Positions 1 to 64,000 of a DNA stretch of 64,000 nt are shown here, piece by piece. How positions within the stretch are numbered: position 1 is the stretch's first letter; each line of letters begins with the position of its first letter. The notes under the pieces were generated by a model. The model searched no databases and was not told the origin of the DNA. It was given only the letters and a program-made list of their open reading frames with translations. Made by a program: the position numbers and the translations under genes. This stretch comes from a virus, in the IMG/VR virus record IMGVR_UViG_3300042896_000657, positions 1 to 64,000 of that record; one strand, written 5' to 3'.

Positions 1-1
1 T

Positions 2-973
2 AGTGGATCATTACCAGCATTAGGAAGTGGTTCTTACGGTGGTTCATTCAATGGTGGTGTTGCCGCAACTGGTAGAGTACAACTAATGAATGAAAGTATA
101 ACAACAACAAACGTACAAGGATTTCATCCAAATTTAGATTATTCTGCTGCATTTACATTATTACAAAATGCTGATGAATATCAATATAATGTATTACTAG
201 CACCTGGTGTTGGTTTAGATACGGCTGGTGCTGCATCAATGATTTCTACTGCAGAAGGTAGAGGTGATGCAATCGCTATTGTTGATAACGGAATATATGG
301 TACTTCAATAAATGGTGCTGTTACGAATGCTGGTGGTTCTTCAAGTAATTATGGTGCTACTTATTATCCATGGGTTCAATTATTTAGCTCAAACTTAGGT
401 AAAGTTGTATGGGCTCCACCATCAGTAGTAATGGGTGGTGTTTATGCATTTAATGATCAAGTTGGTGCTGAATGGTTTGCTCCAGCTGGTTTAAATAGAG
501 GTGGAATTCCATCAGTAGTAAGAGCAGAACGCAGATTACAACAATCAGATAGAGATACATTATACGAAGGAAACGTAAATCCATTAGCAACATTCCCTGG
601 AAATGGAGTTGTAGCATTTGGTCAGAAAACATTACAACGTAAACAAACATCTTTAGATAGAGTAAATGTTCGTCGTTTATTAATTGCATTAAAAGGATAT
701 ATTGGTAATGTTTCTCGTGAATTAGTGTTTGAACAAAATACAGCAGTAACAAGAAACCGTTTCTTATCACAAGTTAATCCATACTTAGAGTCAGTAGTAC
801 AACGTCAAGGTTTGTTTGCTTTCAAAGTAGTGATGGATGATACTAATAATACAGCTGATGTAATTGATAGAAATCAATTAGTAGGTACAATTTATATTCA
901 ACCTACTAAAACTGCTGAATTTATTATATTAAACTTCAATATTCTTCCAACAGGAGCTAGTTTCCCAGCATAA
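2..973 (+). CDS. Tail sheath protein (C-terminal part, cut by window start)
   Basis: Contractile tail sheath subunit, the T4 gp18 equivalent, which polymerises around the tail tube and contracts on infection. The frame is open from base 2 through the window edge, so the true start lies outside; the ATG at 86 is internal. What is visible matches the conserved C-terminal sheath fold: a segment rich in Gly/Ser, a central VLLAPGVG-type strand, a stretch about adopting a position with tail (WAPPSVVMGGVYA) and the terminal region with LVGTIYIQPTKTAEFIILNF, typical of sheath C-termini. The tail tube gene follows 56 bp downstream, as in T4-like phages. The N-terminal portion cannot be assessed. Confidence 0.9.
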   Translation, partial: SGSLPALGSGSYGGSFNGGVAATGRVQLMNESITTTNVQGFHPNLDYSAAFTLLQNADEYQYNVLLAPGVGLDTAGAASMISTAEGRGDAIAIVDNGIYGTSINGAVTNAGGSSSNYGATYYPWVQLFSSNLGKVVWAPPSVVMGGVYAFNDQVGAEWFAPAGLNRGGIPSVVRAERRLQQSDRDTLYEGNVNPLATFPGNGVVAFGQKTLQRKQTSLDRVNVRRLLIALKGYIGNVSRELVFEQNTAVTRNRFLSQVNPYLESVVQRQGLFAFKVVMDDTNNTADVIDRNQLVGTIYIQPTKTAEFIILNFNILPTGASFPA

Positions 974-987
974 AATATAGATGATTA

Positions 988-996
988 ATATTTATT
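988..996 (+). promoter_or_regulatory. ATATTTATT box before tail tube gene
   Basis: Variant copy of the recurring ATATTTATA box, in the 56-bp gap between sheath and tube genes and 33 bp before the tube ATG. Possibly a late promoter element or the gene-boundary signal of the tail operon. Confidence 0.35.
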
Positions 997-1029
997 AATA
1001 ACAAACTAAAAATAAAAATTTAAAATATT

Positions 1030-1518
1030 ATGGCAATATTAGATGCAAACGAAATTATGTTCACGGCTTTTGAGCCAAAAGTAGCTAATCGTTTTATAAT
1101 GTACATAGATGGAATTCCTGCTTATTTAATTAAGAAAGCAAGTGCTCCTGGATTTGAAGCTAACGAAATCATATTAGATCATATCAACGTATATCGCAAA
1201 ATTAAAGGTAAAGTTAGATGGGCTGATATGACTTTAGAACTATACGATCCAATCGCCCCATCTGGTGCTCAAGCAGTAATGGAATGGGCTCGTTTAGCTC
1301 ACGAATCAGTAACAGGTAGAGATGGTTATTCAGATTTTTATAAAAAAGACTTAACATTAAACATATTAGGCCCTGTTGGTGATGTAGTTGGTGAATGGAT
1401 TGTAAAAGGTGCATTCGTTAAAACTGCAAACTTTGGAGAATATGATTGGTCAAGTGGTGAAGCAGCTATTGCATTGGGTGTTACTATCGCTATGGATTAT
1501 TGTGTCTTGAATTATTGA
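1030..1518 (+). CDS. Tail tube protein (T4 gp19-like)
   Basis: Major tail tube subunit forming the inner channel of the contractile tail. The 162-aa length matches the T4 gp19 family (about 160 aa). Visible family features are the N-terminal FEPKVANRFIMYIDGIPAYL strand pair, the central WADMTLELYDPIAPSGAQ region, and the C-terminal segment around FGEYDWSSGEAAIALGVTI, all typical of phage T4 gp19-type tubes. It follows the sheath gene directly. The start at 1030 is preceded by an A-rich leader without a Shine-Dalgarno sequence, which is usual in this window. Confidence 0.92.
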   Translation: MAILDANEIMFTAFEPKVANRFIMYIDGIPAYLIKKASAPGFEANEIILDHINVYRKIKGKVRWADMTLELYDPIAPSGAQAVMEWARLAHESVTGRDGYSDFYKKDLTLNILGPVGDVVGEWIVKGAFVKTANFGEYDWSSGEAAIALGVTIAMDYCVLNY

Positions 1519-1569
1519 AATATATATTATAATTTAATTAAAGAAATAGCAATCCAAGGCACATTTTTT

Positions 1570-1609
1570 AAACCTTCTATATATTTATTAGTATATAGGA
1601 GGTTTTTTT
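1570..1609 (+). terminator. Terminator/attenuator hairpin that also hides the RBS of the homing endonuclease gene
   Basis: The arms 1570-1583 and 1592-1605 pair over 14 bp with one G-T wobble, around an 8-nt loop, and are followed by a T-run (1603-1609). This is a good rho-independent terminator for the tail tube transcript. The 3' arm contains AGGAGG (1597-1602), the only strong Shine-Dalgarno I saw in this window, placed just before the ATG at 1610. The loop side contains an ATATTTATT box (1581-1589) like those found upstream of other genes. Confidence 0.75.
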
Positions 1610-2362
1610 ATGCTTAAAAAAGATAAAATAATAAAGGAAAAATATAATGGTATTCATCCAACATGTCAATGTGGATGTAGTGAAAAAACACGTTATGAAG
1701 CTAAATTAAAAGATTATTGTAAATGGATACATGGACATCAATCAAGAGTTAAAGGACATTTTGGTGATCCTAAATCCGAAAAACGTGTAAATGCTATTAA
1801 AAAAACACGTAAAGCTAAATTTGCTTCTGGTGAATATAACCATATACTTAAACAAGTATCTAAACCTCGTTCTAAAGAAATAAAACAAAAAATAAGTAAA
1901 AATGGAACTGGTGTATCGCGTCCTAAAGCTAATGGATTTGGTGTTGGGAGAATTCATTCACAACAAACTAAAGATAAAATGAGTGACACCGCTATTAATA
2001 ATATAGTTATAACTGATAAAAATCATACTTCTAAGTTAGAATTAACTTTTCAAAATATATTAGATTTATTAGATATTAAATATAAAAAATTTTTATATGC
2101 TAAAGAAATTAAAGCATTTTATGATTTTTATATTCCCCAAAATAACATTATTATAGAGGTTTATGGAGATTTTTGGCATTGTAATCCTAACAGTAAATAT
2201 TCAGAAGCAAAATATGAATCCCAAAAGAAAAATCTAATTAGAGATAAAGAAAAAGAACAATGGACTAAAGATAATGGTTATAAATTATTACGTTTTTGGG
2301 AAACTGATATAAATAATAATATTAAACAAGTAAAACAAACATTATTAGAAAACTGTAGGTAA
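1610..2362 (+). CDS. Homing endonuclease, Vsr-like (PD-(D/E)XK/EDxHD type) with NUMOD-like repeats
   Basis: Free-standing homing endonuclease, 250 aa. The C-terminal domain (about residues 140-250) has the pattern of Vsr-related nucleases: a glutamate in TSKLELTFQNIL, an Asp in FYDFYIPQNNIIIEVYGDFW, the following HCNP, and RFWETDI near the end. This fits the EDxHD family described for I-Bth0305I. The N-terminal half is basic and has a cysteine pair region (CQCGCSEKTRYE) and a NUMOD3-like segment (HSQQTKDKMSDTA), typical DNA-binding modules of phage homing enzymes. It sits between tail genes where T4-like phages normally have no gene, consistent with insertion. Its Shine-Dalgarno is enclosed in a terminator hairpin. 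Exact subfamily is inferred. Confidence 0.8.
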   Translation: MLKKDKIIKEKYNGIHPTCQCGCSEKTRYEAKLKDYCKWIHGHQSRVKGHFGDPKSEKRVNAIKKTRKAKFASGEYNHILKQVSKPRSKEIKQKISKNGTGVSRPKANGFGVGRIHSQQTKDKMSDTAINNIVITDKNHTSKLELTFQNILDLLDIKYKKFLYAKEIKAFYDFYIPQNNIIIEVYGDFWHCNPNSKYSEAKYESQKKNLIRDKEKEQWTKDNGYKLLRFWETDINNNIKQVKQTLLENCR

Positions 2363-2371
2363 ATATTTATA
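2363..2371 (+). promoter_or_regulatory. ATATTTATA box
   Basis: Exact copy of the recurring box, only 3 bp before the ATG at 2375. Transcription from here would give an almost leaderless mRNA, so it may instead be a gene-boundary signal. Confidence 0.35.
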
Positions 2372-2374
2372 TAC

Positions 2375-3289
2375 ATGATTAAACTATTAGATTTATTAAA
2401 AGAATATGGTAATCAAGGACCCTCATCACCTGAATCATATTTAATAGAAAATGAGGAAATTCAAAAAATCCCATTTTCTGATATATCTAAAATCTCTAAT
2501 TTAGAATACGATATGGGTGGTGGAGAAACATCACTATATGAAGAATATAATATAGTTGTTATAGATAATATTCCTGTAGAAGAATTTGCTCAAGATCCAG
2601 GTGGTGATAAAAAAATATATATTGAATATAATTTAGAAAATTCATATTCATTTCCAAAAGCAAATAAAATTTATTTATCTCAAATAGTATATCACATAGA
2701 TAATATAGAAGCATTAGCTAAAACAGTAAATGACTCCTTAAAATCTAATGGTATTCTTGATTTTTTTAGTGATATTATGTCTAAAGAAGATAAACAATTT
2801 ATAAAAATATTAGTTGAAAACTATGGTTTTTTCTTACCTGATGATGCTTCTATAAAATCTCTTTCAAAATATAAAGAAAAAAACTTATTATTACGTCGTG
2901 GTACACCATATACAACTCCGAAAAAGGAAAAATTTATTCCTAAAGAATGGGTATATGATATAACAACAAAAGAAGGTAATGCTCGAGTAAAATATACACT
3001 ACTAGATATAAATTACGATACATTTGCTTTTGGTAAATATGATGAGGATACTGTAAATAAACATACTTATGTAGGTACAGATAAAATATCAGGTACTATT
3101 CCTGATAGATATTTTTTAATGGATAGAAATTCTAGAATGAAAGGAGTAAAACCCAATTATATAGGAATAAGATTTTCTTTAAAAGATTGGAATCCTGAAA
3201 AAGGACCATTTCCCTATTATCAAATTCCTGATGGTAACTACTGGAAAGTAACACCTTGGAATATAATATCTTTTAAAAGAATACAATAA
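2375..3289 (+). CDS. Hypothetical protein with possible capsid-targeting leader
   Basis: I do not recognise this 304-aa protein. It is hydrophilic, has no obvious signal peptide or membrane segment, and lies between a homing endonuclease and the tail assembly gene. The N-terminus, MIKLLDLLKEYGNQG, is a short amphipathic helix ending in L-K-E. This resembles the (L/I)-x-E cleavage site used by T4-type prohead proteases and is weakly similar in style to the leaders at 14451, 15291 and 15588. The C-terminal third contains paired aromatic motifs (FPYYQIPDGNYWKVTPWNI). A virion or head-packaged role is only an inference. Confidence 0.5.
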   Translation: MIKLLDLLKEYGNQGPSSPESYLIENEEIQKIPFSDISKISNLEYDMGGGETSLYEEYNIVVIDNIPVEEFAQDPGGDKKIYIEYNLENSYSFPKANKIYLSQIVYHIDNIEALAKTVNDSLKSNGILDFFSDIMSKEDKQFIKILVENYGFFLPDDASIKSLSKYKEKNLLLRRGTPYTTPKKEKFIPKEWVYDITTKEGNARVKYTLLDINYDTFAFGKYDEDTVNKHTYVGTDKISGTIPDRYFLMDRNSRMKGVKPNYIGIRFSLKDWNPEKGPFPYYQIPDGNYWKVTPWNIISFKRIQ

Positions 3290-3303
3290 AGTCTTTGTTT
3301 TAT

Positions 3304-3312
3304 ATATTTATA
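3304..3312 (+). promoter_or_regulatory. ATATTTATA box
   Basis: Exact copy of the recurring box, 26 bp before the ATG of the tail assembly gene at 3339, in a 49-bp intergenic gap. Position fits a -10/-7-like promoter element. Confidence 0.45.
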
Positions 3313-3338
3313 TACGAACAAAAAATTAAAAACGTTAT

Positions 3339-4094
3339 ATGTCAGAACTAAAGTTACCAACAGAAACAATAACATTACCCTCAAAAGGTTTATTGTATCC
3401 AAAAGAAAATCCATTATCATCTGGAAAGATTGAAATGAAGTACATGACTGCTAAAGAAGAAGATATTCTTACTAATAGCAATTATATTAAACAAGGAGTA
3501 GTAATTGATAAATTATTACAAGCATTAATTGTAACTCCAATCAATTATGATGATTTATTAGTAGGTGATAAAAACGCCATATTAGTAGCCGCTCGTATAT
3601 TAGGATATGGTAAAGATTATTCATTTAAATATGTTAATCAATACAATCAAGAGGTAGAGGCTAATGTTGATTTAACTACATTAAAAGATAAAGAATTAAA
3701 TGAATCAATATACACTTCAGGCAATGAATTTTCATTCAATCTACCAAAATCAGGAAACGAAGTAACATTTAAATTATTGAGTCACGGTGATGAAAAATTA
3801 ATTGAGGCAGAAATTAAAGGATTAAAGAAAATTGATCCAACAAAAACATACGATGTTACTACTCGATTAAAATTTGTAATCACTTCAATAGAGGGAAAAC
3901 GTGATCAAAAATCCATTCGTGATTTTGTTGATAACTATTTATTAGCCCCTGATGCTAGAGCATTACGTGAATATTATTCAGAAGTACAACCTGATATTAT
4001 ATTAAAATATACTCCTGAGGATGAAAACTATGAAGGGGAGGGCATAGATATTCCAGTAAATCTTAACTTTTTTTGGCCTGACTCAGGATTATAG
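3339..4094 (+). CDS. Baseplate hub/tail assembly protein (T4 gp26-like), upstream frame of frameshifted pair
   Basis: 251-aa product in the zero frame. The N-terminus (LPSKGLLYPKENPLSSGKIEMKYMTAKEED) and the NYIKQGVVIDKLLQALI region are characteristic of the gp26-like baseplate hub/tail assembly family of T4-like phages. It lies between tail tube and tape measure genes, the usual place of tail assembly chaperones, which are commonly expressed as a short form and a frameshifted long form. The zero-frame stop (4092-4094) follows a run of seven T at 4068-4074, and a conserved-looking coding frame continues in the +1 (or -2) frame to 4347. The assignment to gp26 is by sequence style; the chaperone role is inferred from position and frameshift. 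Confidence 0.65.
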   Translation: MSELKLPTETITLPSKGLLYPKENPLSSGKIEMKYMTAKEEDILTNSNYIKQGVVIDKLLQALIVTPINYDDLLVGDKNAILVAARILGYGKDYSFKYVNQYNQEVEANVDLTTLKDKELNESIYTSGNEFSFNLPKSGNEVTFKLLSHGDEKLIEAEIKGLKKIDPTKTYDVTTRLKFVITSIEGKRDQKSIRDFVDNYLLAPDARALREYYSEVQPDIILKYTPEDENYEGEGIDIPVNLNFFWPDSGL

Positions 4095-4347
4095 AATAGT
4101 ATTTTTCTCCCAAATCCACGATATAATATTTCATGGTGGTGGTGGATATGATTGGAACACTGTTTATAATATGCCAATTTGGCTTCGTAAATTTACATTT
4201 AATAAATTGAAGGAACATTTTGATAAACAAAATGAGGAAGCTGAAAAACAACAGAATATGTTGAAAAATAAACAATCATCATCTAAAGAAATATCAAGAC
4301 CAAATATAGCACCAACATACACAACATCGAGAGCTCCTAAAAAATAG
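4060..4347 (+). CDS. Frameshift extension of the tail assembly gene
   Basis: This frame opens after a TAA at 4057-4059 and continues to TAG at 4345-4347. It has no ATG before 4171, yet reads as a structured protein immediately: FFGLTQDYRIVFFSQIHD, then IIFHGGGGYDWNTVYNMP, then IWLRKFTFNKLKEHFDKQNE and a Lys/Gln/Ser-rich tail. Ribosomes reading the 3339 gene could enter it by a +1 or -2 slip on the seven T at 4068-4074, giving a fusion of about 345 aa. An independent start at ATG 4171 would produce only 58 aa, lose the conserved-looking HGGGGYDWNTVYN block and has no visible Shine-Dalgarno. A homopolymer sequencing error (7 instead of 6 T) would give the same picture. Confidence 0.7.
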   Translation: MLTFFGLTQDYRIVFFSQIHDIIFHGGGGYDWNTVYNMPIWLRKFTFNKLKEHFDKQNEEAEKQQNMLKNKQSSSKEISRPNIAPTYTTSRAPKK

Positions 4348-4356
4348 GGGCTTTCG

Positions 4357-4365
4357 ATATTTATA
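4357..4365 (+). promoter_or_regulatory. ATATTTATA box
   Basis: Exact copy of the recurring box in the 35-bp gap before the tape measure gene, 17 bp from its ATG. Confidence 0.45.
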
Positions 4366-4382
4366 TGATATAATATAATAAT

Positions 4383-6428
4383 ATGCCTGATCCAAAACAA
4401 TCAATAGATGAACAAAATGTATATATAAGAGATACATTATTATCTATCGCTTCTAAATATGCAGATGTTTTAAAAGATGCTGTAGAGGATGCTTTTGATA
4501 ATGTTGATGCTGGAGTATTAAAAGCAGTAGGTAATGATTTAACAAGATCTTTTACTAAGTTAGCTAAAATGTCTGATGAATTAGCTCTTAATACTAGTAG
4601 AATTAATAAAGGATTACTTTCTCAAAAAGATATTGAAAAACAAATCCAAAGTCTTCAAGAAAAAAGAGAAAGCATAATGATAAAAATAGCACATGCTAGA
4701 AAACTTGGAGCTGATATTGGAGAAGAAGATTTAGAAAATGCTTTAAAATCCTTAGATATTCAAGAAAAACAATTAGAAGAAGATAAAAAGTTAGCAAAAT
4801 CTTTATCATTTAGAATAGGAATGCAAAAAGGATTTAATGATATTCAAGATAAATTTAATGTAAAACAAATTAAAGATTCACTTACAATTTCTGGTATATT
4901 TGGCCTTATTATTCAAGGTGCCTTAAACTTCCAAAAACAATCAGTTGAAACTGGTAAAATTTTAGGATATAGTGCTTCCGAATCAAATAGAATTCAAAGT
5001 AATTTTAATAAACTTGCTTTTACAACAGAGAATGTTAATGTTAATAGTAAAAGTTTAAATGAAGCATTTACTCAATTAGCCCAATCTACTGGATATGTTT
5101 CAGAATATTCGGATGATACATTAATAACTCAAATAAAATTAACTAAACAAGTTGGTTTAACTGGAGAAGAAGCAGCTCAATTTCAAAGATATAGTGTTTT
5201 AACAGGACAATCATCAGAACAAGTATATAAGTCTTTTGTTAAAGGTTTAGTAGCTCAACGTAATCAATCTCGAATAGGGATTAATTTTAAAACAACATTA
5301 GCAGAGGCAGCAAAAATATCAGGTCAATTGGCAGCTCAATTAGGATATAATCCTGAACGTATTGCAAGAGCAGTAGTTAAAGCTAAGGAATTTGGTATGA
5401 CTTTAGAACAAACTGCTAAAATAAGTGAATCTTTACTTAATTTTGAGTCATCAATTGAGAATGAATTAAAAGCTGAATTATTAACGGGAAAACAATTAAA
5501 TTTAGAAAGAGCAAGAGCAGCAGCACTATCAGGAGATCAAGCAACTGTAGCTGAAGAAATTGCTAAAAATATAGGTACAGCGGCCGATTTTGCCAAAATG
5601 AATGTTTTACAACAAAAATCATTAGCTGAATCTGTTGGAATGACTGCTGATGAATTAGGTGAAACATTAAGAAAAAGAGAAGAAGCATTAGCAAGTGGTA
5701 AATCATTAGCTCAAGTTACTGAAGAAGAAGCTGCAAAATCACTTGAAAGACAAGCTATTCAAGAAAAATTTAATGCTGCTATAGAAAAATTACAATCACT
5801 TATTGGTGGGATAGTAGCAGGTCCTTTAGGAACAATGTTAGAAATTCTAATTCAATCTGTAGATTATATAAATGCAGCTGTTATTGGATTAGGAGCATAC
5901 TATGCTATTTCCAAATCAATTCAAATTACCCAAGGAGTAATAACAGGATTAAAAGCAGCACAATTAGCTAGTGATAGAGGAATGAATGCTGCTACTTTTA
6001 TTAGAAGAGGTTTATTGGGAAAAGAATTATCCCAAACAATTGCTATAGCAGTAGCTAAAATTGCTGGTGCCTCTGCCCAAACTTTAGGAATAGCAGCAGG
6101 TATAGCTTTAGCAGCAGGTGCTGCAGCATATACTTATTTTAATTCTATGGATGATGGTGTTATAGGCCCAGGAGGAGAAACCGTAGTATCAGGTCCTAAA
6201 GGTTCAATCAAACTAAATAAAGATGATTCAATAGTAGCAGGTACTAATTTATTTGATAAAGGAAATAATCAAACAATCTCACCATCAATAGATCTAACAC
6301 CAATGATTGCAGCTATTAATCAAGTTAAAGCATCAGTAGATAGATTATATTCTAAAAACACAACCATCAGCATGGATGGTAAAGCTGTAGGTACTACATT
6401 AACACAAGGTTCTTATAAATTTGCTTAA
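4383..6428 (+). CDS. Tail tape measure protein
   Basis: 681-aa tape measure protein, which sets tail length and is threaded through the tube. N-terminal 150 residues are helical and heptad-rich (ISKGLLSQKDIEKQIQSLQE-like coiled coil), followed by an Ala-rich helical core. Residues about 490-605 contain several hydrophobic Ala/Gly segments (SLIGGIVAGPLGTMLEILI, AAGIALAAGAAAY), typical of tape measure proteins. The C-terminus has the GGETVVSGPKGSIKLNKDDS pattern and IVAGTNLF seen in many phage tape measures. It follows the frameshifted assembly gene, the normal order in long-tailed phages. Confidence 0.85.
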   Translation: MPDPKQSIDEQNVYIRDTLLSIASKYADVLKDAVEDAFDNVDAGVLKAVGNDLTRSFTKLAKMSDELALNTSRINKGLLSQKDIEKQIQSLQEKRESIMIKIAHARKLGADIGEEDLENALKSLDIQEKQLEEDKKLAKSLSFRIGMQKGFNDIQDKFNVKQIKDSLTISGIFGLIIQGALNFQKQSVETGKILGYSASESNRIQSNFNKLAFTTENVNVNSKSLNEAFTQLAQSTGYVSEYSDDTLITQIKLTKQVGLTGEEAAQFQRYSVLTGQSSEQVYKSFVKGLVAQRNQSRIGINFKTTLAEAAKISGQLAAQLGYNPERIARAVVKAKEFGMTLEQTAKISESLLNFESSIENELKAELLTGKQLNLERARAAALSGDQATVAEEIAKNIGTAADFAKMNVLQQKSLAESVGMTADELGETLRKREEALASGKSLAQVTEEEAAKSLERQAIQEKFNAAIEKLQSLIGGIVAGPLGTMLEILIQSVDYINAAVIGLGAYYAISKSIQITQGVITGLKAAQLASDRGMNAATFIRRGLLGKELSQTIAIAVAKIAGASAQTLGIAAGIALAAGAAAYTYFNSMDDGVIGPGGETVVSGPKGSIKLNKDDSIVAGTNLFDKGNNQTISPSIDLTPMIAAINQVKASVDRLYSKNTTISMDGKAVGTTLTQGSYKFA

Positions 6429-6435
6429 TATATTA

Positions 6436-6444
6436 ATATTTATA
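6436..6444 (+). promoter_or_regulatory. ATATTTATA box
   Basis: Exact copy of the recurring box in the 40-bp gap after the tape measure gene, 24 bp before the ATG at 6469. Confidence 0.45.
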
Positions 6445-6468
6445 CTAAATCAATAAACATAACAAATC

Positions 6469-6756
6469 ATGGGATTACTAGAAAAATTAAAATCAAGTGT
6501 TCTAGGCTTAGGAGGTATTAAACCAGCTAACTTTGGAGTTAATCCAGTACCACCTAATTCATTACACAACCAATACTCAGTAGATGGTAAACCAAATGTA
6601 ACTTGGAGAACTATTAAAGGAACTGGTATGAAACCACAACCATCACAATTAGATGAATTAGATCCAAATGCTCCAAAATTAAAAGTTACTGGTGTTGTAT
6701 CCAAAATATATAAATCAGTCAATGGTCAAAGATATTTGGATAACAAACCAAAGTAA
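6469..6756 (+). CDS. Small hypothetical tail-region protein
   Basis: 95-aa protein of unknown function. The sequence is Pro/Asn-rich with a Gly-rich N-terminus (MGLLEKLKSSVLGLGGIKP) and no membrane segment or cysteine pattern. It is directly fused in layout with the next gene: its stop codon ends at 6756 and the next ATG is at 6757, so the two are probably translationally coupled. Location between tape measure and baseplate genes suggests a small virion or assembly protein, but nothing in the sequence proves this. Confidence 0.6.
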   Translation: MGLLEKLKSSVLGLGGIKPANFGVNPVPPNSLHNQYSVDGKPNVTWRTIKGTGMKPQPSQLDELDPNAPKLKVTGVVSKIYKSVNGQRYLDNKPK

Positions 6757-8832
6757 ATGTCACTACTTAATTTAACTACAAATTTAAAATCACTTAAATA
6801 CGGTAAAGATAGACCTGGTGGTGGTGATAGCGGTCAACCTTATATTCAATCAGATATTAACATTGGTAATCAAACAGTAGAAGCTAATGATGATGGACGT
6901 ATTAGAGGAGGGGCTAAAGGTGCTGAAAATGCATCAACCACAGATTTATTACGTATTAAAAGGTTTATTAACAGTAAACCTAAGGGAAATTTATTTATTA
7001 CAAATCAAGTAGGTTTACAATTTTCTAATCCAAAATTAGAAACTAGAAAAATATCTTTAGGTAATGGAACTGGTATTTTAGGTTTTGTAAATACAGCAGT
7101 TAATGCTATTAGTAGTAATTTTGGACCTACTAGAATATATAATTTAGGTATTAATACTCTAGCACAAGTTCCAGTTAATGCTTTTGGTATTCATTTTAAT
7201 AGACATGGTTTAACACCTGTACAAGATGATAATACAAAATATTTTGCTGTTGTTACTAATAATAATAAAAGTAATCAAGATGTAGCTAAACCTAGTAATA
7301 GATTAGCATCATTAAATAAAAAATTTCAATTAGGAGTTAAATCTTCAAATTTTAATAATATTCCAGAAATAACTAGAACTCAACAATTATTAAGAACACT
7401 TAACCCGATAGCAAGAACTATTGGTGGATTAATTGGTGGTAGAGTTGGAAGAGCTATTAATAATGTTTCAAGATTATCAACATTATTCTTTAATAATAAT
7501 GATTTAGTAATTGATAATTATTTAGGAGGACCAGGTTCTACATATGGTGTTGGAAAAACATTAATTAGAAGATATGATATTACAGAAAATGGACAAAGAA
7601 TTAATAGTGCTTTTGAAAAAAGTAAAGAAAAAGCTAGATTAGCAAGTATAAATTATTCATCTGTATTATCTCAAAATGGTCCTACATTATCTATTGAAGA
7701 AGATGGAAAAACAGTTATATTAAGTGTTGGTGGTGAAAATAGAAATGCCATTTATGCAAATTCAGTTTCTCCTGCTTTTAAAAGTTATAGAGCTATACAA
7801 GATGCTGTAAAAGCAATTCAAAATCCTAAACCTTCAATAATTCCTTTTTCTACATCACCCTATTTTGAAGAAACAGGATTTGGACCTTTTCAAAATAAAG
7901 AATTTAAAAGTGAACCTAATAGTGGTTTAATCCGTAATCCACTTTTATCATTTAAATATTATGGAGACGTAACATCAAGCCCCGATGGTAGTCAATTAAC
8001 ATATGGTAATAGTAATATATTTTCTAGAGTAGATTCAGATATATTAACTAATGTATTTACAATAATTAATCCATTTGATGGAGGTGAAGATCCAATATAT
8101 CTATCTTCATATATAAAAGGATTTAAAGAAGATTTTAATGCTACTTGGGGTGAAATTAATTATGCTGGTAGAGCTGAAAGTTTCTATGTTTATAATAAAT
8201 TTAAACGTAATACATCTTTTAATCTTCAAATTCCATGTTTTAATAGGAAAGAACTATTTGAAAAACACAGAGCATTAGGTCAATTAGCATCAACAACAGC
8301 TGGTTCTTACAATAGTGATGGATTTTTAAATGGAGTTTTAATTAAATTAAATATTGGAAATTATATTGTTGGAGAATATAGTATATTAAATAGTATAAAT
8401 TATAATATTCCTGATGAGGCTTCTTGGGATGTTACTCCCGAAGGTCGATTAGCTATGTTAATTGAAGCATCTTTTAATTTTACAATTATCCATAAAGAAC
8501 TACCTCAATATAAAAAAGATCAAGGTTTCTTTGGGTATCTACCTGATACTTATAAAGGATTTATTACAAGAAATGGTAGAGATCAAACAAAACAAAGTGA
8601 AATTAATAAAACATTTAATAATAATGATTATATTTCTGGTTCATTACCTATACCTGTCATTAAATTTCCAATTACTACTAATTTAACAGATACAAGAAAT
8701 ATAAGTGCTGGAAATTTTGGGACTAGAATAAATTCCCCACTTCCAAGCGTAACACTTACATCTCCAAGATTTACTCCTTTTGATAATACTAGAAGTAATG
8801 AATTAAATAATTTTATAGGCCCTCGTCAATAA
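6757..8832 (+). CDS. Putative baseplate/tail structural protein
   Basis: 691-aa protein I cannot assign to a named family. It begins at the base after the preceding stop. Composition is Asn/Ser/Gly-rich with alternating beta-type hydrophobic patterns and no signal peptide or transmembrane segment, like a virion structural protein. Recognisable local features are an N-terminal Gly-rich stretch (GKDRPGGGDSGQPYIQSD), a central GGLIGGRVGRAINNVSRL segment, and a C-terminal third with aromatic strand motifs. It sits between the tape measure and a LysM baseplate protein, where baseplate components are expected. Confidence 0.6.
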   Translation: MSLLNLTTNLKSLKYGKDRPGGGDSGQPYIQSDINIGNQTVEANDDGRIRGGAKGAENASTTDLLRIKRFINSKPKGNLFITNQVGLQFSNPKLETRKISLGNGTGILGFVNTAVNAISSNFGPTRIYNLGINTLAQVPVNAFGIHFNRHGLTPVQDDNTKYFAVVTNNNKSNQDVAKPSNRLASLNKKFQLGVKSSNFNNIPEITRTQQLLRTLNPIARTIGGLIGGRVGRAINNVSRLSTLFFNNNDLVIDNYLGGPGSTYGVGKTLIRRYDITENGQRINSAFEKSKEKARLASINYSSVLSQNGPTLSIEEDGKTVILSVGGENRNAIYANSVSPAFKSYRAIQDAVKAIQNPKPSIIPFSTSPYFEETGFGPFQNKEFKSEPNSGLIRNPLLSFKYYGDVTSSPDGSQLTYGNSNIFSRVDSDILTNVFTIINPFDGGEDPIYLSSYIKGFKEDFNATWGEINYAGRAESFYVYNKFKRNTSFNLQIPCFNRKELFEKHRALGQLASTTAGSYNSDGFLNGVLIKLNIGNYIVGEYSILNSINYNIPDEASWDVTPEGRLAMLIEASFNFTIIHKELPQYKKDQGFFGYLPDTYKGFITRNGRDQTKQSEINKTFNNNDYISGSLPIPVIKFPITTNLTDTRNISAGNFGTRINSPLPSVTLTSPRFTPFDNTRSNELNNFIGPRQ

Positions 8833-8836
8833 TATA

Positions 8837-9142
8837 ATGAATAGATACGATAATCCAACAATATTAACAACTGATCAAGGTAAACCATATCTAAAAACAA
8901 AAGGATATCCAAACATTCCTGTGTCAGAATTTGATGTGTATGTTATAACAACAATTGGAGATAGACTAGATTCATTAGCATATCAATTTTATCGTGATGC
9001 TACATTATGGTGGGTAATATCTATGGCTAATAATAATGTAACTAAAGGATTAATGTTTCCTGAACCAGGAACACAATTAAGAATACCTACTGATTTAAAT
9101 GCTGTTTTAGCATTGTTTAATAATTACAATATAGCTAGATAA
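8837..9142 (+). CDS. LysM-type baseplate protein (T4 gp53/gpX-like)
   Basis: 101-aa protein with a LysM-like fold over most of its length: TIGDRLDSLAYQFYRDATLW, then WVISMANNNV and a proline-ended strand LMFPEPGTQLRIP. This arrangement is that of small LysM tail/baseplate proteins, including the LysM domain of T4 gp53 and the gpX family of contractile tails, which join the hub or wedge to the tube end. It starts 4 bp after the preceding gene and is followed 4 bp later by the hub gene. Confidence 0.75.
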   Translation: MNRYDNPTILTTDQGKPYLKTKGYPNIPVSEFDVYVITTIGDRLDSLAYQFYRDATLWWVISMANNNVTKGLMFPEPGTQLRIPTDLNAVLALFNNYNIAR

Positions 9143-9146
9143 TGTT

Positions 9147-12100
9147 ATGTCAATATTTAAAGATACATTTATACCTGAAGTTCAAGGTCAATTAAAAGCA
9201 CGTCAAAATTCACTTAAAAAACGTGACGTAACTTCTATTAAATATTTAAATTCACGTAATGCTTGGATTAAAATGTCATCGAGTGTTAATGTTAATGGTA
9301 CAAGTGATTTAGCTGATAATTACCAACTTAAGGGAGGAATTCTATCTCCTCAAGGTTTAAGAGCAGGAGTTTTTAATCCAAACAATCTTAATGCTACTTA
9401 CGATACCAACACTCCATTAGGAGAGCCACATCTACGAGGTTTACGTCCAATGCCTGGTATTAATTCAATTGATATTAGATCAAAATCAGCATACGGATCT
9501 TTACGTGAAGTAGTAGTTAAATTTCAATGTTGGGATATTAAACAACTAGAAGATTTAGAATTATTATATATGCGTCCAGGATATACAGTATTAGTTGAGT
9601 GGGGATGGACACCATATTTACAATCAAATGATAATGGAGATCAACTTGGTATAATATATAATACTCAAACATTTGATATAATAAGACAAACACCATCTAA
9701 AGAAGATATTTGGAAAGAATTATTTAATAAATCAAAATCTACAGGTGGTAATTATGATGCAATGTTTGGTTATGTTAAAAATTATAGCTGGTCTGCTCGT
9801 GAGGATGGAGGTTATGATTGTAGTACTACTATAATATCAATTGGAGAGATATTAGAATCTTTAAAAGTTAATTATTCTCCCTTTACAACTAAATTAACTA
9901 AAGGAACAAAAGGTTTATTAAATAAAATATTTTTAGATGATGATTTAGTAAGAAAATATAAGAAAAATATATTAGCAGGATTATTTGCCGAATTATATGC
10001 TATTGTTATTAAAGATGAACCATCTCCTGAGGAAGATGGTAAAACATCCCAACTTCCAGATCTTAAGAATGATGGAAAAAAATATAATTTTTATTTAAGA
10101 AAATTACAAAAAACAAATTTAACATTAGATGCTGATAAAATAGTTAATAGCAATATTAATGAAATAGATATATATATTACATTAGACTCATTATTTGAAA
10201 TTTTAAATAAATATGTTATATTAAAGGATGAAAAAAATAAAAACCCAATGGTTAAACTTTCATCTTATGAAAGAGAATATGATAAAAAAGATTCAAAAAT
10301 CCCTAAACCATTATTATGTTCAGGAAACCCCCTTCAAATATCAGTTGATCCAACAGTATGTTTAATTGGAAATGATTTTTGGTGTAAATTAAAAAACCAA
10401 ACAAAAATCACCTCACCAGAAAATCCTTTAACTACTGGTTTTAACACTTTTAATCCAAATCTAACTATTACTGGTTTTAATAATAAATCAACTAAATATT
10501 TAAAAAACTTAATCCCTTATTTTTATAAAGAAGATCCAAAAACAGAATTAGGAATAATAGGAAATATATATATAAATCTTCAATTTTTATATTCATTATC
10601 ATTAGATAATAACTTAGAATCACAAGATAAAAAAGAAAAACAAGAGATATCGGTATATGATTTTTTAAAAAATGTAATGTCTCAAGTATCTAATTGTATT
10701 GGTAATGTTAATAATTTTGATATCCATATTGATCCTACAGATAATATAGCAAGAATTATTGATGTAAATTATGTAGATGAAGAAAATAAAGCTGTCGTTT
10801 TTAAAAATGCTTTTGAACTACAAATACAAAATTTATCATCAACCGTAAGATCATATAAATTAGAATCTCAAATATTTCAAGAACAATCAACCATAATTGC
10901 TATAGGAGCACAAGTACAAGGTGGTGCTTTAGGTACAGATGGTAATACTATGAATGGATTTAATAGAGGTATAACTGATAGGATAATTCCTATTAAAGAA
11001 GAACCACTAGTAGATAATAAAGCTACAATAGAAGAAACTAGAAAAGAACAATTAAAAAATTTAAAAAATAATTTATCAATTATATATGATTTTTTTGGAG
11101 ATACTACATCATATTATCTTTTTTGGTCACAAGCTGCATATGATGCTAATAGAGCTGGAGAATACAAAGGTGCTTTAAGAGACTTAATTAATGGATTCAA
11201 GAGTTTTACAGATACAAAATCAAAATACAATGCTATTATCCCAACAAAGCTATCTATTACTATGGATGGTATTGGTGGATTAGTAATAGGACATATATTT
11301 AAAATTCCTGATGATTTATTACCAAAAGGATATAAAGGTGGTGAATTAGGTTCTAAATTAGGACATATAATTACTAGTATAGGACATAGTATATCAAATA
11401 ATGATTGGGTTACTAATATTGATGCTCAAACAATTATTTTAGATGATCCTATCCCTGGAATTGATGGAGAGATATTATCCTATGAAGATTTAATTAAATT
11501 AATAGAGCAAGGTCAACCTTTTGATTTACAACCTAGCCAACTAAATGTATTATTAGAAAATCAAAATTTTACTAATTCAAATATTAGTAATATTAATTAT
11601 AAATTTAATTTACCTGAAGGAAATAAATTACCTTCAGGAATAAATCCACTTGTATCTGCAGCTAAAAAAAGTATTGGTTTTAGTATTGCTAATATAGAAG
11701 AAACAAATAATGGAAATGTTGGATGTGCTGCTGCAGTTAGTGTAATATTTACAAGAGCAACTGGAAGAAAAATTATATCTCCTAACAGTATAATATATAA
11801 TACACCCCCATCTACATCCACTGAATTAGAATATAGTACTCGCACTTTATTTGAAAATTTTTCTAAAAATCCTCAAAACTGGAGAAAAAGAAAAGATTGG
11901 AGAATGGCTCAACCAGGAGATATTATTATAACACCTACATTAAATTCCCCAGGACATACAGGAGTAGTTATTGATGATACAATAACAAAAAATAATAAAA
12001 CTTATTACAAAATAGTTTCAAACTCCTCAAGTGGACTTAGAGGCATAATTAGTAGTAAAGGAACTATTCAATCAAATTATGATATATATAGTTGGGAGTT

Positions 12101-12176
12101 TAGTAATTATTCTGTTTATCCTCGAAATCCATCCCAAACCACTGCTTTTGAATATATAGGACCTGTTAAAGTATAA
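9147..12176 (+). CDS. Baseplate hub protein with C-terminal CHAP/NlpC-like cysteine peptidase
   Basis: 1009-aa protein. The N-terminal 250 residues contain GLRPMPGINSIDIRSKSAYG, SLREVVVKFQCWDIKQLEDL and YMRPGYTVLVEWGWTPYL, a pattern typical of T4-like hub proteins (gp27 position). The C-terminal 170 residues look like a CHAP/NlpC-P60-type peptidase: candidate nucleophile C860 in NVGCAAAVS and candidate histidine H937 in SPGHTGVV, with the intervening WRMAQPGDIIIT that is common in this fold. It probably acts at the tail tip, cutting peptidoglycan during DNA injection, a job performed in T4 by the lysozyme domain of gp5. The middle (about 300-850) is unassigned. Confidence 0.7.
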   Translation: MSIFKDTFIPEVQGQLKARQNSLKKRDVTSIKYLNSRNAWIKMSSSVNVNGTSDLADNYQLKGGILSPQGLRAGVFNPNNLNATYDTNTPLGEPHLRGLRPMPGINSIDIRSKSAYGSLREVVVKFQCWDIKQLEDLELLYMRPGYTVLVEWGWTPYLQSNDNGDQLGIIYNTQTFDIIRQTPSKEDIWKELFNKSKSTGGNYDAMFGYVKNYSWSAREDGGYDCSTTIISIGEILESLKVNYSPFTTKLTKGTKGLLNKIFLDDDLVRKYKKNILAGLFAELYAIVIKDEPSPEEDGKTSQLPDLKNDGKKYNFYLRKLQKTNLTLDADKIVNSNINEIDIYITLDSLFEILNKYVILKDEKNKNPMVKLSSYEREYDKKDSKIPKPLLCSGNPLQISVDPTVCLIGNDFWCKLKNQTKITSPENPLTTGFNTFNPNLTITGFNNKSTKYLKNLIPYFYKEDPKTELGIIGNIYINLQFLYSLSLDNNLESQDKKEKQEISVYDFLKNVMSQVSNCIGNVNNFDIHIDPTDNIARIIDVNYVDEENKAVVFKNAFELQIQNLSSTVRSYKLESQIFQEQSTIIAIGAQVQGGALGTDGNTMNGFNRGITDRIIPIKEEPLVDNKATIEETRKEQLKNLKNNLSIIYDFFGDTTSYYLFWSQAAYDANRAGEYKGALRDLINGFKSFTDTKSKYNAIIPTKLSITMDGIGGLVIGHIFKIPDDLLPKGYKGGELGSKLGHIITSIGHSISNNDWVTNIDAQTIILDDPIPGIDGEILSYEDLIKLIEQGQPFDLQPSQLNVLLENQNFTNSNISNINYKFNLPEGNKLPSGINPLVSAAKKSIGFSIANIEETNNGNVGCAAAVSVIFTRATGRKIISPNSIIYNTPPSTSTELEYSTRTLFENFSKNPQNWRKRKDWRMAQPGDIIITPTLNSPGHTGVVIDDTITKNNKTYYKIVSNSSSGLRGIISSKGTIQSNYDIYSWEFSNYSVYPRNPSQTTAFEYIGPVKV

Positions 12177-12178
12177 TT

Positions 12179-12673
12179 ATGTCAATTAAAATACCACAAA
12201 ATATAATAGTAGAATCTAAATATACTCAAGGAAATGAATATATGTTTATAGATACTAATAGAGAATATCAAGGATATTATTATGAAATTAATGGAAAAAC
12301 ATTTGCTGGTAAAGATTTTGATATTTATTCCCCTGAATTACAAAAAATAACTCCATTAAATATTAATCCTTTTTTAAATAAAGCAGCATCATATGTTTAT
12401 GGATTACTATCAAATAATAATAATTTTAGATTACCAACTTTTAATTCTCTCCCTAAAAATAACAATCCCTTTACTGACCAATCAAATAAAGAAATATATT
12501 ATATTAAAAAGATAAATGAAATACCAATGAAGATAAAACAAGTTGATAAAGATACTTATAATCAAGTTGTTTCTAATTCTTTTTATCAAACTATTATTTT
12601 AAAAGCTAATTATTCTAATATAGACCAAGCAGAACAACAAATGCCAGGATTAAAAGCATTTTTGGGTGTCTAA
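12179..12673 (+). CDS. Hypothetical protein, end of tail operon
   Basis: 164-aa protein with no family I recognise. It starts 2 bp after the hub gene stop and so is almost certainly co-translated with it. The sequence is Tyr/Asn-rich with beta-type patterns and has no signal peptide, membrane segment or cysteines. The C-terminal part (YSNIDQAEQQMPGLKAFLGV) resembles a short helical tail. A baseplate accessory role is inferred only from position. Confidence 0.55.
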   Translation: MSIKIPQNIIVESKYTQGNEYMFIDTNREYQGYYYEINGKTFAGKDFDIYSPELQKITPLNINPFLNKAASYVYGLLSNNNNFRLPTFNSLPKNNNPFTDQSNKEIYYIKKINEIPMKIKQVDKDTYNQVVSNSFYQTIILKANYSNIDQAEQQMPGLKAFLGV

Positions 12674-12713
12674 ATTCTAATTCGTACATTACATTAAATA
12701 AAGGTTATGACAC

Positions 12714-13997
12714 ATGTTTTATATTATAGAGAAAAAAGAACAACTAGCTAAATTACAAGATTTAGGAGATTGTTTTATTAATTTTATCCCACTAAACAAT
12801 AATTTTCATCCTAAATTAACGGACATAAGTGTAATATACATTAGGCCAATAAATCACAAAAAAGGATGGATGATATGTATCAAACATAATGAGGCATTTA
12901 GTTTAGATAAGGGTGAAGTACTAAATCATATTTTTAATAATACCGATAAAATATTTGTATTACAAAAGAAGGAAACACTGTATCATTTCCCACATCTCGA
13001 AAAACTATACGATATTAATTTTATTGAATACGTTAATATAAATGACAATATTATTGTAAATAAATGTATTGAATTCTATTACAGAAAACATTACAATAAT
13101 CCAATAATAAATTCATTAATCCCCATCAGTAAACACTATGAGGAGCAAGATAGTATATTTGATATGGTTATACCAATAATACGTAAATACAACGCAAATG
13201 ACGTCATTTATCAATTTAATAACAACTTATCTAGCGTAGCATTTAACCGTATTGAGGAAGCAGGTATAGCGTTGAATAAACGTTGTTTTGTAGAACATTA
13301 TAATGATAAACTACATTATCCTGAATTTAATATTTACAAAGGTAAAATATATACTCAATACAATTTATACACAACAACATCACGTCCTTCAAATAGATTT
13401 AATGGTATTAATTTTGCTGCTTTAAATAAAAATGATGATGAAAGATTATGTTACGAGCCATCTAACGATATGTTTATTGAGATGGATTTTTCAGGATACC
13501 ATCCTCGATTAATTGGTGAATTAATTAATTATCCCTTAACAGCTGACAACATATACGATAGTTTAAATGTGGGTAAGGAAGAAATGTTTCAAAATCTATA
13601 TGGTGGTATAAGAAAAGAATATAAAGATAAACCATTCTTTAAAGAAGCATCACAATATATAGATAATGTATGGACATTATTAAATGAGGATGGTAAAATA
13701 CATACTGTAAATAATATATTTTATTTAGATAAAATTGAAAATCCAAATCCTACAAAAGTATTTAACTATATTATTCAGAGTTATGAAACATCAACAAATG
13801 TTAAAATAATATTGGATATTATTGATTATTTAAAAGATAAACAAACAAAATTAGTGCTTTACACATATGATGCGATGCTTTTTGATTATTCAGAATCAGA
13901 TGGGGTTGAATTATTAGAAGAAATTAAAAAAATTATGAAATATCCTGTTAAAATTAAACAAGGAATTAATTACAAAACCATGGAAAGTTATGTATAG
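12714..13997 (+). CDS. Divergent family A DNA polymerase-like protein
   Basis: 427 aa. The last 210 residues match the family A (Pol I) polymerase motifs in order: TTSRPSNRFNGINFAALNK corresponds to the TGRLSS...NLQNIP motif; FIEMDFSGYHPRLIGEL to motif A (D kept, the E of DYSQIEL is replaced by H); KEEMFQNLYGG to motif B with the exact K-x3-F-x3-YG spacing; YNYIIQSYETST-like Q region; and YTYDAMLFD to motif C (HDE becomes YDA, D kept). No 3'-5' exonuclease domain is apparent in the N-terminal half. The same phage has a full family B polymerase at 30090, so this is a second polymerase. The next gene overlaps by 8 bp. Whether it is catalytically active cannot be told, since one acidic residue and the motif B arginine are not conserved. 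Confidence 0.65.
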   Translation: MFYIIEKKEQLAKLQDLGDCFINFIPLNNNFHPKLTDISVIYIRPINHKKGWMICIKHNEAFSLDKGEVLNHIFNNTDKIFVLQKKETLYHFPHLEKLYDINFIEYVNINDNIIVNKCIEFYYRKHYNNPIINSLIPISKHYEEQDSIFDMVIPIIRKYNANDVIYQFNNNLSSVAFNRIEEAGIALNKRCFVEHYNDKLHYPEFNIYKGKIYTQYNLYTTTSRPSNRFNGINFAALNKNDDERLCYEPSNDMFIEMDFSGYHPRLIGELINYPLTADNIYDSLNVGKEEMFQNLYGGIRKEYKDKPFFKEASQYIDNVWTLLNEDGKIHTVNNIFYLDKIENPNPTKVFNYIIQSYETSTNVKIILDIIDYLKDKQTKLVLYTYDAMLFDYSESDGVELLEEIKKIMKYPVKIKQGINYKTMESYV

Positions 13998-14439
13998 TGT
14001 TGTTTCTCAATATCCTGATATATTTATTTTGGATATAGTAAACGAAAATATGAGTAATAAATTGTTCTGTACATTTACCGCACAAGATGCTGTTGAGGAC
14101 ACCATATCTAAAATAAATAATAAATATTCAATATTATTTAATAAAATATTTATCCTTGAATCTCCACATTCTGAGGAATTGATTTGTACATATAATATTG
14201 ATGCCGGGAATGTTTCTAGTATTCCTCTACCTAACACAATATTGCTACATAGAAAGAAAGAATCAAATACTCTTTATACAATTAACGCACTTAATACATT
14301 AATTAAATCATTAAATGGTGGTTTATTAGATAATAGATACCAGATTGAATGGGATAACTATAAAAATTGTATTTTGTTGACTACCGGAGTAGAGCTTCGT
14401 CGATTAGATACGAAAATTTTTAAAATAATTAATTTATAA
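13990..14439 (+). CDS. Conserved-looking hypothetical protein coupled to the family A polymerase
   Basis: 149-aa protein of unknown function, overlapping the end of the polymerase-like gene by 8 bp, so translational coupling is likely. The C-terminal half (SIPLPNTILLHRKKESNTLY, then TINALNTLIKSLNGGLLD, then YQIEWDNYKNCILLTTGVEL) has a mixed alpha/beta pattern that I have the impression of seeing in other T4-like marine phages, but I cannot name the family. No catalytic motif is apparent. Confidence 0.6.
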   Translation: MYSVVSQYPDIFILDIVNENMSNKLFCTFTAQDAVEDTISKINNKYSILFNKIFILESPHSEELICTYNIDAGNVSSIPLPNTILLHRKKESNTLYTINALNTLIKSLNGGLLDNRYQIEWDNYKNCILLTTGVELRRLDTKIFKIINL

Positions 14440-14447
14440 TATTTATA
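14439..14447 (+). promoter_or_regulatory. ATATTTATA box before leader-peptide proteins
   Basis: Exact copy of the recurring box overlapping the stop codon of the previous gene and only 3 bp before the ATG at 14451. Same very short spacing as the copy at 2363. Confidence 0.35.
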
Positions 14448-14450
14448 CAT

Positions 14451-15254
14451 ATGAAAACAAATAGACTACAAGAACTAGCAGGAATAATTACCGAAGGGGC
14501 ATTAGATCCAGCTAATGAAGAAAATATATTTAATAATTTAATAGATACCGACCATTCAGAACTTGTAAATAAATTATTAGAGGCAGCAGATACTAATCCA
14601 TCATTAACATTAGTAGATTTTTTAAAGACATTTGATATTGGTGCTGGTGAAGAAGATGATTTAAATGAAGTTGAAGAAGATGAATCAACAACTAATCCAT
14701 ATGAAGAAGCTATTTCATATTTAGAAGATATATCTAAAAAAGGAGAATTAACTCCGGATCAAATAAAAGATATAGTAGGAAGATTAACTTCAGCTCGTAA
14801 ACAATTCTTTACTTCTCAAAGAACACCAGACTCTTATAAATCTTCTGCTGAAAAAGCAAAAGCAACAATAGCTAAAGATAAAGCAAATACAGAGAAATGG
14901 AGAAAAATATTTAATGACAGAAATTTAATACCTGATGCTAAAGATCAAGCAGAAAAAAATATATTACCCATTGAAGTAAATGATTATTTTTTCACTCCAG
15001 ATCCAAAATATTATGATCTTCTTAATAAACCTAAACCTCTCCCTGATGATAGAGGACCTAATTACACACCATTTCTAATACAACGAGATATTGAATTAAC
15101 AAAAAATGGTGGAAGAGGATATGGTGAATATATTATTAAAGATGAATATAGAGATAAACCAATTTCTGGAACATTAAAATTATCAAAATTAGGTAAAGAC
15201 TTAGGGGAATTTAGTGTTAAGGATTTTTATAGAAAATTAGGATATAAAATTTAA
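14451..15254 (+). CDS. Putative head-packaged protein with capsid-targeting leader
   Basis: 267-aa acidic, helical protein of unknown function. The N-terminus MKTNRLQELAGIITE-GA is a short amphipathic leader ending in I-T-E followed by Gly-Ala. T4 internal proteins use similar leaders, which the prohead protease gp21 removes after (L/I)-x-E. Two downstream proteins carry a closely related leader. The mature part has a Glu/Asp-rich section (about residues 60-85), a long charged helix (about 120-160) and a C-terminal basic domain. Function as an internal head protein or injected protein is inferred from the leader only. Confidence 0.6.
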   Translation: MKTNRLQELAGIITEGALDPANEENIFNNLIDTDHSELVNKLLEAADTNPSLTLVDFLKTFDIGAGEEDDLNEVEEDESTTNPYEEAISYLEDISKKGELTPDQIKDIVGRLTSARKQFFTSQRTPDSYKSSAEKAKATIAKDKANTEKWRKIFNDRNLIPDAKDQAEKNILPIEVNDYFFTPDPKYYDLLNKPKPLPDDRGPNYTPFLIQRDIELTKNGGRGYGEYIIKDEYRDKPISGTLKLSKLGKDLGEFSVKDFYRKLGYKI

Positions 15255-15290
15255 ACAAATAATATCATTAAAATAATAAATAAAATTAAA

Positions 15291-15575
15291 ATGAAAACCC
15301 AAATCAACGAAATCAAAAGAATGCAGCAATTAGCTGGTATTATCAATGAAAATCAAATAATAGAAAATCAATATGAAGATGGCTTCGAACCAATTAAAGA
15401 TGATACATCAAATATCCAACCAGGAGATGGTGTAGTAAGTGTTAATGGATATTTTGGTGAGTTTAAAGGTATCAATAATAAAGGAAAATATGTTATTATA
15501 TATGATGCTTATGGTGAAAGAGGAGTATATTCAAAAGATAATTTTATAAAATATTTTCAAGTACAAAAGAAATAA
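15291..15575 (+). CDS. Small protein with capsid-targeting leader (copy 2)
   Basis: 94-aa protein beginning with M plus KTQINEIKRMQQLAGIINE, a 20-residue leader identical to that of the next gene. The remainder (about residues 25-94) is a compact beta-rich domain: PGDGVVSVNGYFGEFKGINN, KGKYVIIYDAYGERGVY. That resembles a small SH3/KOW-like barrel, although I cannot assign a family. Preceded by an A-rich leader. Probably packaged in the head and cleaved after I-N-E, by analogy with T4 internal proteins. Confidence 0.6.
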   Translation: MKTQINEIKRMQQLAGIINENQIIENQYEDGFEPIKDDTSNIQPGDGVVSVNGYFGEFKGINNKGKYVIIYDAYGERGVYSKDNFIKYFQVQKK

Positions 15576-15587
15576 CAAAAATAAAAA

Positions 15588-16061
15588 ATGAAAACACAAA
15601 TAAACGAAATTAAAAGAATGCAGCAATTAGCTGGCATTATTAATGAATCTAAAAGAACTCCTGATTTAAAATCATTAAATGAGAATACTACTCCTATTAA
15701 TTATGAAAAATTAAAACAAATATTACTTCTAGCTTGCAACACATATCCAGAAGGAGATCATGGATATGGGGATGTAGAACCTTTATATGAAAAAGATGAA
15801 GTAAAAAATACTATAAAGTATATAATGAAATTAGAAAAAGGAGTAAAAAATAATGATGAAGATATTTTTGATAAATTAGAAGACCAAGAACCTTCAACTT
15901 TTATAGGAGCAGTGCATTTAGATGATGCTCAAAAAGCCAAATGGGATGATTTTGATCTAGCATTAGGTGTATTATCAGAAATAGCATATGAGTATGATCT
16001 TGATGATGCAGCATCAGCACTTAATGATTTAGCACAAGAAATTAATTCATTCCAATTATAA
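15588..16061 (+). CDS. Small protein with capsid-targeting leader (copy 3)
   Basis: 157-aa acidic protein starting 12 bp after the previous gene, with the same 20-residue leader. Between the two genes the 60 leader nucleotides differ at only five third-codon positions, all synonymous. The body is helical and acid-rich (YPEGDHGYGDVEPLYEKDEV; LDDAQKAKWDDFDLALGVL; YEYDLDDAASALNDLAQEI), and gives no family match I know. Presumed head-packaged protein. Confidence 0.6.
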   Translation: MKTQINEIKRMQQLAGIINESKRTPDLKSLNENTTPINYEKLKQILLLACNTYPEGDHGYGDVEPLYEKDEVKNTIKYIMKLEKGVKNNDEDIFDKLEDQEPSTFIGAVHLDDAQKAKWDDFDLALGVLSEIAYEYDLDDAASALNDLAQEINSFQL

Positions 16062-16068
16062 TAAGTAA

Positions 16069-16092
16069 TTGTCAAAATTAAATTAATATATT
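16069..16092 (+). promoter_or_regulatory. TTGTCA-type promoter-like sequence before the terminator
   Basis: TTGTCAAAATTAAATTAATA followed by TATT: a relative of the box at 16130, lying between the stop codon and the terminator hairpin. Its position upstream of a terminator makes function doubtful. Confidence 0.25.
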
Positions 16093-16102
16093 CTAAAATA
16101 AT

Positions 16103-16127
16103 AAAACCCGCTCTCGCGGGTTTTTTT
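16103..16127 (+). terminator. Rho-independent terminator
   Basis: Strong GC stem CCCGC (16107-16111) / GCGGG (16116-16120), extended by A-T pairs, with a TCTC loop and a seven-T run (16121-16127). It separates the leader-peptide genes from the replication operon. Confidence 0.9.
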
Positions 16128-16129
16128 GG

Positions 16130-16157
16130 CTGTCACAATAAAAATTAGTATATTCAA
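16130..16157 (+). promoter_or_regulatory. Promoter-like motif before gp32
   Basis: CTGTCACAATAAAAATTAG followed by TATATTCA, immediately after the terminator and 37 bp before the gp32 start. The same motif (TTGTCAcAATAAAAATTg-TA-ATT) recurs at 22858, 32825 and 63403. It resembles the Bacteroidota TTG / TAnnTTTG promoter arrangement. Confidence 0.55.
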
Positions 16158-16193
16158 TACGTAATAAAATTATAAACTTAAATAAATTAAAAC

Positions 16194-17030
16194 ATGGATT
16201 TATCATTAATCAAAAACAAATTGGCAGGTTTGCAACAAAAGCCTGGACAGACTTATGAAAAAGTAGATTACACTAAAATTTTCTGGAAACCAAAAGTAGG
16301 TACATATCAAGTACGTATTGTACCATCAAAATTCAATAAACAAAACCCATTTAGAGAAGTATTCTTCCATTATGGTTTTACTAAAGGCCCTATCTTAGCA
16401 TTAACAAATTGGGAAGAAAAAGATCCAATCGTTGAATTTGCTAAAAAACTACGTAAATCATCAGATAAAGAAGATTGGCAATTAGCTAAAAAATTAGACG
16501 CTAAAATGCGTATTTTTGCTCCTGTTATTATTCGTGGTGAAGAACACTTAGGCACTCGTCTATGGGAATTTGGTAAAGAAATATATCAACAATTGTTAGG
16601 TATTGCTGCTGATGAGGATTACGGTGATTTTACTGATATTCAAGATGGTCGTGACTTTACAGTTGAGGCAACAAATGGTGAAGTTGCAGGTCGTAGTGTA
16701 ATTAAATGTGCTTTACGCCCAAAACCAAAAACCACTCCAATTTCTACAGATGCTACTCTATTACAAAATATACTAGATGAACAACCAGATATATTAACTA
16801 TTAATAGAAAATATAATTTTGATGATTTAAAAGCAATATTAGAGAAATTCTTAAATCCTGAAGAAGAGGAAGAAGTTAATGCAGTTGCTAATACTATTTC
16901 TTCTGATGAAACTGATGATGAGCCTTCAGATTTACCTTGGGAAGCTGAAACTCCATCAAAACCATACACTTTAGAAAATAGTACTCCTAAAGCAAAAAAT
17001 ACTGATAAATTCGATTCACTATTCTCCTAA
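16194..17030 (+). CDS. Single-stranded DNA-binding protein (T4 gp32-like)
   Basis: 278-aa ssDNA-binding protein that coats replication and recombination intermediates. The N-terminal helical segment and FWKPKVGTYQVRIVPSKFNK region followed by the FREVFFHYGFTKGPILALTN block are typical of T4-like gp32 cores. The C-terminal 60 residues are strongly acidic and end in a short conserved-style tail (KNTDKFDSLFS), the expected protein-interaction tail. I see no H-C-C-C zinc motif as in T4 gp32. First gene of the replication operon; UvsX follows 14 bp later. Confidence 0.85.
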   Translation: MDLSLIKNKLAGLQQKPGQTYEKVDYTKIFWKPKVGTYQVRIVPSKFNKQNPFREVFFHYGFTKGPILALTNWEEKDPIVEFAKKLRKSSDKEDWQLAKKLDAKMRIFAPVIIRGEEHLGTRLWEFGKEIYQQLLGIAADEDYGDFTDIQDGRDFTVEATNGEVAGRSVIKCALRPKPKTTPISTDATLLQNILDEQPDILTINRKYNFDDLKAILEKFLNPEEEEEVNAVANTISSDETDDEPSDLPWEAETPSKPYTLENSTPKAKNTDKFDSLFS

Positions 17031-17044
17031 AATAAAAATAAGTT

Positions 17045-18133
17045 ATGGCTAAAAAAAATTCAGGACTCTCAGAAGTAGTATCTAAATCATTGGGTAAAAC
17101 CTTTGATTTAGATGTATTTAAGAAATCTAAATTCTTAGACAAATCTGTAAAGTTCAAACCACAAAGATGGATCCCGTTATCTAAAGCATTTCAGGATGTT
17201 ATCTCACTACCTGGTATTCCTATGGGACATATTACACTATTGAGAGGCCATTCAGATACTGGTAAAACAACAGCAATGTTAGAGGCTGCTGTTAATGCTC
17301 AAAAAATGGGTGTATTACCTGTATTTATCATTACTGAAATGAAATGGAATTGGGATCACGCTAGACAGATGGGATTCGAAATTAATGAAGTAGTTGATAC
17401 AGATACAGGAGAAATTGTAGATTATAATGGATTCTTTATTTATGTTGATAGAGGTTCATTAAATACTATTGAGGATGTTGCTGCATTTATTGCAGATTTA
17501 TTAAACGAGCAAGCAACTGGTAAATTACCATATGATTTATGTTTCTTCTGGGATTCAGTTGGATCAATTCCATGTAGAATGTCAGTAGAAAAATCATCAA
17601 ACAATAATGAATGGAATGCTGGTGCAATGTCTCAACAATTTGGTAATTTTATTAATCAAAAATTAATTTTATCTCGTAAAGAAAATATACCTTTTACAAA
17701 TTCATTAGTAGCTGTTAATAAGGTATGGGTTGCAAAACCTAATTCACCAATGGAACAACCTAAAATGAAAAATAAAGGTGGAGATACAATGTTCTTTGAT
17801 TCATCATTAGTAGTAACATTTGGTAACATTACAAATAGTGGAACCAATAAATTAAAAGCAACTAAAGATGGTAAAGATGTTGAATTTGCTAAACGCACTA
17901 AAATATCAGTAGATAAAAACCACGTTACAGGTGTACAAACTAAAGGTACAGTAACAATGACTGTTCATGGTTTCATTGATGATGATAAAAAAGCAATCGA
18001 TACTTACAAGAAAGAACATGCTGATGAATGGTTAAAAATTCTAGGTACTCTTGATTTTGATTTAGTTGAAGACAAGTCAGAATGGAATGAAAGTAATAAT
18101 GTTGTAATAGAGGTAGAAGATGGCGAAGAATAG
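17045..18133 (+). CDS. uvsX: UvsX recombinase (RecA-like)
   Basis: 362-aa strand-exchange ATPase of recombination-dependent replication. Walker A is in LLRGHSDTGKTTAMLEAAV (about residues 66-84); the Walker B strand is CFFWDSVGSIPC. The KNKGGDTMFFDSSLVVTF and TKISVDKNHVTG segments are typical DNA-binding/C-terminal elements of UvsX. The product acts with gp32, whose gene is just upstream. The RNase H gene starts inside the last codons (14-bp overlap). Confidence 0.9.
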   Translation: MAKKNSGLSEVVSKSLGKTFDLDVFKKSKFLDKSVKFKPQRWIPLSKAFQDVISLPGIPMGHITLLRGHSDTGKTTAMLEAAVNAQKMGVLPVFIITEMKWNWDHARQMGFEINEVVDTDTGEIVDYNGFFIYVDRGSLNTIEDVAAFIADLLNEQATGKLPYDLCFFWDSVGSIPCRMSVEKSSNNNEWNAGAMSQQFGNFINQKLILSRKENIPFTNSLVAVNKVWVAKPNSPMEQPKMKNKGGDTMFFDSSLVVTFGNITNSGTNKLKATKDGKDVEFAKRTKISVDKNHVTGVQTKGTVTMTVHGFIDDDKKAIDTYKKEHADEWLKILGTLDFDLVEDKSEWNESNNVVIEVEDGEE

Positions 18134-19139
18134 ATTCGCAGAAATGCTATCAAACATAACCAATGAACCAGAAACAGAAAACCAATCAATATTAATAATA
18201 GATGGATTAAATACATTTTTGAGATCATTCGCTATTATTAATGCAATCCATCCTTCCTCCGGCCAACATGTCGGAGGAATGATTGGATTTCTAAAATCTG
18301 TAGGATATGCTATTAAATTAAACTCACCAACAAAAGTAATTATTACATTTGATGGGGTTGGTGGTTCAAATTCAAAACGTAATTTATTCTCTGCTTATAA
18401 AACTAATCGTAATGCTGATCGCATCACGAATTACAAAATGTTTACTGATAAGGAGGAAGAAAGCGAATCAATCACCAATCAAATGGAAAGATTAATTCAA
18501 TATCTTCAATCTCTCCCCGTTAGTTTAATTGTAATTGATGGGATTGAGGCAGATGACGTAATGGGGTACTTAGCGCAGAAATACGAAGGTATAGCGGAAA
18601 CTAAGCGCGTTACTATTATGTCAGCAGATCAAGATTTCTTGCAATTAATAAGTGAAAAAGTTAATATATATTCTCCCACAAAAAAGAAAATATATAACGT
18701 AGATAACTTTAAAGATGAATATCATATTCACCCAAAAAATTATTTATTGTATAAAACATTTATGGGTGATAAGGGAGATAATGTTCCAAAAGTTAAGGGA
18801 TTAGGTGAAGATAAATTATTTAAAATACTTCCACAATTAACAGGTACCGAATCTCTACATTTAGAAACATTATTAGAGTCTTTAGATCCTAACGATAAAT
18901 GGGGATCTCAATTATTAAATTTTCAACATCAATTAAAAATTAATTATAGATTGATGAATTTGAAAGATATTCCACTTTCAAATGAAAATATTGAAATCAT
19001 TGAAGAGGCAGTAGCATATAAACGTGAATATAATAAACCTGGATTCCTTCATTTATATTATAAGGACAATCTTGGGAATGGAATACCTAATGTTGAGATG
19101 TGGTTGAATGATTGTTTTGGAAGTCTGAGTATATTTTAG
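18120..19139 (+). CDS. 5'-3' exonuclease / RNase H (T4 rnh-like)
   Basis: 339-aa FEN-type nuclease that removes RNA primers from lagging-strand fragments. The N-terminal PIN-type domain shows ILIIDGLNTFLRSF, FDGVGGSNSKR, DGIEADDVMGYLA and IMSADQDFLQLI, supplying the metal-binding acidic residues, and the helix-3-turn region MGDKGDNVPKVKGLGEDK follows. This is the architecture of T4 RNase H. It overlaps the uvsX end by 14 bp and lies just before the replicative helicase. Confidence 0.88.
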   Translation: MAKNRFAEMLSNITNEPETENQSILIIDGLNTFLRSFAIINAIHPSSGQHVGGMIGFLKSVGYAIKLNSPTKVIITFDGVGGSNSKRNLFSAYKTNRNADRITNYKMFTDKEEESESITNQMERLIQYLQSLPVSLIVIDGIEADDVMGYLAQKYEGIAETKRVTIMSADQDFLQLISEKVNIYSPTKKKIYNVDNFKDEYHIHPKNYLLYKTFMGDKGDNVPKVKGLGEDKLFKILPQLTGTESLHLETLLESLDPNDKWGSQLLNFQHQLKINYRLMNLKDIPLSNENIEIIEEAVAYKREYNKPGFLHLYYKDNLGNGIPNVEMWLNDCFGSLSIF

Positions 19140-19163
19140 TACATTTAAAAATAAATAAAAGTT

Positions 19164-20531
19164 ATGACAACATTAAATAGTTTAGACCGATATGGCTCAT
19201 CATTCCAAATCAAAGTATTAGGAGCATTATTAACACAACGACAATTCCTACTAAATATTTCAGATGCTTTAGAGAGTGAATATTTTAGTAATACAGCACA
19301 TCAATGGATTATTGATTTTATAATTAAATACTTTAGCGAGTATCATACAATCCCATCATTAGAAACATTATCTATTGAAGTAAAAAAGATAGATAACGAA
19401 ATATTGCGTATTGCTTTAACTGAGGCGCTACGTGAGGCTTATAAAGCAGCAGATTCAAAAGACTTAGAATATGTTGAAACAGAATTTACAGCATTCTGTA
19501 GTAATCAACAAATGAAAAAAGCATTAATGACGTCTGTTGATTTACTTAATGTTGGGGATTTTGATGGTATTCGAAGATTAATCAATAATGCAATGAAAGC
19601 TGGTGAGGAAAAAAACATCGGTCATGAATATGAATTAGATATTGAAACTCGCTATAGATTAAATGATAGAAATGCAATTCCCTTCCCATGGCCTGTATTT
19701 AATGATTTAACACAAGGAGGTGTTGGTAAAGGTGATTTAGTATTAATGTTTGGTAATCCAGGTGGTGGTAAATCATGGGCTGTAATTGCAATGGGTGCAT
19801 TCGCTGCAGCATTAGGTTATAATGTTATCCATTATACATTAGAATTAGGTGAAGGATATGTAGGAAAACGATATGATGCTGTATTTTCGGGGATAGCTGT
19901 TGATAAATTAGATGAAAATAGAAAAGCAGTTGAAGAAATTATTAAACAAGTAACAGGAAAAATTGTAATTAAAGAATATCCTCCTAAACGTGCATCTTTA
20001 GAAACAATAGAAGCACACATCCAACAATTAGAGAATCAAAACGAATTTAAACCTGATATTATCATTATTGACTATTTAGATTTATTACGTGGTAAATCTA
20101 GAAAAGAACGTAAAGATGAAATTGATGATGTTTACACTGATGCTAAAGGTTTAGCAAAAACATTAAATATTCCTATTGTGTCTCCATCACAAGCTAATAG
20201 AACAGGTGCTAATAAAAATATTATTGAAGGTGATAATGCTGCAGGATCTTATGATAAAATAATGATTGGAGATATTATAATTTCAGTAGCTAGAAATAAA
20301 AAATCTAAAGTAAATGGTACAGGAATGTGGCACATTATGAAAAATAGATATGGTGCTGATGGTTTAACATTTAAATCCACTATTGATACATCTAATGGTA
20401 AAATTGTTATTGATAGTCAACCTACAGACGATGATGATGAAGAAGTTACACCAACTAAAGTTGGATATTCAAATTTTGATACTGATGATAGAGATATCCT
20501 AAAGAAAAAATTCTTTGAATTGTCCAAATAG
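19164..20531 (+). CDS. Replicative DNA helicase (T4 gp41/DnaB-like)
   Basis: 455-aa hexameric 5'-3' helicase. Walker A is LVLMFGNPGGGKSWAVIAMG (about residues 191-210). Further RecA-core motifs are HYTLELGEGYVGKRYDAVF, the Walker B strand DIIIIDYLDLLRG and IPIVSPSQANRTG. The N-terminal domain is helical as in DnaB/gp41. An acidic linker precedes the C-terminus (QPTDDDDEEV). No primase gene is recognisable in this window. Confidence 0.9.
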   Translation: MTTLNSLDRYGSSFQIKVLGALLTQRQFLLNISDALESEYFSNTAHQWIIDFIIKYFSEYHTIPSLETLSIEVKKIDNEILRIALTEALREAYKAADSKDLEYVETEFTAFCSNQQMKKALMTSVDLLNVGDFDGIRRLINNAMKAGEEKNIGHEYELDIETRYRLNDRNAIPFPWPVFNDLTQGGVGKGDLVLMFGNPGGGKSWAVIAMGAFAAALGYNVIHYTLELGEGYVGKRYDAVFSGIAVDKLDENRKAVEEIIKQVTGKIVIKEYPPKRASLETIEAHIQQLENQNEFKPDIIIIDYLDLLRGKSRKERKDEIDDVYTDAKGLAKTLNIPIVSPSQANRTGANKNIIEGDNAAGSYDKIMIGDIIISVARNKKSKVNGTGMWHIMKNRYGADGLTFKSTIDTSNGKIVIDSQPTDDDDEEVTPTKVGYSNFDTDDRDILKKKFFELSK

Positions 20532-20536
20532 TATTA

Positions 20537-20545
20537 ATATTTATA
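20537..20545 (+). promoter_or_regulatory. ATATTTATA box
   Basis: Exact copy of the recurring box, 18 bp before the thioredoxin ATG at 20564. Confidence 0.45.
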
Positions 20546-20563
20546 AACCCAATAAATAAATTT

Positions 20564-20824
20564 ATGATAAAAATAATACGTTTCACCGCATCGTGGTGTC
20601 AACCATGTAAAATGTTAGCTCCAATATTTGGGGAAATTCAAAATGAAGTTTCTGATGTTATGTTCGAAACAATAGATGTTGATACAAATAAAGATAAAGC
20701 ATCACAATATTTAGTATCTAGTGTACCAACTGTTATAATTGAGAAAGATGGACAAATAGTAAATCGTTTTTCAGGAGTAAAACCAAAAATGGCTATAATT
20801 AGCTTAATAAATCAATACAAATAA
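20564..20824 (+). CDS. Thioredoxin
   Basis: 86-aa thioredoxin-fold protein with the redox motif W-C-Q-P-C (FTASWCQPCKMLAPIFGE), a cis-proline region SSVPTVIIEKDGQIV and the usual C-terminal helix. It is short, as phage thioredoxins often are. It lies 24 bp before a class II ribonucleotide reductase gene whose C-terminal cysteine pair needs a thioredoxin-type reductant, so the two are likely functional partners. Confidence 0.9.
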   Translation: MIKIIRFTASWCQPCKMLAPIFGEIQNEVSDVMFETIDVDTNKDKASQYLVSSVPTVIIEKDGQIVNRFSGVKPKMAIISLINQYK

Positions 20825-20848
20825 ATAACTTAATAATTTTTAATTAAA

Positions 20849-22699
20849 ATGGATATCACACAATCGATTTTATCGGATATAACAACCTATATGAAGTATA
20901 GTAAATATATTCCTGAGGTAAAGAGAAGAGAAACATGGGTAGAACTAGTAACCCGAAACAAAGAAATGCATCAAAAGAAATTTCCTCAATTATTTGATGA
21001 AATAGAAAATGCGTATAAACTAGTATATGATAAGAAAGTATTACCTTCAATGCGTTCATTACAATTCGCTGGAAAGCCTATTGAACTTAATAATGCTCGT
21101 ATATTTAATTGTTCTTTTCTTCCTATTGATGATTGGAGATGTTTTAGTGAAATAATGTTTTTACTTTTATCAGGTTGTGGAGTTGGGTATAGTGTACAAA
21201 ATCACCACATTGATAATTTACCAGAAATTAAAGTTCCTGTTAAAACAAAACGTTATTTAGTTGGTGATAGTATTGAAGGATGGGCAGATGCTGTAAGAAT
21301 GCTTACAAAATCATATTTTACAGGAGCACCTCTACCTTTATTTGATTTTAGAGATATTAGAGCTAAAGGAGCTCAATTAATTACAGTAGGTGGTAAAGCA
21401 CCTGGTCCAGAACCATTAAAAGAATGTTTATTCAACTTACAAAAAGTATTTGATCGTAAACAAAATGGTGATAAGTTAACATCAGTTGAAGCTCATGATA
21501 TGGCTTGCCATATTGCTGATGCTGTATTATCTGGTGGAATTAGAAGAGCAGCATTAATAGCATTATTTAATTTAGATGATGAAAATATGTTGACCTGTAA
21601 ATTTGGGAATTGGTGGGAAGAAAATCCTCAACGTGGTAGAGCTAATAACAGTGCTGTTGTAATGCGTCATAAAATTGATGAAGAAGAATTCTTTAAATTA
21701 TGGAAAAAAATTGAATTAAGTGGATCTGGTGAACCAGGTATATATTTTAGTAATGATAAAGATTGGGGAACTAATCCGTGTTGTGAAATTGCTTTAAGAC
21801 CTTATCAATTCTGTAACTTATGTGAAGTAAACGCCTCAACCGTTGAATCACAAGAAGATTTAAATGAAAGAGTTAAAGTAGCAGCATTTATTGGTACATT
21901 ACAAGCTTCATATACAGATTTTCATTACTTAAGAGATATTTGGCGTAAAACCACTGAAAAAGATGCTTTATTAGGAGTTGGTATGACAGGTATTGGTTCA
22001 GGTGCAGTATTAAATTTAGATTTGAAAAAAGCAGCAGATGTTGCTAAAGAAGAAAATGCAAGAGTAGCAGAAGTATTAGGGATTAATAAAGCAGCTCGTG
22101 TAACTACAGTAAAACCATCAGGAACTTCATCATTAGTGTTAGGTACTTCATCAGGTATTCACGCTTGGCATAATGATTATTATGTTCGCCGTATCCGCGT
22201 AGGTAAAAATGAAGCAATTTATAATTATCTAGCAATTAACCATCCTGAACTAGTTGAAGATGATTTCTTCAAACCAACAATTCAGGCTGTAATTTCAGTA
22301 CCTCAAAAAGCACCAGAAGGTTCAATTTTAAGAACTGAAAATGTGATTGATATGCTTGAGCGTGTTAAGAAATTTAATATGCAGTGGGTTAAAAAAGGAC
22401 ATCGTAAAGGAGCTAATACAAATAACGTATCCGCTACTGTATCTATTAATGAGAATGAATGGGAACAAGTTGGAAAATGGATGTGGGAAAATAAAGATAC
22501 ATTTAATGGATTATCAGTATTGCCTTATTTTGGGGGTTCGTATGTTCAAGCTCCTTTTACTGATTGTACAGAAGAAGAATTCAACGAAATGGCAAAGCAT
22601 TTACACAATATAGATTTATCTCAAATTATTGAATTTAGTGATGATACAAATTTAATGGACCAGGCAGCTTGTGCTTCAGGAGCGTGTGAAATAGTGTAA
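20849..22699 (+). CDS. Adenosylcobalamin-dependent ribonucleoside-triphosphate reductase (class II)
   Basis: 616-aa ribonucleotide reductase of the monomeric B12-dependent type, making deoxynucleotides for phage DNA. Evidence: NARIFNCSFLPIDDW (first redox cysteine), CGVGYSVQ, NPCCEIALRPYQFCNL (thiyl-radical and second redox cysteine), the KPSGTSSLVLGTSSGIHAWH loop, and a C-terminal shuttle pair CASGACEIV. This matches the Lactobacillus leichmannii enzyme class rather than the class I NrdA of T4. It is shorter than the roughly 740-aa bacterial enzyme, so the allosteric region may be reduced. No NrdB partner is needed or seen. The enzyme would depend on host cobalamin. Confidence 0.88.
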   Translation: MDITQSILSDITTYMKYSKYIPEVKRRETWVELVTRNKEMHQKKFPQLFDEIENAYKLVYDKKVLPSMRSLQFAGKPIELNNARIFNCSFLPIDDWRCFSEIMFLLLSGCGVGYSVQNHHIDNLPEIKVPVKTKRYLVGDSIEGWADAVRMLTKSYFTGAPLPLFDFRDIRAKGAQLITVGGKAPGPEPLKECLFNLQKVFDRKQNGDKLTSVEAHDMACHIADAVLSGGIRRAALIALFNLDDENMLTCKFGNWWEENPQRGRANNSAVVMRHKIDEEEFFKLWKKIELSGSGEPGIYFSNDKDWGTNPCCEIALRPYQFCNLCEVNASTVESQEDLNERVKVAAFIGTLQASYTDFHYLRDIWRKTTEKDALLGVGMTGIGSGAVLNLDLKKAADVAKEENARVAEVLGINKAARVTTVKPSGTSSLVLGTSSGIHAWHNDYYVRRIRVGKNEAIYNYLAINHPELVEDDFFKPTIQAVISVPQKAPEGSILRTENVIDMLERVKKFNMQWVKKGHRKGANTNNVSATVSINENEWEQVGKWMWENKDTFNGLSVLPYFGGSYVQAPFTDCTEEEFNEMAKHLHNIDLSQIIEFSDDTNLMDQAACASGACEIV

Positions 22700-22701
22700 T
22701 A

Positions 22702-22869
22702 ATGACTAAAAAAACGTTTGAAGAAGGAAAACACTACTATCTTGAAAAAGGGATGGTAGTGTTTACTGAGTTATGGCATCGTAACCGAGGTTATTGTTGT
22801 GGAAATAAATGTAGACATTGTGTTTTTGAACCAAAACATCAAAAAGACAATACTAGATTGTCAAAATAA
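22702..22869 (+). CDS. DUF5522-like small cysteine protein
   Basis: 55-aa protein starting 2 bp after the reductase gene. It reads HYYLEKGMVVFTELWHRNRG followed by YCCGNKCRHCVF, closely matching the pattern of DUF5522, a small family with a CC-x3-C-x2-C cluster common in Bacteroidota. The four cysteines probably bind a metal. Function is unknown; it is a useful pointer to the host phylum. Confidence 0.75.
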   Translation: MTKKTFEEGKHYYLEKGMVVFTELWHRNRGYCCGNKCRHCVFEPKHQKDNTRLSK

Positions 22870-22881
22870 AAATTGTATATT
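22858..22881 (+). promoter_or_regulatory. Promoter-like motif TTGTCA...TATATT
   Basis: TTGTCAAAATAAAAATTG followed directly by TATATT, overlapping the end of the DUF5522 gene and ending 7 bp before the ATG at 22888. Same motif as at 16130 and 63403. Confidence 0.5.
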
Positions 22882-22887
22882 AAGGTT

Positions 22888-23334
22888 ATGAACATAGAAA
22901 CAGATATCCCTAAATTTACTCCTTCAACATATAATAAATTTTATTGGCATCGTAGGTTTAAACCACGTACTCCACCATTTAAACACCGTCCCTTATTAGA
23001 TAAAATAAAAAATGGTGATTATGATTATTCTGATTATCGTGTTCAAGCATTATATGAAATAGAATTATCCAAAGAAAAAGCAAATACATACCCTACATAT
23101 GCTTATACTGAACGTGATGAAGCATTAAAAATGGGTAGATTACGCCATAATAAATTAATGGAGGATTTCATGAAAGATGAATTTAATCTACTTAAAACCA
23201 TTGAAAAAGAATTCTGTGATGAATTCTATATTAATAAAGAGGATTTTACAAAATATTTAAATGATTGTGATGGTAGTCTAGAGGATTTATACCATACTAT
23301 TAAAGAAAATACATTATATAAATTTACAAAATGA
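22888..23334 (+). CDS. Hypothetical protein
   Basis: 148-aa acidic protein of unknown function; an upstream TTG at 22873 is in frame but lies inside the promoter-like motif, so ATG 22888 is preferred. The N-terminal third is rich in aromatic and basic residues (YWHRRFKPRTPPFKHRP) and the rest is helical and charged. No domain recognised. It begins a new transcription unit leading into the 7-deazaguanine genes. Confidence 0.6.
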   Translation: MNIETDIPKFTPSTYNKFYWHRRFKPRTPPFKHRPLLDKIKNGDYDYSDYRVQALYEIELSKEKANTYPTYAYTERDEALKMGRLRHNKLMEDFMKDEFNLLKTIEKEFCDEFYINKEDFTKYLNDCDGSLEDLYHTIKENTLYKFTK

Positions 23335-23492
23335 AAGACCCCTTAAAAGAATTAGAAGAACAATCAAAATCTCTTCAAGAATTTAAAGTTACTGAAGATA
23401 ATCAACAAGATACTTTGAAATCCATAGAAAATTTATTATCTTCAATGGATGAAAAATTAGAATTAATATTTAAATCATTAATAGAAGAATAA
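23331..23492 (+). CDS. Small coiled-coil hypothetical protein
   Basis: 53-aa, highly charged heptad-patterned protein (LKELEEQSKSLQEF; LKSIENLLSSMDEKLELIF) starting with an ATGA overlap on the preceding gene. Unknown function; coiled-coil oligomerisation is likely. Confidence 0.55.
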   Translation: MKDPLKELEEQSKSLQEFKVTEDNQQDTLKSIENLLSSMDEKLELIFKSLIEE

Positions 23493-23493
23493 T

Positions 23494-23697
23494 ATGGAAT
23501 ATTTAGGTGGAATTTTGGGAATTGTTGCTATAATTTGTTTAGCATGTTTATTGTTAGGTTTACCTCTAATGTTATTATGGAATTGGTTAATACCTATGTT
23601 ATTTGGTATGCCATATATTACATTCTGGCAAGCAGTAGGATTAAATATCTTATCAACAATATTATTTAAATCAACATCAACAACAACTAATAAATAA
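23494..23697 (+). CDS. Small membrane protein
   Basis: 67-aa protein with two hydrophobic segments (GGILGIVAIICLACLLLGLP to MLLWNWLIPMLFG; WQAVGLNILSTILF) and a Ser/Thr tail. Starts 1 bp after the preceding stop. Similar tiny membrane proteins are frequent in T4-like phages; function unknown. Confidence 0.6.
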   Translation: MEYLGGILGIVAIICLACLLLGLPLMLLWNWLIPMLFGMPYITFWQAVGLNILSTILFKSTSTTTNK

Positions 23698-23701
23698 TAA
23701 T

Positions 23702-24172
23702 ATGAGTAAATTTCAATCAACAAAATTATTTGATGGATTCAGTTGTGTATTTCGTCAATGGAGAGCAGAAGGAACACATTGTCGTTTCTTACATGGTTAC
23801 GGAATATCATTTAGAGTATGGTTTGAAGGAGAACTAGACGAACGTAATTGGGTTTGGGATTTTGGACATGCTAAGCGTTCTAAATATATGATTGATGGTA
23901 TGAATCCTAAAGCATGGATGGATTATACGTTTGATCATACTACAATTATAGCTGAAGATGATCCTGGTTTAGGTGGATTTAAAACAATGAATGATTTAGG
24001 CATTATTCAGCTCAGAATTGTCCCGGCTGTGGGGTGTGAAAAATTTGCTGAATATATTTATGATAAATTAAATCCATGGGTTGAAAGTGATTCAAATGGA
24101 AGAGTTAAAATCATACAAGTAGAAGTAAAAGAACATGATAAAAACAGTGCACTGTATATACCAACATTCTAA
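23702..24172 (+). CDS. QueD-like 6-carboxytetrahydropterin synthase/PTPS family protein
   Basis: 156-aa T-fold protein of the QueD/PTPS family, which converts dihydroneopterin triphosphate to carboxytetrahydropterin in 7-deazaguanine synthesis. The core is FSCVFRQWRAEGTHCRFLHG with WVWDFGHAKR and FDHTTIIAEDDP and the C-terminal EVKEH. The catalytic-type cysteine before the HG is present, but the usual zinc ligands are altered: the first His (AAH) position reads CVF and the HGH reads HGY. I recall this FRQWRA variant in some alphaproteobacterial homologues. Neighbouring QueC-, FolE- and DpdA-like genes support the pathway. The GIY-YIG gene overlaps its last 38 bp. Confidence 0.75.
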   Translation: MSKFQSTKLFDGFSCVFRQWRAEGTHCRFLHGYGISFRVWFEGELDERNWVWDFGHAKRSKYMIDGMNPKAWMDYTFDHTTIIAEDDPGLGGFKTMNDLGIIQLRIVPAVGCEKFAEYIYDKLNPWVESDSNGRVKIIQVEVKEHDKNSALYIPTF

Positions 24173-24785
24173 TCCAACTACTGGGGAAATATTTTATATT
24201 GGTTTAGGTACTAAAGATAGACCATATAGTTTTAATACTGGTAGAAGTAAAGAATGGCAAGAATATATTAATGTTAATGGAAAACCTAAAGTTACTATAC
24301 TTCATGATGGTTTAACTGTTGAAGAAGCAGATAGAATTGAAAGAGAATTAGTATCTAGATTAGGAAGAAAAGGAGTTGATATAGATGGGATATTACTTAA
24401 TAAAAGTTCAGGAGGACAAAAAGGAGCATTAGGAATAAAACAAGATCCTGAAACATTATTGAGGAAAAGTATATCAATGACTGGGAAAAAGATGCATTCT
24501 GATGAACAAAAACAAAAGTGGAGTTTAGAACGAACTGGTAAAAAAACAAATTGGGATCCCAACCACATTAAGGCGGATAAAGGAAGACCTAAACCTCCAG
24601 GATTTATGGGTAAAGGTGCTTCCCCAGTATTACAATATAGTTTAGATGGTAAATTTATTAAAGAATGGCCTAACCAAAAGGAAGTATTTGATAAATTAGG
24701 AATAAAATCATCATCAATATGGAGTAATATAAAAGGTATTACAAAACAAGCTGGAGGGTTTGTTTGGAAATACAAAACAAATTAA
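24135..24785 (+). CDS. GIY-YIG homing endonuclease with NUMOD modules
   Basis: 216-aa free-standing homing endonuclease. The N-terminal nuclease domain has CIYQHSNPTTGEIFYIGLGT (the GIY-YIG strands with the first motif degenerate) and RIERELVSRLGR with the likely catalytic Glu. A NUMOD3-like basic section (HSDEQKQKWSLERTGKK) follows, then a C-terminal NUMOD1-like domain (VLQYSLDGKFIKEWPNQKEV ... GGFVWKY). It begins inside the queD-like gene (38-bp overlap) and sits between two genes of the same pathway, so it looks like an insertion that preserved both neighbours. Confidence 0.85.
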   Translation: MIKTVHCIYQHSNPTTGEIFYIGLGTKDRPYSFNTGRSKEWQEYINVNGKPKVTILHDGLTVEEADRIERELVSRLGRKGVDIDGILLNKSSGGQKGALGIKQDPETLLRKSISMTGKKMHSDEQKQKWSLERTGKKTNWDPNHIKADKGRPKPPGFMGKGASPVLQYSLDGKFIKEWPNQKEVFDKLGIKSSSIWSNIKGITKQAGGFVWKYKTN

Positions 24786-24808
24786 TTAAATTAAATAAAT
24801 ATAAAAAT

Positions 24809-25060
24809 ATGAGTTATGATAATTTCTATAAAATATTAGCAGATAAAAATAAACCTGAAGATCCATCAATAGCAAATTTAGAAAATAGAAGTTATGATGA
24901 TATAGATTGGTTAAATAAGCTTAACGCACCAATAGAGAAAAAAATTAAATATTGGAAAAAAAGATATAATAATGCCTCTAGTTGGTTAGGTAAATGGTAT
25001 TGTCAGCTTCAAATAGATAAATTTAAAAATAAATTAACCCATTATGTCGATAAAAATTAG
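24809..25060 (+). CDS. Small hypothetical protein before dpdA-like gene
   Basis: 83-aa charged protein (start chosen at ATG 24809 after an A-rich leader; an earlier in-frame start at 24764 would overlap the endonuclease). It is Trp/Tyr/Lys-rich with a helical C-terminus and no known family. Its last 17 bases overlap the following gene, so it may be co-translated. Confidence 0.55.
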   Translation: MSYDNFYKILADKNKPEDPSIANLENRSYDDIDWLNKLNAPIEKKIKYWKKRYNNASSWLGKWYCQLQIDKFKNKLTHYVDKN

Positions 25061-25832
25061 TCACGAAGTTCCCTTACAATTACTCCCATGGAGTAAAACT
25101 ATAAATGATTATGAGTATGTATTACCATACTTCTATTACCGCTCTCCAGAATATAAAGAATTCTATTTACAATGTAAACAGGAAGGACGTTTTTCCATTT
25201 TAGACAATGGATTATTTGAAGGCGAAACATACACCACAGAGCAATTAATTGATTTGAATAACGAATTAAAACCCGATATATTCATAGTACCTGACGAGTG
25301 GAATGACTTTCATAAAACATATAGTCATGCTAAAGAATGGTCTGAAATATCTATTAATCCTGAAACTAAATTGATGGTGGTGTTGCAAGGAGAAAAATTT
25401 GATGAAATTAGGTTATTATATAAATTCTGTTATGATATGGGATATCGTCATTTTGCTCTTAATCATTCATCATCATCATATATTAAAGCATTCCCCCATA
25501 AAAATAAATTAATATCTAAGATGATGGGCAGAATTCAGTTAGTAAATTTCATGTATGAATCATTTGATAGAAGTGATGCATATGTACATTTATTAGGTGC
25601 TACTTTACCACAAGAATTTATGTATTATAAAGGATATAAATTTATAAAATCAGTAGATACATCAAATCCTATATTAGTGGGGGCAAAGAAAGAAACATAT
25701 CCTATGTTTGGTTTATTAGATAAACCTAAAGAAACAATGAAAGAATTCTTTGATAAAGATGTAATGCCTAATATAAAAGAAATTCATGATAACGTTAACT
25801 ATTTTAGAAACATTGTAAACTTAAGCAAATAA
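25044..25832 (+). CDS. DpdA-like DNA-guanine transglycosylase
   Basis: 262-aa TIM-barrel-like protein resembling the tRNA-guanine transglycosylase superfamily. FSILDNGLFEGE corresponds to the DSGG(F/Y)Q active-site strand, LMVVLQGEKFDEI to the VxQG strand, MGYRHFALNHSSSS to the HFALNH-type strand and FIKSVDTSNPILVG carries the candidate nucleophilic Asp. DpdA proteins insert preQ0 or related 7-deazaguanines into DNA. The gene lies among QueD-, QueC- and FolE-like genes, which makes DNA modification more likely than tRNA queuosine. The assignment is by motif and context, not by alignment. Confidence 0.65.
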   Translation: MSIKISHEVPLQLLPWSKTINDYEYVLPYFYYRSPEYKEFYLQCKQEGRFSILDNGLFEGETYTTEQLIDLNNELKPDIFIVPDEWNDFHKTYSHAKEWSEISINPETKLMVVLQGEKFDEIRLLYKFCYDMGYRHFALNHSSSSYIKAFPHKNKLISKMMGRIQLVNFMYESFDRSDAYVHLLGATLPQEFMYYKGYKFIKSVDTSNPILVGAKKETYPMFGLLDKPKETMKEFFDKDVMPNIKEIHDNVNYFRNIVNLSK

Positions 25833-25833
25833 T

Positions 25834-26394
25834 ATGACATACGAAAATTTTTTAAAAGTAATATTAAGACAACAAGTATTAGATGAGCAAATTAAAGAGG
25901 CTTATAAATTAAAAATTGATTTAATAGAATTTGTAGATAGATATAATGAAATTATTTCTATATTAATTACAGAGATATATGGCGAAGATGGATACGAATG
26001 GTATTCTTGGTTCTGCTATGAAAATGATTATGGTCGTAAAGACTGGAGTTCAAAGGATGGAAAAATTCAATATATTGCTACTGACAAAAGTGGTAATCCA
26101 ATCTGCTATTCATTTGAAACATTATGGGAGTATTTAGAAGAAAATCACTTAATTATAAATAAAGAAAAAACAGACGTTATGAAAGAAACAAAAGAAGAAT
26201 TTATCTCCCTATATGATTTTGTAGGACATAAAGATGAAAAAGGTATTGGTAGAAATTTATACAATTTTGCTATTAACTGTGGAGTTAAACCCGGAAAAAG
26301 ACAAATCTCAAACCCTAAATACACAGGAATTGTAAGAACATATCCTAGATTAGTAATTGAACGTTTCTTTGAATTAAAATCTTTAAATAAATAA
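25834..26394 (+). CDS. Hypothetical protein in 7-deazaguanine cluster
   Basis: 186-aa protein 1 bp downstream of the DpdA-like gene and 1 bp upstream of the QueC-like gene. N-terminal two-thirds are helical and acid/aromatic-rich (EIYGEDGYEWYSWFCYENDY) and the C-terminal part (KGIGRNLYNFAINCGVKPGK RQ region) is basic. No family recognised. Tight spacing suggests it belongs to the pathway operon, but no function follows. Confidence 0.55.
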   Translation: MTYENFLKVILRQQVLDEQIKEAYKLKIDLIEFVDRYNEIISILITEIYGEDGYEWYSWFCYENDYGRKDWSSKDGKIQYIATDKSGNPICYSFETLWEYLEENHLIINKEKTDVMKETKEEFISLYDFVGHKDEKGIGRNLYNFAINCGVKPGKRQISNPKYTGIVRTYPRLVIERFFELKSLNK

Positions 26395-26395
26395 T

Positions 26396-27277
26396 ATGCA
26401 AAAACATGTTGTAGTTTCACTTTCAGGTGGAATGGATAGTAGTACATTATTGTTACGTTGCTTGAAAGAGTATGATACAGTAACAGCAATTTCATTTGAT
26501 TACGGTCAAAAACACAGAGTAGAACTTGAACGTGCTCAATTACTAGTAGATTATATTAGAGTAGAGTATGCTAAAAGATCGGATAAATGGTCAACACCTA
26601 TAAATTATCGTCAAATTCAATTAAACGGGTTAGTTGATTTATTAGACTCAGCATTAGTAACTGGAGGTCAAGATGTACCTGAAGGACATTATGCTGAGGA
26701 TAATATGAAAGCAACTGTAGTACCTAATCGTAATAAAATATTTGCTTCAATTACTCAAGCAGTAGCATTATCAGTAGCTCAAAGAACTGGAGAAACATGC
26801 GATATAGCAATGGGTATTCATAATGGAGATCACGCTGTTTATTTAGATTGTAGACAAGAATTTAGAGATGCTGATGATCATGCATTTAGAGTAGGTAATT
26901 GGGGTTCTGAAAAAGTAGGATACTTTACACCATATCTTGAAGGTAACAAATTTACAATCTTACAAGATGGAGAAATATTATGTAAAGAATTATCATTAGA
27001 TTTTGATGAAGTATATAGTAGAACTAATACATCTTATAAACCAATTCAATTAGCTAATGATAATACAACAGAACTATACAATCCAAAAACATTCATACCT
27101 AAAATGCCCTTTACTTGGTATTCAGATTATAAATCAGCATCATCTGTAGAACGTATTGAAGCATTTATTAAATTAGGACGTAAAGATCCTGTAGAATATG
27201 CTGATGAAAATGGTGAAGTAGAATGGGAAGTAGCTAAAGCTCATGTTGAAAGAATACTTGAGGAACATCAAAATTAA
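26396..27277 (+). CDS. QueC-like 7-cyano-7-deazaguanine synthase
   Basis: 293-aa protein with the N-type ATP pyrophosphatase loop SLSGGMDSSTLLLR and the strand-loop AISFDYGQKHRVELERAQ typical of QueC, which converts carboxydeazaguanine to preQ0. VVPNRNKIFASI and DIAMGIHNGDHAVYLDCRQE also match. However, the C-terminal zinc-binding cysteine quartet of QueC is absent: the region reads YSRTNTSYKP and SASSVERIEAFIKLGRKDP where QueC has SCY and CxxC..R. The product or partner could therefore differ. It is flanked by DpdA-like and FolE genes; I see no QueE in this window. Confidence 0.78.
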   Translation: MQKHVVVSLSGGMDSSTLLLRCLKEYDTVTAISFDYGQKHRVELERAQLLVDYIRVEYAKRSDKWSTPINYRQIQLNGLVDLLDSALVTGGQDVPEGHYAEDNMKATVVPNRNKIFASITQAVALSVAQRTGETCDIAMGIHNGDHAVYLDCRQEFRDADDHAFRVGNWGSEKVGYFTPYLEGNKFTILQDGEILCKELSLDFDEVYSRTNTSYKPIQLANDNTTELYNPKTFIPKMPFTWYSDYKSASSVERIEAFIKLGRKDPVEYADENGEVEWEVAKAHVERILEEHQN

Positions 27278-27279
27278 GA

Positions 27280-27288
27280 TTGTATATT
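27280..27288 (+). promoter_or_regulatory. Short promoter-like TTG-TATATT
   Basis: TTG directly followed by TATATT just after the queC-like stop codon and 6 bp before the FolE start at 27295. It lacks the upstream half of the TTGTCA motif, so support is weak. Confidence 0.25.
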
Positions 27289-27294
27289 AAAAAT

Positions 27295-28008
27295 ATGGAA
27301 AATAAAAGACGTAAAATAGCTAATGTAGAATCATTAGAAACAGCACAACCAGGATGTGCAAATGGTATATCCACTCAATTAAATAATCTTCTATCACAAG
27401 ATCAACACCGTTCATTAAACGATGAAGAAAAATGGACTATTGTAGCTAAAGCGGAAAAAGCATATGGTGAATTTCTAGATGCATTAGGAGTAGATTGGAG
27501 AAACGATCCTAACAGTATGGAAACTCCTAAAAGAGTTGCTAAGGCTTATGTATTTGATTTATGGGCTGGTAGATATAATTTACCAAGTGATATAACTGCA
27601 TTTCCAAGTGATGGTTATAGTGGTATAGTATTAGAACGTAATATTCCTGTTACTTCAATGTGTTCACATCACCACCAAGCAATTATTGGTAAAGTACATA
27701 TTGGATATGTACCTGGAAAAGATGGTAAAGTTATTGGTTTATCAAAACTTAATCGCATTGTAGAACATTTTGGTCGTAGAGGTGCTATTCAAGAACAATT
27801 AACAGTAGCTATTCATAATGCTGTAAATACAATTTGTGAAGGAAATGTTGGTGTAATAGTAATGGTCCAAGCAGAACACCAATGTGTATCTTGTAGAGGT
27901 GTTAAACATCAAGGAGCATCTATGGTAACAAGTGAAGTAAGTGGTGTTTTTGCTGATCATAATAAAACTGCAAAAACCGAAGTATTAGAAATGATAAAAT
28001 TAAATTAA
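27295..28008 (+). CDS. GTP cyclohydrolase I
   Basis: 237-aa (from ATG 27295; an upstream TTG at 27280 belongs to the promoter-like box) FolE enzyme that makes dihydroneopterin triphosphate, the first step to 7-deazaguanines. Diagnostic blocks are ETPKRVAKAY, IPVTSMCSHHHQAIIGK with the zinc ligands Cys and His, VIGLSKLNRIVEHFGRR, QLTVAIHN and QAEHQCVSCRG with the second Cys ligand. It is the last member of the queD-dpdA-queC-folE-like cluster and feeds the pathway. Confidence 0.92.
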   Translation: MENKRRKIANVESLETAQPGCANGISTQLNNLLSQDQHRSLNDEEKWTIVAKAEKAYGEFLDALGVDWRNDPNSMETPKRVAKAYVFDLWAGRYNLPSDITAFPSDGYSGIVLERNIPVTSMCSHHHQAIIGKVHIGYVPGKDGKVIGLSKLNRIVEHFGRRGAIQEQLTVAIHNAVNTICEGNVGVIVMVQAEHQCVSCRGVKHQGASMVTSEVSGVFADHNKTAKTEVLEMIKLN

Positions 28009-28009
28009 T

Positions 28010-28531
28010 ATGTTAAACGCAGAACAAATATTAGAACAAGGATTAGTAAAAACAACTAATAGCAAAGGCAAACCAGCGCAAGTGGGATACGATCTATCAG
28101 CAAAATCAATTAATAAAATTGGAGATCCTAATGTTAATAAATCTACACCAGCAATTGGTATGGTATTGAAAGATAAAACAATATTAAATAATTACACTCC
28201 ATCACCACTTACAAAAATTGATGGTGTTGAAGGATGGCTATTATATCCAGGAGCATACGATATAACATTCCATGAAGGATGTAAAATTGCAGCAAATCGC
28301 GTAGGAATGATCCGTCAACGTTCTTCATTATTACGTAACGGAGCAATTATTGCTTCTTCTATCTTTGACCCAGGTTTTGAAACTGAAAATATGGGAACTA
28401 TCATGATTGTAACAGCAACTATTTTTATTGAAAAGGATGCTCGAGTAGGTCAAATGTATTTTCATGAATGTGATGAAGTAGCTGAGGAAAATTTATATAG
28501 CGGTCAATTTCAAAATGACAAACAGAGATAA
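28010..28531 (+). CDS. dCTP deaminase/dUTPase-family protein
   Basis: 173-aa protein of the Dcd/DUT superfamily, hydrolysing or deaminating deoxypyrimidine nucleotides. Supporting motifs are VGYDLSAKSI, LLYPGAYDITFHEG, the GMIRQRSSLLRNGAIIASSI strand-loop with Ser-Ser-Leu-Leu, and FDPGFETENMGTIMIV. Whether it deaminates dCTP or hydrolyses dUTP is not clear from motifs. It starts 1 bp after folE, and the following small gene overlaps its end by 17 bp. Confidence 0.75.
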   Translation: MLNAEQILEQGLVKTTNSKGKPAQVGYDLSAKSINKIGDPNVNKSTPAIGMVLKDKTILNNYTPSPLTKIDGVEGWLLYPGAYDITFHEGCKIAANRVGMIRQRSSLLRNGAIIASSIFDPGFETENMGTIMIVTATIFIEKDARVGQMYFHECDEVAEENLYSGQFQNDKQR

Positions 28532-28775
28532 TATTCTACTAGAAGAGGAGTACTGCTATTACAGCGGTCTTCCTTCTGTTCAGTTTTATGAAAATATAGA
28601 AAAAGAAAAAGTTATGCAAGAAAAAGAATCAAAAACTAATTGGCATTTTAGAATTAGTTTAGCTAAATCATTCCTTAGAATTATTGCTGGAGGTGTATTA
28701 TGTGGTGAATTATTTTTAATAGCTGGAATATTATTAATCGCTGCTGAAGTATTAGGTATAGTAGAGGAGTTTTAA
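28515..28775 (+). CDS. Small membrane protein
   Basis: 86-aa protein whose C-terminal half is a hydrophobic hairpin (IIAGGVLCGELFLIAGILLI AAEVLG). A shorter form of 54 aa could begin at the in-frame ATG at 28614, which has the AAAGTTATG context common in this window; the long form overlaps the previous gene by 17 bp. Function unknown. Confidence 0.5.
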   Translation: MTNRDNILLEEEYCYYSGLPSVQFYENIEKEKVMQEKESKTNWHFRISLAKSFLRIIAGGVLCGELFLIAGILLIAAEVLGIVEEF

Positions 28776-28790
28776 ACTCCTTTACTTTTT
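28764..28790 (+). terminator. Probable terminator overlapping a stop codon
   Basis: AGGAGTTT (28765-28772) can pair with AAACTCCT (28774-28781) with a very tight loop, realistically as AGGAG/CTCCT; TTTACTTTTT follows. It ends the nucleotide-metabolism operon. Moderate stem, so moderate confidence. Confidence 0.45.
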
Positions 28791-28799
28791 ATATTTATT
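28791..28799 (+). promoter_or_regulatory. ATATTTATT box
   Basis: Variant of the recurring box, 15 bp before the ATG at 28815 and directly after the terminator-like hairpin. Confidence 0.35.
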
Positions 28800-28814
28800 A
28801 TTAAATATTTTATT

Positions 28815-29138
28815 ATGGAATTAAATAATAAACAACAATCAAAAGGATTAGGAGATACAATAGCTAAAGTTACTAACTTTTTTGGAATTGATAAAGTGGC
28901 AGACGCTGCCGCTAGATTATTAGGGGCTGAAGGATGTGGATGTGAAGAACGTAAAGAATTATTAAATCATCTATTTCCATACGAAACATCATCACGTCAT
29001 TTTAAAGTTAAAGAACAATTTACATTTTTAGGTAAAGAATTCTTTAAGGATCAAAATATAAAAATAACTAAAACCGATAATATATATTATAACATTATCC
29101 AATTAGTACAGGATGGAAAATTAGAAGAAATAATATAA
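28815..29138 (+). CDS. Small hypothetical phage protein
   Basis: 107-aa protein with an N-terminal amphipathic section KGLGDTIAKVTNFFGIDKVA, then a cysteine-bearing motif EGCGCEERKELLNHLFPYE. I have the impression that this GLGDTIAK...GCGCEERKE..LN..FP arrangement recurs in T4-like phages of Bacteroidota, but no function is known. Its stop codon TAATG overlaps the next start. Confidence 0.6.
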   Translation: MELNNKQQSKGLGDTIAKVTNFFGIDKVADAAARLLGAEGCGCEERKELLNHLFPYETSSRHFKVKEQFTFLGKEFFKDQNIKITKTDNIYYNIIQLVQDGKLEEII

Positions 29139-30022
29139 TGGCTTTAGAATTAAAAAATATTAGTGGATTAGGTAATCTTACATTAGTTAATAATACTAAT
29201 AATGGTAATATTATTTTTACTAATAGTAGTATTCCAACACCTCCTCCAATTATTGATTCTGTTTATACATTAATAGATACTATTACACCTTATTTAAGAG
29301 CAAATAGTGGTAGTTTAAGAAACCCAAATTTCTTTACCTATTTTCTAGATGGCAATCCCTACTTTATATCAGATGGTGGTAATGATATGTTTGATGGGGG
29401 TAATTATACTGCACCTTGGCTACGCAACAATGCAAATTACGTATCAGGACAATCAATACCTATACCATCACCATCATTAAATTACAGCTCTCAATCATCT
29501 ACATTAACCGATACTAATTTATACTATGCTGCTTCAGGATATAGTCAATCAACCGGATCATTCCCAGGTGGAAACCAAAATGGAAGCTTCCATCCATTAA
29601 CATTAATTGGAGCTAGAAGTGGATCAGGACCTATTGGATTCCAAAAGGCAGGTAATATTGGAGCTGATGGATTTGGACTACTAGTTACAGGAAGTATATA
29701 TGCTGGGTCTGTAGTAAATGGATTTACAGCACATGCTTTTTATCGTCAATCATTTGGTCAATCATCTGATCCATCAATATGTGATGTTTATGTATTATTA
29801 GGTCATCCAAACTGGGGTTCTGTATTTAATACAGTAGTATCTAGTTCAGTTGCAGGTACTCAAATTCAAGGTGCTGCTTTATATGCTACAGGATCATCTA
29901 GTGAAATATTAGCAATGACTACTCTGTTAAGTAGACCTAGTCCAACAGCTATATCATTTAGTGATATTAAAATTGTAGTTGATAATTATATTGGATTAGT
30001 AAAAACAGTATTGAACTACTAA
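29138..30022 (+). CDS. Putative virion/adhesin-like protein
   Basis: 294-aa protein, Ser/Asn/Gly-rich with short beta-type strands and no signal peptide or membrane segment (LVNNTNNGNIIFTNSSIPTP; GGNDMFDGGNYTAPWLRNNA; GARSGSGPIGFQKAGNIGAD). This composition fits tail fibre or head decoration proteins. It begins with a TAATG overlap on the preceding gene, and ends before a terminator. No family assigned. Confidence 0.45.
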   Translation: MALELKNISGLGNLTLVNNTNNGNIIFTNSSIPTPPPIIDSVYTLIDTITPYLRANSGSLRNPNFFTYFLDGNPYFISDGGNDMFDGGNYTAPWLRNNANYVSGQSIPIPSPSLNYSSQSSTLTDTNLYYAASGYSQSTGSFPGGNQNGSFHPLTLIGARSGSGPIGFQKAGNIGADGFGLLVTGSIYAGSVVNGFTAHAFYRQSFGQSSDPSICDVYVLLGHPNWGSVFNTVVSSSVAGTQIQGAALYATGSSSEILAMTTLLSRPSPTAISFSDIKIVVDNYIGLVKTVLNY

Positions 30023-30054
30023 TTTTTATATATTAAAAATGTTTATTATTTAAT

Positions 30055-30078
30055 GGGGATCATCACGATCTCCTTTTT
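30055..30078 (+). terminator. Rho-independent terminator
   Basis: GGGGATC (30055-30061) pairs with GATCTCC (30067-30073) with one G-T wobble, loop ATCAC, then five T. Lies between the adhesin-like gene and DNA polymerase. Confidence 0.75.
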
Positions 30079-30089
30079 ATATTTAGGTT

Positions 30090-32822
30090 ATGTATCAAGC
30101 AATTTATTACGACTATACCGACTATTCATACCATCTTCGTGATGATAAAAAAGGATGGTCTCACTTTAATTACCAACCAACATACTACAAGCTAGATGAA
30201 TATGGAACTGTACCAACATTAGATGGACAGATGGCTACTCCTACAAAAAAATTTGAAAGAGGAGATTTAACATTATATGAAAGAGATGTAGATAAACGCA
30301 CACGATTATTAATAGATAATTATTATGAAAGTGATGATGTTGCTGAATGGCAAAATATAGTTTATTTTGATATTGAGTGTGAAATTGGTGGAGCATTAAC
30401 ACCTGAATATATTAAAACAGCACCAATGAAGATGACTTCAATTGCTGCTTATGATAATACAAATAAAAAATATTATTGTTTAATACTTGATGAAAAAGAG
30501 GAATTATTAGGTATTAAACAACCTAATAGAGATGTTCTTCCATTTAAAACTGAAAAGGAAATGCTATCCGCCTTCCTTAATTTATGGGAAGAAATGGATC
30601 CAACAATTATATCAGGATGGAATAGTGGATATTTTGATATTCCCTATATGTACTACAGAATGTGTAAAGTTCTGTCTGTTGAAGATGCTACTCGTTTATC
30701 TCCTATTGGTAAGATTAATTTTAGTGAATATGATAAGGAACAACCTATTGAATTAGGTGGTATTAACCATTTAGATTATATGTTGTTGTTTAAAAAATAT
30801 GTTACTAAACAAGAACCATCATATAAATTAAATGATATTGGTGAAAAATATGTTAAATTAGGTAAAGTTGAATATGAAGGATCATTAGATAGATTATTTA
30901 AAGAAGATATAAATAAATTTATTGATTATAACATTCGAGATGTTGAAATTATTATTGAATTAGAGAAAAAACTTAAATTTATAGATCTAACAGTAACAAT
31001 TTGTCATTTGTGTCACGTACCATATGAGCAAATATATATGTCTACTGTGTTAAATGACGGCGCTATACTAACGTATTTAAAACGTAAAGGCATAGCATCA
31101 CCAAATAAGCCAACAACGATAAATCCGTTGTTAAAACCAAAATCATTTGATGTAGGGGATGAGGTTAAAAGTAAAAATGGTACTGGAAAAAAATGGACAG
31201 GTTATATCAAAGAAATTAAAAATAATGGTTTTGTTGATGTATTTGTATATGAAACAAATCAAGTATCTCAATTTAGTATATTCAATATATTAAAAAATGA
31301 AGAATATGCTGGGGGATACTTAAAAGATCCTGTACCTGGTTTATATGAATGGGTTATTGACTTAGATTTTACATCCCTATATCCTTCTATTATTCGTTCA
31401 CTTAATATTGGGATTGAAACTTTAGTAGGTCGTATTGTAAATAATAACAAATATGATAATCAATGGTCTCTTGATGAATTGATAGAGATGGAGGATGATG
31501 ATTTAATTGTTATTGAAAAACTAAATTCAGATTTTACAACTACAAAAACACAAGTTACAGTAAAGAAAATTAGAGATTATATTATTGAAAATAATATTAT
31601 AGTTGCTGCATCCGGAGCATTATTTCGAACTGATAAATCATCTGTAGTTTGTGAAGTACTAACAGATTGGTTTAATAAACGTGTTGAATATAAAAATTTA
31701 ATGAAGAAAGCTTATAAAGCTGGAGATATTGAAAAAGGTGAATTTTATAACCGTAGACAACATGCTTATAAAATTAAATTAAATGATGTTTATGGTGTAT
31801 TTGCAATTAACGGTTGGAGATATACTGATGGGCATAAAATGATATCATCCGCTATTACTTTAACTGGTCAACGTGTAACTCAAGAATCCATTAAATATGT
31901 TAATATATGGATGAATGAAAGTTTAAATACAATAGATAAAGACTATGTTGTAACTTCAGATACCGATTCTCTATTTATTCAAGTTAAAGATATATTATTA
32001 GCTAGAGGTATTGATTTAAAAAATAAAGAACAATGTATTAAAGCTACATTAGAAATAGCTACTGAAATACAAAAAGTATCAAATAAATTTATTGGGGAAT
32101 TTGCTTTGAAAGCATTTAATATTCCTAATGATAGAAATCATTTTTTTGAATTAAAACAAGAAGTAGTAATTGAGAGGGGATATTTTTCAGGAAAACGTCG
32201 TTATGCAATGTATATTGTAAATAAAGAAGGTGTTGATACTGAAGAATTAGTAATGATGGGACTAGATTTAATGAAATCTAATATGCCTGTAACTTACAAG
32301 AAATTTGGTGAATCAATTATTCAAGAAATTATGTTTGGTAAAACTAGAGATGATATTAATAAACGTATTGTTGAATTTAAAAAATATCTTAAAACCCAAT
32401 CTTGGGAAGTAGTAGCAAAACCAACAGGAGTAAAACAAATACGTAAATATATTAAACGTTCTCCTCGTAACGGAGAAATATTTAGTGAATTAGAATTAAA
32501 ATGCCCTATTAATACTAAAGCTGCTATATACACTAATGATCTACTTAGATTTAAAAAACTTGATAAACAATATTCATGTTTTGTAGAAGGAGATAAAATG
32601 AAATATGTTACATTAAAGAAAAACCCATACAATATTAGTGTAATTGGATTTAAAGGAAATAGTGAGGATCCTCCATTCATTACTTCATTAATTGAAGAAT
32701 TTGTAGATAAAGATGAAATATTTAATTCAGTATTATTAAATAAATTAGAAACAATTTATCAAGATTTAGGTTGGGAATTTATATCTTTAAATGAAAATGT
32801 AGCTAAATTCTTTTCATTTTGA
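30090..32822 (+). CDS. DNA polymerase, family B (T4 gp43-like)
   Basis: 910-aa replicative polymerase with proofreading. Exo I is VYFDIECEIG (D94, E96); Exo II is ISGWNSGYFDIPYMY; Exo III is YNIRDVEIIIELE. Polymerase motif A is DLDFTSLYPSIIRSLN (D424), motif B is KIKLNDVYGVFAI and motif C is SDTDSLFIQ (D624, D626). Length matches T4 gp43 (898 aa). The C-terminus, needed for sliding clamp contact, ends FISLNENVAKFFSF. Expected to work with gp45, gp44 and gp62 homologues downstream. Confidence 0.95.
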   Translation: MYQAIYYDYTDYSYHLRDDKKGWSHFNYQPTYYKLDEYGTVPTLDGQMATPTKKFERGDLTLYERDVDKRTRLLIDNYYESDDVAEWQNIVYFDIECEIGGALTPEYIKTAPMKMTSIAAYDNTNKKYYCLILDEKEELLGIKQPNRDVLPFKTEKEMLSAFLNLWEEMDPTIISGWNSGYFDIPYMYYRMCKVLSVEDATRLSPIGKINFSEYDKEQPIELGGINHLDYMLLFKKYVTKQEPSYKLNDIGEKYVKLGKVEYEGSLDRLFKEDINKFIDYNIRDVEIIIELEKKLKFIDLTVTICHLCHVPYEQIYMSTVLNDGAILTYLKRKGIASPNKPTTINPLLKPKSFDVGDEVKSKNGTGKKWTGYIKEIKNNGFVDVFVYETNQVSQFSIFNILKNEEYAGGYLKDPVPGLYEWVIDLDFTSLYPSIIRSLNIGIETLVGRIVNNNKYDNQWSLDELIEMEDDDLIVIEKLNSDFTTTKTQVTVKKIRDYIIENNIIVAASGALFRTDKSSVVCEVLTDWFNKRVEYKNLMKKAYKAGDIEKGEFYNRRQHAYKIKLNDVYGVFAINGWRYTDGHKMISSAITLTGQRVTQESIKYVNIWMNESLNTIDKDYVVTSDTDSLFIQVKDILLARGIDLKNKEQCIKATLEIATEIQKVSNKFIGEFALKAFNIPNDRNHFFELKQEVVIERGYFSGKRRYAMYIVNKEGVDTEELVMMGLDLMKSNMPVTYKKFGESIIQEIMFGKTRDDINKRIVEFKKYLKTQSWEVVAKPTGVKQIRKYIKRSPRNGEIFSELELKCPINTKAAIYTNDLLRFKKLDKQYSCFVEGDKMKYVTLKKNPYNISVIGFKGNSEDPPFITSLIEEFVDKDEIFNSVLLNKLETIYQDLGWEFISLNENVAKFFSF

Positions 32823-32824
32823 AA

Positions 32825-32846
32825 ATCACAATAAAATTAATATATT
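32825..32846 (+). promoter_or_regulatory. Promoter-like motif
   Basis: ATCACAATAAAATTAATATA followed by TT, just after the polymerase stop and 28 bp before the next ATG. It resembles the TTGTCACAATAAAAATT motif found at 16130 and 63403. Confidence 0.45.
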
Positions 32847-32873
32847 AAATACAAATTATTAAAATTAAAAGTT

Positions 32874-33284
32874 ATGAGATTAATTAGAAACGTAAAATTT
32901 AAAATCAGAAAATGGTGGAAAACTATAAATGATAGCCCAAACTCCATTAAAATTACTAAAGCACATAATACTTCATTTGCAATCTTTAGAGTTGCTCTTA
33001 AAAACCCCAAATCAGAATTAATTCTTATGCCTATTGCTAATAAAAGGATTATAAAATTGGAAAAACAAGGTCTTTATATTAAATTGGAGAGATTTAGTAT
33101 TTCTATTACTAACCACAAATATAATTATATGATTGAAATTCCATATACTTTATATGAAAAATTAGTTAAGATGTTTGATAGTAAAATAGATAACAATTAT
33201 TACCAAGAAGAAGCCCAAATGATAAATCAGCTTGAAGCTGGAATTGATAATGTATTAAAAACAATAATGAAAAATAATGGATAA
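32874..33284 (+). CDS. Hypothetical protein before sliding clamp
   Basis: 136-aa basic protein of unknown function with an N-terminal Arg/Lys-rich section (RLIRNVKFKIRKWWKTIND) and a C-terminal acidic helix (QEEAQMINQLEAGIDNVLKT). It overlaps the clamp gene by 8 bp, so it is in the clamp operon. No domain recognised. Confidence 0.55.
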   Translation: MRLIRNVKFKIRKWWKTINDSPNSIKITKAHNTSFAIFRVALKNPKSELILMPIANKRIIKLEKQGLYIKLERFSISITNHKYNYMIEIPYTLYEKLVKMFDSKIDNNYYQEEAQMINQLEAGIDNVLKTIMKNNG

Positions 33285-33999
33285 ATTACACTTAGTATCA
33301 ACACTAGAAAAATATTACCTTAACGGTATAGTTGAAAAAATAAAGTTACAAGTTAAGGATAAAAATATAACAATTAAATTTGTTGCCCCTAATAAAGATT
33401 TAGTAGGATATGTTAATGCTTCTGAATTTGATTTAGAAGATATTGAGGTTGGGATATATGATACTTCCCAGTTATTAAAATTAATTAATATTACTAATCA
33501 TTTTCTAACATTAGATACTGTTAAACAACATAATATTCCTACTAAATTATTGATTGCTGATAATGAATATAATTTAGAATATGTTTTAGCAGATACTACA
33601 ATGATTCCAAATGCTCCTACAGTAACTGAACCTGAATACGCTATTGAATCTAATATTGATTTAGAATTTATCAATAAATTTATTAAAGCTAAAAAAGCAA
33701 TCGATAATGAAATAGTTTCAGTAGATGCAAATTATGATGAAAATAATACTAAAGTAGTACGATTTACATTGGGTGGAAATGAAGGATATAATAATAAAAT
33801 ACAATTCAATATTCCAGCAACGTATGAAGGAATCCATCCTCAACAATTACAATTTAATGTAAATTATATACGTGAAATATTAGATAATAATAAAGATCTA
33901 ACTTTGGGTAAATTACGTATTAGTGGTGAAGGATTAATGCGATTAGATTTTACATCAGAGAAAGGAACTTCATTTTATCTTTTAGTTGCTAAAGAGTAA
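33277..33999 (+). CDS. Sliding clamp (T4 gp45-like)
   Basis: 240-aa processivity clamp. The pattern of two related beta-alpha domains with a central junction (VEPEYAIESN-like loop at about residue 125) and segments such as VGYVNASEFDLEDIEVGIYD, TSQLLKLINITNHF and GEGLMRLDFTSEKGTSFYLL fits T4 gp45-type clamps, which have about 228 aa. Genes for the clamp loader lie 3-5 kb downstream. Confidence 0.82.
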   Translation: MDKLHLVSTLEKYYLNGIVEKIKLQVKDKNITIKFVAPNKDLVGYVNASEFDLEDIEVGIYDTSQLLKLINITNHFLTLDTVKQHNIPTKLLIADNEYNLEYVLADTTMIPNAPTVTEPEYAIESNIDLEFINKFIKAKKAIDNEIVSVDANYDENNTKVVRFTLGGNEGYNNKIQFNIPATYEGIHPQQLQFNVNYIREILDNNKDLTLGKLRISGEGLMRLDFTSEKGTSFYLLVAKE

Positions 34000-34006
34000 A
34001 AGCGAT

Positions 34007-34015
34007 ATATTTATA
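34007..34015 (+). promoter_or_regulatory. ATATTTATA box in the hsp20 leader
   Basis: Exact copy of the recurring box, 86 bp before the hsp20 ATG at 34102. It would give an unusually long leader carrying the inverted-repeat half-site at 34035. Confidence 0.45.
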
Positions 34016-34034
34016 TACGATAATAAAGAGATAC

Positions 34035-34047
34035 ATGATAGGTCTCC
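34035..34047 (+). repeat. Left half of inverted repeat flanking hsp20
   Basis: ATGATAGGTCTCC here is the exact reverse complement of GGAGACCTATCAT at 34769-34781 on the far side of the hsp20 gene. The 13-bp match is perfect and the sequence is GC-richer than its surroundings. Confidence 0.75.
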
Positions 34048-34101
34048 ATTATTAACAATTATTTATTAACCGCTACCTTAGGGAGCACAAACGACAAAAA
34101 A

Positions 34102-34746
34102 ATGAAAAACAAACAAACTACAGACGTGTTCGTAGTATTTGAAGATTTATCTGGTACAGTAACAACTGGGTACACAACTGGATTATCACTTACAAGCGGA
34201 ACATCCAATTCAGGTACGATCACTACAACAAATGGTACAACAGGTTATGTAACAGATACCTTTTTAGGACATACTACTACAGGTACTACAACTCTTTGGC
34301 AACAGCCTTATTATCCACCCCAAACCTATAATGAATATTGGAACTTTGATGAAGGTATGGATTTATTATGGAAGTCTTTCTTTGATAAAAATGCTCATTA
34401 CAGACCAATTTCAGAAAAAGCAGTTCAACATCCCGTTGATATTCAAGAAACCGATAACGGTTTAAAAATTGAAATTGCTGCTGTTGGACTAGAAAAATCA
34501 GATATAGATATTATTGTAGATTCAGAAACTCTTAGAGTTGCTTATCGTAAAGATAAGGAAGAAAAAGATAATGAAGATTACAGATATTTACATCGTTCAA
34601 TTAAAAAAGCAGGTTTTGATATTGCTTGGAAGGTATCTTCTAAGTATGAATTATCTAAATTAGAAGCTGGTTTAGATAAAGGTTTATTAACATTGAATAT
34701 TCCATTCGCTAAAGAAAATAAACCAAAGAAAATCGAAATAAAATAA
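34102..34746 (+). CDS. Hsp20 small heat-shock protein
   Basis: 214-aa alpha-crystallin-family holdase. The crystallin domain occupies about residues 110-214: HPVDIQETDNGLKIEIAAVG, LEKSDIDIIVDSETLRVAYR and LEAGLDKGLLTLNIPFAKEN, ending in KPKKIEIK. The N-terminal about 75 residues are unusual, strongly Thr/Ser/Gly-rich. The gene has a 102-bp leader and is flanked by a perfect 13-bp inverted repeat, and GroES and GroEL follow. Small heat-shock genes are known in cyanophages of the T4 group. Likely helps virion protein folding. Confidence 0.88.
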   Translation: MKNKQTTDVFVVFEDLSGTVTTGYTTGLSLTSGTSNSGTITTTNGTTGYVTDTFLGHTTTGTTTLWQQPYYPPQTYNEYWNFDEGMDLLWKSFFDKNAHYRPISEKAVQHPVDIQETDNGLKIEIAAVGLEKSDIDIIVDSETLRVAYRKDKEEKDNEDYRYLHRSIKKAGFDIAWKVSSKYELSKLEAGLDKGLLTLNIPFAKENKPKKIEIK

Positions 34747-34768
34747 TTTCGATATAGTTTTGAAACCC

Positions 34769-34781
34769 GGAGACCTATCAT
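34769..34781 (+). repeat. Right half of inverted repeat flanking hsp20
   Basis: GGAGACCTATCAT, the exact inverse of the left element at 34035, 22 bp after the hsp20 stop and 35 bp before the groES-like start. Confidence 0.75.
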
Positions 34782-34815
34782 TATATTCAAGTAAACAAAT
34801 TTAAACATATAAAAT

Positions 34816-35109
34816 ATGAAAGTTATACCTTTGCACAGCAATGTGCTTATTAAACAACAAGACGAAACAGAAACAATGTATGGAAACATTATTGTACCAG
34901 ATGCTGGAAAAGAGAAAGTTATGATAGGAGAAATCATAGCAATAGGGCCAGGAGCATATAGTGTCACTGGTGAAGTATTTTTAGAAACTAAATTAAAAGT
35001 AGGTCAAGTAGTAACATTTCCTTCATTTGGTGGACAACGCATTACAATAGAAGGTGAAGATTATTTAATATACAAAGAACAAGACATATACGCAATTTTA
35101 GAAAAATAA
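34816..35109 (+). CDS. groES: GroES co-chaperonin (T4 gp31-like)
   Basis: 97-aa GroES-family lid protein, which caps GroEL during folding. Recognised by MKVIPLHSNVLIKQQDETET, the mobile-loop region MYGNIIVPDAGKEKV in which the hydrophobic IIV corresponds to the GroEL contact, MIGEIIAIGPGAYSVTGEV, KVGQVVTFPSFGGQRITIEG and EQDIYAILE. T4 itself carries only a GroES-like gp31; here a GroEL gene follows after 3 bp. Confidence 0.93.
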   Translation: MKVIPLHSNVLIKQQDETETMYGNIIVPDAGKEKVMIGEIIAIGPGAYSVTGEVFLETKLKVGQVVTFPSFGGQRITIEGEDYLIYKEQDIYAILEK

Positions 35110-35112
35110 GAA

Positions 35113-36738
35113 ATGAGTAAAATTATTAGTTTCGATAGAGAAGCAAAAGAAAAATTACAAGCTGGTATTGATAAAGTAAATAAAGCAGTATCAGTAACAA
35201 TGGGTCCTTATGGACGTAATGTATTAATTGAAAAAGAACATGGTCAAGTAACATCAACAAAAGATGGTGTAACGGTTGCTAAATCTATTACATTAGAAGA
35301 TTCTATTGAAAATATGGCAGCAACAGTAATTAAACAAGCAGCATCTAAAACAGTTGATGCAGCGGGAGATGGTACTACAACTTCAACAGTATTAGCTCAC
35401 GCTATTGCTTCTGGAGCATTAAGTACTACATCTTACCCATCAACAAATGCTACTCAGGTAAAACGTGGTATAGAGGATGCTGTAAAAGAAGTGGTTGCTG
35501 AATTAAAAAAGATGTCTATTGACATTACTGATGAAAAGCAAATTAAACAAATTGCTACATTATCAGCAAATGGAGATGAAGAAATTGGAAATCTAGTTAC
35601 CGAAGCATTAGATAGAGTTGGACGTGATGGTGTAGTTACAGTAGAGGAATCTCGTACTGGAGAAACTTCATTAGAAGTAGTTGAAGGTTTACAATTTGAT
35701 AGGGGATATAAATCTCCATATTTTGTAACTGACAATAGCACGATGCAAGCCGTATTAAATGACGCTTTAATATTGTTATTCAACGGTAGAATCAGTGCTG
35801 TTAAGGACTTATTGCCTCTATTAGAATCCGTTTCTCAACAAAATAAATCACTATTGATTGTTGCTGAGGAATTAGATGGAGAAGCATTAGCTACTCTAAT
35901 TGTAAATAAAATGCGTGGATCACTTAAAGTAGCTGCTGTAAAAGCACCTGACTTTGGAGAACGCAGATTGCATATTCTAGAGGATATGGCAACTTTAACT
36001 GGAGGTCAAGTTGTATCAACTGATAAAGGTATGAAGTTGGATAAATTCAATACAGATTGGTTTGGTAATGCACGTGTTGTAACTGTAGGTAAAGAAACTA
36101 CTACAATTGTTGATGGTAAAGGAGATGCAGATATAATTGAGACACGTATTCTAGATTTAAAACAACAATTAGATAATTCAAAATCACCATATGAAGTTGA
36201 AAAACTACAAGAACGTTTAGCTAAAATGGTAGGTGGAGTTGCAATTATTAATGTTGGTGGTGGTACTGAAATTGAAATGAAAGAGAAAAAAGACCGTTTA
36301 GACGATGCTTTGCAAGCTACAAAAGCTGCTCTTGAAGAAGGTATTCTACCAGGTGCTGGTGTTGCATTATTACATGCTAGAAAATCTATTAATTTAAAAG
36401 GTGAAAATGATAAAGTAAAAGGTGCACAAATTGTATTCCAAGCTTGTGCTACTCCATTTAAACAAATTTTAAATAATGCTGGAGAAGATCCTCAAGAATG
36501 GTGGGATAAAATTTACAATAATCATTTCTCTAGTATGGTACCAGAATTATCAACTGGAGAAGTAACAGATGCTTTCAAATCAGGTATTATTGATCCTACT
36601 AAAGTGGTACGTTGCGCTTTAGAAAATGCAGCAGCGGCCGCAGTAACACTATTAATGACTGAATGTGTAATATATGATAAACCTGAGGATAAAAAATCCA
36701 ATGGTGATGGAGTAGATATGTCACAATTTGGAATGTAA
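35113..36738 (+). CDS. groEL: GroEL chaperonin (Cpn60)
   Basis: 541-aa full-length GroEL. Equatorial and ATP motifs are SVTMGPYGRNVLIEKEHG, DGTTTSTVLAHAI; the apical region includes KDLLPLLESVSQQNKSLLIV and the intermediate domain has GGGTEIEMKEKKDRLDDALQ with the catalytic Asp region. The C-terminus is DGVDMSQFGM instead of GGM repeats. A complete GroES/GroEL pair on a phage genome is uncommon and with Hsp20 upstream suggests heavy self-provision of folding. Sequence alone cannot tell whether it forms one or two rings. Confidence 0.95.
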   Translation: MSKIISFDREAKEKLQAGIDKVNKAVSVTMGPYGRNVLIEKEHGQVTSTKDGVTVAKSITLEDSIENMAATVIKQAASKTVDAAGDGTTTSTVLAHAIASGALSTTSYPSTNATQVKRGIEDAVKEVVAELKKMSIDITDEKQIKQIATLSANGDEEIGNLVTEALDRVGRDGVVTVEESRTGETSLEVVEGLQFDRGYKSPYFVTDNSTMQAVLNDALILLFNGRISAVKDLLPLLESVSQQNKSLLIVAEELDGEALATLIVNKMRGSLKVAAVKAPDFGERRLHILEDMATLTGGQVVSTDKGMKLDKFNTDWFGNARVVTVGKETTTIVDGKGDADIIETRILDLKQQLDNSKSPYEVEKLQERLAKMVGGVAIINVGGGTEIEMKEKKDRLDDALQATKAALEEGILPGAGVALLHARKSINLKGENDKVKGAQIVFQACATPFKQILNNAGEDPQEWWDKIYNNHFSSMVPELSTGEVTDAFKSGIIDPTKVVRCALENAAAAAVTLLMTECVIYDKPEDKKSNGDGVDMSQFGM

Positions 36739-36741
36739 AAT

Positions 36742-36769
36742 AATGAGGGACGAAAGTCCCTTATTTTAA
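36742..36769 (+). terminator. Rho-independent terminator after groEL
   Basis: Stem about AATGAGGGAC / GTCCCTTATT (36742-36751 / 36756-36765) with a GAAA tetraloop and a T-rich tail. Strong. Confidence 0.9.
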
Positions 36770-36779
36770 TTTAAAATAT

Positions 36780-37028
36780 ATGCCTTTAACCCCCCAATCA
36801 ATTAGAAAAACAGTTTCTATTTACGTAAATGGAGAATTAGTAGAAAAACAAACAGTACTTGATTTAAGTAATGATTGGAGTGAATCTCAAATCAATTTCT
36901 TTAAAAAGATGATTAAACAAGGGGGTTCATTTAAAATTAATGGAAATTCATTTGAAATTAAACCTGCAGAACCTTTATTAACATCAAAGGGAGAAAAGGA
37001 CCAAGGCATTATTGTTTATCCAGAATAA
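36780..37028 (+). CDS. Small hypothetical protein
   Basis: 82-aa protein of unknown function, with beta-type pattern SIRKTVSIYVNGELVEKQTV and a Lys/Gly-rich C-terminus (GNSFEIKPAEPLL). Its position between the chaperonin terminator and the clamp loader suggests a replication-operon accessory gene; the start at 36780 follows an AT-rich leader. Confidence 0.55.
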   Translation: MPLTPQSIRKTVSIYVNGELVEKQTVLDLSNDWSESQINFFKKMIKQGGSFKINGNSFEIKPAEPLLTSKGEKDQGIIVYPE

Positions 37029-37046
37029 ATTTATTATATTATAGTT

Positions 37047-37970
37047 ATGAAGAAACAACACACATTATGGATTGAACGTTACCGTAGTGAAAATCTAGAC
37101 CAATACATAGGCAATGAAGTAATTAAATCTCGTATTGAAGATTGTATAACTCAAAACGATATCCCTCACTTTATATTCAGCGGTACGGCAGGAACAGGAA
37201 AAACTACATTAGCTAAATTAATTGTAAATAACATTAAATGTGATTACATTTATTTAAATGCTAGTGATGAGAACGGTATTGATATGATTAGAGAGAAAGT
37301 AAAGGGATTTGCCTCTGCTGCATCATTTCAACCAATTAAAGTAGTAATACTAGATGAAGCGGATTTTCTAACACAACCTGCTCAAGCAGCATTACGTAAT
37401 ATAATTGAAGAATATTCAGCATCAACACGATTCGTATTGACTTGTAACTATATTGAACGCTTAATTGAACCATTAACATCTCGTTGCGAAATCCATATAT
37501 TAAAACCACCTTCAATGGGAGAGGTTGCAAAACATGTTTGTACTAATATTTTAGATGTAGAAAAAATAGAATATGATATTAAAGAAGTAGCAGCTTTAAT
37601 TAAAGATTCATATCCTGATATTCGTTCAATCATTAAAAATCTACAAGCAGGAACTAAAGATAATCAATTTAAATTTAATGTATCAAGTACTGATTGGTTA
37701 AATAAATTAGTTACTATGTTGGCAAGTAGAGATAAAAAAGCATGGTATGATATTCGTCAATTAGTAGCTGATGCTCAAGTTGATGATTTCCAAACAGCAT
37801 ATCGCTTTCTATTTGATAATTTAGATAAATATTCATATGGACATGATGCTGAAATATCAGTAGTATTAGATGATTTTATTTGGAGAGCAGGTGTAGTACC
37901 TGATAAAGAAATTAATTTTGCTGCTGCAATAAGTAAGATATTAGAATTAAATAAAAAACAAGTATTATAA
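37047..37970 (+). CDS. Clamp loader ATPase subunit (T4 gp44-like)
   Basis: 307-aa AAA+ ATPase loading the sliding clamp. N-terminus LWIERYRSENLDQYIGNEV, Walker A FSGTAGTGKTTLAKLI, Walker B KVVILDEADFLTQPAQAALR and the sensor/SRC region FVLTCNYIERLIEPLTSRCE are all diagnostic of RFC-small-subunit/gp44 proteins. The partner gp62-like protein is encoded 500 bp downstream. Confidence 0.93.
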   Translation: MKKQHTLWIERYRSENLDQYIGNEVIKSRIEDCITQNDIPHFIFSGTAGTGKTTLAKLIVNNIKCDYIYLNASDENGIDMIREKVKGFASAASFQPIKVVILDEADFLTQPAQAALRNIIEEYSASTRFVLTCNYIERLIEPLTSRCEIHILKPPSMGEVAKHVCTNILDVEKIEYDIKEVAALIKDSYPDIRSIIKNLQAGTKDNQFKFNVSSTDWLNKLVTMLASRDKKAWYDIRQLVADAQVDDFQTAYRFLFDNLDKYSYGHDAEISVVLDDFIWRAGVVPDKEINFAAAISKILELNKKQVL

Positions 37971-37971
37971 A

Positions 37972-38187
37972 ATGGAACAACAACTAAACATCAGTCTAGA
38001 TAAAACCACCGCAGCATCGTGTGATGAATGTCAAAACGAAGTATTCCAAGAAGGAGTATTATTACGTAAAGCATCAAGGTTCTTAACAGGTACTTCCCAA
38101 GATGCTGTTATCCCCATTCCAGTATTTATGTGTTCTAAATGCGGACATGTAAATGAAGAATTCTTACCTAAAAATTTACCTAAATAA
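37972..38187 (+). CDS. Zinc-ribbon hypothetical protein
   Basis: 71-aa protein starting 1 bp after gp44. It has two C-x2-C pairs (SCDECQNEVF ... MCSKCGHVNEEF) separated by about 40 residues, the pattern of a zinc ribbon. Likely binds nucleic acid or a protein partner in replication or late transcription; function unknown. Confidence 0.65.
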   Translation: MEQQLNISLDKTTAASCDECQNEVFQEGVLLRKASRFLTGTSQDAVIPIPVFMCSKCGHVNEEFLPKNLPK

Positions 38188-38189
38188 TC

Positions 38190-38477
38190 ATGGTAACGAC
38201 AATTATAATTCTTTTAACATTATGTGTTGGACTTGTTTTTATATTTATGGCTTCTCTTGAAAATGTTTCTAGAGATATTAAAAAACTTGAAAAACAACAT
38301 AAAAATGAAATGGAAGTTGTCAATCATAGATTTAATCTTGTTTACGATCATGAAGGAGAATATAAAACAAAATTTTTTAAATTAGAAGAAAAAAATACAT
38401 TATTAGAAAAACGTATTTCTAAATTAGAAAAAGAAATATTACAATTAAAAAGTGGTGATAATTCCAAATTTTATTAA
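38190..38477 (+). CDS. Membrane-anchored coiled-coil protein
   Basis: 95-aa protein with one N-terminal transmembrane segment (TTIIILLTLCVGLVFIFMAS) followed by a long charged coiled coil (KKLEKQHKNEMEVVNHRF; LEEKNTLLEKRISKLEKEIL). Unknown function; resembles small anchor or spanin-like proteins only in shape. Confidence 0.55.
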   Translation: MVTTIIILLTLCVGLVFIFMASLENVSRDIKKLEKQHKNEMEVVNHRFNLVYDHEGEYKTKFFKLEEKNTLLEKRISKLEKEILQLKSGDNSKFY

Positions 38478-38489
38478 TATATTCATACT

Positions 38490-38864
38490 ATGAATATTTT
38501 CGATCACTTAAAAAATATCACAATAACTAAAGGTCCTTATTTAGGGGAGGAAGGTTGGAATAATTGGATGATTAACCGCTTCCTCTCAATGAATCAAGAC
38601 TATATCGAAGTTGTAAATATAGTACAGAAGAATACTTGGCAAATGAAAGGAGAATATCTATATAATCTATATAGAGATATAATACCAAAACAATATGTGT
38701 ATTTAAAATATATTAAATCAAATACAAAACAAGACTATAGTATAGAGGAAATAGAAGCGGTACAGCAATATTTTGAAGTATCTAAAAAAGAGGCTAAAGA
38801 ATATATTGATATGTTACCTAAAGAAGAATTAGAAATAATAACTCAACAAATAAATGGAAAATAA
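38490..38864 (+). CDS. Clamp loader small subunit (T4 gp62-like)
   Basis: 124-aa protein. The N-terminal FDHLKNITITKGPYLGEEGW and NNWMINRFLSMNQDYIEVVN block, with the IPKQYVYLKYIK segment, resemble T4-like gp62, the non-ATPase clamp loader subunit. It is shorter than T4 gp62 (187 aa) but close to sizes seen in marine T4-like phages, as far as I recall. Context, 0.5 kb from gp44, supports it. Confidence 0.65.
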   Translation: MNIFDHLKNITITKGPYLGEEGWNNWMINRFLSMNQDYIEVVNIVQKNTWQMKGEYLYNLYRDIIPKQYVYLKYIKSNTKQDYSIEEIEAVQQYFEVSKKEAKEYIDMLPKEELEIITQQINGK

Positions 38865-38870
38865 GTTTAT

Positions 38871-39287
38871 ATGGGATATATTAATAATTCTGGATATTAT
38901 AAACAATTTACATTAGAAATAGAAAAACAAATGGAAAATAAACAATCTCATGATTTTATTAAGGATTTCGAAAATGAATATCCTGAATTATCAAAACAAT
39001 TTAAATTAATACAAAAAGAACAATATGAACTATTTGCTAAAAAGATGTTATCATATGGTTTAGGTAATATTGCTATGGGATCTAACTTAGATACTAAAGA
39101 AGATGTTAATTTATCTTTAACAGGTATTTGGATTAGGTCAATGGATAAAATGCAACGTTTAAAACAATTAGTATTATTAAATAAAACTAATTCATTAGAT
39201 AATGAACCCGTAGAAGATGCTTATATAGACCTATCTAATTATTCAATTATTGCTCTGCTTGTTAAAGCAGGAATGTGGAAAAAATAA
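38871..39287 (+). CDS. DUF1599-like nucleotide-modification-associated protein
   Basis: 138-aa protein. The C-terminal 85 residues (YELFAKKMLSYGLGNIAMGS; TGIWIRSMDKMQRLKQLVLL; EDAYIDLSNYSIIALLVKAG) follow the DUF1599 pattern, a family I recall as linked to nucleotide modification in phages. It could act with the 7-deazaguanine system elsewhere in this window. The link is inferred. Confidence 0.6.
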   Translation: MGYINNSGYYKQFTLEIEKQMENKQSHDFIKDFENEYPELSKQFKLIQKEQYELFAKKMLSYGLGNIAMGSNLDTKEDVNLSLTGIWIRSMDKMQRLKQLVLLNKTNSLDNEPVEDAYIDLSNYSIIALLVKAGMWKK

Positions 39288-40229
39288 ATGAATAAAAATA
39301 AATTGAGTGAAATAGAATTAAAAGTTCTTCACCATCGCCTTCCTGAATTAAATTATGCTTATCAAAAAGCAATATCATATTCTCAATACTCAATATATGC
39401 TACTTGCCCACATCAGTGGTATAATAGTTATGTACTTAATTTAAACCCTTATTCTAACAGTATTCATACTTTATTTGGAACTGCTATGCATGAGACTCTT
39501 CAGAATTATCTGACAGTAATGTATGAAAATTCTGGTGTGTTTGCAGATCATACTATTAAATTAGATGAATATTTTCAAAATCGGTTTGTTGAGTTGTATC
39601 AAGATCATTATGATAAAACTAAAGAACATATCTCAAATGCAGTAGAAATGAGAGAATTTTATAATGATGGTAAAGCAATTTTAGAATGGTTTAAAAAGAA
39701 ACGTAGTAAATATTTTTCAAATAGAGGATGTAAATTAGTAGGTATTGAAATACCACTGTTAGTCAACGTTTCAAACAATATTTTCCTGAAGGGGTTTATA
39801 GACGTTGTAATATATGATACTGATTTAGATAAACTTTATATATACGATATAAAAACATCTACTCGTGGATGGTCTGATAAAGAAAAGAAGAGTGAATTAA
39901 AAGTAGCTCAAATATTACTTTATAAAGAATTTTTTGCTAAACAATATAATTTTGATGTTGAAAAAATTGAAGTAGAATTTTTTATTGTTAAACGTAAAAT
40001 ATATGATACTGATGATTTCATAATCCCTAGAATACAACAATTTAAACCAGCAAGTGGTAAAGGTAAACGTAGAAAAGTTGTTGATAATCTTGAAAATTTT
40101 ATTAAAGACTGTTTTGATTCGCTTGGAAAACCAATAGAAAAGCAATATATTAAAAATATAGGAGAAAAATCATGTAAATGGTGTCCATATGCTAATACTA
40201 TTCATTGTGATCAAATTGCATCTTCTTAA
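39288..40229 (+). CDS. RecB/Cas4-like nuclease with Fe-S cysteine set
   Basis: 313-aa PD-(D/E)XK nuclease, starting directly after the preceding stop. Active-site motifs: LFGTAMHETLQNYL with the conserved His, FLKGFIDVVIYD with Asp and YIYDIKTSTRG with D-x-K. A cysteine in YATCPHQW near the N-terminus and a C-terminal C-x2-C-x8-C set (CKWCPYANTIHC) match the four-cysteine arrangement that holds an Fe-S cluster in Cas4 and AddB. T4-like phages do not usually need such an enzyme; it could process DNA ends for recombination. No CRISPR is present. Confidence 0.72.
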   Translation: MNKNKLSEIELKVLHHRLPELNYAYQKAISYSQYSIYATCPHQWYNSYVLNLNPYSNSIHTLFGTAMHETLQNYLTVMYENSGVFADHTIKLDEYFQNRFVELYQDHYDKTKEHISNAVEMREFYNDGKAILEWFKKKRSKYFSNRGCKLVGIEIPLLVNVSNNIFLKGFIDVVIYDTDLDKLYIYDIKTSTRGWSDKEKKSELKVAQILLYKEFFAKQYNFDVEKIEVEFFIVKRKIYDTDDFIIPRIQQFKPASGKGKRRKVVDNLENFIKDCFDSLGKPIEKQYIKNIGEKSCKWCPYANTIHCDQIASS

Positions 40230-40237
40230 GTTTGTAT

Positions 40238-40246
40238 ATATTTATA
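40238..40246 (+). promoter_or_regulatory. ATATTTATA box
   Basis: Exact copy of the recurring box, 29 bp before the ATG at 40276, at the head of the RHH gene and the glycan operon. Confidence 0.45.
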
Positions 40247-40275
40247 TATAGTAATTAAATTAAAATATATAAATT

Positions 40276-40467
40276 ATGACAAAGCAACAATTAACAAGTG
40301 TAAAAGTACCTGAAGATTTATTTGAAGAATTCAAAATATCATGTATAAAGTATAAATTTAGTATTCAAAAATTAACAGAAAGATGTATGTACTTATATCT
40401 AACAGATGAAAAATTCAGAATAAATATTCATAATCAACTAGATACACAATTACCAGAAAATAAATAA
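40276..40467 (+). CDS. Small ribbon-helix-helix-like protein
   Basis: 63-aa protein with a strand-helix-helix pattern (LTSVKVPEDLFEEFKISCIK YKFSIQKL). That is compatible with a ribbon-helix-helix DNA-binding regulator. It sits immediately ahead of the glycan operon and could regulate it; this is inference from position. Confidence 0.5.
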   Translation: MTKQQLTSVKVPEDLFEEFKISCIKYKFSIQKLTERCMYLYLTDEKFRINIHNQLDTQLPENK

Positions 40468-40482
40468 AAATTAAATAACGTT

Positions 40483-41943
40483 ATGAATAAAGAAGGTTAT
40501 ATTCCTAGAGAACAACGTAAAAAAATCCTATTAATGTGTGATGATATTAGAATGACATCTGGTATATCCACTATGGCTCGTGAAATAGTAATAGGTACTG
40601 CTCATCGATTTAATTGGGTAAATATGGGGGGTGCTATTCAGCATCCTGATCAAGGTAAACGTTTTGATTTAAACGATGATACTAATAAACAAACAGGCCT
40701 TACAGACACTAGTGTTTATTTGTATCCTCTTAATGGATATGGAGATCCTACTATCTTAAAACAAATAATGGATATAGAAAAACCAGATGCTATTTTGATA
40801 TTTACAGATCCAAGATATTGGATATGGTTATTTCAAATGGAGCATGAAATTAGAAAAACAATTCCATTAATTTATCTTAATATTTGGGATGATCTTCCTT
40901 ATCCAATGTATAATAAACCATATTATGAATCATGTGATGGATTATTAGCTATATCAAAACAAACAGAAAATATTAATCGTGTTGTATTAGGTGATAAAGC
41001 AAAAGATAAAACAATTAAATATGTTCCTCATGGAATTAATGAAGATCAATTTTATCCCATCACATCAGATCAACCAGAGTATCTAGCATTACAAGAATTC
41101 AAAAAATCATTATATAGTGGTAAAGAATATGATTTTTCTCTATTATATAATGCTCGTAACATTAGACGCAAATGTGTTCCTGATTTAATGTTAGCATGGA
41201 AAATATTTGTTGATCAATTACCACAGGATAAAGCAGAAAAATGTGCATTAGTATTACATACTCAAATAGTTGATGAAAATGGTACAGATTTAAATGCTGT
41301 TAAAGATATGTTATTTGGATATAATGAAAAATATAACATTATATTTGATCAAAATAGATATCCAACACAACTAATGAATTTACTTTATAATGCTACAGAT
41401 GGTTGTGCTTTAATTAGTTCAAACGAAGGTTGGGGATTATCATTAACTGAAGCAATGATGTGTGGTAAACCAATTATTGCTACTGTAACTGGTGGAATGC
41501 AAGATCAAATGGCATTTAGAGATGAAAATGATAAAATAATTAAATTCACTGAAGAATTCGGATCAAATCATAAAGGTAAATATAAAGAGCATGGACCATG
41601 GGCACTACCAGTATTTCCAAGTAATATAAGTATTGTAGGTTCAGTCCCTACACCTTATATATTTGATGATAGAGCATCTTCTGAAGATATTGCTACTCAA
41701 ATAAATGAACTTTATAAAATGAAAACCTTAAGTCCTAGAGTATACAAGATAATGTGTAATGAAGCTCGTAAATGGGTTACATCAGATGAATCAATGCAAT
41801 CTTCTAGATGGATGTCTAAAAATATTATAGATGGTATTGAAGAAACATTAGATAAATTTAAACCAAGACATTCATTTGAATTGATTAAAGTAGAAACACC
41901 TAATCAACCATTACATTACGTTAAAACAGTTATATCAAAATAA
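40483..41943 (+). CDS. Glycosyltransferase, GT-B fold (GT4-like)
   Basis: 486-aa glycosyltransferase. N-terminal domain starts ILLMCDDIRMTSGISTMARE; the C-terminal donor domain contains LLYNARNIRRKCVPDLMLAW and the GT4-type ALISSNEGWGLSLTEAMMCG with the GKPIIAT strand. The E in EGWG.S..EA is the usual nucleotide-sugar contact. First gene of a ten-gene glycan operon, 15 bp after the RHH-like gene. Sugar and acceptor unknown. Confidence 0.8.
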   Translation: MNKEGYIPREQRKKILLMCDDIRMTSGISTMAREIVIGTAHRFNWVNMGGAIQHPDQGKRFDLNDDTNKQTGLTDTSVYLYPLNGYGDPTILKQIMDIEKPDAILIFTDPRYWIWLFQMEHEIRKTIPLIYLNIWDDLPYPMYNKPYYESCDGLLAISKQTENINRVVLGDKAKDKTIKYVPHGINEDQFYPITSDQPEYLALQEFKKSLYSGKEYDFSLLYNARNIRRKCVPDLMLAWKIFVDQLPQDKAEKCALVLHTQIVDENGTDLNAVKDMLFGYNEKYNIIFDQNRYPTQLMNLLYNATDGCALISSNEGWGLSLTEAMMCGKPIIATVTGGMQDQMAFRDENDKIIKFTEEFGSNHKGKYKEHGPWALPVFPSNISIVGSVPTPYIFDDRASSEDIATQINELYKMKTLSPRVYKIMCNEARKWVTSDESMQSSRWMSKNIIDGIEETLDKFKPRHSFELIKVETPNQPLHYVKTVISK

Positions 41944-41945
41944 AT

Positions 41946-43223
41946 ATGAAACCATTATTAGTTATAAGTTGCCCTTTAGATACTTTCAGTGGCTATGGTG
42001 CTAGAGCAAGAGATATAGTTAAAGTATTATTAAAATCAGATAAATATGAGGTTAAAATATTATCTCAACGTTGGGGAAATACTCCATTTGGATTTCTAAA
42101 ATCAGATAATCCTGAACATAAACAAATGTTAGATTGTATATTAAATTCTCCTCAATTACCAAAACAACCTGATGTATGGATTCAATTAACTGTTCCAAAT
42201 GAATTTCAAAAACTTGGAAAATTTAATATTGGTATAACAGCAGGTATTGAAACTACAGTTTGTGATGCCTCTTGGATTGAAGGATTAAATAGAATGGATT
42301 TAAATTTAGTATCTTCAAATCACGCTAAAACAGTATTTCAACAGTCTAAATTTGAAAAACGTAATTCCCAAACAAAAAATATTGAAAGTATAGTTGAGTT
42401 AACAAAACCTTGTGAAGTATTATTTGAAGGTGTTGATGTAAATATTTACAAAAAGATTGATGAATTCCAATCCAAAGATCTATTTAATCAATTAAATAAT
42501 ATTGAAGAAAAATTTAATTATTTATTTGTTGGACATTGGCTTCAAGGTGAAGTTGGTCAAGATAGAAAAGATGTAGGAATGTTAATTAAAACATTTTTAG
42601 AAACATTTAAAAATAAATCAACTAAACCAGGATTAATAGTAAAAACACAATCAGCTACATCCTCAATTATGGATAGAAATGAAATGCTATCTAAAATTCA
42701 AGCAATAAGAGTTGCTGTTGGAGGTGATAATTTACCAAATGTTTATTTATTACATGGTGAATTTACAGATGAAGAAATGAATGAATTATACAATCATCCC
42801 AAAATAAAAGCATTTGTATCATTTACTAAAGGTGAAGGTTATGGTCGTCCTTTATTAGAATCAACTATTTCCCAAAAACCAGTTATTGCTTCTAATTGGA
42901 GTGGTCATTTGGATTATTTATCTCCTAATATGTCTACATTATTACCAGGAGCTGTAAACCAAATCCACCCAAGTGCTGTAGTGCAAAATATGCTAATACC
43001 AGAATCAGGATGGTTTACTGTTGATTATAAACAAGCATCTATTATATTAACAGATGTTTATAATAACTATAAGAAATACATTGATGGAGCAAAGAAACAG
43101 TCGTATCGTTCCCGTACAGAATTTAATTTAGATAAAATGGGAGAATTATTGATTAATATATTAGATAAAAATATCCCAAAACCCATAGAATTAAAATTAC
43201 CAACACTTAAAAAAATAGGATAA
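41946..43223 (+). CDS. Glycosyltransferase, GT4-like
   Basis: 425-aa GT-B glycosyltransferase starting 2 bp after the previous gene. N-terminal LLVISCPLDTFSGYGARARD is a GT4 acceptor-domain start. The C-terminal part has FVSFTKGEGYGRPLLESTIS and KPVIASNWSGHLDYL, the typical E-x7-E donor motif. The last base of its stop overlaps the next ATG (TAATG). Confidence 0.82.
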   Translation: MKPLLVISCPLDTFSGYGARARDIVKVLLKSDKYEVKILSQRWGNTPFGFLKSDNPEHKQMLDCILNSPQLPKQPDVWIQLTVPNEFQKLGKFNIGITAGIETTVCDASWIEGLNRMDLNLVSSNHAKTVFQQSKFEKRNSQTKNIESIVELTKPCEVLFEGVDVNIYKKIDEFQSKDLFNQLNNIEEKFNYLFVGHWLQGEVGQDRKDVGMLIKTFLETFKNKSTKPGLIVKTQSATSSIMDRNEMLSKIQAIRVAVGGDNLPNVYLLHGEFTDEEMNELYNHPKIKAFVSFTKGEGYGRPLLESTISQKPVIASNWSGHLDYLSPNMSTLLPGAVNQIHPSAVVQNMLIPESGWFTVDYKQASIILTDVYNNYKKYIDGAKKQSYRSRTEFNLDKMGELLINILDKNIPKPIELKLPTLKKIG

Positions 43224-43654
43224 TGACTGAAAAATTAGTAAATTGTAAAAGATGTGGATCTAATGCCTGCTCTGAAATGTCAGATGATAAAATAACTATA
43301 TGGGTATGTATGGGATGTGGTTTTACTACTAACACATTTATGAATTTAGATAATACTCCTAAAGCAGAAGATGTAATGCCTAATCTATATAAAGATTTAA
43401 AATTTACTGACGATACTGGATTAAATTGGTACCCGAATTCCGTAACATTAGACGATAAATCAATGGTATTTGCTGATGGTACATCAGTAGATGACTGGAA
43501 ATGGGCCGCTGTTAAATCAATTGAAATAACGGATGAAGAAAAGGAAAAATTTCCTAATTCCACTCATAGAGCCGACATGAGTACTATACAATATTTTGAA
43601 GAAAAAGATTTTATGGATGCTTTAGAGTATGTAGGATATTTTACCAGAAAATAA
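43223..43654 (+). CDS. Zinc-ribbon-containing hypothetical protein
   Basis: 143-aa protein overlapping the previous gene by 1 base. The N-terminal CKRCGSNAC...WVCMGCGF is a C-x2-C...C-x2-C zinc ribbon. The rest (about 45-143) is an acid-rich domain around the motif NWYPNSVTLDDKSMVFADGT. I do not know its function; it interrupts the glycosyltransferase genes in the operon. Confidence 0.6.
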   Translation: MTEKLVNCKRCGSNACSEMSDDKITIWVCMGCGFTTNTFMNLDNTPKAEDVMPNLYKDLKFTDDTGLNWYPNSVTLDDKSMVFADGTSVDDWKWAAVKSIEITDEEKEKFPNSTHRADMSTIQYFEEKDFMDALEYVGYFTRK

Positions 43655-43657
43655 AAT

Positions 43658-44284
43658 ATGAAAATTAGTTATGCAATTACTATAAGTTCCGAAATAAATG
43701 AACCTATTGATTTAATTCATTTTATTCATAAACATAAACAATCTCAAGATGAAATATGTGTATTGTTAGATAAACCTAAAATTCATCATTGGACGTTAGA
43801 CCAATTATATCGTTTTTCTTCTTCAAATTGGATTACATTAAAAGAATCAGCATTCCAAAACAATTTTGCTGAATGGAAGAATGAATTAAATAGTATGTGT
43901 AATGGTGATTATATTTTTAACATAGATGCTGATGAAATTCCATCAGAAACTTTCATAAATAATATTCATGAATTAATTGAACTTAATCCTGAAATAAAAG
44001 CATATGCTCTTCCTAGAGTAAATACAGTAGAAGGATTAACTCAAAAACATATTCAAAAATGGGGATGGAGGATTGATGATAAAAAAAGAATAAATTGGCC
44101 TGATTATCAAGTTCGTATCTATAAAAATACTCCTGAGATATATTGGGAAGGTAAAGTGCATGAGACTTTGAATATTAGAGATAAAGCCGTATCTTTACCT
44201 ATAGAAACACAGGATTGGGCTTTGCATCATCCTAAAACAATAGAAAGACAAGAAAAACAAAATAACTATTATGATACATTATGA
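43658..44284 (+). CDS. Glycosyltransferase, GT2-like
   Basis: 208-aa GT-A-type transferase. N-terminal strand MKISYAITISSEINEP; the metal-binding D-x-D is in YIFNIDADEIPSETF; a later VHETLNIR and WALHHPKT carry the acceptor-side residues. Short, as in phage and O-antigen GT2 enzymes. The stop overlaps the dehydratase start by ATGA. Confidence 0.75.
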   Translation: MKISYAITISSEINEPIDLIHFIHKHKQSQDEICVLLDKPKIHHWTLDQLYRFSSSNWITLKESAFQNNFAEWKNELNSMCNGDYIFNIDADEIPSETFINNIHELIELNPEIKAYALPRVNTVEGLTQKHIQKWGWRIDDKKRINWPDYQVRIYKNTPEIYWEGKVHETLNIRDKAVSLPIETQDWALHHPKTIERQEKQNNYYDTL

Positions 44285-45141
44285 TTACAATTAAACAAAA
44301 CAATTTGTATTTAATTACAGGGGGAAGTGGATTTTTAGGAGAGCCATTAACAGAGTATATATTATCACAAGGTGGAAGAGTAAGAATAATAGCTAGAGAT
44401 GAAGGTAAATTAATAAGAATTAAAGAAATGTTCCCCTCTGTTGAAATATTTCCAGGTGATATTTCTGATGTATTTGAAGTACAACAATCTATGAAAGAAG
44501 TTGTAGGTGTTTTTCATTTAGCTGCTTCTAAACATGTTGGGTTAGCAGAAAAATTTGTTCGAGAAAATATAAAAACAAATATATTAGGATCTTTAAATAT
44601 TTTGGAACAATCTATAAATCATCCCACTCTTGAATTTGTATTATCTATCTCAACAGATAAAGCAGCACAAGTAGCTGGAGTATATGGAGCTACTAAACTT
44701 TTAATGGAAAGATCTATTAAACAATATGAAGAATTAAATCAAAATGTTAAATATCGAATAGTACGTTATGGAAATGTTTTATATTCAACTGGATCTGTTC
44801 TATGTAAATGGAAAGATCTAATACAACAAGGAAAATCTGTAATAGTTACAGAACCTGAAGCTACAAGATTTTTTTGGACGGTTGCTGATGCTATACAATT
44901 GATAGAAGATTGTATGCAAAACTCAACAGATAGTACTCCATATTGTCCTACTATGAAATCAATGCGTATTAAAGATTTATTAAATGCTATGATTTTAAAA
45001 TATTCTAATGATCAAAATATAGAAATTAAAATTATTGGACTGCAACCTGGAGAAAATATGCATGAAAAAGTACTTGAAGAAGGTCCTTATTCAAATGAAG
45101 TTGAACATTTTACTGTAGAAGAAATTTTAACATTAATTTAA
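44281..45141 (+). CDS. UDP-sugar 4,6-dehydratase/epimerase (CapD/PseB-like SDR)
   Basis: 286-aa short-chain dehydrogenase. The Rossmann motif is LITGGSGFLGEPLTEYI, and STDKAAQVAGVYGATKLLME holds the usual catalytic Lys/Tyr-type segment of the CapD/PseB group. These enzymes convert UDP-GlcNAc to 4-keto-6-deoxy sugars for surface glycans or flagellin decoration. It overlaps the previous gene by 4 bp and supplies the operon with a donor sugar. Exact reaction is inferred. Confidence 0.8.
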   Translation: MITIKQNNLYLITGGSGFLGEPLTEYILSQGGRVRIIARDEGKLIRIKEMFPSVEIFPGDISDVFEVQQSMKEVVGVFHLAASKHVGLAEKFVRENIKTNILGSLNILEQSINHPTLEFVLSISTDKAAQVAGVYGATKLLMERSIKQYEELNQNVKYRIVRYGNVLYSTGSVLCKWKDLIQQGKSVIVTEPEATRFFWTVADAIQLIEDCMQNSTDSTPYCPTMKSMRIKDLLNAMILKYSNDQNIEIKIIGLQPGENMHEKVLEEGPYSNEVEHFTVEEILTLI

Positions 45142-45150
45142 AAATTAATT

Positions 45151-45801
45151 ATGAATAATAATAAAGACCTATCAGTTTTAATAGGATCCTGTGATAGTTA
45201 TAATTCTTTTTGGAAAAATTTTGATATATTATTTAAACGATATTGGAATGTTAATACAGAAAATATTTTTATAGGAGAAACTATCCCTATACCATATACA
45301 GGATACACTAATATACTCCCTGGAAAAATTTCTTGGGGTGAAAGAATATTAATTGCTCTAGAAAATATAAAAACAGAATATATATTTTTTATATTAGAAG
45401 ATTATTATTTAACAGAATCAATAACTTCAGAAATTATATCAGAACATATATCAACTTTAGAAGAATATTCAGCACATAAAATTATGTTGGATATAGTAAC
45501 TCATTCTGATTATAGATTAACAGAGATTAAACCTAATCTTTTTAAATTTAATTCAAATAGTATGTATCTAAATTCAGTACAACCAGCGATATGGAAAACC
45601 TCTTATTTAAAACAGGTATTACGTCCTGAATATAGTCCTTGGGATTTTGAATTAAAGGGTAATCAATTTGCATCAACATTAAATAATACTTTACTTATAC
45701 AAGCAAGAAATAAACCAATTTATTTTAATTATGTTAGAGTTGGAGGTAGAATATCAGAAGGATGGGAAGATGTTTTTAAAAAAGAAAATTTAACAAACTA
45801 A
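45151..45801 (+). CDS. Putative glycosyltransferase
   Basis: 216-aa protein with GT-A-like pattern: N-terminal LSVLIGSCDSYNSFWKNFDI, the acid motif IFFILEDYYLTESI in place of D-x-D, and a C-terminal YSPWDFELKGNQFAS. I am not certain of the family, but the position and acidic motif fit a sugar transferase or related glycan enzyme. Confidence 0.55.
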   Translation: MNNNKDLSVLIGSCDSYNSFWKNFDILFKRYWNVNTENIFIGETIPIPYTGYTNILPGKISWGERILIALENIKTEYIFFILEDYYLTESITSEIISEHISTLEEYSAHKIMLDIVTHSDYRLTEIKPNLFKFNSNSMYLNSVQPAIWKTSYLKQVLRPEYSPWDFELKGNQFASTLNNTLLIQARNKPIYFNYVRVGGRISEGWEDVFKKENLTN

Positions 45802-45804
45802 AAA

Positions 45805-46587
45805 ATGGAAACACAATTTAAAGGTGTATGGGTCTACGAAAAAGAAGCTATAGTAGATGGGTTTAAAGAAGTATGCATATCAGCAATAGAAAATGATAGC
45901 GTATTTTCTACCTTTAAGCAAAATAGTAAATTTTGCCCAGTAATAGGAAATGATGTACTTAATAAAGATATTTCAGATAAAATATATAATAGTCTTTTTG
46001 AAGATAATCTAATAACAATAGAAGAACTTCAAAAATATAAGTCAAATGATATAATAGGTGGACCAAACTTATATGATTATAATCCTGTAGGATTAATTTC
46101 CCCAGGTACTATATATTTTGTTAATGTGTTAAAAGAACTTAGAAAATATTTTGGAAATTTAACCAATCATAATATCGTGGAAATTGGTAGTGGATATGGG
46201 GGGCAAGCTAAAATATTATTAGATAGTGGAGTAAAATCTTATACTGTAGTAGATATATATCCTACTTTACAATTATGTCAAAAATATTTATCTTATTTTT
46301 CATATAATAATATAGATTTTATAAAATCAGATAATATTACACCTAAAAAATATGATACTGTAATATCTAATTGGTGTTTAAGTGAATTTGATGAGGAAGG
46401 AATGTCATTTTATATAGAAAATATAATTAAATATTGCTCTCAAGGTTATTTTTTAATGAATACTTGGGATAGTAGAAGAGATTATCTTTTAAATGAATTA
46501 AAAAAATATTTTGTATATGTAGAAACTTTTCAAGAAAATCCAAAAACACATCAAAATGATAATTGGGTATTAATAATTAAAAAATAA
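45805..46587 (+). CDS. Putative sugar O-methyltransferase
   Basis: 260-aa SAM-dependent methyltransferase: the SAM-binding motif is NIVEIGSGYGGQAKILLD, with DIYPTLQLCQKYLSYF and VISNWCLSEFDEEGMSFY. The overall layout resembles the 'putative sugar O-methyltransferase' family found in glycan clusters. It ends in a TAATG overlap with the next gene. Confidence 0.72.
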   Translation: METQFKGVWVYEKEAIVDGFKEVCISAIENDSVFSTFKQNSKFCPVIGNDVLNKDISDKIYNSLFEDNLITIEELQKYKSNDIIGGPNLYDYNPVGLISPGTIYFVNVLKELRKYFGNLTNHNIVEIGSGYGGQAKILLDSGVKSYTVVDIYPTLQLCQKYLSYFSYNNIDFIKSDNITPKKYDTVISNWCLSEFDEEGMSFYIENIIKYCSQGYFLMNTWDSRRDYLLNELKKYFVYVETFQENPKTHQNDNWVLIIKK

Positions 46588-47174
46588 TGGAAATACAAGC
46601 TTATATAATAAACATCTCAACAAGAGAAGATAGGCGCATTCATATTATTAATGAAGTTAGTAAATTACCATTTATAAAACCTACCATTGTAGAGGGAATA
46701 GTTGATGGTACTGGAACATGCTTTCATTCTCAAAGAAAATGCATACAAAATGCTAAGGAATTACAATTAGAATATGTACTAGTATTAGAAGATGATGCCC
46801 TATTTACAGATAATTGTGAGGAAATTTTAAAAAAATCATTTTTAGAAATACAAAATATAGAATGGGATATGTTATTTCTTGGAGCTAATCTATTTAGTCC
46901 CGCTTATAAAGTATCAGAGCATTTACTTAAACTTACAGGAGCTTGGTGTGCTCATGCATATATTGTTCATAATAGATTTTATGATACAATACTTTCATTG
47001 CCACCTAATAAAGAGATGGATACTCATTATGGAGAATTGATGGATAAACACAATGTTTATATGTCAAATCCTATGATAGCATATCAACTTCCATCATATT
47101 CTAATCTTCAAAATGGATTTAGAGATTATAATGAAGCAATAGATAGAAACTTTTTAACATATGTAAAAATATGA
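46587..47174 (+). CDS. Glycosyltransferase family 25-like
   Basis: 195-aa protein with the LPS-type GT25 pattern: AYIINISTREDRRIHIINEV at the N-terminus, and the metal motif VLVLEDDALFTDN, followed by GAWCAHAYIVHNRFYDTILS. GT25 enzymes are common in lipooligosaccharide synthesis. Overlaps both neighbours by 1 and 4 bp. Confidence 0.75.
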   Translation: MEIQAYIINISTREDRRIHIINEVSKLPFIKPTIVEGIVDGTGTCFHSQRKCIQNAKELQLEYVLVLEDDALFTDNCEEILKKSFLEIQNIEWDMLFLGANLFSPAYKVSEHLLKLTGAWCAHAYIVHNRFYDTILSLPPNKEMDTHYGELMDKHNVYMSNPMIAYQLPSYSNLQNGFRDYNEAIDRNFLTYVKI

Positions 47175-48043
47175 AAATACTTTTAGGGTGTTTAAATGCA
47201 AATGGATTAGGGGGTAGTGAATTATATCACTATGAATTAGCTAAAGAATTATATAATAATAACATAGATATTACATTATTTACTTTAAGAGAAATTGATG
47301 ATAAAGATCAAATAAGAATAAAACTTAATGATATTGGTATTAAACAAATTAGTTCTAAAAATATAAATAATAAAGAACAATTTGATATTATAGTAGCAAG
47401 TCAGCCTCAAGTAAATGATTTTCTTCTTAATATATATCCTAATACTCCCATCATTAGCATAATCCATTCAGAAATTAGATCTGAAGATCCAATATTAGAT
47501 CCAAGAATATCTCATTACATTGGTATAAGACAACCAATTATTGATATGTTAATTAATGAATATAACATTGAGTCAAGTAAAGTATCATTAATTTATAACC
47601 CAATTGACACTAGTAGATTCAATTCGAATAACAAAGAATCTTACGAAAAAACAACAGGAATATTCGTGGGTGAAGTATTAGATAATATTAGATTTGAAGC
47701 TATATCTCATTTAGTAAACGAATGTATTCAAAATGATTGGGATCTATTATTAATGAGTGAATCTCGTTATGATTTTAAACACCCCAATATAAAATATATT
47801 GATAAACGATGGGATAATGAAACAATAGTTAAAAATGTTGATTTTACCGCTGGAATTTTATTAGGAAGAACTACATTAGAAGGATTATGTTGTGGAGTAC
47901 CGGGATATGTTTATTATATTAATAAAAATGGTAATGTAACTGGGATTGATTTAATTGAACCCGATAATATTCAACAATTTGATAGTAAATATGTAGCACA
48001 ACAACATATAAAATTATATAATAAAATAATTAATAATAACTAA
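47171..48043 (+). CDS. Glycosyltransferase, GT4-like (short)
   Basis: 290-aa protein, shorter than the other GT-B enzymes in the operon. N-terminal ILLGCLNANGLGGSELYHYE is a typical GT4 start (GGSE); later SKVSLIYNPIDTSRFNS and LLGRTTLEGLCCGVPGYVYY match the donor-domain E-motif. Starts inside the previous stop (ATGA). Confidence 0.75.
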   Translation: MKILLGCLNANGLGGSELYHYELAKELYNNNIDITLFTLREIDDKDQIRIKLNDIGIKQISSKNINNKEQFDIIVASQPQVNDFLLNIYPNTPIISIIHSEIRSEDPILDPRISHYIGIRQPIIDMLINEYNIESSKVSLIYNPIDTSRFNSNNKESYEKTTGIFVGEVLDNIRFEAISHLVNECIQNDWDLLLMSESRYDFKHPNIKYIDKRWDNETIVKNVDFTAGILLGRTTLEGLCCGVPGYVYYINKNGNVTGIDLIEPDNIQQFDSKYVAQQHIKLYNKIINNN

Positions 48044-48046
48044 AAT

Positions 48047-48769
48047 ATGATATTTAGAACACAAAATGAACCTACTGTTACATTTTATAAAAATGAACAA
48101 TTTAAAAATCAATTTGGTAATGATAACGAATGGGTAGATGAAAGTAAAGAATTAGGAATTGAAGAAGAATGTAGAATTGATATTCCTAGCTGGCAGAATA
48201 GATATAACTATGAATGCCAAATATTAACTGATATTATTAACGTTAATAATTATAATAAAATTATTGAGTTAGGATCAGGACCTGGAGAATTAGGTCAAAA
48301 AATATTTAAAAACAAAACAGATTTAAATTATACCTTTATTGACCAACCCGGAGCAAAGCAAATTTTTGATTCAAGAGGATATAAGGGTAAATTTCTAGTA
48401 AAAGATTTAATGAATAAATTTGATGTTTCTGATTTAGATAAAGATTATGATTTTTTAATTACTAATGATTTTTTAGAACATATATATAATCCATCTATAG
48501 TAGTACAAGAATGTTATAATATTGTAAAAGATGGAGGAAAAATGTTTGTAAGTGTTCCTAATTGGAGAATGGGGCATACCTTTATATATAGAGGATTATT
48601 TGATTATGATAATTTTATATATTTTATGTATACTCATGGTTTTTCAATTAGTGGAATATTTGATTCTCCTTTAAAATGCTCACATTCCCCCAAATTATCT
48701 TCTGAATCAGAAATGGATAATCAATTAATAAATAGTTGGAATTGGTATATGTTATTTGATAAAATATAA
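48047..48769 (+). CDS. SAM-dependent methyltransferase
   Basis: 240-aa class I methyltransferase: SAM site IIELGSGPGELGQKIF, motif II FLITNDFLEHIYNPSIVV and motif III GGKMFVSVPNWRM. Belongs to the glycan operon, so a sugar or lipid substrate is likely. Confidence 0.78.
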   Translation: MIFRTQNEPTVTFYKNEQFKNQFGNDNEWVDESKELGIEEECRIDIPSWQNRYNYECQILTDIINVNNYNKIIELGSGPGELGQKIFKNKTDLNYTFIDQPGAKQIFDSRGYKGKFLVKDLMNKFDVSDLDKDYDFLITNDFLEHIYNPSIVVQECYNIVKDGGKMFVSVPNWRMGHTFIYRGLFDYDNFIYFMYTHGFSISGIFDSPLKCSHSPKLSSESEMDNQLINSWNWYMLFDKI

Positions 48770-48775
48770 ATAAAT

Positions 48776-49921
48776 ATGAATATATCATTATTAGTAGGAT
48801 TAAAAAATAATTTAGATTATAATAAACACTTCTACTCCACTACCCGAGCATTATATCCAGATGTTGAAATATGTTTTGTTAGTTATGGTTCCACAGATGG
48901 AACACATGAATGGCTTGATTCATTAGAAGATAATAATGTTAAATACTTCTATTCACCTGAAAATAAAACATTCTCAGATACATTTAATAAAGCTACAGAA
49001 TTAGCTACTAAAGAATATGTAGCATATCTTCATAATGATATTGTTTTAGCTCCTGGGTTTTTGGAGAATTTAGAAAAACATGTATCTTCTAATAATGTGG
49101 TATCATATACTACTATTGAACCCCCTATATTTGCGGGACATGAACGTCCTGGAAAATTAATTTACGATTTAGGAACTGATTTAGAAACATTTGATAAAGA
49201 TAAATTATATCAATTTGCTAAGGAAAAACAATCTGAATATAAAGATAAAATAGAACAAGGTATTACATTCTTTATGTGTTTACGTAAAGAAGTACTATTA
49301 CAGATTGGGGGAATGGATAATTTATTTAATCCTATGTTCTGTGAGGATGATGATTTAATATTAAGACTTAAACTATATGGTTTAAATCAATTTACTTCAT
49401 TAGATGCTATATGTTATCACTTCGTTAGTAAAACATCAAGATTTTCAGAAGAATATGTGAATAAAACACGAGAAATAGAACTTAATTCAAATGCAAATTT
49501 CATTAGAAAATGGGGATTCAGACATTCTAAATATAATAAACGTTACAATATTGCATATGTTGTTGATAAATGTAATTATGATATGATGGCTGCCTTAGAA
49601 CCATGGTGTGATAGATTATACATTGATGATGAAATGGGGGTATTACAAGCAATGTATTATGAAAATGAACATAAAAATACATCTTATAATCTTAAAAAAC
49701 GTATTTTAACTACAAAATATAATGATGCAATTGGAGAAAATGATATTATAGTAGAATTTGATGGAACTAAATTAAATAATAATTCATTTGATATTCTAAC
49801 TAATCTATCAGATATTATAACTGAATCAGGAGAAGTTGGTACATTTGAATTAGATATATTTAAAATTACCATTAATCAAATCGAATCAAATACAAAACCA
49901 TTAATATTTATACCAAAATAA
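48776..49921 (+). CDS. Glycosyltransferase, GT2
   Basis: 381-aa GT-A glycosyltransferase: SLLVGLKNNLDYNKHFYSTT, SYGSTDGTHEWLDSLE, the HNDIVLAPGFLENLE metal motif, GGMDNLFNPMFCEDDDLILR and a final catalytic-type ED. Last gene of the glycan operon. C-terminal 120 residues form an extra domain of unknown role. Confidence 0.85.
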   Translation: MNISLLVGLKNNLDYNKHFYSTTRALYPDVEICFVSYGSTDGTHEWLDSLEDNNVKYFYSPENKTFSDTFNKATELATKEYVAYLHNDIVLAPGFLENLEKHVSSNNVVSYTTIEPPIFAGHERPGKLIYDLGTDLETFDKDKLYQFAKEKQSEYKDKIEQGITFFMCLRKEVLLQIGGMDNLFNPMFCEDDDLILRLKLYGLNQFTSLDAICYHFVSKTSRFSEEYVNKTREIELNSNANFIRKWGFRHSKYNKRYNIAYVVDKCNYDMMAALEPWCDRLYIDDEMGVLQAMYYENEHKNTSYNLKKRILTTKYNDAIGENDIIVEFDGTKLNNNSFDILTNLSDIITESGEVGTFELDIFKITINQIESNTKPLIFIPK

Positions 49922-49929
49922 TAACAAAC

Positions 49930-50220
49930 ATGGCATTAGAAAATATAAAACCAAAATTAAAAGTTGATATAAATAAAAATGAAACCAAAAAAGGTATCAA
50001 AGTACAATTTATATTACCTAATACTGTTAGTGGTGATGAAAAAGCCCAATTAACACAAAAGTTACAAAGTAAATTAAATACTGGATTAGCACCGTATAAA
50101 TTAACAGCAAATACTGATACTGATGTTCCTTATGATAATATTATTGGATTTTTAATTAGCATCCAAGACATCAGATTATTAATAAAGAATGCTTTATCAG
50201 GTGATACTTCTGAAAAATAG
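49930..50220 (+). CDS. Small hypothetical protein
   Basis: 96-aa protein with Lys/Asp-rich N-terminus (LKVDINKNETKKGIKVQFIL) and helical C-terminus. Unknown; starts 8 bp after the last glycan gene, so may be the first of the next small-gene block. Confidence 0.55.
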   Translation: MALENIKPKLKVDINKNETKKGIKVQFILPNTVSGDEKAQLTQKLQSKLNTGLAPYKLTANTDTDVPYDNIIGFLISIQDIRLLIKNALSGDTSEK

Positions 50221-50236
50221 TATAAATAATTAATTT

Positions 50237-50536
50237 ATGTCAAGACAAGTCCCAATTTTTAGAATAACATTGGATAATACTGCTACATATCAAGATGTAG
50301 AAAAAAATCCATATATTAGGGAAATAGTAATGAATGAATTAATATGTGCTGTAAAAGATGGCCTAAAAAAGAAAAAAAGAGATATATCATTATTTATAAT
50401 AAATGATAGTGAATATATGGTTAGTTTAGATAAAAAACAATGGAAACCATCTTTAGAATCAGCTTTAACACATTATGAAAATTTAGAAGAATACCATAAA
50501 TGTTTTGAAATAAAAAATATAATAGATTCGTTATGA
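50237..50536 (+). CDS. Small hypothetical protein
   Basis: 99-aa charged protein (AVKDGLKKKKRDISLFIIND; SALTHYENLEEYHKCFEIKN) with no family known to me. Its stop overlaps the next start by 4 bp (ATGA). Confidence 0.55.
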   Translation: MSRQVPIFRITLDNTATYQDVEKNPYIREIVMNELICAVKDGLKKKKRDISLFIINDSEYMVSLDKKQWKPSLESALTHYENLEEYHKCFEIKNIIDSL

Positions 50537-50961
50537 AACCAACAAATAAACTACCAGAAGATGTAGAGGGTATTAAACAATCTTTAGAAAATATTCTTAA
50601 CGCAGATTTTAAAATTAAAAGAAAAAAAAGAACCGAATTAGATATTCAACGAGATTTATTTTTTAAAATAGTACTAAGTTTAGAAAAACTAAATATGCGT
50701 TCAAATGTATTGAATGTTGATTTAGATATAGATTTAAATAAATATGACGAAGTATTTTATAATACAATTGATGATTTGTTATTATTACATTTTGGAAAAA
50801 ATATTGCTGAAATAATATTCTTTTATGTTTATGATAGAATAGATCAAGATGGAAATGTTATATATTTAAATGATTCAAATGGGAATCCTGTAATTTTAGA
50901 TAATGTAAATGATTTATGGAGTTTAATTCAGAATATAAATAAAATATATAAAAATAAATAA
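50533..50961 (+). CDS. Hypothetical protein
   Basis: 142-aa acidic, helical protein (EGIKQSLENILNADFKIKRK then KTELDIQRDLFF-like charged helix). No domain recognised. Overlaps the previous gene by 4 bp and precedes the HTH/zinc gene by 5 bp. Confidence 0.55.
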   Translation: MKPTNKLPEDVEGIKQSLENILNADFKIKRKKRTELDIQRDLFFKIVLSLEKLNMRSNVLNVDLDIDLNKYDEVFYNTIDDLLLLHFGKNIAEIIFFYVYDRIDQDGNVIYLNDSNGNPVILDNVNDLWSLIQNINKIYKNK

Positions 50962-50966
50962 GTTAT

Positions 50967-51557
50967 ATGCCTGCTAAAAAAGAATTATTTAAAGAAGATA
51001 TTCTTAGAGCAATACGTCACACCAAAAGTAATAGAGCTGCTGCTCGATACCTAGGATGTTCATATCAGCATTATAAACCATACGCTAAGTTATTTAATGA
51101 TGAAGAAACAGGACAAAATCTGTTTGATCTACATAAAAATCAGTGTGGTAAAGGTATTCCTAAATTTCTTCCTAATAGACGAAGAGAACCAAATGTTAAA
51201 TTAATATTTGAAGAAGGTGTAGGTTATGAATCATTTACTACAACAAAAATCAAAACCAGAGGCATTGCTGAAGGATTTTTAAGAGATGAATGTTATATAT
51301 GTGGGTGTAATGAACGTAGAGTAACAGATTATAAAACACCAACATTATTAAATTTTAAAGATGGTAGTAAATCTAATTATGTATTGGATAATTTAGAAAT
51401 ATTATGCTATAATTGTTATTTTCTATATGTTGCTGATCCTTTAACAAATGATGAAGTTCGTCATATCGAAACAAATCAAACACCTAAAGCAAAACCATTT
51501 GAATGGGATTTAGATGATGAAGCTTTGTCTAATATGAAAGCATTAGGATTATTATAA
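50967..51557 (+). CDS. HTH plus degenerate HNH-type zinc protein
   Basis: 196-aa protein. An N-terminal helix-turn-helix is visible at SNRAAARYLGCSYQHYKPYA. The C-terminal half has CYICG...LLNFKDGSKSNYVLDNLEIL CYNCY, two C-x2-C pairs arranged as in HNH/treble-clef zinc modules, but without a clear HNH catalytic histidine. A DNA-binding regulator or nuclease relic is most likely. Confidence 0.6.
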   Translation: MPAKKELFKEDILRAIRHTKSNRAAARYLGCSYQHYKPYAKLFNDEETGQNLFDLHKNQCGKGIPKFLPNRRREPNVKLIFEEGVGYESFTTTKIKTRGIAEGFLRDECYICGCNERRVTDYKTPTLLNFKDGSKSNYVLDNLEILCYNCYFLYVADPLTNDEVRHIETNQTPKAKPFEWDLDDEALSNMKALGLL

Positions 51558-51578
51558 TATATCCCTTAAAAATTATTT

Positions 51579-51600
51579 AAGCTCCATTTTTGGGGCTTTT
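51579..51600 (+). terminator. Rho-independent terminator
   Basis: GCTCC (51581-51585) pairs with GGGGC (51592-51596) with one G-T wobble, followed by TTTT. Ends the preceding operon before the secreted-protein block. Confidence 0.65.
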
Positions 51601-51607
51601 ATTGTCT

Positions 51608-51623
51608 ATTGATATTTATCAAT
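51608..51623 (+). repeat. Palindromic ATATTTAT box
   Basis: ATTGATATTTATCAAT: perfect 7-bp arms ATTGATA/TATCAAT with a 2-nt spacer, containing the ATATTTAT core. It could be an operator on top of a promoter for the secreted-protein genes that follow. Confidence 0.5.
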
Positions 51624-51683
51624 AAGAAATAATATATTAGTTTTATTAATTAAGGTTGTCAAACACTAACTAATATTATTAAT

Positions 51684-52178
51684 ATGAAGTACACTGTTGC
51701 AATATTATTATTGATTACCATTATTCTGGCTGGTGCAACACCAACAAATCCCCCATCAATTTACATTTTACCTATTAAAAATAGTATTAAAGTAGGTACT
51801 CTTTCTGGAAATATTAATCTTACTTTAGGTGTTAAAAATATTTTAGAAGAAGCATTAATGGATAAAGAATATAATTTATCTAATAATCAAGAATCATCAG
51901 ATTATACTCTTCAAACTGAATTAATTTATTTTGATATTATGCAGACTAATAAAAATATATCTGTATTTCATAAAAATGAAAATGAAACAATTATAAGAAT
52001 AAAAGGAATATTATATAATAAAAATAAAAAAATAAAGGAAATTATTGTTGAAGAATCATCATCAGAGATATCTTCATCAACATTAGCTATTAGTTATGAT
52101 GGTTCGTTTAATCAACAAACAGCAAGAAATGCTGTAAAAAAAGCATGTATTAAATTAATAGAAGGGATAATTAAATGA
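51684..52178 (+). CDS. Secreted hypothetical protein
   Basis: 164-aa protein with an N-terminal signal peptide (MKYTVAILLLITIILAGATP). The mature region is beta/helix mixed (SIYILPIKNSIKVGTLSGN; NLTLGVKNILEEALMDKEY) ending in an Ala-rich helix (QTARNAVKKACIKLIEGIIK). The general form resembles small periplasmic proteins around CsgG-type systems, but I see no decisive motif. It overlaps the next gene by 4 bp. Confidence 0.5.
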   Translation: MKYTVAILLLITIILAGATPTNPPSIYILPIKNSIKVGTLSGNINLTLGVKNILEEALMDKEYNLSNNQESSDYTLQTELIYFDIMQTNKNISVFHKNENETIIRIKGILYNKNKKIKEIIVEESSSEISSSTLAISYDGSFNQQTARNAVKKACIKLIEGIIK

Positions 52179-54304
52179 AATTAAAATTATTAATAATATT
52201 ATTATTTGTAGCATTACAATCGTATAGCCAAAATCCAATTAAATTTAAATTAAGACAGTCTCCTATCATTACTAATATAAATGGAAATACTATTAGTAGG
52301 GGTGATGAATTTGAATTGTGGATTGATGCTAATGGAAATGGAAACACTTCCACTAGACAATTACTATTTGATTTACAATATGATTATGTAAATTTTGATT
52401 TAATATCTATAAATCATACAGGTACTGGAGGAAATGGTGGAGTACTACCAGCAGGATCTAATATACAACTAACTCATCAAACATATCCAGGATATAATTT
52501 TGCTAGTAATCAACAAAATACAACATCAAATGGTACTACAAATTATCAATTTGCTAATTATCAATATTCACAAAATAATACACAATCAATTATTAGAGCA
52601 ACATTAACATGGGCTACTCCAAACGGAATGCCTTATGGGGGATATGATAGATTATTAATATTAAAATTTAGATTAAAACAATCATCAACATCTTCATCAT
52701 TTAATCCTATTAAATTAAATTTTGTAGCTGGTTGGAATGCAAATGGAGGTGGTGATGCAACATTTCAAGAAAATCCACTATCATCAACAGTTTTAATAGA
52801 TCAAAATGCTAGTAAACTAGTAACTGCTAAAGTAGATATTAATTCAAATTTACTAGCATTATCTAATGTTAAAGTATCATTTAGAGATACTATATCAAAT
52901 ATAGGACAATTATTTAATGTTCTATCTGATGGTACTGTAGATATTAATCAATCATTATTATCTGAAAATAAAGTATATCAAGTAAGTGTAATGCATGAAA
53001 TGGATAAAATGTATCAAACATATAATGGTGCAATTACTATTTCAGATTTTACAACAGCACAAAGTGAATTTACTACTATGGGATTAGATGGTTCTAATGG
53101 TCAAATTTTAAAAACAGGACAATCATTATATGCTGCTGATATAAATAGAAATAAAGTAATTGATGGTGGGGATTTACCTCAGTTATTAGCTCAAGTTGTA
53201 GGTTTAGATACATTATTTGCTTTACCTAATGGATATAATATTGGACAAGGTGGGTGGATGAGTTTACCAACTTGGAGAGCAACAAATGCAACATCAATAT
53301 CTGGTCAAGTAGAATGGGCATATATAACTCCAAATATGTACTCTCAAGGAGTAAGTAGATTAATGATTGATGTTAGAGAATTTAATGGAACTAATATTAA
53401 TCCTAATCAATTAAAAAGTATTCAAATATTTGACATATATTCAGGACCTGTAGAATTTATTAGTTCAGATGGAACATGGGCTGAATATAAAATCCCATCA
53501 TCATTAATTAAAGCAACAGATGGAACATCTTTATATCTACCATTTATTAGAAATAATAGTGGAAGTACCGATTATTCATTAAAATCAGAATGGGAATTTA
53601 ATGTTTCGCCTTTATCATCTTGGAGTTCTATAAGTACATCAAATTGGAATACTATTACATATCCTAAAACATATGTTAAAACAGGATTAATGGGAAGTAA
53701 TACAGTATTAGAATTAAAATATTTGCTTTGGGGTGATGTAAATCGTTCACATTCATCACAAGTAGTAAATATAGATAATAGTGGAGGTAGTTACGTTCAA
53801 ACAAACGCTATTAATAGTTTAAATAGTAATAAAGCATTTAAATTAATGTCATTAAATCCTTCATCATTTATTAATACTCCTAACGATATTTCTTCAATAA
53901 ATGTTAATTTATCAAATTTAACAGTATTATCTAACAACATAGAAATCCCAGTAAGTATAGATACTAAAGGTAATAATGTTGGAGGATTACAATTTGAATT
54001 TACTTTTGATCCTAATAAAATCAAATTTGAAGAATTATTATCTAGTATTCCTAATACGTGGTATGTATTCGCAAATTCAAAATCTGGAAAAATTAAATTT
54101 GGAGCATTAGATCAAAGTAAAAATCCAATAAATGGAAATAATATACCCTTTAAACTTAAATTCTCTACTATAGGAAATGGAATAGACATATTAACATCAA
54201 TAAAAGTTTCATCAACAATGGATGCAAGTGACTCTGAAGGAAAACAATTAGGGATCAATTTAAACACAACTCAAATTAAGTTAACGGGATATAAAAACTT
54301 TTAA
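52175..54304 (+). CDS. Secreted cohesin-like/dockerin-like protein
   Basis: 709-aa secreted protein with a Bacteroidota signal peptide (MKLKLLIILLFVALQSYSQ). Residues about 20-215 form a cohesin-like beta domain. A dockerin-type calcium loop lies near 325 (YAADINRNKVIDGGDLPQLL), a second degenerate loop near 525 (LLWGDVNRSHSSQVV) and a C-terminal cohesin-like domain at about 570-700 (NNIEIPVSIDTKGNNVGGLQ, FEFTFDPNKIKFEELL). Cohesin/dockerin pairs link cellulosomes and other surface complexes; here one protein has both. As a phage gene it would be exported by the host, probably to its surface. No T9SS C-terminal domain is obvious. Confidence 0.6.
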   Translation: MKLKLLIILLFVALQSYSQNPIKFKLRQSPIITNINGNTISRGDEFELWIDANGNGNTSTRQLLFDLQYDYVNFDLISINHTGTGGNGGVLPAGSNIQLTHQTYPGYNFASNQQNTTSNGTTNYQFANYQYSQNNTQSIIRATLTWATPNGMPYGGYDRLLILKFRLKQSSTSSSFNPIKLNFVAGWNANGGGDATFQENPLSSTVLIDQNASKLVTAKVDINSNLLALSNVKVSFRDTISNIGQLFNVLSDGTVDINQSLLSENKVYQVSVMHEMDKMYQTYNGAITISDFTTAQSEFTTMGLDGSNGQILKTGQSLYAADINRNKVIDGGDLPQLLAQVVGLDTLFALPNGYNIGQGGWMSLPTWRATNATSISGQVEWAYITPNMYSQGVSRLMIDVREFNGTNINPNQLKSIQIFDIYSGPVEFISSDGTWAEYKIPSSLIKATDGTSLYLPFIRNNSGSTDYSLKSEWEFNVSPLSSWSSISTSNWNTITYPKTYVKTGLMGSNTVLELKYLLWGDVNRSHSSQVVNIDNSGGSYVQTNAINSLNSNKAFKLMSLNPSSFINTPNDISSINVNLSNLTVLSNNIEIPVSIDTKGNNVGGLQFEFTFDPNKIKFEELLSSIPNTWYVFANSKSGKIKFGALDQSKNPINGNNIPFKLKFSTIGNGIDILTSIKVSSTMDASDSEGKQLGINLNTTQIKLTGYKNF

Positions 54305-54305
54305 A

Positions 54306-54674
54306 ATGAATAAAAAATTAATAACAATATTAATAATATTAGGGTTTGTAGTTGGATGTAAAAAATATGAAGAAACATATCCTGAAACCTTACAAATTAA
54401 TTTAGGTAAAACATCTGAATTAACTGCTATTAAATTAGTAAAGCAGGAAAATAATATTGTAACAGCTGTATTTTCAACTACACCTGGAGCAAAATATTCA
54501 ATTCAAATAATACCATTTGGTAGTGAAACACCAATATTAAAAGAAGGATTTACAGCAAATAATACTGAAGCATCTAGAATATTTGATTTATCTGATCTAC
54601 CTAAAAAAGATTATGATTTAATATTTATAGATATAAGTGGTAAAGAAGTTAAATATCCAATCATAATTAAATAA
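54306..54674 (+). CDS. Lipoprotein
   Basis: 122-aa lipoprotein: MNKKLITILIILGFVVGC has a hydrophobic signal followed by the lipobox cysteine, then KKYEETYPE. The positively charged residues after the Cys are followed by acidic ones, reminiscent of Bacteroidota lipoprotein export signals, so surface exposure is possible. The mature part is an Ig-like/Big-like strand-rich domain. It starts 1 bp after the cohesin-like gene and 7 bp before a membrane gene of the lysis block; it could also be an o-spanin, but length and fold do not suggest this strongly. Confidence 0.6.
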   Translation: MNKKLITILIILGFVVGCKKYEETYPETLQINLGKTSELTAIKLVKQENNIVTAVFSTTPGAKYSIQIIPFGSETPILKEGFTANNTEASRIFDLSDLPKKDYDLIFIDISGKEVKYPIIIK

Positions 54675-54681
54675 TAATAAT

Positions 54682-55005
54682 ATGTCAGAAGAACAAGAAC
54701 AAGAAGGAACATGGTCTAGTGTAAAAAAAACCGTGTTAGGTACCTTAGCTACAGTCATCACAGCAGGTGGTGCATGGTTAGGATCAACATTATTTGGTGG
54801 TGGAAACGAGGAAACAACACAACAACCAGCACAATCCGCTCCAGTAATTAATATTACAAATTCAAATCAACAACAACAATCTAATAATAGTGGTACTACT
54901 ATTATTAAGGAAAGAGTAATTGAAAAACAAGCTCCATCAACAAAAAAAGAAGTAGTTAAGAAAAAAGAAGGTGATGAGTTTAAAGAAGAAGCACCAAAAT
55001 GGTAA
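54682..55005 (+). CDS. Membrane protein near lysis genes
   Basis: 107-aa protein with one hydrophobic Gly/Ala segment (TVLGTLATVITAGGAWLGST) and a hydrophilic, Gln/Asn-rich then Lys/Glu-rich C-terminus. Placed before a holin-like gene. It could be a second holin-type or an inner-membrane spanin-like protein. Confidence 0.5.
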   Translation: MSEEQEQEGTWSSVKKTVLGTLATVITAGGAWLGSTLFGGGNEETTQQPAQSAPVINITNSNQQQQSNNSGTTIIKERVIEKQAPSTKKEVVKKKEGDEFKEEAPKW

Positions 55006-55036
55006 GGAATAATTAAAAACAATTAAAATTAAAATT

Positions 55037-55285
55037 ATGAAATTCTCAGACATTTTTAAAGACAGTAATGATATCAACGAAAAATCAGTAGTTGGATTTA
55101 TTGCCTTTTCAATAATGGTTATATTTGCTCTTACAGATTTAGTAACTGGATACTTTGGTAAGCATTTAGTTATTAGTGATACCATTTATAATTCATTCCA
55201 ATTATTAGTATTAGGATGTTTTGGAATTTCTGGAGTTGAAAAGATATTTGGAAGTAAGAAAAAAGAAGAAGAAGAAATAAATTAA
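55037..55285 (+). CDS. Holin-like membrane protein
   Basis: 82-aa protein with two transmembrane segments (VGFIAFSIMVIFALTDLVTG; FQLLVLGCFGISGVEKIF) and a charged C-terminus ending KKKEEEEIN, a typical small holin layout. Immediately followed 4 bp later by a glycoside-hydrolase endolysin. Confidence 0.65.
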   Translation: MKFSDIFKDSNDINEKSVVGFIAFSIMVIFALTDLVTGYFGKHLVISDTIYNSFQLLVLGCFGISGVEKIFGSKKKEEEEIN

Positions 55286-55289
55286 AGAC

Positions 55290-55889
55290 ATGGTATTAGA
55301 TAAATTAAAAGGACACATACCTGATTCAGTTCTATCACAAATCCCTGATACAGCAGCTAAATTTGAATTAAATACTCCATTGCGATTAGCTCATTTCCTA
55401 GCTCAAGCAGGTCATGAATCAGGAGGATTTAAAGCAGTAAATGAAAATTTAAATTATGGTGCTAAAGGATTATTAGGAATATTTAAAAAATATTTCCCTA
55501 CAGAACAAAAAGCACTATTATATGAACGCAAACCTGAAAAAATAGCCAATCTAGTATATGGTGGTAGAATGGGAAATGGACCTGAAGTATCTGGTGAAGG
55601 TTTTAAATTCCGTGGACGTGGATATATTCAATTAACAGGTAAAGATAACTATAAAGCATTTGATGCTGTAGTAACTGAAAATATTATTGAAACCCCAGAT
55701 CTAGTTGCAACTAAATATCCACTAATGTCTGCAGCATGGTTTTTCCATAAAAATGGATTACATAAGATTGCTGATGAAGGTGCTACTGATGAAGTAGTAA
55801 CTAAAGTAACAAAAAGAGTAAACGGTGGAACAATTGGATTACCTGATAGAATTAAACATTTTAAAGAATATTACAACTTATTAAAATAA
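55290..55889 (+). CDS. Endolysin, GH19 chitinase-like
   Basis: 199-aa lysozyme-type endolysin of the GH19 fold. The catalytic Glu is in FLAQAGHESGGFKAVNENL, with the substrate-binding KFRGRGYIQLTGKDNYKAF and SAAWFFHKNGLHKIAD segments. It breaks peptidoglycan at the end of infection. No signal peptide, so it depends on the holin. Last base overlaps the next gene start (TAATG). Confidence 0.85.
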   Translation: MVLDKLKGHIPDSVLSQIPDTAAKFELNTPLRLAHFLAQAGHESGGFKAVNENLNYGAKGLLGIFKKYFPTEQKALLYERKPEKIANLVYGGRMGNGPEVSGEGFKFRGRGYIQLTGKDNYKAFDAVVTENIIETPDLVATKYPLMSAAWFFHKNGLHKIADEGATDEVVTKVTKRVNGGTIGLPDRIKHFKEYYNLLK

Positions 55890-56482
55890 TGGCAAAATAT
55901 ACTAAAGATCAAATTGAAAAAGCAATTAAAGCTAAAGGTTATGTTTGGTTTGAAGGAATTAGAAACTTTGATCTAAACATTGTAGGAGTACGTAATTCAT
56001 CAACAGGTAATGTAGTAACAAATGCATTTGATGATGTTATTACAGTATCTTTTAAAGAGGATGGTAATTGGGTATATAAAGAATGGGCTAATACAACAGA
56101 TCCAGGAACTAAAGGCGTTAAAGAATTTCACAATGCTGCTGGTGTTGCTAGATTAGTAGAAGGTCAATATAGAGGGTCTCATACTATAGGTCTACACCAG
56201 GGTAAATATGAAGCATTAAAGCAACAAAAACCTGTTAAAGTATATCGTGATGCCAATAAAGATATGACTTATGATGAATCTAAGATCCAAGAAGGAATAT
56301 TTGGTATTAATATTCATAAAGCAGGTGTTGATTCAACATATGTAGAGAATTGGTCTGAGGGATGCCAAGTATTTAAACGTGCTGCAGATTTTGAGGAATT
56401 TATGACAATATGTAGAAAATCAGCAAAAATACATGGTGCTTCATTTACTTATACATTAATTGAATCTAAAGATATAGTATAA
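55889..56482 (+). CDS. L,D-transpeptidase-like (YkuD-type) protein, possible second lysis enzyme
   Basis: 197-aa protein without signal peptide. A C-terminal motif GINIHKAGVDSTYVENWSEG CQVF has the H-x-n-S-x-G-C pattern of L,D-transpeptidase catalytic domains. Phages carry such proteins near endolysins, presumably acting on cell-wall cross-links. Overlaps the endolysin by 1 bp, so likely part of the lysis cassette. Confidence 0.65.
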   Translation: MAKYTKDQIEKAIKAKGYVWFEGIRNFDLNIVGVRNSSTGNVVTNAFDDVITVSFKEDGNWVYKEWANTTDPGTKGVKEFHNAAGVARLVEGQYRGSHTIGLHQGKYEALKQQKPVKVYRDANKDMTYDESKIQEGIFGINIHKAGVDSTYVENWSEGCQVFKRAADFEEFMTICRKSAKIHGASFTYTLIESKDIV

Positions 56483-56520
56483 TAAAAAAGTTAAAGTAAC
56501 GTAATATAAACATAATATGG

Positions 56521-56548
56521 AATCCTTACATTAATTGTAAGGATTTTC
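56521..56548 (+). terminator. Rho-independent terminator
   Basis: AATCCTTACA (56521-56530) pairs perfectly with TGTAAGGATT (56536-56545); loop TTAAT, then TTCT. Separates the lysis genes from the TonB receptor. Confidence 0.85.
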
Positions 56549-56570
56549 TATTTATATTAAAATCATATTC

Positions 56571-58829
56571 ATGAAGTTACTTTTATTATTACTGTTATGT
56601 GTTCCTATATTATCATTTTCCCAAGATACGATAACTTTTAAAGAACAAAATTTAACAGAATTTATTATTAAATCTGTCCCTAAAAAAATATCTGAAGTAT
56701 CAATTATTAATACAATTAGAAAATCATCAGTAATATCTGATGGTATATCTATTGATTTTATTAAAAAAACACCAGACAGAACTGTTGGAGATGCACTTAA
56801 AAGAGTAAGTGGTATTACAATTCAAAATGATAAATTTGTATTAGTAAGAGGATTAGCAGATAGATATAATTCTGCTATATTAAATAAAACCTTATTACCA
56901 TCAACTGAACCTGATAGGAGAGCATTTTCATTTGATATGATCCCAACAATATTAATTGATAACATTATAGTTTCTAAATCATCATCAGCAAACCAACCAG
57001 GAGACTGGAGTGGGGGATTAGTACAAATTACAACAAAAGAAGTATCCGATAATTTTTTCAATATCTCATTAGGAAGTGGTTGGGGTTCGGTTTCAACTTT
57101 AAAGAATTTTAAGTCAATTCAATCTACTGCCTTCCCTTCAACATTCCCCTCTACTTACAATTATCGTATTAGTGGAAATGGTGATAAAAGATTATTCACA
57201 AAACAATTTAATAATCTAATAGTAGAAGAATTTAAAACAATACCAAATTTAAATGGAGGATTATCATTTGGTTATGTAAATGGTAAATTTAATTCATTAT
57301 TTAGTTCATCAATTAGAAATACATTTACTTTAAATAATATTGAAAGAAAAGATTATCAATCATCAACTGAATTAGCATATGATTATAAGGATATATTATA
57401 TACAAAAAGATCTTCATCAAATGGTTTATTTAATTTAACTTATTTAGGTAAAAATACATATAGCTTAAAAACATTATTAAATTATCAAAAAGATAATACA
57501 TACATGGATAGAAATGGTAAAAATTATGATAATATCCAAGATGTTAATAGTAATTTATCTAATCATATTAATAATTTCATCATTAATTCCCAATTTGATG
57601 GTAAGATTAATACCTGGGATTTTAATGTAGGGTATAATTTAATGTTAAGAGAGCAACCTGATTATAGAGTTAATCCAATTACAAAATCATTAGGAATAAA
57701 CGAACCATATTCAACAGCATGGAGAGATACATATCGTTTTTGGAGTGTAATGGATGAAAATTCTTTTAATGGTAACATTAATAAATCATTTGGTAATATC
57801 AAGATTGGTGGTGGTTACTTAAAAAAGATTAGAGGATTTGACGCAAGAATATTCAGATATCTTTCAACTGATATGTTAGATGAAATAACAAATAATACGG
57901 ATAGATATACTGCTGATTTTGATTTGGGTAGTGGATATGTAATGTGGGATAAAGAATTAGGTTTATGGAAGTTAAATACTGGTGTAAGAACTGAATATAA
58001 TTTATTTAATGTTAATACTGCCGACTTCAGTGGGCAAAAAATAAATGTAAATAGAGAATATTTAGATATATTACCATCATTAAATCTTTCATATAATTTA
58101 GATAAAGTAAAGTATAGATTCTCATTAAGTAAAACGTTAGCAAGACCTGAGTTTAGAGAAGTAGCTAATTTTGCTTATTATGATTTTGTTCGTAACGCAC
58201 AATTATTAGGTAATCCTAACTTAGAAAAATCTGATATATATAATTTAGATTTAAAATGGGAGGTATATCCAAAAGCTGGGGAGAATATTTCAGTATCTAT
58301 ATTTGGTAAGAATTTTATAAAACCAATTGAGCAAGTAGTAGCAGATGGTTCAGTTCCATCTAATTTATTATTAACTTATTCAAATCCTGATAAAGCATAT
58401 CTTTATGGTATTGAATTAGAGTTTCGTAAAAAAATAACTAATTGGTTTGATGTTTATACAAACGCTTCGGTGATGAATTCTGAAGTAAATGTTAATGGAA
58501 TAAAAAGACAATTACAGGGACAATCAAATTATATATTAAATGGTGGTATTAATTTTAAAAAGAAAAACAATATATTTAATATATCATATAATAAAGTAGG
58601 AAGTAGAATATCAGCAGTAGGATTCCAAGGCTATCCAGATATATTTGAAAATAGTAGAGATATATTAGATGTAACTATTTTACATAAAATAAAAAATGGA
58701 GAAATTAAGTTAGCATTTGGAGATGTGTTTGGTCAATCATCAAAATACTATCAAAATTCACGAAATACAAATCTTATAAAAATAAATAACGAACAAACAA
58801 TTTCACTAACATTAAATTTAAATCTATGA
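56571..58829 (+). CDS. TonB-dependent outer membrane receptor
   Basis: 752-aa outer-membrane transporter with signal peptide MKLLLLLLLCVPILSFSQ. The plug domain shows TPDRTVGDALKRVSGITIQN, LVRGLADRYNSAILNKTLLP, STEPDRRAFSFDMIPTILID and NIIVSKSSSANQPGDWSGGL, a layout typical of Bacteroidota TonB receptors, followed by about 600 residues of beta-barrel and a terminal aromatic-poor strand TISLTLNLNL. It lacks the N-terminal carboxypeptidase-like regulatory domain usual in Bacteroidota receptors and is at the short end. A complete TonB receptor in a phage genome is very unusual. It overlaps the next gene by 4 bp (ATGA), as transporter/lipoprotein pairs do. Confidence 0.85.
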   Translation: MKLLLLLLLCVPILSFSQDTITFKEQNLTEFIIKSVPKKISEVSIINTIRKSSVISDGISIDFIKKTPDRTVGDALKRVSGITIQNDKFVLVRGLADRYNSAILNKTLLPSTEPDRRAFSFDMIPTILIDNIIVSKSSSANQPGDWSGGLVQITTKEVSDNFFNISLGSGWGSVSTLKNFKSIQSTAFPSTFPSTYNYRISGNGDKRLFTKQFNNLIVEEFKTIPNLNGGLSFGYVNGKFNSLFSSSIRNTFTLNNIERKDYQSSTELAYDYKDILYTKRSSSNGLFNLTYLGKNTYSLKTLLNYQKDNTYMDRNGKNYDNIQDVNSNLSNHINNFIINSQFDGKINTWDFNVGYNLMLREQPDYRVNPITKSLGINEPYSTAWRDTYRFWSVMDENSFNGNINKSFGNIKIGGGYLKKIRGFDARIFRYLSTDMLDEITNNTDRYTADFDLGSGYVMWDKELGLWKLNTGVRTEYNLFNVNTADFSGQKINVNREYLDILPSLNLSYNLDKVKYRFSLSKTLARPEFREVANFAYYDFVRNAQLLGNPNLEKSDIYNLDLKWEVYPKAGENISVSIFGKNFIKPIEQVVADGSVPSNLLLTYSNPDKAYLYGIELEFRKKITNWFDVYTNASVMNSEVNVNGIKRQLQGQSNYILNGGINFKKKNNIFNISYNKVGSRISAVGFQGYPDIFENSRDILDVTILHKIKNGEIKLAFGDVFGQSSKYYQNSRNTNLIKINNEQTISLTLNLNL

Positions 58830-60028
58830 AAAAATTATTAAGTATCTTTCTAATCGTAGGATTATTCAGCTGTAAAAAAGAATTAGGCAGTGATGTAACT
58901 CCTATTAATATTCCCTCATCTACCACACTTAATGGGAATATAAACATTACAACAACTTTAACATCAGATAAAGTGTGGACATTAAAAGGTTATGTATATG
59001 TAACTGATGGTGCAAAACTTATCATTCAACCAGGAACAACAATTGTTTCTGACATCGCAGAAAAAGGTGCATTGATTATTGAAAGAGGTGCACAAATAAT
59101 TGCAGAAGGAACCGCTACAAAACCTATTGTATTTACATCAGGTAAAACAGTTGGTGATAAAGCCCCTGGTGATTGGGGAGGTGTAGTAATATTAGGTAAA
59201 GCAACTACTAATAGAACTTCTGAACCAATAATAGAAGGAGGTGTTAATAGATCTTATGGTGGAACTAATGATTTAGATAATAGTGGTATTCTAAAATATG
59301 TAAGAATTGAATACGCTGGTATAGCAGCAATGCCAAACTCAGAAATAAATGCATTAACATTAGGTGGTGTTGGTTCTGGTACTACAATTGAATACATTCA
59401 AACTGTATATGCTAACGATGATGCATTTGAGTTTTTTGGTGGTACTGTAAGTGCTAAAAACTTATACGCTTTTGCAACAGCGGATGATGATTTTGATTTT
59501 GATTTTGGATATAGAGGTTCAGTATCTTATTCAATTTCAAAAAGAGATCCACAATTCGTAGATAGTGGTGATGCTGGAAATGGTGTAGAGTGTGATAATG
59601 ATGGGAGTGGTACATTAGCACAACCATTTACACATCCTAAATTAGATAATATGATTTTAGTTGGGCCATTTGATGTGGCTTCATTAGCAAATCATAATTT
59701 GGGTTTAAGATGGAGAAGAGCAACCCAATTCACAATGACTAACTCAAAAATCATCGGATATCAAAAAGGTGCATTCTCAATGGAAAGTAACGAAACTGCA
59801 CAAGCATATAAAGATGGTGTAAGTAAATTCCAAAATAATGAGATTCAGTCTTATGACCCATTATTAAACTTTAGATCAACATCAACAGTAATTACCGCTG
59901 CTAATATGAAGATAAAGGCTTTATCAGAAGGTAATAAAGAGGTATCTTATACAAAAGCTGAAATGGAAAAATTATCCAAACCAATATGGATTAATGGATG
60001 GACTAGATTTCCAAATAAAGGTAATTAA
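58826..60028 (+). CDS. Surface lipoprotein, beta-helix-type, partner of the TonB receptor
   Basis: 400-aa lipoprotein: MKKLLSIFLIVGLFSC then KKELGSD; the cysteine would be acylated and the Lys/Glu stretch fits a Bacteroidota surface-export signal. The mature protein has repeated beta-coil motifs (GAKLIIQPGTTIVSDIAEKG; GALIIERGAQIIAEGTATKP; IVFTSGKTVGDKAPGDWGGV) typical of right-handed beta-helix proteins paired with TonB receptors in Bacteroidota genomes. Coupled by ATGA overlap to the receptor gene. Likely collects or covers the receptor's substrate. Confidence 0.7.
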   Translation: MKKLLSIFLIVGLFSCKKELGSDVTPINIPSSTTLNGNINITTTLTSDKVWTLKGYVYVTDGAKLIIQPGTTIVSDIAEKGALIIERGAQIIAEGTATKPIVFTSGKTVGDKAPGDWGGVVILGKATTNRTSEPIIEGGVNRSYGGTNDLDNSGILKYVRIEYAGIAAMPNSEINALTLGGVGSGTTIEYIQTVYANDDAFEFFGGTVSAKNLYAFATADDDFDFDFGYRGSVSYSISKRDPQFVDSGDAGNGVECDNDGSGTLAQPFTHPKLDNMILVGPFDVASLANHNLGLRWRRATQFTMTNSKIIGYQKGAFSMESNETAQAYKDGVSKFQNNEIQSYDPLLNFRSTSTVITAANMKIKALSEGNKEVSYTKAEMEKLSKPIWINGWTRFPNKGN

Positions 60029-60042
60029 TAGTTTAATAACAT

Positions 60043-60051
60043 ATATTTATA
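60043..60051 (+). promoter_or_regulatory. ATATTTATA box
   Basis: Exact copy of the recurring box, 14 bp before the ATG at 60066, right after the lipoprotein gene. Confidence 0.45.
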
Positions 60052-60065
60052 CTAAAATATAATAT

Positions 60066-60257
60066 ATGGAAAAGTTAAAACAATTCTACTTAAAAAATGA
60101 ACAAACACTACTATTTAGTAGTGTAATCATTTATCTATTTAGTTTATTATTTATACTTAATAATTCAGAATGGAAAGAAATACTATGGGTATTACAATTC
60201 GTGGGATTAGGATTTTTATTAGTTTTTAAAGGTAAACAAAAAGGATGGAAATGGTAG
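60066..60257 (+). CDS. Small membrane protein
   Basis: 63-aa protein with two hydrophobic segments (TLLFSSVIIYLFSLLFILNN; EILWVLQFVGLGFLLVF) and a basic C-terminal end (KGKQKGWKW). Overlaps the following gene by 13 bp. Unknown role. Confidence 0.55.
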   Translation: MEKLKQFYLKNEQTLLFSSVIIYLFSLLFILNNSEWKEILWVLQFVGLGFLLVFKGKQKGWKW

Positions 60258-60982
60258 TAAATATAAAAAAATTCATATTATTATTTATTATTTGTTTAGT
60301 TGGGAATTTATCTATGGCCCAAACCATAGGTAAAACCCAAACTGAACAATATAAAGCATCTTTTGAGACTTCTATTGATATTGAAAAATATATGGATTAT
60401 GATGGTCCTCAAATTCCAATTCAAATTCTTAAGGCAGGTATATCTGATGAGATGTATGAAATGTATCCTGAATTAAAGGAAAAACGCGTAGGGTTAGGTG
60501 TTGCTAATATATCAATGGAATATCTTGAAAATCTTAATCGCTTCAAATTTACCGAAGATAAAACGGAAATTAAGAATAGAATGGTTAAACAATTCCAAGC
60601 ATCTCAAGCTGGAATTAGTGAAAATAAATTAGATGGCCGTGGCAAAATTAATTTAGCAGAATATTTCGTTACCATTGAATGTTATGATTACTCAGTATCT
60701 GAAGATGAGACTATTAATCTAAAAGATGGAGTTAAGAATATGATGATTACTCGATTAGGTTTACAAGTAAGATTCACAAATGCAGAAACTGGTGTTGTAT
60801 TTGGAGCATCAGGATTGGGTGAAGCAAAAACAACTAGAGAATTAACATTTCTATCAGATGCTGCTGTGGATGAAATGAAGTTTAATCAATCAACAATATC
60901 AATAGCTACTAAAAAAGCATTAGATATAGCCTGTGCTCGTATATTGGATAGAATGATTAAAAAAGGAATATTTACAAAATAA
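60245..60982 (+). CDS. CsgG-like exported protein
   Basis: 245-aa protein with a signal peptide (about MEMVVNIKKFILLFIICLVG NLSMAQ; ATG at 60251 is an alternative start). The mature sequence contains RVGLGVANISMEYLENLNRF, TEIKNRMVKQFQASQ, YFVTIECYDYSVSEDE, LGLQVRFTNAETGVVFG and a Lys/Ala-rich helical end, similar in pattern to CsgG-family periplasmic/OM proteins. CsgG forms the curli secretion pore. The lipobox Cys of CsgG is not present. Identification is by pattern, so moderate. Confidence 0.5.
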   Translation: MEMVVNIKKFILLFIICLVGNLSMAQTIGKTQTEQYKASFETSIDIEKYMDYDGPQIPIQILKAGISDEMYEMYPELKEKRVGLGVANISMEYLENLNRFKFTEDKTEIKNRMVKQFQASQAGISENKLDGRGKINLAEYFVTIECYDYSVSEDETINLKDGVKNMMITRLGLQVRFTNAETGVVFGASGLGEAKTTRELTFLSDAAVDEMKFNQSTISIATKKALDIACARILDRMIKKGIFTK

Positions 60983-61002
60983 AATATTACAAACCATATT
61001 TA

Positions 61003-61023
61003 ATATTCTATAATATAGAATAT
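61003..61023 (+). repeat. Perfect AT-rich palindrome
   Basis: ATATTCTATA, spacer A, TATAGAATAT: 10-bp arms upstream of the barrel gene at 61072. Could be an operator or a hairpin in its leader. A second shorter inverted repeat (ATTCAAA/TTTGAAT) lies at 61044-61064. Confidence 0.5.
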
Positions 61024-61071
61024 ATTAATATCAGAAGGTTATGATTCAAAATTAACATTTGAATTATCATA

Positions 61072-62325
61072 ATGAAAAAATGGATTGGGATATTATTAAT
61101 TATATTATCATATAGTTTAGACACTAAATCACAGGTATTAACACAAACATACTTAGATCCTTGTGATAGTAAAATGTATGTAGTATCATTTCCATTACCA
61201 ATATCTGTTATTACAGTTGCTATTAGAAATAAAGCAAAATCATTTACATACATAGATGCTCAAAATGGAACAATGTCTCAATGGATTGTTGGGATATTAT
61301 CAACTCCATGTCCTGTACCTGTAGCCGCAGTAGTAACACAAACACAAGTAGCTACTTCTGTAGCAAGATCAGCAGCAACTGTTGCTGCTACAGCAGCAGC
61401 AGCACCACCTCCTGTAGTAGTACCAACAGCAGCACCTGCTCCTGCAGCAGCACCTTCCTCAGCTCCTGCTGCTTCTTCATCAAGTACATCCTCATCATCT
61501 TCAAGTAGTAGCTCTGAATCATCTTCAAGTAGTAGTAGTTCGTCTGAATCAAAATCTGAATCAAGTAGTTCTGAGGAATCTAAAACTGAAGAATCGTCTT
61601 CCGAAGAATCATCTTCCGAAGAATCTAAATCTGAAGAAAAAGAAGAAGAAAAGAAAGAATCAAAAAACAAAGGTGCTAAACAACAAAAAATTAATCCATT
61701 ATTAATAGCATCAGATTTAACAACTGCTCAAAATCCAGACAATACATTCTCAGCAATAATGAATGTTGGGGTATCTAAAAATTCAATGGCTGGGGATGTA
61801 TCATATGGTGTAACTGGAATGGTATGGTCTAATCTAAATCAATTTGCTGTATCAAGTAGATATACTAAAATAACATTTAATGATGCCATGGCAACAACAG
61901 TAGCTAATACTAGTTTAACCACAGCATATGCAATGGGTAGCGTATTTGTATTTTTAGGGTATAGTGAAGTAATTAGTAAACCAAAACTTGGTGTTTTAGG
62001 ATATAATGTAAATTTAGGAGCAATGTTCTTAACGGGGGGTATTCAAAGTTACTTATCGTCATTAACAATGTTCTATATGAAACCCGTAGTATTAACTAAA
62101 AGAATAATTATTACACCTTCTATGTTTGCTAGCGGGACTCCTTTATTATATTCCCAAAGTCAAACATCAGTAGATACTAATTTAGCGTTAATGGCTGGTT
62201 CAACATTTGATTATGCTATTACTAAAAAATTTAAATTTGGTTTTGATTATAAAATTAGTTTTGGAACAGCACCTAATATTCCAATATTGAATATGGTTAT
62301 GGTTGGATCTAAAATTCAACTATAA
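61072..62325 (+). CDS. Outer-membrane barrel protein with polyserine linker
   Basis: 417-aa protein with signal peptide MKKWIGILLIILSYSLDTKS Q. Residues about 85-130 are Ala/Pro-rich and 130-200 are a Ser/Glu/Lys linker of long Ser runs. The C-terminal 220 residues have alternating hydrophobic strands (GYNVNLGAMFLTGG; FKFGFDYKISFGTAPN) consistent with a beta-barrel in the outer membrane. Strands such as MVMVGSKIQL end the protein. The linker may span the periplasm or peptidoglycan. Located after the CsgG-like gene, so the pair may form a secretion unit. No close family recognised. Confidence 0.6.
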   Translation: MKKWIGILLIILSYSLDTKSQVLTQTYLDPCDSKMYVVSFPLPISVITVAIRNKAKSFTYIDAQNGTMSQWIVGILSTPCPVPVAAVVTQTQVATSVARSAATVAATAAAAPPPVVVPTAAPAPAAAPSSAPAASSSSTSSSSSSSSSESSSSSSSSSESKSESSSSEESKTEESSSEESSSEESKSEEKEEEKKESKNKGAKQQKINPLLIASDLTTAQNPDNTFSAIMNVGVSKNSMAGDVSYGVTGMVWSNLNQFAVSSRYTKITFNDAMATTVANTSLTTAYAMGSVFVFLGYSEVISKPKLGVLGYNVNLGAMFLTGGIQSYLSSLTMFYMKPVVLTKRIIITPSMFASGTPLLYSQSQTSVDTNLALMAGSTFDYAITKKFKFGFDYKISFGTAPNIPILNMVMVGSKIQL

Positions 62326-62382
62326 ATTTGGAGATGTCAGGGTAAGGCATTACATTGAATACATAAACATAAATAAATAAAA

Positions 62383-62664
62383 ATGAGTTACGATTTAGCA
62401 AACAAGTATGCGGAATTTGAAATTCCTAAAGAACTTAAACAAGTAGCACTCTCCAAACAATTATCATTAAGCGCTACTAAAATGGTATTATTTTCAGACC
62501 ATGTTCAATTAAGTAATGATGATGTAGATTACTACATGGCTTTAAAACCTGAAAGAATGGAGGATGAAAGTTTTGAAGATTACAAAAACAGACGTGTATT
62601 TACAAAACAATTATTTAAACATAGAACATTAATATTTGATTATTCAATTTACGAAACAATTTAA
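62383..62664 (+). CDS. Small hypothetical protein
   Basis: 93-aa protein, helical and Lys/Glu-rich (ERMEDESFEDYKNRRVFTKQ), unknown family. Starts after an A-rich leader with AATAAATAAAA. First of three small genes before the tRNA cluster. Confidence 0.55.
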   Translation: MSYDLANKYAEFEIPKELKQVALSKQLSLSATKMVLFSDHVQLSNDDVDYYMALKPERMEDESFEDYKNRRVFTKQLFKHRTLIFDYSIYETI

Positions 62665-62685
62665 AAACAATTTAAAAACAAAGTT

Positions 62686-62967
62686 ATGAGAAATTACGAC
62701 GATAATGAACCAGTACAAGAAATGAGCACACCATCCCAATTAACCAGAAATAGTGGAGAAAAAGAATTTATCCGTCCAAGAATAGATTATTTAAGAGATC
62801 ATGAAATAAGTATTAGATTTTTAAGTTTAGGATGTATAGTTAGAGTTGGATGTAAAGAAATAGCATTCACTTCAATTGACGAAGCAATGAAAGAAGTTAA
62901 TGCTTACGTTACTAATCCAGAAGCATCAACAGATAAATACAATAAATTATTTAACGAACAGAAATAA
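62686..62967 (+). CDS. Small hypothetical protein
   Basis: 93-aa protein with a compact beta-type centre (HEISIRFLSLGCIVRVGCKE IAFTSIDEAMKEV). Two cysteines 9 apart. Unknown family; AAAGTTATG start context. Confidence 0.55.
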   Translation: MRNYDDNEPVQEMSTPSQLTRNSGEKEFIRPRIDYLRDHEISIRFLSLGCIVRVGCKEIAFTSIDEAMKEVNAYVTNPEASTDKYNKLFNEQK

Positions 62968-62972
62968 AAATT

Positions 62973-63176
62973 ATGAGATATTATCAGGTAAAAGTTGAGT
63001 TTAAAACAGAAGACGATAAAGGTAAAATTAAACGCCAAAGTTATTTATATTTAGTAGATGCTCAATCAGTAACTGAGGCGGAAGCTAGAACAGTTAAATA
63101 TCTAAGAGAGCAATCAGAGGAAGATTTTGAAATTAAATCTGCAGGAGCTTCTAAAATTCTAGAAGTTTTACAATAA
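62973..63176 (+). CDS. DUF4494-like protein
   Basis: 67-aa protein: MRYYQVKVEFKTEDDKGKIK, RQSYLYLVDAQSVTEAEARTV. This strand-loop-helix with VDA-x-S-V-T-EAEAR is the DUF4494 pattern, a family common in Bacteroidota and their phages. Function unknown; supports a Bacteroidota host. Confidence 0.75.
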   Translation: MRYYQVKVEFKTEDDKGKIKRQSYLYLVDAQSVTEAEARTVKYLREQSEEDFEIKSAGASKILEVLQ

Positions 63177-63199
63177 TTTACATTTTTTAAAATTTACAT

Positions 63200-63208
63200 A
63201 TATTTATA
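63200..63208 (+). promoter_or_regulatory. ATATTTATA box
   Basis: Exact copy of the recurring box, 13 bp before the small ORF at 63222. Confidence 0.4.
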
Positions 63209-63221
63209 TCAAATAATAATA

Positions 63222-63344
63222 ATGAAACGATTTAGCTTACATATTCAACTTTCGATACCCGCGATTAAAACGCAAGGGGAAGGCATGGTTTGTAATTGGG
63301 ATTATAATACCACAACAGGGTTAAAAGATACAGTATTGATATAA
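63222..63344 (+). CDS. Small ORF
   Basis: 40-aa ORF (MKRFSLHIQLSIPAIKTQGE, then GMVCNWDYNTTTGLKD). It follows an ATATTTATA box by 13 bp. Only the box, the A-rich leader and the terminator-bounded position support it as a gene. Confidence 0.4.
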   Translation: MKRFSLHIQLSIPAIKTQGEGMVCNWDYNTTTGLKDTVLI

Positions 63345-63368
63345 ATAAGTAACTAAAATACATAATCG

Positions 63369-63399
63369 AAAGCCCTGATCCAAAAAGTCAGGGCTTTTT
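63369..63399 (+). terminator. Rho-independent terminator
   Basis: AAAGCCCTGA (63369-63378) pairs with TCAGGGCTTT (63388-63397), followed by T residues. Strong stem; separates small genes from the tRNA cluster. Confidence 0.92.
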
Positions 63400-63402
63400 G
63401 TT

Positions 63403-63428
63403 TTGTCACAATAAAAATTGTACATTTA
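63403..63428 (+). promoter_or_regulatory. Promoter-like motif before the tRNA cluster
   Basis: TTGTCACAATAAAAATTG (63403-63420) followed by TACATTTA (63421-63428), the clearest copy of the motif, 8 bp before the tRNA-Cys 5' end and directly after a terminator. Position before a tRNA argues strongly for promoter function. Confidence 0.65.
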
Positions 63429-63436
63429 AATATAAT

Positions 63437-63507
63437 GGTTAGGTTGATCAAGGTGGTCGGTAAGTCTGCAAAACTTACTATAGTAGGTTCGATACCTATC
63501 CTAACCT
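63437..63507 (+). tRNA. tRNA-Cys (GCA)
   Basis: Acceptor GGTTAGG pairs with CCTAACC; D arm GATC/GGTC; anticodon stem TAAGT/ACTTA (63461-63465/63473-63477) with loop CTGCAAA giving anticodon GCA (63468-63470). T arm GTAGG-TTCGATA-CCTAT; discriminator T at 63507, as in other tRNA-Cys. CCA is not encoded. Confidence 0.9.
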
Positions 63508-63554
63508 CAGGTGGGTTTAATATTGTTCCCCGTGCGAAAAAAACAATATAAATT

Positions 63555-63627
63555 GGTACTTAAGCTAACTAGGTAGAAGCGATAGGTTGAAGACCTATAG
63601 GATAAGGTTCGATACCTTAAAGTACCA
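63555..63627 (+). tRNA. tRNA-Phe (GAA)
   Basis: Acceptor GGTACTT (63555-63561) pairs with AAGTACC (63620-63626); anticodon stem ATAGG/CCTAT with loop TTGAAGA and anticodon GAA (63589-63591); T arm TAAGG-TTCGATA-CCTTA; discriminator A. CCA not encoded. An 8-bp inverted repeat (ATATTGTT/AACAATAT, 63520-63527/63542-63549) lies between it and tRNA-Cys and may serve processing. Confidence 0.9.
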
Positions 63628-63651
63628 CATGAAAAAACAATTTGAGATGCT

Positions 63652-63669
63652 TTAGGTTAATTAACCTAA
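63652..63669 (+). repeat. 18-bp perfect palindrome
   Basis: TTAGGTTAATTAACCTAA, a perfect palindrome between tRNA-Phe and the small basic ORF. Could be an operator, a processing hairpin or a restriction-like site; nothing else identifies it. Confidence 0.6.
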
Positions 63670-63674
63670 TCATC

Positions 63675-63851
63675 ATGAAAAAGCTAAAAAGAGCAGAAAC
63701 AAACAAAGAATACAATCATGCATTAAAAAATTATAAATGTTATTGTATGATATGTAATAAAAGGGCAGGAATATATAATGCATATTGTGGTCCAAAGAGT
63801 GAAAAGAAAAATAAAAACTGGAAACAGTATAGAAAAACAAAATGGAAATGA
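63675..63851 (+). CDS. Small basic cysteine protein
   Basis: 58-aa very basic protein with clustered cysteines (YKCYCMICNKRAGIYNAYCG), perhaps a small zinc-binding nucleic-acid protein. ATG 63675 chosen over an earlier in-frame ATG at 63642 that would read through the palindrome. Encoded within the tRNA cluster. Confidence 0.5.
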   Translation: MKKLKRAETNKEYNHALKNYKCYCMICNKRAGIYNAYCGPKSEKKNKNWKQYRKTKWK

Positions 63852-63898
63852 AAAAGTATAAACAGTAATACCCTCTAAGTAAACGAGGGAAATAAAAC

Positions 63899-63971
63899 GC
63901 CTTCGTAGCTTAATTGGTAGAGCAATATGCTTTTAACATATGTGGTGACAGTTCGATTCTGTCCGGGGGTA
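63899..63971 (+). tRNA. tRNA-Lys (TTT)
   Basis: Acceptor GCCTTCG pairs with CGGGGGT using G-T wobbles; anticodon stem ATATG/CATAT with loop CTTTTAA, anticodon TTT (63932-63934); T arm GACAG-TTCGATT-CTGTC; discriminator A at 63971. A CCCTC/GAGGG hairpin at 63871-63889 precedes it. Confidence 0.88.
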
Positions 63972-63976
63972 CAAAA

Positions 63977-64000
63977 GTAAGTGTAGCACAATTGGTAGTG
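63977..64000 (+). tRNA. tRNA, 5' part, cut by window end
   Basis: GTAAGTG acceptor-like start followed by TAGCACAATTGGTAGTG, a typical D arm (GCAC stem, TTGGTAG loop). The anticodon lies beyond the window, so the amino acid cannot be given. Confidence 0.7.

Follow-up and report, generated by a model that had tools for sequence, protein, structure and literature searches.

In phage T4, the internal proteins IPII and IPIII carry the N-terminal capsid-targeting sequence (CTS) MKTYQEFIAE. Ten residues of IPIII are enough for the packaging of foreign proteins, with targeting depending mainly on residues 4 and 7 and processing on residues 8 and 10 (PMC9026906). The T4 proteins IPI and Alt are active in the next host, and a 2.5-kDa fragment of gp22 is among those kept in mature T4 heads (PMC9026906). 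The CTS has been reported not to be conserved in other core proteins, and the localisation of proteins to the core has been called 'mysterious' (PMC9958956). The head-packaged proteins of the giant phages SPN3US and phiKZ also have N-terminal propeptides that are removed by a prohead protease cutting after glutamate; unlike the leaders described below, these propeptides are mostly 111-254 residues long (two are of 20-24), and the relevant passages report no shared leader motif (PMC10052503).

The window, the whole stretch of 64,000 nucleotides analysed here, opens an IMG/VR record of 113,980 b, covering its first 64 kb. Three neighbouring proteins encoded in the window share an N-terminal leader (Table 1), as the sequence-only reading had proposed. 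The 20-residue leader is identical in the 94-aa and the 157-aa proteins, and the 267-aa protein has a shorter version. The 60-nt segments encoding the two identical leaders differ at five positions (ACC/ACA, ATC/ATA, ATC/ATT, GGT/GGC and ATC/ATT), all of which are synonymous third bases, in agreement with the earlier reading. Comparison of the three bodies detected no similarity (best E of 0.27-1.5); the bodies are unrelated, as had been claimed. All three leaders end in L/I-x-E. The prohead-protease rule noted earlier thus stands, but the GA said to follow the site is found only in the 267-aa protein (ITE then GA), whereas the sites of the 94-aa and the 157-aa proteins are INE then NQ and INE then SK. 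A profile of 40 rows, the window's own leaders among them, was searched against the whole 113,980-b record as a check proposed by the same reading; it recovered the two identical leaders (E = 9e-14) and the shorter one (Table 1), with scores that chance could not plausibly give, and no leader beyond these three. The leader and the next ~50 residues of the 267-aa protein recur in relatives in which the C-terminal part is variable or absent. A small beta domain follows the leader of the 94-aa protein at low confidence; the AlphaFold models of this protein (pLDDT 46) and of the 267-aa protein (pLDDT 38) are poor. A tblastn search with the 94-aa protein against cultured phages gave no matches. The cultured relatives that carry the leader are the Flavobacterium phages vB_FspM_immuto (immuto), in which it is borne by gp083 and gp230.

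Table 1. Coordinates of the leader genes, the borders of the cargo slot and the left edge of the record (positions in the window).
Feature	Position	Strand	Remarks
Tail-sheath gene, C-terminal part	86-973	+	60% identity to residues 432-708 of immuto tail sheath
304-aa protein	2375-3289	+	Class B leader MIKLLDLLKE (2375-2404), 10 residues, T4 CTS-like
DNA polymerase homologue, family A	12714-13997	+	Left border (12714-14439) of variable cargo slot; synteny with immuto and relatives
149-aa neighbour of DNA polymerase homologue	13990-14439	+	Left border of variable cargo slot; synteny with immuto and relatives
267-aa protein	14451-15254	+	Short class A leader MKTNRLQELAGIITE (14451-14495); predicted cut before GALDP; profile E 2.5e-6
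94-aa protein	15291-15575	+	Class A leader MKTQINEIKRMQQLAGIINE (15291-15350); predicted cut before NQIIE
157-aa protein	15588-16061	+	Leader (15588-15647) identical to that of 94-aa protein; predicted cut before SKRTP; body unrelated
ssDNA-binding protein	16194-17030	+	Right border of variable cargo slot; synteny with immuto and relatives

The three leader genes fill a variable slot bordered by the gene that accompanies the DNA polymerase and by that of the ssDNA-binding protein. The same slot in the relatives is empty, holds one to five leader genes (five in the closest relative, L006/L134) or is occupied by other genes. A sequence resembling an intrinsic terminator, CCCGCTCTCGCGGGTTTTTTT (16106-16130), ends the leader-gene cassette ahead of the gene of the ssDNA-binding protein.

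IMG/VR was scanned with degenerate leader patterns ending at LAG or LAGII, and proteins from all loci with the motif within the first 45 residues were counted once each as leader proteins. This leader, hereafter class A, is 15-23 residues long with an invariant Q-LAG core. It was found on at least 253 distinct proteins of the relatives with unrelated bodies, which fall into ~197 groups, an approximate number as the grouping by shared 4-mers is crude. The proposal that the leader is a swappable tag is thereby extended well beyond the window. Among the matches listed, [ILVM]xE occurs at -1 to +2 residues from the LAGI end in 239 of 253 proteins (94%), compared with 8-10% at other places; since the scan patterns stopped at LAG or LAGII, the glutamate after them was not selected for. 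The usual leader end is IIxE followed by S, N, G or A. In a set of 6310 distinct proteins, the motif occurs at least 247 times N-terminally, at least 89 times C-terminally and at least five times internally, and it was never found in shuffled proteins. Within the listed set, the C-terminal carriers are the proteins encoded at the gene-22 position. Two ORFs, L044:2585 (- strand, 250 aa) and L064:980 (+ strand, 444 aa), have leader copies in mid-ORF, besides or instead of the one at the start, and each copy is followed by an IxE site; they are apparently fused cargos that the protease could separate.

The leader might be unrelated to heads, serving as a tag for localisation, stability or secretion in the infected cell, or being a sequence that hitch-hikes by recombination. 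Most of the bodies have no known function, and the cassette of the window is flanked by replication genes, not head genes, both of which would suit this explanation. However, the codons of the invariant leader residues vary among the relatives, and together with the purely synonymous differences in the window this shows that the peptide is conserved rather than the DNA. The leader lacks the hydrophobic core of a signal peptide; a Sec or lipoprotein signal was rejected by inspection, as the leader is charged (NEIKRMQQ) and has no long hydrophobic run. Moreover, leader genes lie within the head module of several relatives (L236, L237, L239, L241, L243 and L244), among the gp20, gp21 and gp22-position genes, and the match described next also points to the head. 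A function outside the head is thus very improbable.

The core of the leader, RMQ[QK]LAGI, is also the extreme C-terminus of the scaffold encoded at the gene-22 position. This tail is present in 15 of 15 head modules of relatives beyond immuto; two of the modules (L247 and L248) are near duplicates, and the motif itself had led to some of the records, whereas seven (G006-G012) were chosen by similarity of the ssDNA-binding protein only. Variants of the tail in these modules include RMQKLAGIIK, RWQMLAGINKF, RFQKLAGITKY, RMQKLANIIK and RWQVLAGIK. The corresponding protein of immuto, gp067, is acidic, is encoded between the protease and gp23 and has the C-terminal end ISEVSEQVSRWQKLAGIIK. Family searches with gp067 gave no match naming a scaffold, and it is called a scaffold here because of its position and composition. 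Its database entry (L217:5626-6867, NC_055915) reads 'DNA polymerase phi-like protein', an apparent misannotation. The scaffold tail was also found in Microcystis phage Mel-JY01 (ILNESNNVVERMKKLAGIVK), in which the leader was not detected, and in a 484-kb uncultured phage (ILNEDVEMKSRMQKLADIS). A profile built from 40 N-terminal leaders and no scaffold sequences (A1) recovered the scaffold tails in whole-genome searches of immuto (E = 1.5e-5), G004 (1.4e-5), G001 (4.2e-4) and G005 (6.9e-4), with weaker matches in G006 and G011.

The scaffold and the cargo proteins have the same kind of motif, with a cleavage site between the motif and the body. However, the motif is C-terminal in the scaffold and N-terminal in the cargo, such that the order is mirrored: body, site, motif and end in the scaffold; start, motif, site and body in the cargo. 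An [ILV]xE lies upstream of the scaffold tail in 74 of 76 cases, compared with 62% of stretches of the same length in these proteins, a background that makes the site before the scaffold tail weak evidence when taken alone. Leader and scaffold co-vary at the M/W position (5/23 vs. 0/30, Fisher p = 0.012), which is only suggestive as the calculation ignores relatedness. Helical amphipathicity of the motif had no significance against shuffles and is not claimed. The motif is absent from the scaffolds of T4, P-SSM7, phi-ST2 and D508; thus, the mechanism is not directly transferable. T4 gp22 (L249:6118-6927) also has a cleavable-looking C-terminal segment, although the tail sequence is different. 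The segment after FVTE has 24 residues and a calculated mass of 2.52 kDa, which fits the 2.5-kDa fragment of mature heads, an unconfirmed assignment.

These comparisons suggest that the leaders are quite probably capsid-targeting propeptides, the core of which is borrowed from the docking tail of the scaffold. The class A leader resembles the T4 CTS in being a short N-terminal peptide on unrelated proteins with an L/I-x-E end of the gp21 type. It differs from the CTS in being longer, in having its own Q-LAG core and in matching the C-terminus of the scaffold. The earlier assignment to T4-type capsid-targeting peptides is thus supported as to kind, whereas the sequence is not that of T4 MKTYQEFIAE and matches the scaffold C-terminus of the relatives instead. 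In the proposed mechanism, the leader would be a removable propeptide in a large group of aquatic T4-type phages, of which the member in culture that bears the leader infects Flavobacterium. While the prohead assembles, the tag would place an unrelated protein on the docking site of the scaffold tail, most likely on the inner surface of the gp23 shell. A cut by the gp21 protease after [IL]xE would then release the cargo within the head. The scaffold would be released likewise by a cut before its tail, so that one cut frees the docking peptide in both. The cargo would remain with the DNA and presumably enter the next host by injection, like IPI and Alt of T4. The sequences themselves show the shared motif, the mirrored sites, the exchangeable bodies and the gp21 of the relatives, whereas the docking partner, head packaging, removal of the leader, injection and the function of the cargo are inferred. 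A point against this mechanism is that the cargo bodies are mostly acidic (84% with pI <6), in contrast with the basic internal proteins of T4.

The C-terminal tail of the herpesvirus scaffold binds the major capsid protein and is removed by an assembly protease related to gp21. The phage tail would be similar in being short, shell-docking and removed by a protease, a likeness drawn from general description and not from sequence, and we know of no cargo proteins that borrow the herpesvirus tail. Alternatively, a targeted and cleaved leader might join or bind the scaffold core, for example by tail-to-tail pairing, rather than a site on the shell. T4 internal proteins co-purify with gp22, and their propeptides have been described with affinity for the core (PMC9026906), in keeping with such binding. 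However, a copied scaffold tail most simply shares the partner of that tail, which need not be the scaffold itself, and binding to the core appears unlikely, if worth weighing, beside docking on the shell.

Neither gp21 (PF03420) nor gp23 was found in the 113,980-b record of the window. The left edge of the record falls inside the tail-sheath gene, and the terminase, portal, protease, scaffold and gp23 genes of immuto all lie in the stretch that is absent from the record; the two genes are thus probably missing because the record lacks the head module. The prohead protease sought by the sequence-only reading was not found in this record but is present in relatives: gp21 was found in 16 of 20 records, with immuto as the positive control, including all 12 IMG/VR records longer than 150 kb, whereas the four records in which it was not found are of 46-123 kb. 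The genomes of the relatives also have gp20 and gp23. In an alignment of 45 gp23 proteins with that of T4, nearly all have [LI]VxE| where T4 is cut at LTE|A, a position resembling the usual leader end IIxE|. The motif could instead be what the prohead protease or some other head factor recognises, bringing substrates to gp21, with packaging being secondary. The [IL]xE site always adjoins the motif in the cargo, and immuto gp21 has a site of its own, LLTE, close to its N-terminus, as might be expected of such a role. However, gp23, inferred to be a substrate of gp21, has a conserved site but no LAG motif nearby, indicating that the motif is not required for cutting, and T4 gp21 needs little beyond L/I-x-E (PMC9026906). 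Recognition by the protease is thus an improbable primary role, and docking through the borrowed scaffold tail remains the preferred explanation. Two neighbouring ORFs of the window (34816-36738) look like those of phage GroES (97 aa) and GroEL (541 aa), both of which are annotated in immuto. Chaperonins are involved in T4-type head assembly.

The 304-aa protein near the left end of the window (Table 1) had been considered a possible fourth member of the set. Its leader is indeed recurrent; however, it belongs to a second class (class B) and is not the same leader. Class B was found on 54 proteins in the relatives, in 38 groups with other bodies, and has E at position 10 in 67 of 75 cases when E was not required. 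It agrees with the T4 IPII/IPIII sequence in length, in the hydrophobic residues at positions 4, 7 and 8, in the acid at position 6 and in E at position 10. A third leader (class C, MKxSxLRxLIKEEI and similar) precedes about 36 unrelated bodies, for example in L004:18098-18430 (101098-101430 of its record) and in L252, and is similar to the N-terminus of a conserved protein whose gene lies in the head module between those of gp20 and gp21. The 484-kb phage has an array of class C leader genes. T4-type phages might load their heads by molecular mimicry, each class of cargo leader having been transplanted from one end of a core head protein: the C-terminus of the scaffold for class A, the N-terminus of the gp20-gp21 protein for class C and perhaps the N-terminus of gp23 for class B. 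A tag of 10-23 residues might then turn any gene into packaged and injected cargo; this generalisation is somewhat less likely than not.

When 179 cargo proteins were compared with Pfam and PHROGs, and 110 of them also with NCBIfam, hardly any could be assigned a function. One cargo protein (L050:584-1144) resembles the Acb1-like 2H phosphoesterases, having both HxT motifs and a match to Pfam Acb1 (anti-CBASS) of 26.8 bits against a cut-off of 27; no PDB match to it was found. Another leader-bearing cargo protein (L009:3895-4359) also has two HxT motifs. The Acb1-like cargo would fit a role in early counter-defence, for which the evidence is thin.

Capsid-targeting propeptides as a kind are known from T4, whereas this leader family appears to be new, as do its scale and the identity of the leader with the scaffold tail; no earlier report of the family was found in the literature searched, which covered few subscription papers. 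A cargo leader whose counterpart is the tail of the scaffold, itself a core protein, offers a concrete and testable docking mechanism, and a tag that copies this tail suggests a route by which unrelated proteins may be loaded into the head and delivered to the next host. With the leader as a sequence handle, about 200 groups of small and mostly unknown proteins of aquatic phages can be marked as probable head-packaged cargo. This set, with one Acb1-like member, is a place to seek new counter-defence proteins, and reporter proteins tagged with the leader could be loaded into Flavobacterium phages.
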